Below, one piece after another: positions 1-33,013 of a stretch of DNA of 33,013 bases (position 1 is the stretch's first letter; each line of letters starts with the position of its first letter). The notes below the pieces were generated by a model. The model was not told the DNA's origin. It did not search any database and was given only the letters and a program-made list of their open reading frames with translations. The position numbers and the translations under genes are program-made. Origin of the DNA: Muribaculaceae bacterium (GTDB lineage Bacteria > Bacillota > Clostridia > Lachnospirales > Lachnospiraceae); the NCBI GenBank assembly GCA_023663465.1, contig JAMPHJ010000001.1, positions 103,469 to 136,481 of the forward strand, read 5' to 3'.

Positions 1-1
1 A

Positions 2-55
2 AGAGGAAAATGGCTCTGGGATGTGAATCCCGAAGCCACTTTGTCTACAGTCTGA
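2..55 (+). CDS. C-terminal tail of an upstream gene (partial)
   Basis: An open frame enters from the left edge and ends in TGA at 53-55. The stop lies directly against the terminator stem that begins at 56, which is the usual position for the end of a transcribed gene. Only 17 residues are visible, ending PEATLSTV, so no function can be named. The other forward frame (stop at 67-69) runs into the terminator and is less likely. Confidence 0.3.
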   Translation, partial: RGKWLWDVNPEATLSTV

Positions 56-86
56 GGTATGCCAGATGAACTGGCATACCTTTTTT
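56..86 (+). terminator. Rho-independent terminator
   Basis: A perfect 10-bp stem (GGTATGCCAG at 56-65 with CTGGCATACC at 71-80), a 5-nt loop and six T residues at 81-86. It insulates the upstream gene from the tetR promoter, which starts about 30 bp later. Confidence 0.9.
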
Positions 87-114
87 ATTCTAATAAAAAC
101 TCCTCATTCCCCTC

Positions 115-143
115 TTGACTTTCATCCCTTCTACGCCTATAAT
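115..143 (+). promoter_or_regulatory. Sigma-A promoter of the TetR gene
   Basis: TTGACT (115-120), a 17-bp spacer and TATAAT (138-143) make a near-consensus vegetative promoter. The predicted start of transcription falls near 150, inside the operator-like repeats at 144-173. Confidence 0.85.
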
Positions 144-173
144 TAGAACAACTGTTATAGAACGATAGTTCTA
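144..173. promoter_or_regulatory. Tandem operator for the TetR regulator
   Basis: Two overlapping inverted repeats follow the -10 box directly. The better one is TAGAACgataGTTCTA at 158-173 (6-bp arms, 4-bp spacer). A less perfect copy, TAGAACaactGTTATA, lies at 144-159. Their position over the transcription start suggests that the TetR protein encoded at 191 represses its own transcript and the transporter behind it. Confidence 0.7.
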
Positions 174-190
174 GAAAGGAGTCAAACCAT

Positions 191-757
191 ATGCCACCGA
201 GAGCCAAATTTACCAAAGAACAGATTATTGAAGCCGCTTTAGAAATTGTAAGGACAGAAAATTTTGAAAGCTTAACAGCAAGGGCGTTGGGGAAAAAACT
301 GGGAAGCTCTGCGTGCCCTATTTTTACCGTATTCGAGAACATGGAAGAAGTGCAGCAGGCAACTCTTACGGCTGCCAGACATGTTTACAGGGAATATATC
401 AAAAAAGGGCTGTCGGAAAATCCCGCTTTTAAGGGTGTCGGGACACAGTACATTCTTTTTGCAATCAACGAGCCGAAGTTATTTCAGATTCTTTTCATGA
501 GCGAGCAGAGCGGGCTGCCCGATATCGACAATGTGCTGCCCATCATCGACGAAAGCTACGACGAAATCCTTGCTTCCATCACCACAGGATATGGCATGGA
601 AAAGGAAAAGGCGGAAAGATTGTACAAACATTTATGGATTTACACACATGGCATCGCTTCCTTGTGCGCGACAAAAATGTGTCGCTTTACAGGGGACGAA
701 ATCAGTCAGATGATTAGTGAGGTATTTATCAGTCTGCTGATTAGAATAAGAGGATAG
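191..757 (+). CDS. TetR/AcrR family transcriptional regulator
   Basis: This 188-residue protein has the TetR layout: an N-terminal helix-turn-helix (about residues 8-55, with the recognition part around LTARALGKKLGSS) and an all-helical ligand-binding C-terminal domain. The ATG at 191 follows an AAAGGA ribosome site at 175-180 with 10-nt spacing. The gene sits between its own promoter/operator and an ABC ATPase plus permease pair on the same strand, so it most likely senses a compound that the transporter exports. The recognition helix contains SSACPIFTVFENMEEV, so the usual TetR YYHF-type segment is altered. The family call is firm; the ligand is unknown. Confidence 0.9.
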   Translation: MPPRAKFTKEQIIEAALEIVRTENFESLTARALGKKLGSSACPIFTVFENMEEVQQATLTAARHVYREYIKKGLSENPAFKGVGTQYILFAINEPKLFQILFMSEQSGLPDIDNVLPIIDESYDEILASITTGYGMEKEKAERLYKHLWIYTHGIASLCATKMCRFTGDEISQMISEVFISLLIRIRG

Positions 758-758
758 G

Positions 759-843
759 TTGAAAATTAAAATTTTCAATCTAACGTGTAAAAAGGCAACG
801 CAGGAAAAGAAAATCGCACGTTAAGAAAAGAGCAGGAAGGAGC
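759..843 (+). repeat. Degenerate copy of the REP-like leader repeat
   Basis: The gap between the TetR and ABC genes begins with a perfect 9-bp inverted repeat, TTGAAAATT (759-767) with AATTTTCAA (770-778). It ends with AATCGCACGTTAAGAAA (813-829) and the ribosome site GAAGGAGC. These parts match, in the same order, the hairpin and the CGCACGTTGAGAAAGGAGC tail of the better copies at 1550, 18113 and 32386. The middle is not conserved, so this is a decayed or rearranged copy. Confidence 0.5.
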
Positions 844-855
844 ATGGATATAAAA

Positions 856-1548
856 ATGATTGAAGGAAAACAACTAAACAAATTTTACGGAAGCGGGGAA
901 AGCCGATTCCAGGTATTGAAAAACATCAGCCTTAAAATCGACGACGGGGATTTTGCCGTCATTTTAGGGGCTTCCGGTTCGGGTAAATCTACTTTGCTAA
1001 ATGTCATGTCGGGGTTGGAACGTCCCGAAAACGGTGAAGTCGTTTACGATGGGGAAGATATTTCCAGACTATCCGACGACCAATTGACGCAGTTTCGCAA
1101 GAAAAATATCGGATTTATTTTTCAACAGTATTATTTACTGCCCAATATGAATGTCACAAAAAATGTGAAAATGGGCGCTGATTTAGCCGCAAATAAGGAC
1201 TATGAAGCCGTGATTGAAGCAGTCGGACTCAAAGAGAAGCTTAAAAAATATCCGGGCGAGCTTTCGGGCGGCGAACAGCAGCGGGTATCCGTGGCAAGGG
1301 CGCTGGCGAAAAAGCCAAAAGTCCTGTTTCTTGACGAACCGACGGGTGCATTGGACGAACAGACCGGCAGACAGGTGCTTGACTATATCTGCAAATTGCA
1401 GAAACAGCAGAATTTCACAATCGTCATGGTAACACACAACCTGAATATCGCGGAAATGGCGAAAACCGTCATAAAAATGAACAGTGGGAAAATTTTGGAA
1501 ATCTATAAAAATGAAACCCGGAAAAACGCTTATGAGATTGGATGGTGA
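856..1548 (+). CDS. ABC transporter ATP-binding protein, LolD/MacB type
   Basis: The complete nucleotide-binding domain counts 230 residues from the ATG at 856. It has Walker [10 protein letters not shown] (38-46), Q-loop Gln90, signature LSGGE (136-140), Walker B VLFLDE (156-161), D-loop ALD and switch His194. It powers the FtsX-type permease encoded immediately downstream. Such pairs commonly export antimicrobial peptides or lipophilic compounds, or act in envelope stress; the substrate here is not visible. An in-frame ATG at 844 lies only 1 nt from the AAGGAG site at 837-842, so I prefer 856, although the spacing of 13 nt is long. This is the same double-start leader as at 18203 and 32397. 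Confidence 0.93.
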
Positions 1549-1549
1549 A

Positions 1550-1612
1550 GAGACATCGTAGATGTCTTGGGCACATAAATTCGCACGTTGAGAAAGGAGC
1601 ATAATTATAAAG
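1550..1612 (+). repeat. REP-like intergenic repeat, copy A
   Basis: The segment starts 2 nt after the ATPase stop codon. It holds the hairpin GACATC-gta-GATGTC (1552-1566), then TTGGGCACATAAATTCGC, CGTTGAGAAAGGAGC and ATAATTAT. The same string recurs at 18153-18210 and, reversed, at 32386-32450. It supplies the ribosome-binding site of the permease gene. In this copy the position of the leader ATG reads ATA. Confidence 0.8.
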
Positions 1613-2752
1613 ATGATTATCGGAATCAAAGATTTAGCAAAACTTTTTTCAATCACAATCGTAACCTGCTGCGCGGTCTTCGTCTGCACTTTGTTTTTGA
1701 ATTATAACATCGACGTTGTCGGAATAAAAGAGGAAATCACGACGCCCCAGGGCATTGTCATGTACGATGCGCTGGTGGCAACCGGCAAAGTCGTCGCCAG
1801 CGTATCGGGCGGCTGTTTAGTCGTCACCACGATAATCCTGCTGATTTTCTATGTGAAAAATTACATCGACAGCCACGGAAAAGAACTGGGCATCCTGAAG
1901 GCATTGGGCTATTCCAGACTGCGTGTGGCAAAACACTTCTGGGTGTTCGGTATCAGCGTCCTTCTCGGTTCGGTTTTAGGATATGGCGGCGCCCTCGGAT
2001 ATATGCCGACTTTCTATAAGGTACAGAATAACAAGGACTTTTTCCCAGAACTGCTGCCACAGTTTCATCCGGGGCTCGCTTTTTCCCTAATCATTATCCC
2101 GACCGCGTGTTTTTCGCTGCTGGCGGTATCCTATGCCTTTTTTAAGATGAAAAATCCTGTAATCGGTCTACTGAAAGAAATCCAAAATAGCAAAGTAAAA
2201 ATAGGCAAAAAAGAAACGAACGATTTACCTTTTCTGACAGATTTAAAGAAAAACACATTAAGAAGCCGGAAAATTCTCATATTCTTCGTTGCTTTTTCAG
2301 CCTTTTGTTTTTCGGCAATGACGCAGATGTCCATGTCGATGAAAGATTTATCGAGCGAGTCCTTTTCCTGGATGATGCTTTCTATCGGGCTCATCCTGGC
2401 ATTTATGACGCTTCTGATGTCCCTTACAAACGTAGTCAAAGCCAACACGAAAACCATCGCCATGATGAAAGTCTTTGGATATTCCGAGAAAGAATGCAGT
2501 AGCTCCCTTCTAGGCTGCTATCGCCCCATTTCTTATATCGGTTTTGCAATTGGAACACTTTACCAATATGTTCTGCTCAAAATCGTGGTAAACATTGTTT
2601 TTGCAAATATGGAAGGTATGCCCGAATACCATTTCAATTTTCAATCGCTGGCGATTTCCTTCGTGGCATTCCTTATTACCTATGAATTGATTATCCACTG
2701 CTACGCTAAGAAAATAGGCGGACAGCCTGTAAAAAGTATTATGCTGGAGTAA
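1613..2752 (+). CDS. FtsX-like ABC transporter permease
   Basis: This 379-residue integral membrane protein holds two FtsX-like halves. Each has a long hydrophobic segment, a cytoplasmic stretch of the form HGKELGILKALGYS (about 96-109) or TKTIAMMKVFGYS (about 278-290), and further membrane spans. Those coupling segments are the typical contacts of MacB/FtsX-type permeases with the ATPase. About eight membrane segments can be counted. The ATG at 1613 follows the GAAAGGAG delivered by repeat copy A. The gene is shorter than BceB-type permeases and has no large extracellular domain. It ends 2 bp from the converging ABC-2 gene, with no terminator between them. Confidence 0.88.
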   Translation: MIIGIKDLAKLFSITIVTCCAVFVCTLFLNYNIDVVGIKEEITTPQGIVMYDALVATGKVVASVSGGCLVVTTIILLIFYVKNYIDSHGKELGILKALGYSRLRVAKHFWVFGISVLLGSVLGYGGALGYMPTFYKVQNNKDFFPELLPQFHPGLAFSLIIIPTACFSLLAVSYAFFKMKNPVIGLLKEIQNSKVKIGKKETNDLPFLTDLKKNTLRSRKILIFFVAFSAFCFSAMTQMSMSMKDLSSESFSWMMLSIGLILAFMTLLMSLTNVVKANTKTIAMMKVFGYSEKECSSSLLGCYRPISYIGFAIGTLYQYVLLKIVVNIVFANMEGMPEYHFNFQSLAISFVAFLITYELIIHCYAKKIGGQPVKSIMLE

Positions 2753-2754
2753 CC

Positions 2755-3399
2755 CTAATATTCTCTCTGCTTAAAAATACGAACAGTCAGCAGATAGGAT
2801 AAGAAAAACGCCAGTAAAGAACTGACAAATAAAACTGCCGTCCCAAGTAAGATCGTCGCCATGCCCGGCTCTAGCAGCTCGTTTAGCACACTGACAATCG
2901 TCCAGTCGATACCGAACGCACAGAGCAGGGCAATTACCAAAAATACCTCTCCTCTCTCTTCGCCGCCCAGATAAAACAGCGGGAAAAAGAACGCTCCCAT
3001 AAAAAGGCTGATACTGATTCCCACGGCAAGCATCGAAAGCGCATCAACAGGCTTATCGAAAGGGCATCCATGCAGAAGCCACGACAAAAGCATTTCCACA
3101 CTGACGAAAAAAGTACCCACAAGAAGCCAGATAATCTGGTTCAGGAACAGGCTTTTTACAATATCCGCCCGCCGCACCGGCAGAGTCAGCTTATATTTTC
3201 CCCATTTGGAAACAAACTCATTTCTGGCGACGAATAACGCATTACCCGAAAATCCGATTATCCCGCTCAGCACAAATCCTATCTGCAGGGGCTGGCTGAT
3301 AACCGCAACGACAAACAATCCCCATAAGAACATAAAAACAGAAAACACCTTTGCGCTTGCACACGCCGCATAAAAATTATTTTTTAGAAGCCCTTTCAT
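2755..3399 (-). CDS. ABC-2 type transporter permease
   Basis: A 214-residue protein with about six hydrophobic segments and the conserved cytoplasmic stretch SKWGKYKLTLPVRRADIVKS (about 64-83), which is typical of small ABC-2 permeases in YtrA-type operons. Its ATG overlaps the TGA of the upstream ATPase gene by 4 bp (ATGA), so the two are translationally coupled and very likely form one exporter. The substrate cannot be inferred. Confidence 0.85.
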   Translation of the reverse strand: MKGLLKNNFYAACASAKVFSVFMFLWGLFVVAVISQPLQIGFVLSGIIGFSGNALFVARNEFVSKWGKYKLTLPVRRADIVKSLFLNQIIWLLVGTFFVSVEMLLSWLLHGCPFDKPVDALSMLAVGISISLFMGAFFFPLFYLGGEERGEVFLVIALLCAFGIDWTIVSVLNELLEPGMATILLGTAVLFVSSLLAFFLSYLLTVRIFKQREY

Positions 3400-4262
3400 C
3401 TGCGTTCCCCCTTCGCTAATAACAACAGCATTTCGTCAATCGATGCATGGTCTACCACTGCGCCTTTGTATTTTTGCTCCGCTTTTTTTCCATCGGACAC
3501 CAACACATCAATCTGATAATCCCGCTTCCGCCAAGCCAGCATATCGTCCGGCTTCAGCGCCAGAAATTGTTCTTCCCTACAGCGCATAATGCCATAACGA
3601 TATGCCAAATCATTCTTGGATACAGTCATCATCAGCTTCCCCTGATGGATAAACGTAATATAATCCGCCACTTTTTCCAAATCATTTGTAATATGGGAAG
3701 ATAAAAGGATGGAATGGTCTTCTTCCTGTACAAATTCCAGAAAAACATCCAGCATTTCGTCACGCATCACCGGATCTAAGCCACTAGTCGCTTCATCCAA
3801 AATCAATAGCTGGGGATGGTGCGACAATGCCGCCGCAATCGCCAGTTTCATCGTCATTCCTCTGGAATAATGTTTTATCTTCTGACTGGCAGGCAGCTGA
3901 AAATTCTCTAAATATTTTTGAAACAGGGGCGCATCCCACCCCGTATAAAGCCCCGCCATGATTTTTGAGACCGTCTGCGCCGTCCAATACGCGGGAAAAT
4001 TATCCCCGTCATAGACCACACCGATTTTCTCTCTTACATCCGTATCCTTATCCAGCATCTCCTGCCCAAACAGTTTGACAGTGCCGCCATCCTTTATAAT
4101 CGTATTCAGAATACAGCCAATAGTCGTTGTCTTACCTGCTCCGTTTTCCCCCACAAAGCCCATAATCGCCCCATACGGTAAAGAAAAAGATACTTTATCC
4201 AAGGTAAAATTTGATTTCGGAAACGTCTTGGAAATCTGTTGCAGCTCTAGAATATTGTCCAT
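3396..4262 (-). CDS. ABC transporter ATP-binding protein, ABC-2/CcmA type
   Basis: From the ATG at 4262 this is a 288-residue ATPase. It has Walker A GENGAGKTTT (about 39-48), a Q-loop around VGVVYDGDNFP, the variant signature YSRGM, and Walker B LLILDEATSGLDP. A C-terminal extension of about 70 residues is typical of drug, bacitracin and YtrB-like exporters. The open frame extends to 4304, but a strong AAAGGAGG lies just upstream of 4262, which fixes the start. It partners the permease at 2755-3399 and follows the GntR gene in the same operon. Confidence 0.92.
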   Translation of the reverse strand: MDNILELQQISKTFPKSNFTLDKVSFSLPYGAIMGFVGENGAGKTTTIGCILNTIIKDGGTVKLFGQEMLDKDTDVREKIGVVYDGDNFPAYWTAQTVSKIMAGLYTGWDAPLFQKYLENFQLPASQKIKHYSRGMTMKLAIAAALSHHPQLLILDEATSGLDPVMRDEMLDVFLEFVQEEDHSILLSSHITNDLEKVADYITFIHQGKLMMTVSKNDLAYRYGIMRCREEQFLALKPDDMLAWRKRDYQIDVLVSDGKKAEQKYKGAVVDHASIDEMLLLLAKGERR

Positions 4263-4380
4263 TGGAATCCTCCTTTTGCTCAAAAATTTATTGCTCACTC
4301 CCAAACTCCTACAAGAAAATCGCTTACGCGTTGTCGAGGAATTTCCTAATTAAGTCAAAAAAACATTAAGCCTATTTTGC

Positions 4381-4764
4381 CTAATCCCCTTGATAGAATA
4401 AAGCTAACAACTCCGTCAGTTTTTCCAGGGAAATATTATTCACTCTTCCTATCTCGGCAGCAGCCTGCAAATGCTCTTCCGCGATACGCTGCTGTTCTTC
4501 CTGATAAAACTCCTTATTCCTTGCCGCCACAAAACTTCCCCTGCCAACCGTAGTGTCGATAAATCCGTCCCTCTGCAAATCTTCATAAGCCTTTTGCACC
4601 GTAATAACACTGACATGGATTGATTTTGCCAACGCCCGCATAGAAGGAATCGCATCGCCCGCCTGCAGCTCCCCACTCATTATCATCGCCTTAATCTGCG
4701 ATGTAATCTGCTCATAAATCGGTTTATTAGCATTATTACTAATAATGATTTCCACTATAACCAT
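4381..4764 (-). CDS. GntR family repressor, YtrA type
   Basis: A short GntR protein (127 residues from the ATG at 4764) with the winged helix-turn-helix PIYEQITSQIKAMIMSGEL and MRALAKSIHVSVITVQKAYE, followed by a small helical tail and no large effector domain. That is the YtrA subgroup, which controls adjacent ABC transporters. A GTG at 4755 (reading MEIIISNN) fits the family N-terminus and the ribosome-site spacing better than the ATG, because the ATG is only 1 nt from AGAGG. It is the first gene of an operon with the ABC-2 ATPase and permease, behind a promoter with matching operators. Confidence 0.9.
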   Translation of the reverse strand: MVIVEIIISNNANKPIYEQITSQIKAMIMSGELQAGDAIPSMRALAKSIHVSVITVQKAYEDLQRDGFIDTTVGRGSFVAARNKEFYQEEQQRIAEEHLQAAAEIGRVNNISLEKLTELLALFYQGD

Positions 4765-4820
4765 GCCTCTTTCTTTCAATCTACATCATTTGTACGCGAG
4801 CACAAACCGCCCTTATTAAT

Positions 4821-4868
4821 TGTACTTAATGTACAAGTACATTATATCACATTTGCTGCTATAGTCAA
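4821..4868 (-). promoter_or_regulatory. Promoter and operator of the gntR-ABC operon
   Basis: On the minus strand TTGACT (4863-4868), a 16-bp spacer and TATAAT (4841-4846) form a strong promoter. Overlapping the -10 box and running downstream are nested palindromes: AATGTACaaGTACATT (4828-4843), and TGTACTT (4821-4827) paired with AAGTACA (4835-4841). The three TGTAC half-sites fit binding by a YtrA-type GntR dimer, giving autoregulation. Confidence 0.8.
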
Positions 4869-4925
4869 TTCTTTTTTCCCACTACTGCGAAAATCTATCT
4901 CCAATCACTCCATACCGTCAAAAAA

Positions 4926-5069
4926 GGCAGGGCAGCCAGAAATCCCGCGAAGGTCCTTGAAAAACGCCGGCACTTGGTGAAAAAGCCGTCCCGCGGCTTT
5001 TGAACCTAGTATCGCTGCGTTTTTCACGGAGCGCAAGCGTGCCTTCGCGGGATTTCTGGCTGCCCTGCC
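4926..5069. repeat. 144-bp palindromic interspersed repeat, copy 1
   Basis: The ends are perfect 28-bp inverted repeats (4926-4953 and 5042-5069). Inside are further imperfect pairings (GAAAAACGC with GCGTTTTT) and a central hairpin AAAAGCCG/CGGCTTTT. A second element of exactly 144 bp and closely similar sequence lies reversed at 8265-8408. No open reading frame is evident. It looks like a MITE-like or large REP-type element. The rest of the gap between gntR and hsp20 holds only the two promoters. Confidence 0.88.
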
Positions 5070-5152
5070 CCTTCTCAACCTATAAACTTTTCTCTTCTTT
5101 CGTCCTACTCCCCACTTTATAATTTCTTCATTTTTTCTTTATATTTCCATAA

Positions 5153-5185
5153 TTGACTATTTGTTCTATATATTATATAACAAAT
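5153..5185 (+). promoter_or_regulatory. Probable hsp20 promoter with overlapping palindrome
   Basis: TTGACT (5153-5158), a 17-bp spacer and TATAAC (5176-5181) form a plausible sigma-A promoter, giving a leader of about 140 nt. A perfect 7-bp inverted repeat, ATTTGTT (5159-5165) with AACAAAT (5179-5185), spans the spacer and -10 box and could be an operator. No CIRCE or CtsR box was seen. Confidence 0.5.
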
Positions 5186-5288
5186 ATAAACAAAGGAACA
5201 ACCCTATTCCTTTAAATAGTATCATCATTTACAGAAAAGAAAGAAACATTTCTTTCATTTTCGGTAACAATAAAACAAGAAAACAAAA

Positions 5289-5303
5289 AATCGCTCCGCG
5301 ATT
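5289..5303 (+). promoter_or_regulatory. Leader hairpin before hsp20
   Basis: AATCGC-tcc-GCGATT forms a short perfect stem-loop about 10 nt upstream of the AAAAAGGAGG ribosome site (311-319 of the 5 kb block). It does not pair with the ribosome site itself, so a thermometer role is only a possibility. Confidence 0.4.
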
Positions 5304-5326
5304 AAAATGAAAAAGGAGGAATTACT

Positions 5327-5779
5327 ATGTTAAGACCAGCATTATTTGACAACCGAGGTTATAAACCCGCATTTTTTGAGGATTCTTTTGATAAGCTAAT
5401 GGATGACGCGTTCCGCGATTTCTGGGGGAACAATGAACTTGGACGCCATGACGCGTTTAAGACAGACGTCATCGACCAGGGAAACAGCTACCTGCTGCAG
5501 GCGGAACTGCCGGGCTTTCGGAAAGAAGATATCAACATCGATTTGAAAAACGATTTGTTGACCATTTCCGCTTCCCATAATGAGGAAAAAGACGAAGACA
5601 CCAACAACAAGTATATCCGCAGGGAAAGATATTACAGCTCCTACTCCAGAAGCTTCCGGGTTAACAACATAGAAGCAGGCGACATTGACGCTTCGTACAA
5701 TAACGGTATTCTGGAAGTAACCTTCCCCAAGAAAGATGCAGAGACGAAAGAAGCTGTTCAGAGGATTGAGATTAAATAG
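5327..5779 (+). CDS. Small heat shock protein, Hsp20/alpha-crystallin family
   Basis: A 150-residue ATP-independent chaperone that holds unfolding proteins as oligomers in the cytoplasm. The alpha-crystallin domain covers about residues 42-140, beginning at FKTDVIDQGNSYLLQAELPG and including NNGILEVTFPK, with the family A-x-x-n-G-v-L pattern. The C-terminal IEIK supplies the I-x-I anchor that links dimers. The ATG at 5327 follows AAAAAGGAGG. The gene is monocistronic, with its own promoter and a strong terminator. Its neighbours (a palindromic repeat and argC) are unrelated. Confidence 0.95.
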   Translation: MLRPALFDNRGYKPAFFEDSFDKLMDDAFRDFWGNNELGRHDAFKTDVIDQGNSYLLQAELPGFRKEDINIDLKNDLLTISASHNEEKDEDTNNKYIRRERYYSSYSRSFRVNNIEAGDIDASYNNGILEVTFPKKDAETKEAVQRIEIK

Positions 5780-5823
5780 TAAATCGTGTAATCTCAATTT
5801 AGAAATGTTTCACATGCTCAAAC

Positions 5824-5865
5824 CGCCGCAGGCAGGACTTGAATCCCACCTGCGGCGATTTTTTT
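5824..5865 (+). terminator. Rho-independent terminator of hsp20
   Basis: A 9-bp GC-rich stem, CGCCGCAGG (5824-5832) with CCTGCGGCG (5849-5857), followed by ATTTTTTT. The T tract touches the end of the converging argC gene. Confidence 0.9.
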
Positions 5866-6811
5866 ATAATACCAGACCTTTCTCTTCCGGGCATCCTATC
5901 ATGATATTCAGACATTGTATTGCTGCACCGGAAGCGCCTTTCCCAAGGTTATCGAACTGCGCCGAAAGCAGCACCCTCTCATCGTTTCCTGTGATATAAA
6001 TTTTTAATCCGTCCCAGCCGCTTAACGTATTGCCGGCGAGCATACCATCATATAATGCATCGCCCCCATCTTCCGCCACCTGAATGAATTTTTCCTCTTT
6101 ATAAAATTCTACAAAATACTCTTTTATTTCTTCTAAATGCTTATGACTTTTAAAATATTCCGTATACAAAGGAACAGACACAACCATACCGCTATAATAG
6201 TCCGCTATAATCGGCGAAAACAGTGGCTCTCTGGAAAGCCCCGTAATCATCTTCATTTCTTTTAAATGCTTATGCTGCTGCGTCAAGGCATACTCTCTGG
6301 GCGCATCCAGCTCCTTATTCCTATCTGCCGCCTCATATTCCGCAATCTTCTTTTTTCCGCCGCCGCTATAGCCTGTCAGGGAAAAAGACGTTACGGGATA
6401 ATCCGCCAAAAGTACGCCCCCGGCAATCAGTGGATAAACAAGCGAAATAAATCCTGTCGCATGACATCCCGGCACCGCCACCCGGTTTCCAGTTCTTACC
6501 GCCGCCCTATGCGCCGCGGACAATTCTGGAAACCCATATGCCCATCCTTTTTCTGTACGATGTGCTGTGGAAGTATCGATAATCCTTACTTTCTCATTCT
6601 CTATAAGACTTACTGCTTCTCTTGCCGCTGCATCCGGAAGGCATAAGAATGTAATATCCGATTCATTTATCAGCCTTTTTCTTTCCGCCGTATCTTTCCG
6701 AAGCTCACTGGCAATGGAAAGCAGCTCGATATCATCTCTTCCTTCAAAACGCTCATATATCCTCAATCCAGTGGTTCCTTCGCTGCCGTCGATAAAAACC
6801 TTTGTTTTCAT
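5864..6811 (-). CDS. argC: N-acetyl-gamma-glutamyl-phosphate reductase
   Basis: This is the NADPH-dependent third enzyme of arginine biosynthesis, reducing N-acetylglutamyl phosphate to the semialdehyde. At 315 residues from the ATG at 6811 it is the short ArgC type. It has a Rossmann start (KVFIDGSEGTTGLRIYERF), the catalytic cysteine in VPGCHATGF, and the SLTGYSGGGKKK and GNTLSGWDG segments. In-frame codons extend to 6835, but the better start is 6811; the upstream ATG at 6823 sits 1 nt from the AAGG site, as in the recurrent leader. No other arginine gene lies in the window, so argC is isolated here. It follows the Rpn-type gene and may share its transcript. Confidence 0.93.
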   Translation of the reverse strand: MKTKVFIDGSEGTTGLRIYERFEGRDDIELLSIASELRKDTAERKRLINESDITFLCLPDAAAREAVSLIENEKVRIIDTSTAHRTEKGWAYGFPELSAAHRAAVRTGNRVAVPGCHATGFISLVYPLIAGGVLLADYPVTSFSLTGYSGGGKKKIAEYEAADRNKELDAPREYALTQQHKHLKEMKMITGLSREPLFSPIIADYYSGMVVSVPLYTEYFKSHKHLEEIKEYFVEFYKEEKFIQVAEDGGDALYDGMLAGNTLSGWDGLKIYITGNDERVLLSAQFDNLGKGASGAAIQCLNIMIGCPEEKGLVL

Positions 6812-6877
6812 ACTAATAACCATGCCTTTCCTCAATCTAATTAACTATGCACAACCATTATCTGATAGTCGCTGACA

Positions 6878-8002
6878 CTATCTGGCATTACTGACGTTCA
6901 TTGCATTAAAAATTTTTTCCGCATCATAATCGGGGGAAAAAGTTTCCGCCACCTGACAGATTCTCTCTATTATAGAGACCTCTTCCTCCAATTCCTCCGC
7001 TATCTGTGGCGCCGGTCTTCCTTTTATCAGCTTCTTACAAACCATTTTAATTAAACGCAATTCTTCACCTTCTGCTAAACCTTCTGTTCTACCTTCTGCT
7101 AAACCTTGTTTTCTTCCTTCTTTCAAGCCTTCTTTTCTTCCTCTTTCCAAACCTTCCGCTCTTCCTTCTTCCGCTGCTATTTTTCTGGCTGCCGGCAAAT
7201 CGATATTCTTAAAATGCTCAAATAATTCTCCCATTTTTCTCTCCTTTACCTGTTCCGTAAATTCTGCGACTTCGTCCTCGGAAATTTCCAGATGCCGCAA
7301 CATAGTTGCCACTACCCTTTCTACAATGCCAAGCAGCTCGTCTGTAGACTGCGTAGATAAATCTTCCAGATAGTCTTTGGGCAAATTCAATTTCCGAAAC
7401 TCTTCTGCACTCTGCATCCGATTAATCAGCATGACAAGAGATAGCTCATCTTTCTTTTCAATGAGTTCTTTCACGCTATATTGGTTCAACTGGATTGGTT
7501 TGTAATAAAATTTCGGCGTGAACGGCTCAAATGCCCTGTCAAACAATATTCTGTCCTTAAAATTACGGGCTGCCGTCCATCTCTCTGCGCCTTCATAATA
7601 TACAATTGGAAGAATCGGCGGATACCGGAAATCTTTCGTCTTGCTGATTCCCTTGTGTTCCCTTTCCATTTCTTTCTCATAATCCTCCCAGATATAAACC
7701 ATGTACCGGAGCAACTGCATACTTACATTGTAATCTACTTTTGTCTTATGTTCAATAAGAGATATGAAAAATAATGTATTTTTTTCGGATATTTTTACAC
7801 GTTTTACCGTATCAGAGTTGCGTTCTTCCGTAAACATCGGAACATACCGCTCCGAAACGTCCTCGATATCTTCCGCTCTCACATTTTTTAAAAGTGGTAT
7901 GTCCATATAGTTCCTTAAAAACTGTGAACACAATTCGGCGTTTCCAAAAATAATTTTACTGCTGCTGTCGTGTGGTTTACTGTTTGCAATCTGTTGTTTC
8001 AT
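6878..8002 (-). CDS. Rpn family recombination-promoting nuclease / PD-(D/E)XK transposase-like protein
   Basis: This 374-residue protein resembles the Rpn (YhgA-like) family: NAELCSQFLRNYM near the N-terminus, then a nuclease core with Asp64, Glu84-His-Lys86 in LIEHKTK, and Gln96 in MQLLRY. The C-terminal third carries a helical tandem repeat of the type EGRKEGLKEGR/EGRTEGLAEGE, encoded around 7060-7170 and common in this family. Members are multicopy, mobile-looking genes that cut DNA and promote RecA-independent recombination in known cases. The ATG at 8002 follows GGGAGGAAG. The gene lies between two opposed 144-bp palindromic repeats, with its own promoter and a hairpin-rich leader. Confidence 0.85.
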   Translation of the reverse strand: MKQQIANSKPHDSSSKIIFGNAELCSQFLRNYMDIPLLKNVRAEDIEDVSERYVPMFTEERNSDTVKRVKISEKNTLFFISLIEHKTKVDYNVSMQLLRYMVYIWEDYEKEMEREHKGISKTKDFRYPPILPIVYYEGAERWTAARNFKDRILFDRAFEPFTPKFYYKPIQLNQYSVKELIEKKDELSLVMLINRMQSAEEFRKLNLPKDYLEDLSTQSTDELLGIVERVVATMLRHLEISEDEVAEFTEQVKERKMGELFEHFKNIDLPAARKIAAEEGRAEGLERGRKEGLKEGRKQGLAEGRTEGLAEGEELRLIKMVCKKLIKGRPAPQIAEELEEEVSIIERICQVAETFSPDYDAEKIFNAMNVSNAR

Positions 8003-8100
8003 GCGCTTCCTCCCTTTTTCTGTAATGACAGATACGAGGAAGCCGTAAGATATCCCTAGTACAGTTTCCTAATCTGTCTTTGGTTATTGATGGATTTTCA

Positions 8101-8140
8101 AATCGTATCAGAAAATACGATTGCCATTCCCGACGGAATG
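8101..8140 (-). promoter_or_regulatory. Two successive hairpins in the Rpn leader
   Basis: Perfect stem-loops AATCGTAT/ATACGATT (8101-8108 and 8115-8122) and CATTCC/GGAATG (8125-8130 and 8135-8140) lie between the promoter at 8177-8205 and the start codon at 8002. They would be transcribed into a 5' leader of about 165 nt. Their role (operator, attenuator or structured leader) is not evident. Confidence 0.5.
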
Positions 8141-8176
8141 TAAGATTGACACAATAATTTCTGTGTGATAGATTCC

Positions 8177-8205
8177 ATTATATAGAATACATAGAGTTTT
8201 TGCAA
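8177..8205 (-). promoter_or_regulatory. Promoter of the Rpn gene
   Basis: On the minus strand TTGCAA (8200-8205), a 17-bp spacer and TATAAT (8177-8182) form a good sigma-A promoter reading toward the Rpn gene. Confidence 0.7.
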
Positions 8206-8264
8206 GTATATATGTCGAAAAAACACGGAAAGCAATTTTCAGTCAGCATGTAGATATTAGAGGC

Positions 8265-8408
8265 GGCAGGGCAGATAGAAATCCCGTGAAGGCACGCTCT
8301 CGCTCCGTGAAAAACGCAGCGGTACTAAGTTCAAAAGCCGCGTTGCGCCTTTTTCACTAAGTGCCGGCGTTTTTCAAGGACCTTCGCGGGATTTCTATCT
8401 ACTCTGCC
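8265..8408. repeat. 144-bp palindromic interspersed repeat, copy 2
   Basis: This is the same element as at 4926-5069 in reverse orientation and exactly the same length. Its ends, GGCAGGGCAGATAGAAATCC and the matching right arm, form a long inverted repeat with a few mismatches (for example CCCTGCC opposite CTCTGCC). The interior keeps GTGAAAAACGCAGCGGTAC and CCGGCGTTTTTCAAGGACC. Copy 1 has CCAG where this copy has ATAG in the arm, with compensating changes in the opposite arm. Confidence 0.88.
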
Positions 8409-8509
8409 TATTTAACATTAACGAGCTGATTGAAAATTGATTTCCGTGTCGAAAAAAATAGGATAAAATAACAAAACTTTCATGATAAAATTGATATTAT
8501 TTACAAAGC

Positions 8510-8554
8510 GAAAAGAGTCTGCAAATGCGTACACACCGCAAGTTGCAGACTCTT
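8510..8554 (-). terminator. Terminator of the RND-tetR operon
   Basis: A perfect 12-bp stem (8513-8524 with 8543-8554, AAGAGTCTGCAA type) with an 18-nt loop. On the minus strand it is followed by TTTT, 57 bp after the TetR stop codon. The T tract is short, so strength is uncertain. The 8409-8509 stretch is AT-rich and holds nothing else I can identify. Confidence 0.65.
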
Positions 8555-8610
8555 AGATAAGTATAAATTTTAAAACCGAACCTTAAAATACTAACGCTTA
8601 AACACAGATT

Positions 8611-9252
8611 TCAAATATTAGACATAGCAGAATTTTCCTCTATTTCTCGGCAAATCCCCTGGATGACCAGCTTCCGCATGATTTCCCTTTCGCCGTTCTG
8701 ATGGAAAACGCCTTCGTTTAATAACATGCTAAAACAAAATATTTTAGAATATACGCTAATCACAAGATACTTTATTATTTCCTCGGAAGGCGCTTCTTTT
8801 TCCGAAAACTCATCCCGCAGCAGCCGTCCGGCGATATCTATCCCCATGATTTCCCCGGAAGCGGCCTTTTGTTCAAATAATTCCCGCACACGCTTTCCCA
8901 TCGCGGAATTACCGGACAGCAGAATCATCCTAAGGATACAAGTTGTCCTCGCAAGCTGCTCTTCCATTGTTAGGAGCAGATAATTGAATTTATCATATAA
9001 ACTCTTTTCTTTACGGATCCCTTCATACACCTGCTCGCAGAATTTTTCTCCGTTGTAAAAAAGGGCTTTTGCAATCATTTCCTCTTTATCAGAAAAATAC
9101 TCATAAGCCGTACCTTTCCCGATACCCGCTTTCTTCGTAATATCCGCCACGGTAATACTGTTTAAATCGGCTCCTTCTTCATATAATTCGAGCACCGCCC
9201 GATAAATCGCCATTTCTTTTGGTAAATGCCCGCTGTTTCTCATCATCCCCAT
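8611..9252 (-). CDS. TetR/AcrR family regulator of the RND exporter
   Basis: From the ATG at 9252 this is a 213-residue TetR protein with the helix-turn-helix SITVADITKKAGIGKGTAYEYFSDKEEM and a helical ligand domain. The open frame reaches 9270, two bases after the RND stop codon. However, an eight-G tract (9261-9268 on the minus strand) lies 8 nt upstream of 9252 and may serve as the ribosome site. The gene is cotranscribed behind the RND exporter, whose promoter holds a TetR-like palindrome at 13436-13449. It therefore most likely represses the operon until a substrate binds. Confidence 0.9.
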   Translation of the reverse strand: MGMMRNSGHLPKEMAIYRAVLELYEEGADLNSITVADITKKAGIGKGTAYEYFSDKEEMIAKALFYNGEKFCEQVYEGIRKEKSLYDKFNYLLLTMEEQLARTTCILRMILLSGNSAMGKRVRELFEQKAASGEIMGIDIAGRLLRDEFSEKEAPSEEIIKYLVISVYSKIFCFSMLLNEGVFHQNGEREIMRKLVIQGICREIEENSAMSNI

Positions 9253-9272
9253 CGTACTAACCCCCCCCATTC

Positions 9273-12200
9273 TTACTCAGCCGCCTTGTTTTTTTCCCGT
9301 ATAAAAATATCATAAATACAAGGAATCACAATCAACGTCAGCAGGGTGCCGTAAATCAGTCCTCCGATTGTTACGACGGACATAGGCTTCGACATATCCG
9401 CGCCCATATCGTCACTGAACGCCATCGTACTGAGTGCAAGAATTGTGGTTAAAGCCGTCATCATAACCGGACGGATTCGGGTTCTGCCCGCGGTCAGAAT
9501 TGCTTCTTTTTTCTCCATACCGCTTTCCCGTAACTGATTAATGTAATCTACCAATACGATACCGTTATTTACAATAATACCCGAAAGCATGACAAATCCA
9601 ATCAGTGCGATAACGCTCACTTCGCTTCCGCTGATAAAAAGTCCGAGGAAACCGCCTGTAAACGCTAACGGAATCGTAAACATGATGATAAAAGGTGAAA
9701 GCAGTGACTGGAACTGCGCCACCATGATTAAGTACATGAAAATCAACGCCAAAACAAGCATCAGATAAACCTGCTCCATAGCATCTACTATCGTCTCATT
9801 TTCACCGCTCATCGTATAGCTGTAGCCGTTTGGCATCTCATAATCCTGTAATGCCCGCTCCACATCTTCCGAAACAAAACCTACATTATAGCCGTCCGCA
9901 ACTGCCGCCGTAACGCCGATATACCGGGTCTGTTCGATTCTGTTCACGGATTTCGGCGCCTGTGTACTTTCAAAAGAGGCCATTTCGGAAAGCTTAATTT
10001 TTTCCTTGGTGCCGTCCTGGTTCGTTTTCTCAATTTCCAAATCCTTTAAAAGCTCTCTGGTCAGCTCCATATCTTTTGCATGTTTCACATATACGTCGTA
10101 TTCCTGTATCTCTGTCTCTAAGGACGTAGCGCTGGTAGCGTCTGCCAGTTTCGCCTGGATCTGCTGATAAATCTGTGCAACGGTAATCCCATGTTCAATC
10201 GCTTTATCCCTGTCGATTACAATACGCAGCTCCCCGGTGGATTCCTCAAGCCCATCGGATACATCTGCAGTTCCTTCCACGGTTTCTATAATAGCGGCGA
10301 TATCTTTGGCAATGCTTTGCAGCGTATCCAGCTCCCGTCCTTTTACCTGTACGGTAATGCCGCTTCTGCCAAGCGCGCTCATGTCCATCGTTGACGTTTC
10401 AATCGCTGCCTCCGCCTGGTTTTCATCGAGAATATCCGCGATATTTTCCTCGATTTCCAAGGCAATTACCTGATTATCTTTTTTCTTATTCTCATTTAGA
10501 GATACATAGATAGACGTCTCATTGGTAGATGCATTACCGCCACCGGTAAGCATACTCATGGAAGACGAGCTTGCCATAGCGCCCACATCTACGATATCTT
10601 CCATTTCCATCAGCCTTGCCACGACTTCATCCGTTACTTCCGCTGTTTCCGTCAACGGCGTATCCTTCGGAAGACTCAACGTCATAGTAATCTGCGTGCT
10701 ATCCATATCTGGCATAAAGGCAATTCCTTTTGAAAAAGCTGCTGCCGCGCTTATGATAAGCAGCACAAGTACCAGAATCAGAACCACCGGTTTCCACTTC
10801 AACGCTAATGCCAGTGTTTTCTCATAAACCTTCATCAGACCGCCAAAAAATTTCCCTTCTTTCTGCAGTTTTGCCTTCGACATGGTGCCAGACGCCATCG
10901 CCGGTACAACCGTCATTGCCACAAACAGACTGGCAAACAAAGAATAGGCAATGGTAAGTCCCATATCCACAAAAAGCTGCCTCGTAATCCCTTCTGTAAA
11001 GACAATCGGAAGGAACACGCAGACCGTCGTCAACGTAGACGCCATAATCGCGCCCGCTACTTCCCTTGCGCCTTCTATCGCCGCTTCTTTCGCCGAATAA
11101 CCCTCATTCCGCAGCCTGAAAATATTTTCAATGACGACGATGGAGTTATCCACCAGCATACCGACGCCCAGCGCAAGTCCCGACAGTGAAATGACATTCA
11201 ACGTAATACCGCTGAAATACATACAGACAATCGCCGCAATCAGACTAATCGGAATCGAACATGCAACTACCGCCGTCGGGCGCCAGTCTTTCAGGAAAAT
11301 TATTAAAATCAAAATAGCAAGAATTGCGCCGAACAATACGTTATTGATAATGGAATCCATGACAAGGTCGATATAGATTCCCTGGTCCATCAGCGTTATT
11401 AAAATAAGATTTTCATTTTCCGCCTTCAATTCCTCGAACTTCTCAAGAATCCTGTCAGAAACATCGCCCGTCGAATATCCAGTCTGCTTCTGCATGGTAA
11501 TCATAATACCAGGCTCGCCGTTTACATTGGCATAAATATCTGCGGAGTTATCCGTCATGAACACGTCCGCCACATCTTCCAGCGTAATGATGTCCACACC
11601 GTCCATTTCAGGATTTAAGAGCGGCATTTTTTTCAGCTTCTCGATATCCTTGGGTTTATCGCCCACCCTGACCAGATAATCGATGCCCTCTTCTGTCACA
11701 TATCCTGCCGGCATGGAAAAATTTTGCGCCGCCAACAAAGATTTTACGGTATCTACTGTAAGAATCCCATTCATGTCCGCCTGTTCGTAGGCGTTTTCTC
11801 TTGCTTCTTCCAGCTCTTCTTCCCCGTCCAGTATCTGCTGCAAAGCATCTTTTAACTGCTCCGCTGTGTCATTGAGCTGCTCCTCGCCTTCTTTAATCTG
11901 ATCCCAGCCGGACTGAATCTGCTCTAAACCGCTTTCCAACTGCTCTTCACCCGCTTCGAGCTGTTTTTCGCTTGCTTCCAACTGGGTTTCCGCTGTCGTA
12001 AGCTGTAATTCACCAAGACTTATCGCCGTCTGCGCATTGGCAAACTCGATTGCCGCCGTCAGATTCCCTTTGTAAAGCTCTGTCAGCGCGCTATCCAATT
12101 TCGTGATGTTGCCTTCGATTTCTACAAGCTGTTTTTCATATTCTGGAATTGCAAGAAGGCTGGGCGCTAATTGCTCTAGAGATTGCTCTAAGCCCGCTTT

Positions 12201-13376
12201 CGTTTCGATCGCTTTCTGCTTTGCCATCTCCAACAATGCAGTAAGCTCCGCTGGCTGCATAGCCCCGACGATGCTGACGTCCAGATTCAGAATAGACGCA
12301 ATCACGCTGTTTCTCTCACTTTCCGGAATCTGGTCAAGATTGTCAATCGTCGTAATCAGCTCGTCGCATTGTTCTATTCCGCTTTTAAGCCCCTCTTCCT
12401 GCGCTTTCAAAGTCGCTATTTCCGCAGTCAGATGCATTTTCATGGCTTCCAGATCCGCTTTCGCCGTTAAAATCTTCGTCTCGGCTTCTGCAAGCTGCTG
12501 CGCTGTTTCGCTTTTTTTACTGGCAAGCTCATTCTTACCATCCTCTAATTTTGTCTTATTTTCTGCGATTTCCGCCTTTCCATCGGCAAGTTTCTTTTTA
12601 TTATCTTCAAGCTCTGTCCTGCTGTCTTCCAGCTCTTTCTGGCTATCGGTAAGTTCTTGCTTGGTCTCCTCTAACTCTCCTCTGGCGTCGGCAAGCTCCG
12701 CCTGTCCATCGTAAATTTCCTGTTTGCCGTCGGCAAGCTCCTGCTCGGCATCTTTCATTTCCTCATCAATATAACCGAACACTTTTTCATTGATGGCATC
12801 AATTTTTTCCTGCCGGATAATGACCTGGACGCTCTCTTCCAGCAGCCCTGTTGCACTCGCCGATGCAACGCCTTCGATACTTTCCAGCTCTGGAATCACG
12901 ATATTCTGTGTCATCTCCGTTACTTCGGCGTCCGTCATGCCCATACCGCCGACAGCAGCAATCATAATTGGCAGCATATCCGGGTTTAATTTCATGATAA
13001 TAGGGCTTCCTACGGCATCGTCCCAATAACTTTTAATCTGATCCAGATTCTCCCGGATTTCCAAAGAAATTCCGTTCATATCCGCAGACTGTGAAAATTC
13101 CAGAATAACCATAGAGTAATTCTCACTGGAAACGGAACTGATTCCTTCTATATTGCTGACCGTCGCCATCGACGCTTCCACCGGCTTCGTTACGACCATC
13201 TCTACCGTTTCCGGGCTCGCTCCCGGATAAGGCGTCATAACAATTACATAAGGCAGACTGATATTGGGCAGCAAATCAGTAGACATCTTTGTAAAGGAAA
13301 CGACTCCCAAAACGATGACTAAGATAACCGCAACCAATACGGTATACGGCTTTTTTACACTGAATTTCCCTAACAT
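9273..13376 (-). CDS. RND family efflux permease with coiled-coil insertion
   Basis: This 1367-residue AcrB/SwrC-like exporter uses the proton gradient in the cytoplasmic membrane. The N-terminal membrane helix covers about 11-31. The porter region follows, then helices from about 671 on with GVGMLVDNSIVVIEN (737-750), where Asp743 is the expected proton-relay residue. The second half is homologous and ends in GLIYGTLLTLIVIPCIYDIF. The oddity is residues 200-533: a long alpha-helical insertion of repeats such as ELADGKQEI, ELEDNKKKLADG and QLEAGEEQLESG, placed just before the outer docking segment (MNGILTVDTVKSLLAAQ). Ordinary AcrB is about 1050 residues. No adaptor or outer-membrane channel gene is nearby, as expected for a Gram-positive. 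The ATG at 13376 follows AAAGGAAG. Confidence 0.93.
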   Translation of the reverse strand: MLGKFSVKKPYTVLVAVILVIVLGVVSFTKMSTDLLPNISLPYVIVMTPYPGASPETVEMVVTKPVEASMATVSNIEGISSVSSENYSMVILEFSQSADMNGISLEIRENLDQIKSYWDDAVGSPIIMKLNPDMLPIMIAAVGGMGMTDAEVTEMTQNIVIPELESIEGVASASATGLLEESVQVIIRQEKIDAINEKVFGYIDEEMKDAEQELADGKQEIYDGQAELADARGELEETKQELTDSQKELEDSRTELEDNKKKLADGKAEIAENKTKLEDGKNELASKKSETAQQLAEAETKILTAKADLEAMKMHLTAEIATLKAQEEGLKSGIEQCDELITTIDNLDQIPESERNSVIASILNLDVSIVGAMQPAELTALLEMAKQKAIETKAGLEQSLEQLAPSLLAIPEYEKQLVEIEGNITKLDSALTELYKGNLTAAIEFANAQTAISLGELQLTTAETQLEASEKQLEAGEEQLESGLEQIQSGWDQIKEGEEQLNDTAEQLKDALQQILDGEEELEEARENAYEQADMNGILTVDTVKSLLAAQNFSMPAGYVTEEGIDYLVRVGDKPKDIEKLKKMPLLNPEMDGVDIITLEDVADVFMTDNSADIYANVNGEPGIMITMQKQTGYSTGDVSDRILEKFEELKAENENLILITLMDQGIYIDLVMDSIINNVLFGAILAILILIIFLKDWRPTAVVACSIPISLIAAIVCMYFSGITLNVISLSGLALGVGMLVDNSIVVIENIFRLRNEGYSAKEAAIEGAREVAGAIMASTLTTVCVFLPIVFTEGITRQLFVDMGLTIAYSLFASLFVAMTVVPAMASGTMSKAKLQKEGKFFGGLMKVYEKTLALALKWKPVVLILVLVLLIISAAAAFSKGIAFMPDMDSTQITMTLSLPKDTPLTETAEVTDEVVARLMEMEDIVDVGAMASSSSMSMLTGGGNASTNETSIYVSLNENKKKDNQVIALEIEENIADILDENQAEAAIETSTMDMSALGRSGITVQVKGRELDTLQSIAKDIAAIIETVEGTADVSDGLEESTGELRIVIDRDKAIEHGITVAQIYQQIQAKLADATSATSLETEIQEYDVYVKHAKDMELTRELLKDLEIEKTNQDGTKEKIKLSEMASFESTQAPKSVNRIEQTRYIGVTAAVADGYNVGFVSEDVERALQDYEMPNGYSYTMSGENETIVDAMEQVYLMLVLALIFMYLIMVAQFQSLLSPFIIMFTIPLAFTGGFLGLFISGSEVSVIALIGFVMLSGIIVNNGIVLVDYINQLRESGMEKKEAILTAGRTRIRPVMMTALTTILALSTMAFSDDMGADMSKPMSVVTIGGLIYGTLLTLIVIPCIYDIFIREKNKAAE

Positions 13377-13435
13377 ATGTACACTTCCTTTTCTGGGTAT
13401 TTATTTATCTTGCATATATTTACTTTCATTACCGT

Positions 13436-13490
13436 CCGACCAGTCGGTCAGTCGTGTTATCAGTATATTTTTAAAATGGGGATTTGTCAA
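13436..13490 (-). promoter_or_regulatory. Promoter and TetR-type operator of the RND operon
   Basis: On the minus strand TTGACA (13485-13490), a 17-bp spacer and TATACT (13462-13467) form a strong promoter. Twelve bases below the -10 box is CCGACcaGTCGG (13436-13447), overlapping GACC/GGTC arms to 13449. This is the GACCGACYRGTCGG-like pattern seen at many TetR operators. Repression by the operon's own TetR is likely. Confidence 0.8.
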
Positions 13491-13509
13491 TTGGGATTTG
13501 GGATTTTTG

Positions 13510-13544
13510 TGAAAAATTTAGACCAACGGGGGATCCGTTGGTCT
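13510..13544 (-). terminator. Terminator of the WYL-TerB operon
   Basis: A perfect 10-bp stem (AGACCAACGG 13520-13529 with CCGTTGGTCT 13535-13544), followed on the minus strand by AAATTTTT. It lies 27 bp after the stop of the last gene of the operon. Confidence 0.75.
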
Positions 13545-13570
13545 GGGATAATTTACATATTCCGATTCTA

Positions 13571-14584
13571 TTACCTCTTCTTTTCCTCTTTATCCAGCAC
13601 GCCAAGCACATCTTTTGCTACTGCTTCGGATTCGCTTGTCAGATTACCTTCCTCTGTGAGCACAGGTGTATCCAGCACAGCTTTGATAGTTGCTGCAATG
13701 GACGCTGCAGCCGCCACTGTCTGTTTCGCTTCCAGAGTAAAGGCAGAATAGTCTGTCCCTTCCTCCGCAATGACAGTTCTTAACTGATTCAGTAATGGCT
13801 GGAAATAAGCATCCAGTCTTGCCAGAATACTATAAAATAAATAAGTTCTTCTCTTAATTGCTATACATTGTTCTTCCGCTGCTTTTAACTGCTCGCAGAT
13901 TTCTTCTGCCTTTGCTTCATTTGCATAAGCAGTATCCAGGTTCTTACTTGCCTTAGCTCCTGTCACAAGCCCCATAACAAGCAATGCAGGTCCTGCCACC
14001 AGCCCGCCTAAAACAGCCGTTCCTCCTGCTATTCCCCAACCTCCTGCTCCAAGAACACCCCCGCCTAAGAATGCTAATGTAGCATTTTCTGCTGCTATTC
14101 CACTAAGAGCGCTAATGGCTGTTCCTGTAGATGCCGTACCAAAAGTCGTCGCAGCGCTATATGCTCCAAAGGCTGCAAATGCACCGCCTGCAGCGCCCGC
14201 CATTGCGCCCCCTGTCAGTGAAGAGGCAAAGCTTTCCATTTCTTTTAAAGTATTAAACACATCATGGTCTATATGTAGATTATTTAACTCATCCAATCCA
14301 AGTGAATCCACAAATTCTACATTTTTTATCCATTCAAAAGAATCCAGAAATTTCCTCACACTTGAATTTAATACTGTAACTTTTTCCTCTCCTAGATACT
14401 CCAATGCTTCGCCGCACTGTCTCCGCGCTTTATCTAATTGTTTCGCCGCGTCCTCTACTTTTTCATTTGCACGCTCATTAATTCTTTTTGCCTGGGAATT
14501 ATCCTGCGATGCTTTAATGGTTTTTCCCACTCCTGCAGCTGCTGTTACTGCCCCAATTCCCATAAATAAAAACGGTATTGGCAT
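13571..14584 (-). CDS. Glycine-zipper membrane protein of unknown function
   Basis: From the ATG at 14584, preceded by AGGAGGTGG, the protein has 337 residues; the frame extends to 14647 but without a better site. The sequence shows a short hydrophobic N-terminus (1-20) and a charged helical stretch (about 25-65). A long Gly/Ala-rich hydrophobic block follows (124-210, with GGAMAGAAGGAFAAFGAY and LAFLGGGVLGAGGWGIAGG). A second helical stretch (215-275) leads to a soluble tail. A glycine-zipper hairpin between helical arms is an architecture of pore-forming or membrane-remodelling proteins. That function is inference; I do not recognise the family. It is the last gene of the WYL operon. Confidence 0.75.
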   Translation of the reverse strand: MPIPFLFMGIGAVTAAAGVGKTIKASQDNSQAKRINERANEKVEDAAKQLDKARRQCGEALEYLGEEKVTVLNSSVRKFLDSFEWIKNVEFVDSLGLDELNNLHIDHDVFNTLKEMESFASSLTGGAMAGAAGGAFAAFGAYSAATTFGTASTGTAISALSGIAAENATLAFLGGGVLGAGGWGIAGGTAVLGGLVAGPALLVMGLVTGAKASKNLDTAYANEAKAEEICEQLKAAEEQCIAIKRRTYLFYSILARLDAYFQPLLNQLRTVIAEEGTDYSAFTLEAKQTVAAAASIAATIKAVLDTPVLTEEGNLTSESEAVAKDVLGVLDKEEKKR

Positions 14585-14618
14585 ATTTCCACCTCCTAAA
14601 TAAATATCATTTTCATCA

Positions 14619-15320
14619 TCAAAGTTCATCATCATCAAAGAACTCATCTATGTTCCTACTATCTTTTCTACTGACTCCCGGTATGACCTTGCGCATATCT
14701 AATCCATACACGTCCTCTTTTACACTATTTAAAATTATCTCGCGCCTATTGGTATATTCTTCAATAATGCTCACTGTCTCGGATGATTTAATATCGAAAT
14801 ATTCTCTTTTGATTACAAATGGACCTTCTTTATCTAACATCTGTGCTATATTTCTATCAATATCCAATATCGCTTTCATGGCATTTTCCAATTCTAAGAA
14901 AAGCACCGCGTCTAATTCAAACTTTTCAATTACATACTGAATAATTTCACGCTCTTCGTCTGCATATGTTCCATCACTCATAACAATACTTAACATATTC
15001 CATAGAAATATATCGGAATTTATATAATCCATAAATATAAAAAGACTTAGCGTAATAAATCCCTCACTCTTTTCACGTTGAGTCTGATGTACCAAATCAA
15101 TTCCTTCTTTAATAACTGCATAGCAATTTTCTTTACCTGTTATTTTATTTACCTGATTTTGGCATTCCTCAATGAGATCCTCTTTGTACTGGTCGAACAA
15201 TGGGTCTGTTTCTTTGGCAATTTCCAAAAAAGTTTCCATTTCCTAGTCGCTAATTTCTCCGTCGGCGGCTATTAGGTAATAGTAAATCTGAATAGCTGCC
15301 CATTTTAGTAATTTTGTCAT
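14619..15320 (-). pseudogene. TerB-like protein gene interrupted by an in-frame amber codon
   Basis: A strong ribosome site (AAGGAGGA, 15326-15333) and an ATG at 15320 begin MTKLLKWAAIQIYYYLIAA and DGEISD. TAG follows at 15243-15245 (codon 26), and the same frame then continues EMETFLEIAKETDP for about 206 more residues to 14619. AADGEISD(x)EM is the acidic first motif of TerB-type helical domains. A related motif recurs downstream as MSDGTYADEEREIIQ. One base change (GAG to TAG) explains the break. Translation could restart at the ATG at 15239, one codon after the stop, giving a 206-residue protein without the first helix. TerB domains occur in tellurite/stress and some anti-phage loci. Confidence 0.75.
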
Positions 15321-15331
15321 CCTGTTCCTCC

Positions 15332-16918
15332 TTAAAATCTAAATGCTGTATCTGATAACATGAGCTCGTCAAATTCTTCCTGGCTCCTAAACTGAACCTC
15401 CTTTCCCAGACATTCCTGAATACGCGCATTTCCACGAATAAAACCATTGACATCACATTCCATAATCGCCTTATCCATTTCCAGAAATCCCTGATTAAAT
15501 GTCTGGATATGCTCTGTCATATATTCAGAAACCATGATATTCATTTCCTGCCTATACTGCCGAATTAAGGCAATTGCCTTTTCACACTCCTGCTCGATTC
15601 GGATTCTCTCTTCTCTTGCAAGTTCCGCCTCTTTTAACGCTGTCGCAATTTCTTGATAACAAGCCACTGCCGCCGCATATCCCAAGGTTGCGCCAGCTAC
15701 GCCGCCGACCACGCCAAGCAATTTCGCCGTACTTTTCGACGCCGTTACTGCTGCACTCTCTGCAAAACTTGCACCCATAGCGGAAAACATGGCGGAACCA
15801 ATCTCTCCAACTCCCTGCTCGCCTAATTCCTCTACGCACTTAGCGCCTGTTATATCACCGTCAAAATATCTACGAAATGTCCTGCCTACATTCATAGTCG
15901 TCGTGACAAGTCCCGCCGCCAGGTTCGATTTCGACAAGCCTTTGATATACTCATTTGATGAATTTTGCATTGCTCCTTTTATGACGCTTCCAGAAAAAGC
16001 TGTGGTATAACTTACCACCATCCCTGTTCCCGTATCCGCCACAACCGCAACCGCGGCTTCTTCGGGCGTTTTTTCACCTTTGAAACATGCAACGGTATTT
16101 CTTACAAGGGAAATTGCTCCCGATATCTTTACTCCTATTATGGATTGCTCTATTCCTGCGTCATGTGCAATTTTCATGGTATCTTTTGCAGTTGACCATT
16201 TAGCATAAAGCCTCGCTTCTACTGACTCGCCTTTTGTAAGTCCGCTTTTTCTTAGCTTTTTTTTAATATACTCGTACTTTTCTATTTGACTTAACTTTTG
16301 CTCTGCCACCTCACTTTTGCCAATATCCTTCGCATGTTCCGCCTGCGTTTTCAATTCCGCAATTTTTTCATCAATTATTCCTTTGTTGCCATTTATGCCT
16401 ATGAGCGCCTCGTAATCATCATCCGCAATATCTAAAATCGCCTTGGCATCAATATACTTTTCATACTTCTTACTGTTTAACTTGTTTAGCAATTCTTCCG
16501 GGCTATTGCCAACAAACTTCATCTGTGAAGCGGTTCCCGGTATTATCGTGCCATCAGGCGCACGCTCTACCAAATCATATAAAGGGTCATTCACTCTTCC
16601 AATATCGTCTGTACGCGTTATTCTATTTGGTTTTCCGTTAATAATATTGTCTGCATTTTTCCTTGCAACTGACTTTACTTCCGCAGCAAATCCCGCTTGC
16701 TGCTTAATATTCTGATTCCGATATTCGGGGTTAATCTTGCTTTTTGCGATATCTTTAAGACCTTTTGCCAATCTCTGCCCCGTCTCATTATCCATTCCAG
16801 AATATGCCACATAATGCTGCTTAACTGCGCTTCCATATCTTTGAACCACTTCAGCCGATGCACCTTTTAATGCTTCTCTTTCCAGTTTTTTAATCTTTTC
16901 TTCATGTTCCTTATCCAT
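15332..16918 (-). CDS. Large membrane-associated protein with possible restriction-fold N-terminus, unknown function
   Basis: A 528-residue protein that I cannot assign to a named family. Residues 75-134 read AGFAAE (Glu80), then DDIGRVNDPLYD (Asp115), then SQMKF (Gln132, Lys134). That spacing resembles the E...D...QxK core of PD-(D/E)XK nuclease-like domains. A charged helical middle follows (about 140-250). Gly/Ala-rich hydrophobic stretches lie around 258-312 and 400-420 (LLGVVGGVAGATLGYAAAVA). A charged C-terminal helix bundle (425-480) closes the protein. It starts 12 bp after the WYL gene and ends 11 bp before the TerB start, so the genes form one operon. Confidence is high that it is a real gene and low for function. 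Confidence 0.8.
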   Translation of the reverse strand: MDKEHEEKIKKLEREALKGASAEVVQRYGSAVKQHYVAYSGMDNETGQRLAKGLKDIAKSKINPEYRNQNIKQQAGFAAEVKSVARKNADNIINGKPNRITRTDDIGRVNDPLYDLVERAPDGTIIPGTASQMKFVGNSPEELLNKLNSKKYEKYIDAKAILDIADDDYEALIGINGNKGIIDEKIAELKTQAEHAKDIGKSEVAEQKLSQIEKYEYIKKKLRKSGLTKGESVEARLYAKWSTAKDTMKIAHDAGIEQSIIGVKISGAISLVRNTVACFKGEKTPEEAAVAVVADTGTGMVVSYTTAFSGSVIKGAMQNSSNEYIKGLSKSNLAAGLVTTTMNVGRTFRRYFDGDITGAKCVEELGEQGVGEIGSAMFSAMGASFAESAAVTASKSTAKLLGVVGGVAGATLGYAAAVACYQEIATALKEAELAREERIRIEQECEKAIALIRQYRQEMNIMVSEYMTEHIQTFNQGFLEMDKAIMECDVNGFIRGNARIQECLGKEVQFRSQEEFDELMLSDTAFRF

Positions 16919-16930
16919 AATGTTATACCC

Positions 16931-17884
16931 CTACAAAATCTGTCTGACCCTATCGCCCTGACTCCTGACCCACATCTCAATCCCTTTCCCAAAAACTTCC
17001 GCCAAAATCGTGTAGGTTCCGTTATCTTCCTTTATAATTTTGGCTGTTGGTAAGCGATCGAGGACTGCTTCTACTGCATCTTCCTTGCATTCCAGTTTGA
17101 CCCTCTGAAGTTTTCCCCCGAACATAAATTGAATTCTTTTCCTAAACTCCCCCTCTTCAAAGCGGCTCGCATAAGGTATTTTGAAATGTTCCTCTAAAAT
17201 CTCTAATTCCTGGATTCTGTCTATACGGTATATCGTGGGGAATGGGTCGTCCGCATTTTCAAAAGCTTTCTGCCTGTCAATATTTTCAATAAAACCTACC
17301 AGATAAAAATAATATTCGGAAAACAAAATGGCCAATGGCTTTAAGTAACGTACTACGACGGTTTTATTTTTTAATTTTTCATATTTTATAGATATCATCC
17401 GGTACTCCCGGATTGCATTTCCTAGTGGCAGAAGTTTGTCCAAAAATACTTTTTTATGCTGCAGCTCCACATAATGAAAACGCTCATTAGATAATAAATC
17501 ATTTACGACTTTGCGCTCCTCTAACGGCACGCATTTTTTAATTAATTTATCCAATATGGTCATCATTTCCTGCTTCATGAAAGCGCGACTTGCCAAAAGA
17601 ATTTTGCTGACAGCCAATATCTCAGCGTTTGACAAGTCTGATTGTGTAGCTTGTTCCAAATAATAACATTTTTTGTGAAAATCATAGACTAATTGAGAAC
17701 CATAGCCTTCTTCGCCGACTTTTCTATCGAGAAATTCCCTAATTGTTTCTAAATCTCTTTGTATGCTTTTTTCATTGACATGAAACTGTAATGCCAATTT
17801 TTTCTTGCTTATTGTATGCCCGCACATAAGCTCTGTGTAAATATACAAAACCCGGTAGCTCTTATCAAATGTAATTTCATTCAT
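16931..17884 (-). CDS. WYL-domain transcriptional regulator
   Basis: This 317-residue protein has an N-terminal winged helix-turn-helix (about 8-65, with ISKKKLALQFHVNEKSIQRD). A WYL-type domain follows (about 150-240, core KPLAILFSEYYFYLVGFIEN, ending near YRIDRIQELEIL), and a C-terminal WCX extension (about 250-317). WYL regulators sense nucleic-acid-like or nucleotide ligands and often control defence or DNA-damage loci. It is the first gene of the four-gene operon and likely regulates it. An inverted repeat in its promoter region (17938-17952) could be its site. Confidence 0.9.
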   Translation of the reverse strand: MNEITFDKSYRVLYIYTELMCGHTISKKKLALQFHVNEKSIQRDLETIREFLDRKVGEEGYGSQLVYDFHKKCYYLEQATQSDLSNAEILAVSKILLASRAFMKQEMMTILDKLIKKCVPLEERKVVNDLLSNERFHYVELQHKKVFLDKLLPLGNAIREYRMISIKYEKLKNKTVVVRYLKPLAILFSEYYFYLVGFIENIDRQKAFENADDPFPTIYRIDRIQELEILEEHFKIPYASRFEEGEFRKRIQFMFGGKLQRVKLECKEDAVEAVLDRLPTAKIIKEDNGTYTILAEVFGKGIEMWVRSQGDRVRQIL

Positions 17885-17920
17885 ATAATTTGTGTATCCC
17901 CTCGATTAACTTTTTACCAC

Positions 17921-17952
17921 ATTATACTTTTCTACATGGACACATATTGTCT
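17921..17952 (-). promoter_or_regulatory. Candidate promoter/operator of the WYL operon
   Basis: A perfect minus-strand TATAAT lies at 17921-17926, but no good -35 box is found 16-18 bp upstream (a TAGACA lies 21 bp away). In its place is the inverted repeat GGACA-N5-TGTCT (17938-17952). A -10 box without a -35 box beside a palindrome is what an activated or WYL-controlled promoter would look like. Confidence 0.4.
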
Positions 17953-18112
17953 ATCTATGTTTTCCTCTGGAATTTTTTATTCCTTCCTACAGTAAACTAT
18001 TTATATATTATCACTATTAATTTATATTTGCAATATTGTATATTGCATTAGCACATAAATGAATTGTTTATGTATAACATACTACTTTGTAAACTGTAAT
18101 TTGAGGTGACTA

Positions 18113-18210
18113 GATTGAAAAATCAGAGATTTTTCAATCGCGAATTTGTGCTGACATCGCAGATGTCTTGGGCACATAAATGTCGCAAACTGAGGAAGGA
18201 ACATGGTTAT
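18113..18210 (+). repeat. REP-like intergenic repeat, copy B (longest)
   Basis: The most complete copy has two hairpins. First is GATTGAAAAATC-aga-GATTTTTCAATC (18113-18139, perfect 12-bp arms). Then CGAATTTGTGC and GCACATAAATGTCG flank an inner GACATC-gca-GATGTC (18153-18167). It ends with the ribosome site GAGGAAGGAAC and ATGGTTAT. It supplies the translation start of the Xre gene. The rest of the 17953-18112 gap is AT-rich, with no clear signal. Confidence 0.8.
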
Positions 18211-18214
18211 TTTT

Positions 18215-18448
18215 ATGAGTGAAAAGCGGAAACAGGAATATAAAATGATTGGTCTGAATATTGCTTATTATCGAAAACTAAAAGGATTGACACAATTACA
18301 ACTTGCAGAAACAATCAATATCAGCCGCACTCATATCAGCAATATAGAAGCCCCCAATATGCGGACTTCTATATCCTTAGATACTCTGCTTGATATTGCA
18401 GACGCATTAGAAATTCCGGTTACAAATCTTTTATACTTTAATAGATAA
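18215..18448 (+). CDS. Xre/Cro family helix-turn-helix regulator
   Basis: A 77-residue single-domain DNA-binding protein, with helix-turn-helix TQLQLAETINISRTHISNIE preceded by GLNIAYYRKLKG. It resembles small SinR/phage Cro-like repressors. The upstream in-frame ATG at 18203 is only 1 nt from the ribosome site, so ATG 18215 is preferred. It stands alone on the plus strand, diverging from the WYL operon, behind repeat copy B. Its target is unknown; proximity makes the WYL operon a possible one. Confidence 0.85.
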   Translation: MSEKRKQEYKMIGLNIAYYRKLKGLTQLQLAETINISRTHISNIEAPNMRTSISLDTLLDIADALEIPVTNLLYFNR

Positions 18449-18550
18449 ATTAACGCCTTCCAGTCTTTATTTTTTATTGTCTTAACAAAGAATCATCCTC
18501 CATCGGTTCCTTTATAAAATATTTCTTAGCTATATTGTATACTTCCGTAT

Positions 18551-18566
18551 GGACACCCTTTTGTCC
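18551..18566. promoter_or_regulatory. Second GGACA/TGTCC inverted repeat
   Basis: GGACA-N6-TGTCC, preceded by TAT, resembles the GGACA-N5-TGTCT repeat in the WYL promoter (17938-17952), with the spacer one base longer. It lies in the 258-bp gap between the converging Xre and amidase genes, with TATATTGTATAC just upstream. No gene is obviously controlled by it. Confidence 0.3.
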
Positions 18567-18606
18567 TTCCCACGATTTTTGCAAATTTTTTAATCCATGA
18601 AAAATA

Positions 18607-18651
18607 AAATTGGAGCAAATCTGTTACCATCCCACAGATTTACTCCAATTT
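18607..18651. terminator. Bidirectional terminator between xre and the amidase gene
   Basis: An 18-bp stem with one mismatch (18607-18624 with 18634-18651; AAATTGGAG and CTCCAATTT ends). T-rich sequence follows on both strands, between two converging genes. Confidence 0.8.
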
Positions 18652-18705
18652 TTATAGGTACTCATAATTTAGCGTTTATTTCATGGACTCTTATACATCG
18701 CCTGA

Positions 18706-19902
18706 TTATTTCCCCAGATACTTATCTATCCCATTTGCAATTCCAGATACAATTTTCCACTGATATTCTTCTGAAGCCATTAGAAGGTCTTCTTCGGGAT
18801 TGGTCATATATCCCATTTCAACGATGCTAACCGGAACCTGACACCAATTAATGCCGCTCATGGTATCGGTCTCCCACACATACTGCTTCTTACAGCCTGT
18901 TGCCAAAACCAATTCATCCAGAATATCCGTTGACAATGCCTTACTGCTTGAATACAAAGACGCATTGTACGGATTTGACTGTGTCTGACAAATCGTCATT
19001 GCGCCGCTTACAGAAGTATTTTCCGAGCCATTGGCATGAATCCTTACAAATACGTCCGCATTCGCGTTATTGGCGATTTCCGCCCGTTCGGAATTACTAA
19101 GATTGACGTCGTTCGTTGTCCGTGTCATGATTACCGAATATCCCCTATCCAGTAATTCTTCCTCTAGCTTCAAAGAAACCATCAGTGTCAATTCATATTC
19201 GCTTAAACCACTAGTCTTTCCAGAGGTTCCCCCGGACACTTTGGCTTTGGTCTCGGAAGCTCCGGGGCCTACCGGTTCCTGTTCTGAATTTCCTTTACTC
19301 TGATGACCTGCGTCAATAACCACCAGATAACCGTTGGCGTCGTTCGTTACTGCCCTAAGATAGCTGCTTGCAATATAGTATTCGGATTTATCCAAATATA
19401 CTTTACTCCATTCGCCATCATCAGAAATCCTCTGAACCTTCGTTCGGTTTTCTAAAGTGCAGTAAACTTCAGCCTCCGTACTCGGCTGCATTCTTACCCT
19501 GACTCTGTCTGTTGTGATAACCTCTTCCAGTTCTGAGGTGATATCGGTTATATTCTCTGCATTCTCATCAACATCTTCCGTCTGCCGGGCATCGGACTCA
19601 GTCGAAAATCCGTTATCCTTCTCAGCGCCAGCCTGGGCATTCATCTCATTTTCCGTCTGAATATTATTCTCTTCTTCTGTTTGAGCATTCATTCCATTTT
19701 CTGTCTGAATATCACTCTCACCTTCGGCTTGAATATTATTCTCATTTTCGGTTTGTGTATCTTGAATATCAGTTCCATCCTGATTTTCTGCCAGAACAGC
19801 ATCAGCAGATATATCTGTCTCTGTTTCAGAAACTGTTCCGCATGCACTTATGCAAAGCGTCAAGAAAACAGCCGCAATCAAATACTTTAATCGTCCAATC
19901 AT
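18706..19902 (-). CDS. Lipoprotein N-acetylmuramoyl-L-alanine amidase with SH3-like domain
   Basis: This 398-residue envelope enzyme cleaves the amide bond between MurNAc and the stem peptide. It starts with a lipoprotein signal ending in ISAC (Cys21). A low-complexity acidic linker follows (about 25-115, repeats such as [12 protein letters not shown]). Then come an SH3-like domain (about 128-185) and an Amidase_3 domain (192-398). The zinc and catalytic residues are His200 (VVIDAGH), Glu235, His289 (RIHANG) and Glu362 (VEMGYMTN). The ATG overlaps the upstream stop by 4 bp, so it is coupled to the zinc-ribbon/YARHG gene. Confidence 0.93.
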
Positions 19903-21560
19903 CGATATCCCTTTTCCTTCTCATAATCAACAATCAAATCTTTATTTGCTATCTCAATTTCAGATAACTCGTTTTCCTGAAAATCATCCGGCTCTATCGT
20001 CCCCTCATACCAGTCGCACGCATTAAAATAGGACTGCAGTTCTTCGTCTTTAAACTTTCTTCCATGTCTTGCATAAATTTCATTCCTGGCAATCTTGCAC
20101 TCATCAGCTGACAGACCTGTCAGTTCTTCTTTTGAGAGGATTCTGGAGTCGCTGTCCGGGAAAATATAATCTGTACTGGCTGCAGGTTCTTCTTCTGCTA
20201 CTGTAACGGTTTCCGGCGCTACGCTCTCATCAATGTTATCCTCATGATTATATACGTCCATAGCTGACGTAACCGCAACTTTATAAAGATCATCCAATGT
20301 CCAATACCCGTAATACTCCCATCTCTTCGTCCCAAACCAGCCATAGCTGATACCTGAATCAACGTAAATGCTTTCACTTGGAGTATTATAATTTGTGATA
20401 TCTACAGTAATACTTCCGTCTGGCTCAACCATAATATCATGAAACGAAATGTACCAGTAATAGCCGTTAAGATCATTAAAAGTCTCTCCATCATCAGCAT
20501 AATGATTCCTCACCTGTGCTTTATATACCAGATAAAGCCTGTTATGATCTCCCCATGAGTTCTTATCTTTCAGCGTCAGGAAATAGTCGCCTATGTAAGT
20601 AAAACTCTCGATTACCGCACCTTCGTCCCAACGCTGTGCTGCATATGCATTATAAACATCCGATGCCTGCTGCTGCATCGCCGCCAGACTGTCATTGTCT
20701 ATCTCAGAATAAGCTGTCACATATCCCCTTAATCCTTCAACAATATATTTTCTTTCTAATGTATCCGGCACCTTTCCAAGATTTCTTGCATAATACTCAA
20801 GATTCCCTTCATCGATTGAAACAATAATCTTATCACCATTACTAAGTCCGTCTGTTTTATCACATCTGAAATCGTAATAATCCAGCTCAGAGCCATTATA
20901 TGCAATATTGGCATATCCGTTAGGCGCTATACCCTCATATGTTATCTCAAGACCGGAAAAAGCATCAAAAATTCCTATTTCTGTCAATCCTAAAACATTG
21001 TATGAGCTATCTTTATATTTCAACTTACATTTAATCATTGTTGAAAGCTCATCTGCAACATTCCAGGTATACTCCACTACATCACCATTTGACAGCTTAC
21101 TTGTTTCTGCCAGCTCTATGCTTATGTAGTCTTCCATAAGGTCTATGGGTGACACGCTGCTGAATAAACCGCCAAACTCCGTCTGCGCCTGTCCGGTAAA
21201 AGAAACTTTGTCACTGTATTTCAATTTTATGGCGTCCCAGTCAATACTTGCCTTTATCGTTCCATATCCATCATATCCGTCAGCTTCAATTTTGACATAG
21301 TTGTTCAGGTTAATTGTTGATTTGGCGTTGACAACCACAAAAACAATTACGACCAATGCCACAACAGCCAGACAGCCCCCAATCAACACCTTTTTCGGCA
21401 TAGCCTTAATCTTATCAATCATTTGATTTGCATTCTGATTCGTACTTTGATTTACATTCTGACTCGTATTTTGACTCACATTACTAACCAGAGGACTGCC
21501 GCATTCATGACAAAATCTTGCATTATCCTCATTTTTTGCCCCACAATTTCCACAAAACAT
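19899..21560 (-). CDS. Zinc-ribbon, single-span membrane protein with YARHG domain
   Basis: A 553-residue protein. An N-terminal zinc ribbon (Cys3, Cys6, Cys17, Cys20) is followed by an Asn/Gln/Ser-rich repeat linker (26-46). One membrane helix (about 57-78) leads to a large outer part with two similar segments marked by LSNGD (156-160 and 239-243). A C-terminal YARHG domain (about 470-550, YARHG at 496-500) closes it. The zinc ribbon would be cytoplasmic and the rest outside the membrane. YARHG domains are found on Gram-positive surface proteins near peptidoglycan enzymes, which fits the coupled amidase. The ATG at 21560 follows AGGAGGGA. Its function is unknown. Confidence 0.85.
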
Positions 21561-21617
21561 ATTTTGTCCCTCCTATCGGATTTGTGATATTTTTTTATCA
21601 TCTAATCAATGAAGATT

Positions 21618-21642
21618 GGCGGGTACTGGAAACATACCCGCC
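21618..21642 (-). terminator. Intergenic stem-loop, possible attenuator
   Basis: A perfect 8-bp GC-rich stem, GGCGGGTA/TACCCGCC, with a 9-nt loop, lies 8 bp after the stop of the zinc-ribbon membrane protein gene. No T run follows immediately on either strand, so partial termination or RNA processing is more likely than full termination. Confidence 0.4.
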
Positions 21643-21649
21643 AAAATAT

Positions 21650-22642
21650 TTAAAATATATTACCAATAAGTTCTTTTACTATTTCCTGCATAAGCTGACC
21701 GGGATTAGAAATATATGAGCTGACACTCTTTAATACGCTTCTAATTGCATCCGGAAGATATAAAGTCCATCCTTTTCCCATGACAAGTATTACGATAACT
21801 ACAAAAATTAATAACACAATACTAATGATAAATGAAAAAATATCTTTCTTTTCTTCCGGTATAAACTCTGCCATTGTCATTGTCATCGTTACAAATCCAA
21901 ATATATTTCCTATGATGAACAGACCAAAACCCACTCCCACATTCAATTCAAATAAAAGCAGCGATATTAATATAACCGGAATCATAACTGCGCTTCTAAT
22001 TGATGCTACAGACAACATGCTTTTATAAGAAGCCTCACAGTGTATAATCTTGTGTCCTGCTACTAATAATAATGCTAAAAAGCATGAAAATATAATGGAT
22101 AGTATAAAAGTCACTGCAAATATTTTGCCATAAGATATCTTCAACACCCCTGCAACAGCGCTCCCCATACCAGCATATCCTGCCAGTCCGCCTACTGCCG
22201 AAATCAAATTATTGACCTTACTTCCTACGGCAATTCCAAATAAAGAACTTGCAACCGCCTGTAAAATCAAAAAGATGAATGCAATTTTTACATCTGATTC
22301 TTCAATCATCTTCCTGCCCACTGTTACCGGCTTTCTCAAAACCTGCAGGAAATTTACCTTTACCTGATTAGCAAGCTCTTTTGTTGCCTGTACATTGGCA
22401 TTATTAAATACCTGCTGCATGGGTGGTACTTGTTGTTGTGTGGGTGGTACTTGCTGCTGCATAGGTGGTACCTGCTGTTGTGTGGGTGGTACTTGCTGCT
22501 GCATAGGCGGTACCTGCTGCTGTGGGGGCGTCACCTGCGGCTGCATAGAAGGCATCGGATTTTCTGTCTGAATGCCTGTCTGGCATGTACAGATTTCTCC
22601 TTCCTGCAGGGGACGTCCACACTGTGTACAAAATTTACCCAT
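21650..22642 (-). CDS. Zinc-ribbon polytopic membrane protein with PPxQQQV repeats
   Basis: A 330-residue protein. An N-terminal zinc ribbon (CTQCGRPLQEGEICTC) is followed by a Pro/Gln linker of VPPMQQQ/VPPTQQQ heptads (about 37-77). A C-terminal membrane domain has about five hydrophobic segments, resembling Yip1-like or DUF-type polytopic proteins. The ATG at 22642 follows GAGGAGAAAA. The gene lies behind a consensus promoter (22727-22755) and leads the cluster that continues with the YARHG protein and the amidase. Its role is unknown; the context suggests envelope stress or a secretion-related task. Confidence 0.82.
   Translation of the reverse strand: MGKFCTQCGRPLQEGEICTCQTGIQTENPMPSMQPQVTPPQQQVPPMQQQVPPTQQQVPPMQQQVPPTQQQVPPMQQVFNNANVQATKELANQVKVNFLQVLRKPVTVGRKMIEESDVKIAFIFLILQAVASSLFGIAVGSKVNNLISAVGGLAGYAGMGSAVAGVLKISYGKIFAVTFILSIIFSCFLALLLVAGHKIIHCEASYKSMLSVASIRSAVMIPVILISLLLFELNVGVGFGLFIIGNIFGFVTMTMTMAEFIPEEKKDIFSFIISIVLLIFVVIVILVMGKGWTLYLPDAIRSVLKSVSSYISNPGQLMQEIVKELIGNIF
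22416..22530 (-). repeat. In-gene tandem repeat, 21-bp unit
   Basis: About five units of 21 bp encode VPPMQQQ and VPPTQQQ alternately, so a 42-bp higher-order unit is visible (TGCTGCATAGGTGGTACC and TGTTGTGTGGGTGGTAC). Near-identity of units at the DNA level makes copy-number change by slippage likely. Confidence 0.8.
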
Positions 22643-22692
22643 TTATATTTTCTCCTCATAAGTTATATGTAACAATCGTTAAACTGTTCAAT

Positions 22693-22755
22693 CTGATTAT
22701 AATAGTCAATAATCAGCATGTAAAGAATTATATAATAAATGTTATATTATGTCAA
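22693..22755 (-). promoter_or_regulatory. Consensus promoter of the zinc-ribbon cluster with downstream palindrome
   Basis: On the minus strand TTGACA (22750-22755), exactly 17 bp and TATAAT (22727-22732) form a perfect sigma-A promoter. Just past the expected transcription start is CTGATTAT-N8-ATAATCAG (22693-22716), a perfect 8-bp inverted repeat that could be a repressor site. Confidence 0.8.
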
Positions 22756-22782
22756 ACTAGCGCATTAAATGGCATAATAATT

Positions 22783-22810
22783 GGGAAACACCCATATTAC
22801 AGTGTTTCCC
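22783..22810 (-). terminator. Terminator of the tRNA pair
   Basis: A 9-bp stem, GGGAAACAC (22783-22791) with GTGTTTCCC (22802-22810), lies 14 bp after the tRNA-Leu 3' end. AATTATTATG follows on the minus strand, so the U tract is weak. Confidence 0.65.
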
Positions 22811-22823
22811 CTTAAAACATTCC

Positions 22824-22909
22824 TGCCGGCGACCGGAATCGAACCGGTACGGGGGGTTAGCCCCGCAGGATTTTAAGTCCTGTGCGTCTGCCAGTTCCGC
22901 CACGCCGGC
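22824..22909 (-). tRNA. tRNA-Leu (anticodon UAA)
   Basis: On the minus strand GCCGGCG pairs with CGCCGGC as the acceptor stem. The anticodon loop reads ACTTAAAAT (anticodon TAA). A long variable arm (GCGGGGCTAACCCCCCGT) marks class II, and the T arm is GGTTCGATTCC. No CCA is encoded. It is cotranscribed after tRNA-Tyr. Confidence 0.95.
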
Positions 22910-22938
22910 ATTTATTTTAGTTTACATTGTAAACTAAA

Positions 22939-23020
22939 TGGATGGAGGTGGATTCGAACCACCGAAGCAATTTGCAGCAGATTTACAGTCTGTCCCCTTT
23001 GGCCACTCGGGAATCCATCC
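22939..23020 (-). tRNA. tRNA-Tyr (anticodon GUA)
   Basis: On the minus strand GGATGGA pairs with TCCATCC. The anticodon loop is ACTGTAAAT (anticodon GTA), the class II variable arm contains GCAAATTGC, and the T arm is GGTTCGAATCC. It lies 29 bp upstream of tRNA-Leu. Confidence 0.95.
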
Positions 23021-23053
23021 ATTTTATCATAATATCCCATTCTTACTCAGCCT

Positions 23054-23124
23054 GCGAGTTTGGGGCAGCGCTGCAAGCGCTTTTGCACCAAACTTGCGGT
23101 TGAAAAATCTCAGATTTTTCAACC
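23054..23124. repeat. REP-like element with three hairpins
   Basis: A tight row of palindromes. GCGAGTTTGGGGC pairs with GCACCAAACTTGC (23054-23066 and 23085-23097; the mismatches form G-U pairs). They enclose AGCGC-tgcaa-GCGCT. A perfect 13-bp pair, GGTTGAAAAATCT/AGATTTTTCAACC (23098-23110 and 23112-23124), follows. The order of GTTGAAAAATC hairpin next to a GC-AA-TTTG-GC hairpin matches copy B at 18113, so it belongs to the same broad repeat family, without the ribosome-site tail. It separates the glycosidase gene from the tRNAs. Confidence 0.75.
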
Positions 23125-23140
23125 TATTTATATCATATCA

Positions 23141-25282
23141 CTACATAAAATGCAAGAAATTTTTTCCCGTCTTTGCTACTCTGTCCGTACTGATGTGCTG
23201 CAGGATGATGGCAGACGTCGGCGGCAGCGTAATCTGGACTTTTCCCGCAATCACAGGATACTCTTTCGTCTCAGTTGTAAAACCGTCGGCGGTGGTCAGG
23301 ATAAGCCGTTTGAGTATACATTCTTTGGGCGTTCCCAGATACCATACGGATAACTCTTTCGTAATCTCGTAATCATTGTTATTGATTAAGACTAAGGACT
23401 GCTGATTTCGCGTGAAACGTCCATAGCCGATGACATTATAATCCGCTTCCATATGTTTCAGCGAACCCGTCATAAATTCTTCGTTGCGCTTATGGATTTG
23501 AATGATTTCCTTATGAAATTCTATCAAATCTTTGTCTTCATGCCCCCAGGGATAGGTTCTTCGGTTATCCGGGTCCGTAAAGCCGCAGACGCCCGCTTCA
23601 TCGCCATAATAAATCGTGGGCGCTCCGGGCCATGTCATCTGGATAACTACCGCTTCCCGGAGCACAGCTTTATTGACGCCTTCGTTCGCCGCTTCTGCGC
23701 CCAGCGTATTGATACGCCCGACCTTGTGGTTCGTGCGGGTCAAAAACCGGGAATGGTCGTGATTGGATAGCTCATTCATCGCCGTCTGCAGGGAAGGATT
23801 CGTCATATTTGCGCAGTGATAGCGCATAGCGTCCCAGAAGCTGTCAGCATTTCCCCGCAGGTCTTCCCGGTAGTCGTCGCTATGCTTCTGCATTCCAGTC
23901 AAAAACCAGGTCACCGGCTCCATGAAAGCATCGTAATTCATGATGGTATCCCATTCTTTGCCTTGCAGCCACTCTTTGGAAACTCCGTAATGTTCCGCCA
24001 GAATAATGGCATCAGGGTTTGCGCTTTTAACTGCCTTGCGAAATTCCTGCCAGAAATAATGGTTATATTCCGCACTGTGTCCTAAATCCGCCGCTACGTC
24101 AAGGCGCCAGCCGTCCGCGTTATACGGCGGCGATACCCATTTCTGACCGATGTAGAGCATATAATTGAACAATTCCCTGGAACTTTCATAATTCAGCTTC
24201 GGAAGCGTATCATGCCCCCACCATCCATCATACACGCTGTTATAAGGCCATTGATCTTCATAGAATCTGAAATATCCATAATATGGGCTTTCTTTGCTGA
24301 TATAAGCCCCTTTTTCGTATCCCGGCGCTACCTCGTAAATCTGCTCCCTGTCCATCCATTTATTAAAGGAGCCACAATGGTTGAAAACGCCATCCAGAAT
24401 TACTTTCATTCCGCGTCTATGCGCTTCTTTTACCACTTCAACAAACAGAGCGTTACTGGCTTCCAGATTTTCTTTATTCGTAACACGGTTAATGTATTTG
24501 GACGCAAATCTGTTTTCATGCTGTCCGGGCGCTAAGACGTCGCCCGCCTCATTGACAATTTTCCCGATATGGGGGTCGATATTGTCATAGTCCTGGATAT
24601 CGTACTTATGGTTTGAAGGGGAAACAAACAGCGGATTAAAATAGATAACGTCTACGCCCAAGTCCTGAAGGTAGTCCATCTTATCCAGAACCCCCTGCAA
24701 ATCGCCGCCGTAAAATTCCCTTACACCCATGACGGCAGGATATTGATCCCAATCCTCTACTTTGACAGTCCCTTCCCCGATATACTGATACTCGTTTGTA
24801 AGGACGTCATTGGAAGGGTCGCCATTGTAAAAGCGGTCCACATAAATCTGGTAAAATACCGCTCCTTTTGCCCACGCAGGCGTCTGGAACCCCGGAATCA
24901 CCTGAAAATGATAGTGTTCGTTAATATCTTTCGCAATCCCTCTCGTATCGTAGTAGCAGCAAATCTTTCCTGCATAAACTTCAAAATAATAACTTAACTT
25001 TTCGTTCTCTAACTGTTCCGTATGGGAATAGTAATCAAAATACTTGTCCGACTCGGTTTTTAACATCATATGCTTTACGCCCTTTGTAATGAAAAAAACG
25101 TTGTCAATATTATTTTTAGCGGAGCGGAAGCGGATTGTCACTTCGCCATACGCACTCGGTTCTGCAGGGGAAACATAATTTTCCGTAGTATCGCTGAACA
25201 GTGCGTTTCTGTTAAAAACGGGCCGCATCGACGTTATATACTGATAATTCTGCTCTGCCTTCCAAATCTGATTGTTATCCAT
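23141..25282 (-). CDS. GH13 alpha-glycosidase (neopullulanase / cyclomaltodextrinase-like)
   Basis: Counting 713 residues from the ATG at 25282, the protein has an N-terminal beta domain (about 1-130) and a GH13 barrel. The barrel shows DVIYFNPLFVSPSNHKYD (211-228), DGVFNHCG (297-304), the nucleophile Asp395 in GWRLDVAAD, the acid/base Glu430 in ILAEHYG and the third acid Asp509 in SNHDHSR. A C-terminal beta domain closes it. There is no signal peptide, so it acts in the cytoplasm on imported maltodextrins. The frame extends to a GTG at 25297, but GTGAGG spaced before 25282 supports the ATG. The upstream region holds AT-rich promoter-like sequence (TTGAAT and TATAAA) with imperfect spacing. 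It is not next to a sugar transporter. Confidence 0.93.
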   Translation of the reverse strand: MDNNQIWKAEQNYQYITSMRPVFNRNALFSDTTENYVSPAEPSAYGEVTIRFRSAKNNIDNVFFITKGVKHMMLKTESDKYFDYYSHTEQLENEKLSYYFEVYAGKICCYYDTRGIAKDINEHYHFQVIPGFQTPAWAKGAVFYQIYVDRFYNGDPSNDVLTNEYQYIGEGTVKVEDWDQYPAVMGVREFYGGDLQGVLDKMDYLQDLGVDVIYFNPLFVSPSNHKYDIQDYDNIDPHIGKIVNEAGDVLAPGQHENRFASKYINRVTNKENLEASNALFVEVVKEAHRRGMKVILDGVFNHCGSFNKWMDREQIYEVAPGYEKGAYISKESPYYGYFRFYEDQWPYNSVYDGWWGHDTLPKLNYESSRELFNYMLYIGQKWVSPPYNADGWRLDVAADLGHSAEYNHYFWQEFRKAVKSANPDAIILAEHYGVSKEWLQGKEWDTIMNYDAFMEPVTWFLTGMQKHSDDYREDLRGNADSFWDAMRYHCANMTNPSLQTAMNELSNHDHSRFLTRTNHKVGRINTLGAEAANEGVNKAVLREAVVIQMTWPGAPTIYYGDEAGVCGFTDPDNRRTYPWGHEDKDLIEFHKEIIQIHKRNEEFMTGSLKHMEADYNVIGYGRFTRNQQSLVLINNNDYEITKELSVWYLGTPKECILKRLILTTADGFTTETKEYPVIAGKVQITLPPTSAIILQHISTDRVAKTGKNFLHFM

Positions 25283-25415
25283 CCAAGTAAGCCTCACTTT
25301 ATATTCGGAATCCCGTGTTCCATATTCTATCTATAAGCATATATGGTTATTTTATACTATATATTGTGGATATTCAAGTATTCTGCACAAAAACACAAGA
25401 AAACACAAGAAAAGT

Positions 25416-25440
25416 AAAAAAGACAGCTATAAACGCTGTC
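25416..25440 (-). terminator. Terminator downstream of ftsH
   Basis: GACAGC-N7-GCTGTC (25422-25440), followed on the minus strand by TTTTTT. It lies about 175 bp after the ftsH stop. The stretch between (25446-25615) is AT-rich and shows no gene. Confidence 0.8.
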
Positions 25441-25615
25441 CTTTTTAGAGAAGGTATTTCTTTCTTATGGGGTATAGCAAAAAACTATATAATGTATTGG
25501 GGGTTACAAGTGTATATTAGCACAGCCTTAGAAATGTCACAATACCAAGGATTCACAAATATTACAAATTTGCATGTCTGTTTTTGTGCATAATATACAA
25601 ATTCACTTTCTAACC

Positions 25616-27424
25616 CTACTCAAATAACGCTTCAAACTCTGCTCTGTTGATTCTTTCTTTTTCCAAGAGCAGCTCGGCGCAGCGGTGAAGGACGTTTTCA
25701 TGCGCCAGAATGATTTCTTTTGCTTTCTGGTAACACTCGTCGATAATTGCCTTGACTTCTTTGTCGATTTCACCGGATATAATTTCACTATGATTCTTGG
25801 CGTGCGCTAAGTCTCTTCCGATAAATACTTCATCATCATCATCGTCATAGTTGATAACGCCGATGTTATCGGACATACCGTATCTCGTCACCATCCTGCG
25901 CGCAACCTTCGTCGCCTTTTTGATATCGCTGGACGCGCCGGTCGTAATGTCATCGAAAATGATTTCCTCCGCGATACGCCCGCCTAAAGATACCATGATA
26001 TCCTCTTTCATCTTGCCTTTTGTCAAAAACATCTCATCTTTTTCCGGCAGCGGCATTGTATATCCTGCTGCCCCGATTCCCGTAGGAATGATGGAAACGG
26101 TATAGACAGGACCTACATGGGGAAGCACATGGAATAAAATCGCATGCCCCGCCTCATGGTAGGCGGTAATTTTTTTCTCTTCATCGGAAATGATGCGGCT
26201 CTTTTTCTCTGCGCCTATCCCGACTTTGATAAACGCCTTCTTGATATCTTCCTGTTTCACGAACACTCTTTTATCCATCGCCGCATTAATCGCCGCTTCG
26301 TTCAGAAGATTTTCCAAATCCGCGCCCGTAAAGCCCGCCGTCGTCTGCGCTATCTGCTCTAAATCCACATCGTCCGCAAGAGGTTTGTTTTTGGCATGGA
26401 CTTTTAAAATATCCTGCCTTCCGCCTACGTCCGGGGAAGAAACGCTTATTTTCCTATCGAAACGCCCCGGTCTCAAAATCGCGGGATCCAGGATATCCAC
26501 GCGGTTCGTCGCCGCCATAACGATAATGCCCTCATTGACGCCGAAACCGTCCATTTCTACCAGTAATTGGTTCAAGGTCTGCTCTCTCTCGTCGTGTCCG
26601 CCGCCCATACCAGTGCCCCGGCGTCTTGCCACCGCATCGATTTCATCGATGAAAATAATACAAGGAGCATGTCTTTTCGCCTCCGCAAACATATCACGGA
26701 CACGGGACGCGCCGACACCCACGAACATCTCTACGAAATCTGAGCCTGATATACTGAAAAACGGTACGTTGGCTTCCCCGGCAATCGCTTTGGCAAGCAA
26801 GGTCTTACCAGTACCCGGCGCACCTTCCAACAGGACGCCCTTAGGGATTCTTGCGCCCACTCTCGTAAACTTTCCAGGTTCCTTTAAAAATTCCACAATT
26901 TCAACCAGCTCTTCTTTTTCTTCTTTCAGACCGGCGACTTCATCTAGGACAATCCTGTGATCTCCTACGGAAAGCTTCGCCCTGCTCTTTCCAAAATTCA
27001 TCATCTTGCCGCCGTTTCCGCCCGCGGAATTTTGCGCATTAAACATGACGAAAAAGAAGACGCACACAATGATGACAAGTAAAACCGGAAATACACTGTT
27101 TAAGAACCAGCTCTCTTCCGGTACTGCCTCTATGGTCGGATCCAGACCGTAAGAGCGGATTTGTTTCTCTATTTCCGTCACGTCTGTTACATAAAGGATT
27201 CTTTCTTCGCCGCTTTTTAATGTAATCTCTACAGACCCGGTCGGCGTTTCCCTGCTCGGACAGATATTGACAAGCGCCACGTTCTGATTCTCTAACTGGC
27301 TTTCTAACTCGCCCCATGTATATCCGTTTCCCTGCGTCCTTAGCGTCCCAATCCAGACGGTCATGAAAAGCAATCCGATGATAATAATAAAATATAGATA
27401 AAAGCTTCTGTTATTTTTATTCAA
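25616..27424 (-). CDS. ftsH: ATP-dependent zinc metalloprotease FtsH
   Basis: A 602-residue membrane-anchored AAA+ protease that degrades misfolded membrane proteins and regulators. It has two membrane helices (about 8-27 and 108-128) around a small outer domain, Walker A GAPGTGKT (201-208), Walker B CIIFIDE (255-261) and the second region of homology (about 306-323, with RPGRFDR). The zinc site is HEAGH (423-427), with Asp500 in TTGASSD as third ligand. An unusual acidic run, DDDDDE (527-532), lies in the protease domain. The gene follows hpt by 40 bp, with AAAGAGG before the ATG, in the usual tilS-hpt-ftsH order. Confidence 0.98.
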
Positions 27425-27464
27425 AGCAAACCTCTTTCTTTATTCCAAACTATTTTTTCCTTTG

Positions 27465-27992
27465 TTAATCACTAAATTTTACAACACCCACATACGGCAG
27501 ATTCCGATAGCGCTGGGCGTAATCCATACCATATCCTACGACAAACTCATCAGGGATTTTAAATCCGGTATAATCCGCTTCTATATCCACCACTCTCCTA
27601 TCCGGTTTATCTAACAGCGCGCAGAGTTTTACATCGGCGGCATTTCTATCTTTTAACAGATTTACCAGATAGCTCAGGGATCTCCCGGTGTCTACGATAT
27701 CCTCCACCACCAGGACATGTTTGCCTTCTATCGGTTCTTCCAAATCTTTGACCACTTTCACCACGCCGGCAGACTCTGTGCTCTCACCATAGCTGGAAAG
27801 CGACATAAAATCAACGAATACGGGAACCGTAATTCTTTTCGCAAGCTCGCACATGAAAAAGCTGCCTCCTTTTAACACACACACCAGATGAAGGCTTTTT
27901 CCCGCATAATCCTTGCTAATCTGCTCCCCCATTTCCCGGATTCTTTTATTTACTTCTTCCTCCGACAATAAAACTTCGATTCGTTCAGCCAT
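27465..27992 (-). CDS. hpt: Hypoxanthine phosphoribosyltransferase
   Basis: A 175-residue purine-salvage enzyme making IMP (and GMP) from the base and PRPP. It has the PRPP loop VVEDIVDTGRS (95-105), the KGGSFF loop near 41-46, and the C-terminal KIPDEFVVGYGMDYAQRYR typical of HPRT. An ATG at 27998 overlaps the tilS stop but directly abuts the GAGGAGG site. The ATG at 27992, 6 nt from that site, is the better start. Genes in this tilS-hpt-ftsH arrangement are cotranscribed in many Firmicutes. Confidence 0.97.
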   Translation of the reverse strand: MAERIEVLLSEEEVNKRIREMGEQISKDYAGKSLHLVCVLKGGSFFMCELAKRITVPVFVDFMSLSSYGESTESAGVVKVVKDLEEPIEGKHVLVVEDIVDTGRSLSYLVNLLKDRNAADVKLCALLDKPDRRVVDIEADYTGFKIPDEFVVGYGMDYAQRYRNLPYVGVVKFSD

Positions 27993-27994
27993 CG

Positions 27995-29437
27995 TCATCC
28001 TCCTCTTAGCCGTACTTGTAAAATACGCTTCGTATTTTCATCCACCTTATAATACTGACTGATGCGATATCCCGGTATCCAGAGGACATGCGCTCCATCC
28101 GCAAGCAGATACATACTGTCTCTCTGTAATCTAGGAATTTTCTCATGAATCATGTATTCTTTGATGGATTTTCTATGCAGAGCCCTATCTATCATAAGAT
28201 AATCCCCTGTTTGTCTTGTCCTTACTAATAAAACCGTAGTTATTTTATCATAATCAAACCATTTCGTATACGTTTTTCCCGGAATAATTTGACCTTTTTC
28301 CTCAAAAAAAGACTGATACAGGAAATCTTCTCTCTCTATGGATTGAAATTCCAGCATGCCCAGCCCCGGAATCAGGACGTCCCCCGGGACGGATACCGGA
28401 TAGGATACCTGCTGTGGCTTTTCGCCAGATACCGCCTTATCTACATCTTCTTTTCCCCGGTAAATCGTCAGCTTTTCATACTCTTTACGGGCAATAAGAT
28501 GATAGGGCAGGCTTACTTCTTTGCTCCCGTCCCCGCCGATTATCTGCAGCAGCGCCCGGATATGTTCCTTCGTAATGTCTTTCCGGTACGGCGTCAGCTT
28601 TTCTAAGCATTGCAGCAGAATCCTTTTTTGTAAAAAAGAATCCTCTTTCTGAAATTTACTAAGGTCTAATACGATGCCGTCTTTATTTTCCCCCTGCAAA
28701 ACTACACATCTTTCATATGCCAACGCTGTCTGCATCTGCACGAAATCTTCCGTCTCGGCAAGGATTTGCGCCGCGTCCCCTATGTGCCGCGTGGCATTCT
28801 GACAAATCTGCGTCTCGACAAAAGGAAGGATATGATGTCTTATCTTATTTCTTGTATAAGCATCCTCATCATTGGTGCTATCTATACAATACGCGATATT
28901 TTTTTCCGACAGACAGGCTTCTATCTCCGTCCTGTCCAGACATAGCAAGGGCCGGATGACCTGTCCTCTCACGGGGCGGATACTGCCAAGCCCTCTTAAC
29001 CCGCTGCCCCTGAACAAGTGAAAAAGCAGCGTTTCCGCCCTGTCGTTATTATGATGGGCAACCGCTATTTTATGAAAACCCCTGTCTGGAATTTCCGCAA
29101 ATGCCTGATAGCGTAGCTGCCTTCCCGCTTCTTCCGGGGAAAGCCCCTTTTCTTTGGCATAGCCCATCATATCAACCTTTCGCAGATAAAATGGGACTCC
29201 TAGCTCTTTACAAACCTTTTCCACATATGCTGCATCGGCGTCCGCCTCTTCACGCACACCATGATGCACATGCACGGCGAATAGCTGAAATCCTAACTCT
29301 TTTGATAATTTCTGGAGCATGTACAACATACAAATAGAATCCGCCCCGCCGGATACGCCCGCCACGATACAATCACCTTGGGCAATCATTTGGTGTTCTG
29401 CAATATACTTTTTCACTTTCTCATAAATTTTTTCCAT
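27995..29437 (-). CDS. tilS: tRNA(Ile)-lysidine synthetase
   Basis: A 480-residue ATP-dependent enzyme that modifies C34 of tRNA-Ile2 to lysidine so that it reads AUA. The N-terminal PP-loop domain has SGGADS (29-34), GVREEADADAAYVEKVCKEL and HHNNDRAETLLFHLFRGSGLRGLG. A helical linker follows, and the C-terminal TilS-C domain includes LLVRTRQTGDYL and KSIKEYMIHEKIPRLQRD. The gene overlaps hpt by 3-4 bp in its terminal TGA. The ribosome site before the ATG at 29437 is weak (ACAGGTACGCT), and a long leader hairpin lies just upstream. Confidence 0.97.
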   Translation of the reverse strand: MEKIYEKVKKYIAEHQMIAQGDCIVAGVSGGADSICMLYMLQKLSKELGFQLFAVHVHHGVREEADADAAYVEKVCKELGVPFYLRKVDMMGYAKEKGLSPEEAGRQLRYQAFAEIPDRGFHKIAVAHHNNDRAETLLFHLFRGSGLRGLGSIRPVRGQVIRPLLCLDRTEIEACLSEKNIAYCIDSTNDEDAYTRNKIRHHILPFVETQICQNATRHIGDAAQILAETEDFVQMQTALAYERCVVLQGENKDGIVLDLSKFQKEDSFLQKRILLQCLEKLTPYRKDITKEHIRALLQIIGGDGSKEVSLPYHLIARKEYEKLTIYRGKEDVDKAVSGEKPQQVSYPVSVPGDVLIPGLGMLEFQSIEREDFLYQSFFEEKGQIIPGKTYTKWFDYDKITTVLLVRTRQTGDYLMIDRALHRKSIKEYMIHEKIPRLQRDSMYLLADGAHVLWIPGYRISQYYKVDENTKRILQVRLRGG

Positions 29438-29467
29438 AGCGTACCTGTTTTACGTTTGCTCGTTAAC

Positions 29468-29530
29468 GCCGCAGGAAAATCAAATGCCGCCGCGCGTCGT
29501 TTGTTTTTCCTTTGCGGCTATTACATTGTA
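29468..29530 (-). promoter_or_regulatory. Leader hairpin and extended -10 promoter before tilS
   Basis: On the minus strand GCCGCAAAGGAAAAA and TTTTCCTGCGGC (29468-29518) can form an imperfect stem, with CAAA/TTTG and a GC-rich core in the loop. Just upstream is TGCTACAAT (29525-29533), an extended -10 pattern with no good -35 box. Together they suggest that tilS-hpt-ftsH can be transcribed separately from the SpoIIE-like gene, with a structured leader. Confidence 0.4.
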
Positions 29531-29538
29531 GCACATTT

Positions 29539-30711
29539 TTAGGCGTACTGCCAGATTCCTGTCACTAACACGGTCATGTCGTCGCGTATCTGTCCTCTGC
29601 TCTGATGAAGACAGTAGCTGAGAATCTGGTTGGCGATTTCCCCCGGATTGGTGTGGGATATTTTGCCAATCAGCTCCGGCAGGATTTCTTCCCCGACTCC
29701 TTGCGAAAGCGCATCTAAGACGCCGTCAGAAAGCATAATCACATAATCGCCGTCCTGTAGCTGCCTTTTCATGATTTCCGGCTCTATCTGCTGGAAAACG
29801 CCGAGAGGAAGGTTTCTTGCGGAAAGCCTGTCCACCAGATGGTCCCGTTTAATAAAAGTACACGCCGCGCCGACTTTGATAAAATCGCAGGCTCCGGTGT
29901 AGAGGTTTGTCTCGCAGATATCCAGCGTGGACATATTCTGCTCCTGTTCCCCTGCTGCCAGTGCGCCGTTGATAATCTGAATCGCCGCCTCTTTCCGAAA
30001 TCCCGCTTCTAAGAGCCGCTCCGTCATCTCGATAACCCTTTCGGACTCTTTACAGGCATTTTCCCCTGAACCCATGCCGTCTGAAAGAATCGTAATCATT
30101 CTGCCCTGCTCTATTTCGCAAAAAGAATAATTGTCTCCTGAAATTTTCTCCGTCTCTTTTACCGCCTTGGCAAATCCCGTCAGAATATGATATGCCGGCT
30201 CTTCCATGAAATGATAGGTACTCCATTCCTTGGACATGAATAAAGGATTTCTCCTGGATGACTGAATACGGATATTCATGACTACAGATATCAAATCCGC
30301 CACATCATCCACAATAATATTTTCATGCTGCTGCGTCTTCATCGTCAGATTTAATTCTAAGTGCCCGTCCTCGTTCTCCAGAATCAGGAAATTTTTCAAT
30401 AAAACCCCGGATTCCCTCAGACAATGCGCGGTCTGCCTGTACTTGCGCTCGCTTACCGGACGATACCTGTAGGTTTCCCGCGCGACGTCAGACATGATAT
30501 GCGCCATCTCTTTTAAATGATCCGCCAACAGCCCTTTGCTCTCATATAGTTTTTTCTGCCAGAGATACTCCTGTCTGCTCTTATCTTCCAGGCAGATTTC
30601 TTCTTCCTCTTCCGTAAAAAGCTCCGCCAGCTCCCGGAAAGATTCCGCATAACCAAGAAGCTTCTTCCTGCCATATTCCGGTATTATGGCAATTACATTT
30701 TCATCCCGCAT
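29539..30711 (-). CDS. SpoIIE-like PP2C serine phosphatase lacking the membrane domain
   Basis: From the ATG at 30711 (AGGAGG 10 nt before) the protein has 390 residues. Its C-terminal PP2C domain carries SGDNYSF (191-197), SDGMGSG (210-216), LSDGVLDAL (327-335) and RDDMT (376-380), so the metal-binding acids are present. The N-terminal 180 residues are helical and charged and match the middle region of SpoIIE. SpoIIE dephosphorylates SpoIIAA and releases sigma-F in the forespore; the Bacillus protein is about 827 residues with ten membrane helices at the N-terminus. None are encoded here, and the upstream 150 bp contain a terminator rather than a broken gene. It may be a soluble SpoIIE or a paralog. 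Confidence 0.85.
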   Translation of the reverse strand: MRDENVIAIIPEYGRKKLLGYAESFRELAELFTEEEEEICLEDKSRQEYLWQKKLYESKGLLADHLKEMAHIMSDVARETYRYRPVSERKYRQTAHCLRESGVLLKNFLILENEDGHLELNLTMKTQQHENIIVDDVADLISVVMNIRIQSSRRNPLFMSKEWSTYHFMEEPAYHILTGFAKAVKETEKISGDNYSFCEIEQGRMITILSDGMGSGENACKESERVIEMTERLLEAGFRKEAAIQIINGALAAGEQEQNMSTLDICETNLYTGACDFIKVGAACTFIKRDHLVDRLSARNLPLGVFQQIEPEIMKRQLQDGDYVIMLSDGVLDALSQGVGEEILPELIGKISHTNPGEIANQILSYCLHQSRGQIRDDMTVLVTGIWQYA

Positions 30712-30774
30712 TTCCGCCTGCCTCCTCATATTCTAATACGCCTCCTATCTAATGACCAGCCTTTCTCTCAGTCT

Positions 30775-30790
30775 GCGGCAAATCTGCCGC
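30775..30790 (-). promoter_or_regulatory. Small leader hairpin of the SpoIIE-like gene
   Basis: GCGGCA-aatc-TGCCGC is a perfect 6-bp GC-rich inverted repeat, 64 bp upstream of the start codon. It could be an operator or an mRNA stem. Confidence 0.35.
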
Positions 30791-30860
30791 CTATTTAATC
30801 AATATATGTGGAGGTTGTCCGTATTATTCCATGAATCCGTGCAAAAAGAATCGGTTTAAG

Positions 30861-30900
30861 CAAAACAGATTTCGGATATTATAAAATATTCCGAAATCTG
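30861..30900 (-). terminator. Terminator after divIC
   Basis: The stem CAGATTTCGGA(TATT) (30866-30880) with (AATA)TTCCGAAATCTG (30885-30900), followed on the minus strand by TTTTG, begins one base after the divIC stop. It separates the rqcP-yabP-yabQ-divIC operon from the SpoIIE-like gene. Confidence 0.85.
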
Positions 30901-30901
30901 C

Positions 30902-31207
30902 TTATTTTTCATCTTTAAAAATAATCTCGCCTTCATACACCAGACCAAGCTTATCTTTTGCTATTTCTTCGACATACTTTTTCGTCTGCGTATATTTTCC
31001 GTATTCTTCTATTTCCTCAGTGCGCGCTTCCTCTGCTTCTATTTCTTCCTGCAGGGCGGCTTCCCTTAACTGATATGCTTCTTTTTTCCCCCGAAGCTCC
31101 ACACTTTTGATAGTTACCACAACTAACATCATCAATACAACAGTCGTTACCAAAATCATCCCTGTCTTGTTCTGGCGCTTCTTACGGTATGCTGCCTTTT
31201 TTGCCAT
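30902..31207 (-). CDS. divIC: Septum formation initiator DivIC/FtsB family
   Basis: A 101-residue divisome protein with a basic cytoplasmic start (KKAAYRKKRQNK), one membrane helix (about 17-34) and an outer coiled coil (about 38-70, EAALQEEIEAEEARTEEI). The conserved tail YVEEIAKDKLGLVYEGEIIF is diagnostic of the family. It partners FtsL and DivIB to activate septal wall synthesis. It is last in the operon with yabQ, yabP and rqcP, directly before a terminator. Confidence 0.93.
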   Translation of the reverse strand: MAKKAAYRKKRQNKTGMILVTTVVLMMLVVVTIKSVELRGKKEAYQLREAALQEEIEAEEARTEEIEEYGKYTQTKKYVEEIAKDKLGLVYEGEIIFKDEK

Positions 31208-31233
31208 GATACCTGTTACTCCAATCGGACATT

Positions 31234-31722
31234 TTACTGTTTACATAAAACCATTTTAAGCATTTTTATGAAAACCGTCAACCTATTTTTTATGAAAATT
31301 TGACATTTTTTTAATTTCTTTTTCAAATATATTATCCATTTTTTCAGCTTGGAAATCAGCCATTTTATCGGTTTTACTACAATTTGTACAATTCGTAGAA
31401 TCAACCACACTATCTTGTATATACATGTTGACATAATATGTACGAAGAAATTGCTAATCAGCAATTTATAACATGCCATACCGATTAGGGCGCCTATTAC
31501 GGTAAACCACCTGAGTATGCCGTTATTTTCCCGATACAGCATATAGAAGACTCCCAGCCCGCAGGCAATCCAGAAAAGGAAATCTTCCAAGGATACCAGC
31601 AGATTACCATGCTTTATCAATTTCCGCAGAATCAGAAACCAGTCGTAAACGAAAGTAATGACAACGCCCATAATAATGGAATGTAGAAAAAAAGTGACTT
31701 CCTGTATGATGTCCTGACTCAT
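31234..31722 (-). CDS. yabQ: Spore cortex biosynthesis protein YabQ
   Basis: From the ATG at 31722 the protein has 162 residues. Hydrophobic segments cover about 1-110 (QEVTFFLHSIIMGVVITFVY, FLFWIACGLGVFYMLYREN), and a strongly basic tail follows (KLKKWIIYLKKKLKKC). YabQ sits in the forespore membrane and is needed for cortex formation in Bacillus. The frame extends to 31743, but the GAAGGG site and family N-terminus favour 31722. The codons before it contain ATGGTTATG, the recurrent leader. Placement between yabP and divIC supports the name. Confidence 0.9.
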   Translation of the reverse strand: MSQDIIQEVTFFLHSIIMGVVITFVYDWFLILRKLIKHGNLLVSLEDFLFWIACGLGVFYMLYRENNGILRWFTVIGALIGMACYKLLISNFFVHIMSTCIYKIVWLILRIVQIVVKPIKWLISKLKKWIIYLKKKLKKCQIFIKNRLTVFIKMLKMVLCKQ

Positions 31723-31756
31723 ATCATAACCATGCCCTTCCACAGTCTGCTAACAT

Positions 31757-32047
31757 CTACTTAAATAATCTGGATAAGAAAGATTCTCCCTTGGCGCCGT
31801 ATCCTGCCGTTTCTGAATAAGTAAGACTGTCTATCCTGCCGTCTACGTCTACTTCGCCTTTATCTAACGACAACCTGCTGACATGAAGTTCATTTCCTTT
31901 TATCATCAACATTCCCTGCTCTGTCTCTAATAGAATTTCATTGACGTCGAAAGAAAGCACATCATTCACGCCGCTGATAGTACATGTCCTTCTATTAGTG
32001 AGCATCAGTTTATGGGGTCTTTTATTAATGCTGTTTAAATCCTCCAT
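31757..32047 (-). CDS. yabP: Sporulation protein YabP
   Basis: A 96-residue protein from the ATG at 32047, chosen because GGGAGG lies 6-8 nt upstream. It has the YabP/YqfC core KLMLTNRRTCTISGVNDVLSF, DVNEILLETEQGMLMIKGNELHVSRL and DVDGRIDSLTY. It belongs to a family of sigma-E-dependent sporulation proteins that resemble BRICHOS-free beta sandwich sheets; the precise role is unresolved. The order rqcP-yabP-yabQ-divIC is standard in spore formers. Confidence 0.92.
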   Translation of the reverse strand: MEDLNSINKRPHKLMLTNRRTCTISGVNDVLSFDVNEILLETEQGMLMIKGNELHVSRLSLDKGEVDVDGRIDSLTYSETAGYGAKGESFLSRLFK

Positions 32048-32142
32048 GCATACCTCCCTGATTAGAAACATCCTAAAATATATTTCAGTTAAAATATATG
32101 CACGGGATTTTCAAAATATGCGAAGGCTCCTGCAATCCGGTT

Positions 32143-32385
32143 TTATGTCAGGTATCTAAACAGCTCTTTTGCCTCTTCCTTACGCACGGTTTCCTGTACG
32201 CTTAAAACCTCTACTTTCACTTCTTTATTCCCAAATTGTATCGTTATGATATCCCCTTCTTTTACGTTCGCAGACGCCTTCGCGGGTCTTTCATTGATAA
32301 AAACCCTGCCTGCATCACATGCCTCGTTCGCTATCGTGCGCCGCTTAATCAGACGGGAAACTTTTAAATATTTATCGAGTCTCAT
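32143..32385 (-). CDS. rqcP: RNA-binding S4 domain protein RqcP (YlmH/YabO-like)
   Basis: An 80-residue single S4 domain starting MRLDKYLKVSRLIKRRTIAN, with AGRVFINERPAKASANVKEGD. RqcP binds stalled 50S-tRNA complexes and works with RqcH in alanine tailing during ribosome quality control. The ATG at 32385 is the family start. An in-frame ATG at 32397 lies 1 nt from AAAGGAG and belongs to the recurrent leader. The ribosome site and leader are supplied by repeat copy C. Confidence 0.95.
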   Translation of the reverse strand: MRLDKYLKVSRLIKRRTIANEACDAGRVFINERPAKASANVKEGDIITIQFGNKEVKVEVLSVQETVRKEEAKELFRYLT

Positions 32386-32460
32386 ATTTATAACCATGCT
32401 CCTTTCTCAACGTGCGAATTTATGTGCCCAAGACATCTATAATGTCAGCACAAATTTGCA
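32386..32460 (-). repeat. REP-like intergenic repeat, copy C
   Basis: Read on the minus strand it contains CAAATTTGTGCT, GACATT-ata-GATGTC, TTGGGCACATAAATTCGC, ACGTTGAGAAAGGAGC and ATGGTTAT, in the same order as copies A and B. The inner hairpin has one mismatch. A damaged GGTTGAAAAAA remnant of the first hairpin lies at 32473-32483. Confidence 0.8.
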
Positions 32461-32506
32461 ATCATCGTACCTTTTTTCAACCTGTTCCCAAATTTCCTAT
32501 TAAACG

Positions 32507-32543
32507 AAAAAAGACCCATATGATAAAAACACATACAGGTCTT
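32507..32543 (-). terminator. Terminator of the HU gene
   Basis: AAGACCtgtatg and catatgGGTCTT (32532-32543 and 32511-32522 read on the minus strand) form a 12-bp stem with two wobble positions, followed by TTTT. It lies 32 bp after the hup stop. Confidence 0.8.
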
Positions 32544-32574
32544 GCTTCTCTCTTTCGCCTCTGCGGATTCCGCA

Positions 32575-32847
32575 TTAGTTAATAGAATCTTTTAAAGCCT
32601 TGCCAGCTTTAAACTTAGGAGCTTTGGATGCCGGGATTTTCATAACTGCACCACTCTGAGGATTTCTACCCTCTCTTGCTGCTCTCTGGGAAACTTCAAA
32701 AGTACCAAAACCTACTAACTGTACTTTCTCACCTTTCTTTAATTCTTCAGCAACAACATCTGTAAATGCCTTTAATGCTTTCTCTGTATCCTTCTTGGAT
32801 AATCCTGACTGATCAGCCATAGCTGCTACTAATTCTGCTTTGTTCAT
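32575..32847 (-). CDS. hup: DNA-binding protein HU
   Basis: A 90-residue nucleoid protein that bends DNA as a dimer. The sequence has the full HU pattern: MNKAELVAAMADQSGLSKKD, GEKVQLVGFGTFEVSQRAAR and GRNPQSGAVMKIPASKAPKF, the DNA-wrapping beta arm with its Pro. AGGAGGAG precedes the ATG. It is monocistronic, with its own promoter and terminator, and heads the core block on this strand. Confidence 0.98.
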   Translation of the reverse strand: MNKAELVAAMADQSGLSKKDTEKALKAFTDVVAEELKKGEKVQLVGFGTFEVSQRAAREGRNPQSGAVMKIPASKAPKFKAGKALKDSIN

Positions 32848-32919
32848 TTTGAACTCCTCCTCTTAAATGAGTTTACATTGTTATATTTAGAAGTTTCTCT
32901 TTTGAAACGTCTATATCTA

Positions 32920-32948
32920 TTTATAAAGGTTCTGCAAGGTCTTGTCAA
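32920..32948 (-). promoter_or_regulatory. Promoter of the HU gene
   Basis: On the minus strand TTGACA (32943-32948), a 17-bp spacer and TATAAA (32920-32925) form a strong vegetative promoter with a leader of about 65 nt. Confidence 0.85.
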
Positions 32949-33013
32949 GGCGAAATTACCATTTTATCGGAATTTGCAGGATTTTTTGCCAAATTTGCAA
33001 TATTTCCTTGTTA

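What the first reader, a model, noticed from the sequence alone, without database searches (positions are those of the whole stretch)
13510..17952. Candidate undescribed system: WYL regulator, restriction-fold/membrane protein, TerB-like protein, glycine-zipper membrane protein
Four genes run head to tail with gaps of 11-35 bp, from a promoter-like region at 17921-17952 to a terminator at 13510-13544. Seen directly: a WYL regulator first, two different Gly/Ala-rich membrane proteins, and a TerB-type acidic repeat protein. Known: WYL regulators often control defence loci, and TerB domains occur in stress and some anti-phage systems (Shango carries one, with an ATPase and a helicase that are absent here). 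Inference: a sensor (possible nuclease-like N-terminus) plus a pore-like effector with TerB as adaptor, that is, an abortive-infection or membrane-stress module. I do not recognise this combination.
Basis: partly seen in the sequence, partly recalled or inferred. Interest (0 to 1): 0.85.

Follow-up and report, generated by a model that had tools for sequence, protein, structure and literature searches.

The report
Modular membrane-linked phage defence candidate operon
A gut bacterium carries a four-gene operon that looks like a modular anti-virus system, in which different cutting enzymes are joined to one shared membrane-type platform; it is a new version of a listed but unstudied defence candidate, and the copy in this genome has one damaged gene.

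Summary
The four genes are real, co-directional and tightly packed (gaps 12, 11, 34 bp). The combination is not unknown. The last gene matches PADLOC's candidate defence family PDC-M09A (E=1.8e-29). The 528-aa protein misses the PDC-M09B model, but relatives 42-48% identical match it (best 2.8e-17), and its family profile aligns to clear PDC-M09B proteins (hhalign 98.2%, E=4.6e-14). So this is a PDC-M09-type locus with extra parts: WYL, TerB and a divergent XRE regulator. Its head domain was found at 15 loci, 14 with the PDC-M09A-like gene adjacent, one of them an Azospirillum plasmid where WYL comes first. Sibling proteins share the rear part or the partner gene but carry other heads: HNH-like, M48 peptidase with BnzB, BnzB (of Bunzi), PDC-M40B, and, without the partner gene, a non-specific endonuclease. 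The third slot is TerB, a CxxCxxCC metal-binding protein, or both. Defence, membrane docking and nuclease activity are inferred. TerB has an in-frame stop at codon 26; intact copies exist in relatives. Verdict: new variant of a known candidate, probably part of one modular superfamily.

The parts
16931..17884 (-). WYL-domain transcriptional regulator (317 aa), first gene of the operon
   Evidence: PF13280 32.2 bits, cut-off 21.8; PADLOC WYL model 6.4e-15; dN/dS 0.021 against the sister species
15332..16918 (-). Effector-like protein (528 aa), PDC-M09B relative: nuclease-like head, linker helices, Gly/Ala-rich hydrophobic middle, conserved tail
   Evidence: relatives in G103, G250, G098, G1142 (48, 44, 42, 43% identical) match PDC-M09B at 2.8e-17 to 1.4e-13; family profile A5 against two PDC-M09B proteins 98.2%, E=4.6e-14; dN/dS 0.136
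16394..16798 (-). Head domain (residues 41-175) with E80, D115, Q132-x-K134 pattern
   Evidence: invariant in 13 of 13 aligned heads, down to 40% identity; the same letters seen by eye in L191 and L192; no profile support for homology to Mrr_cat
15335..16213 (-). Hydrophobic middle and tail (residues 236-528), shared with sibling effectors that carry other heads
   Evidence: TAIL and MID profile hits across loci; relation to the core of the last gene by hhalign 92.6%, E=4.5e-7, may partly reflect composition
14619..15320 (-). TerB-type gene, broken: in-frame stop at codon 26 (15245-15243), 206-aa remainder from ATG 15239
   Evidence: intact 231-aa copy in sister locus L002 passes PF05099
13571..14584 (-). 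Gly/Ala-rich membrane-type protein (337 aa), PADLOC PDC-M09A
   Evidence: PDLC04407 E=1.8e-29, PDLC04406 E=3.5e-26
13520..13544 (-). Intrinsic terminator
   Evidence: 10-pair stem with 6 G-C pairs, T run
18203..18448 (+). XRE-type HTH regulator (81 aa), divergent from the operon
   Evidence: 97.5% identical in the sister species; a divergent pair of a similar small protein and WYL also in L056; XRE label is my reading of the sequence, no family scan was made
17885..18202 (.). Shared region between the XRE-type gene and WYL, with inverted repeats
   Evidence: 12-nt perfect inverted repeat 18113-18139 and others; function not tested

Best explanation
The operon is a PDC-M09-type anti-phage (or anti-mobile-element) module. 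The Gly/Ala-rich protein (PDC-M09A) and the related hydrophobic part of the 528-aa protein sit together at the cytoplasmic membrane as a platform. TerB (in siblings also a CxxCxxCC metal-binding protein) is the adaptor or sensor that holds the complex inactive and responds to infection. On triggering, the N-terminal head, a nuclease-like domain with an E-D-QxK site, is activated and cuts nucleic acid, killing or arresting the infected cell or destroying invading DNA. WYL, with a divergent XRE-type protein, keeps the operon repressed until stress or ssDNA appears. Shown here: gene order and conservation, family relations, head swapping, purifying selection, the TerB stop. Inferred: membrane location, complex, trigger, nuclease activity, defence, repression.
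For: PDC-M09A match of the last gene; 4 of 6 sibling Gly-rich proteins scanned match PDC-M09A. Of the 15 head-bearing effectors, 6 match PDC-M09B (1.0e-9 or better), and the family profile aligns to the clear PDC-M09B proteins of G972 and G752. At 15 loci with this head: PDC-M09A-like gene adjacent at 14, TerB at 11, CxxCxxCC at 9, WYL at 4. Other heads in siblings: M48 peptidase (48.4 bits) and Endonuclease_NS_2 (34.6 bits), BnzB (best 2.9e-124) and PDC-M40B (1.4e-44), HNH-type GH-E/GmrSD_C below cut-off. E, D and QxK invariant in 13 of 13 heads. Patchy: 8 of 77 genus genomes have any match, own genome included, 5 of them near full length. Near neighbours at 35 loci include R-M methylases, a type II REase, HerA and Cas1, which are not among the 25 of 38 control families shown. 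The Azospirillum copy has PDC-S37 (1498 bits) about 1 kb upstream of its WYL gene. In the sister species an RnlA/RNase LS-type gene lies between this operon and the transporter. CapW/BrxR WYL proteins repress immune operons until they bind ssDNA (PMC13373217, passages seen).
Against: PDC-M09 is a computational candidate; no phage test was found. The window's 528-aa protein does not match PDC-M09B (E<=1; E<=0.1), nor do 8 of the other 14 head-bearing loci. Head fold unproven: Pfam gives no domain there, hhalign to Mrr_cat 0.1-0.3%. Head-only profile links to the other E-D-QxK-like heads are 3-35%, the lowest close to the unrelated WYL control (1.3%). 2 of 6 sibling Gly-rich proteins miss PDC-M09A. 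No strong transmembrane helix by hydropathy. WYL not found at 11 of 15 loci, some cut by contig ends. The neighbour test has one control set, shows only the top 25 families, does not tell which proteins matched, and mad3 appears in both sets. TerB is broken in this copy.
Confidence: 0.6

Rival explanations
1. Membrane-disrupting abortive infection: the Gly/Ala-rich cores of the last gene and of the 528-aa protein open a pore or depolarise the membrane, and the head is the sensor.
For: Both proteins have long Gly/Ala-rich hydrophobic cores that are related to each other by profile (92.6%, E=4.5e-7); many abortive-infection systems act on membranes (general knowledge).
Against: Heads vary among enzyme-like domains while the hydrophobic parts are constant, which suits effectors better than sensors; no strong transmembrane helices and GxxxG not above shuffles.
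Confidence: 0.2
2. A general envelope or metal stress response (Ter-like), with TerB and CxxCxxCC sensing metal or redox state, not phage.
For: TerB passes Pfam in the sister copy, and CxxCxxCC is a putative metal-chelating family; Ter domains are tied to stress pathways (PMC4012209 cites Anantharaman 2012; passage seen).
Against: Patchy distribution (8 of 77), other nuclease or peptidase heads in siblings, PADLOC candidate status, defence-type neighbours.
Confidence: 0.1
3. A toxin used against other bacteria (polymorphic toxin with swapped tips).
For: Swapped enzyme-like N-termini on a constant rear part resemble polymorphic toxins.
Against: Heads are N-terminal, whereas polymorphic toxins usually carry them at the C-terminus (recalled); WYL control. 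Immunity genes and secretion signals were not searched for.
Confidence: 0.05
4. In this genome the operon is decaying and no longer works (compatible with the best explanation for its relatives).
For: In-frame stop in TerB; TerB and the last gene have the highest dN/dS of the five genes compared (0.29 each).
Against: The other three genes are open and constrained (dN/dS 0.02-0.29); an ATG just after the stop may allow re-initiation; an assembly error is not excluded.
Confidence: 0.4

Closest known systems
PDC-M09 (PADLOC phage defence candidate, A and B genes)
   Same: Last gene matches PDC-M09A; 6 of 15 effectors with this head match PDC-M09B; A-like and B-like genes lie together
   Different: Adds TerB (between B and A in the window), WYL and a divergent XRE-type gene; the window's own B protein is below the model's reach; no paper on PDC-M09 found
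Bunzi (BnzA, BnzB)
   Same: Sibling loci carry BnzB-type heads beside the same PDC-M09A-like gene; TerB is listed for Bunzi (PMC10952713, passage seen); an accessory protein in L127 weakly matches BnzA (1.5e-5)
   Different: The window operon has neither BnzB nor BnzA
PDC-M40 (PADLOC candidate)
   Same: PDC-M40B proteins in L058 and L062 sit beside CxxCxxCC and PDC-M09A-like genes
   Different: Different big protein; the window has no PDC-M40B
Shango
   Same: TerB-like protein
   Different: Shango has TerB, an ATPase and a helicase (PMC10250203, passages seen); the last two are absent from the operon
Dionysus (TerB)
   Same: Reported TerB-based defence system (named in PMC12926258, passage seen)
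   Different: Gene content not seen by me, so the relation cannot be judged

Membership tests
PDC-M09 | PDC-M09A protein | tested here: met
   E=1.8e-29
PDC-M09 | PDC-M09B protein by the PADLOC model | tested here: inconclusive
   No match for the window protein; 6 of 15 head-bearing effectors match; profile-profile 98.2%
PDC-M09 | A and B genes adjacent | tested here: met
   A-like gene next to the effector or one small gene away at 14 of 15 loci; in the window TerB lies between them. That PADLOC requires both genes is recalled
PDC-M09 | Anti-phage activity | not testable with these tools
   No paper in the held library names PDC-M09
Bunzi | BnzB protein | tested here: not met
   No BnzB hit for any of the four proteins at E<=1; BnzB only in sibling loci
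Bunzi | BnzA protein | tested here: not met
   No BnzA hit in the operon; the one match in the genome is on another contig, C57, E=1.3e-5
Shango | TerB plus ATPase plus helicase | tested here: not met
   No ATPase or helicase among the four genes
PD-(D/E)XK nucleases | E/D/(D,E,Q)xK active-site pattern | tested here: met
   E80, D115, Q132xK134 in 13 of 13 heads; the pattern itself is recalled and weak evidence alone
PD-(D/E)XK nucleases | Restriction-endonuclease fold | tested here: inconclusive
   Only one family, Mrr_cat, was compared: hhalign 0.1-0.3%; no model could be made
TerB family | PF05099 above cut-off | tested here: met
   Met by the sister copy, 31.9 bits, cut-off 24.4; the window remainder alone scores 16.8
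CapW/BrxR-type WYL repressor | ssDNA-responsive repression of the adjacent immune operon | not testable with these tools
   A WYL domain is present; function not testable

The most novel reading that the evidence does not exclude
PDC-M09, PDC-M40, BnzB-headed (Bunzi-like) loci and this operon are one immune superfamily with interchangeable warheads: a constant membrane platform (PDC-M09A plus the related rear part of the big protein) and a metal/TerB trigger unit fire whichever head is attached, nuclease, HNH, BnzB or M48 peptidase. The same head is also wired to a HerA-like ATPase on a Ruminococcus plasmid, so warheads move between different triggers.
Probability: 0.5. Interest if true: 0.75.

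Novelty: new variant of a known kind. Interest (0 to 1): 0.55.

Why it matters
PDC-M09, PDC-M40 and Bunzi are listed apart, and I found no mechanism for them in the papers searched. If they share one platform with swappable enzymatic heads, testing one helps to explain the others, and the active site of each head becomes a direct handle on how the platform kills or protects. The TerB and CxxCxxCC slot would also give TerB, a long-standing puzzle, a concrete place in an immune complex.

Tried and rejected
Rejected: Shango (no ATPase or helicase); Bunzi membership (no BnzA or BnzB in the operon); a glycine zipper in the strict sense (GxxxG within shuffles); a universal housekeeping family (any match in only 8 of 77 genus genomes).

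Led nowhere: Mrr_cat comparison; PDB sequence search of both families (best E 0.085, best E 0.0032 to a helical stretch of PDCD10, taken as coiled-coil similarity); the head in phage records (no match) and the effector profile in viral contigs (no relative among 96 pattern matches); the last gene in plasmids by tblastn (no match at 1e-8, although the divergent Azospirillum copy is recognised by profile); a clean empty site, because the relatives with the nearest amidase genes differ downstream altogether (L098-L102). Literature: PDC-M09 in no held paper. 'Bunzi' is in 10 papers, several unrelated; I saw passages of three (PMC10952713, PMC12926258, PMC11206119), none with a mechanism. Dionysus with TerB and phage: one review.

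Dropped before counts: of 40 fetched sibling loci (L046-L065, L120-L139), 5 without a strong PDC-M09A-like gene were left out of the neighbour test (L056, L057, L131, L132, L134). 137 of 291 neighbour genes were used (four nearest per locus, 120-900 aa, genes labelled as cassette parts excluded), and 137 of 176 control genes of at least 120 aa, drawn at random from those up to 900 aa. Three of 20 control regions did not exist and two were short. L003 and L050 are the same locus and were counted once, as were L002 and L097. The neighbour tables show 25 of 96 and 25 of 38 families. The records were chosen by me, not drawn at random.
Full report
What is there. Four minus-strand genes, WYL (16931-17884), a 528-aa protein (15332-16918), a TerB-type gene (14619-15320) and a 337-aa Gly/Ala-rich protein (13571-14584), are spaced by 12, 11 and 34 bp and end at a good terminator (13544-13520). 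The claimed promoter was not recovered. A small XRE-type gene (18203-18448) points away from WYL across a 318-bp region with inverted repeats. The flanks are an RND-type transporter and a TetR gene on one side, and amidase, YARHG, amylase, FtsH and TilS genes on the other.

State of the genes. TerB has an in-frame stop at codon 26; the second codon after it is an ATG that opens the 206-aa remainder. Intact copies exist in relatives, among them the sister species G233/L002, whose TerB passes Pfam (31.9 bits, cut-off 24.4), while the window remainder alone does not (16.8). Against the sister, dN/dS is 0.021 (WYL), 0.136 (528 aa), 0.294 (TerB after the stop), 0.289 (337 aa) and 0.195 (flanking amidase). 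All are constrained, so the stop is recent, spurious or tolerated.

What it belongs to. The 337-aa protein is PDC-M09A (1.8e-29). The 528-aa protein itself matches no PADLOC, NCBIfam or Pfam model above a cut-off. Relatives in G103, G250, G098 and G1142 (48, 44, 42 and 43% identical) match PDC-M09B at 2.8e-17, 6.5e-17, 1.4e-13 and 2.8e-17; with those of G726 (1.0e-9) and the Azospirillum plasmid (6.3e-14), 6 of the 15 effectors with this head match and 9, the window's included, do not at E<=0.1. The G972 and G752 proteins match PDC-M09B at 6.7e-99 and 6.2e-98 beside strong PDC-M09A genes (2.0e-113 and 1.5e-104). A profile of the window family aligns to these two at 98.2%, E=4.6e-14, over 290 columns; the unrelated WYL (0.7%) and Mrr_cat (0.1%) profiles do not align. 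So the operon is PDC-M09-like, with extra genes. Of six sibling Gly-rich proteins scanned, four match PDC-M09A, L053 and L059 do not.

Co-occurrence. The head domain was found at 15 distinct loci: window, L002, L046, L047, L050, L051, L052, L069, L070, L122, L123, L127, L128, L191 and L192. The PDC-M09A-like gene is adjacent, or one small gene away, at 14 (all but L070; the L128 frame is only 139 aa). TerB is at 11, CxxCxxCC at 9, at least one of the two at 12. WYL is at 4, counting the annotated one in L069. Contig ends cut L052 inside the effector and L046 about 1 kb upstream of it. L127, from another Bacillota family, has WYL, effector, PDC-M09A-like, CxxCxxCC and TerB genes in a row; L069, an Azospirillum plasmid, has WYL, effector and PDC-M09A-like genes. 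Frequencies: effector, 8 of 77 genus genomes with any match, five near full length, 7 of 200 and 8 of 378 in family samples; PDC-M09A-like gene, 21 of 200 in the family and 14 of 398 in the phylum.

Modularity. Sibling big proteins that share the rear part, or that sit beside the same PDC-M09A-like gene, have other heads: M48 peptidase plus BnzB (L048), BnzB by PADLOC (L054, L055, L064) or by my own profile (L063, L138, L193), PDC-M40B (L058, L062), HNH-like (L059, Pfam below cut-off; L053, L056 and L133 by my reading of the motif), and Endonuclease_NS_2 (L057, which shares the middle part but has no PDC-M09A-like gene in the stretch). L065 carries a further E-D-QxK-like head (head profile 6.4e-4). 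L049 has a kinase-type protein in front of TerB and the PDC-M09A-like gene. In L070 the head-bearing protein follows a HerA-like ATPase. The third slot is TerB, CxxCxxCC (PF03692, 29.0 bits, cut-off 23), both, or a ferredoxin-like protein just below cut-off.

The head. Thirteen residues are invariant across 13 heads: G47, L54, G76, A79, E80, N88, R102, D105, N110, D115, G123, Q132, K134. E80, D115 and Q132-x-K134 with a glycine between fit a PD-(D/E)XK-type site; this reading is mine and no model confirms it. L191 and L192 show the same letters by eye. Head-only profile links to the PDC-M09B pair (13%), L129 (6.5%), L126 (3.1%) and L065 (35%) are weak, against 1.3% for the WYL control; the whole-protein links to these are 97-99%, so relatedness of the whole is firmer than that of the heads alone.

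Defence context. Among 137 near neighbours at 35 loci, PADLOC at E<=1e-20 matched 96 families; the 25 shown include PDC-M09B (five proteins), R-M methylases, a type II REase, HerA and Cas1. The control of 137 genes from regions of the same genomes matched 38; the 25 shown are mostly PD-T4-6 kinase models with one protein each, consistent with a single cross-hitting kinase, plus SspH and mad3 among others. Mad3 is in both. The tool does not say which proteins matched. This is supportive, not strong. The Azospirillum copy has PDC-S37 about 1 kb upstream of WYL. The sister species carries an RnlA/RNase LS-type gene among others between this operon and the transporter, where the window lacks about 6.8 kb; the three larger of those genes had no PADLOC hit.

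How it likely works. Variable enzyme-like heads on a constant platform argue that the head is the effector. The platform (337-aa protein plus the related hydrophobic rear part; 92.6% by profile, composition may contribute) would dock at the membrane; TerB/CxxCxxCC would be the trigger or brake; WYL, as CapW/BrxR do (PMC13373217, passages), would keep the operon silent until ssDNA appears. None of these functional steps is shown.

Papers. Seen as passages only: PMC10952713, PMC11514479, PMC12926258, PMC11206119, PMC4012209, PMC13373217, PMC10250203; others as search listings. What is said of polymorphic toxins, abortive infection in general and the PD-(D/E)XK pattern is recalled.

Noticed in passing
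L097 4992-11833 (sister species), window junction 13513-13522: The sister genome has about 6.8 kb absent from the window right behind the operon's terminator: an RnlA/RNase LS-type gene with an RNase H1 N-terminal domain, a 1023-aa protein that reads like a repeat surface protein, an XRE-type gene and a 310-aa protein.
   Followed up: partly
L070 1124-7311 (Ruminococcus albus plasmid pRUMAL01): The same head domain follows a HerA-like ATPase and a 543-aa protein, without the PDC-M09A-like gene; L057 (G032) has a similar layout with an Endonuclease_NS_2 head.
   Followed up: partly
L049 2130-7269: A 1124-aa protein with a kinase domain stands where the effector would be, in front of TerB and the PDC-M09A-like gene.
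   Followed up: no
L127 8004-8705: CxxCxxCC protein with a further part that weakly matches BnzA positions 42-143 (E=1.5e-5), a second thread to Bunzi.
   Followed up: partly
window 9273-13376: RND-type transporter of 1367 aa with a weak, below-cut-off coiled-coil-type match at residues 178-378, next to a TetR gene (8611-9270).
   Followed up: no
window 6878-8002: Transposase_31 (YhgA-like) protein, 80.8 bits.
   Followed up: no
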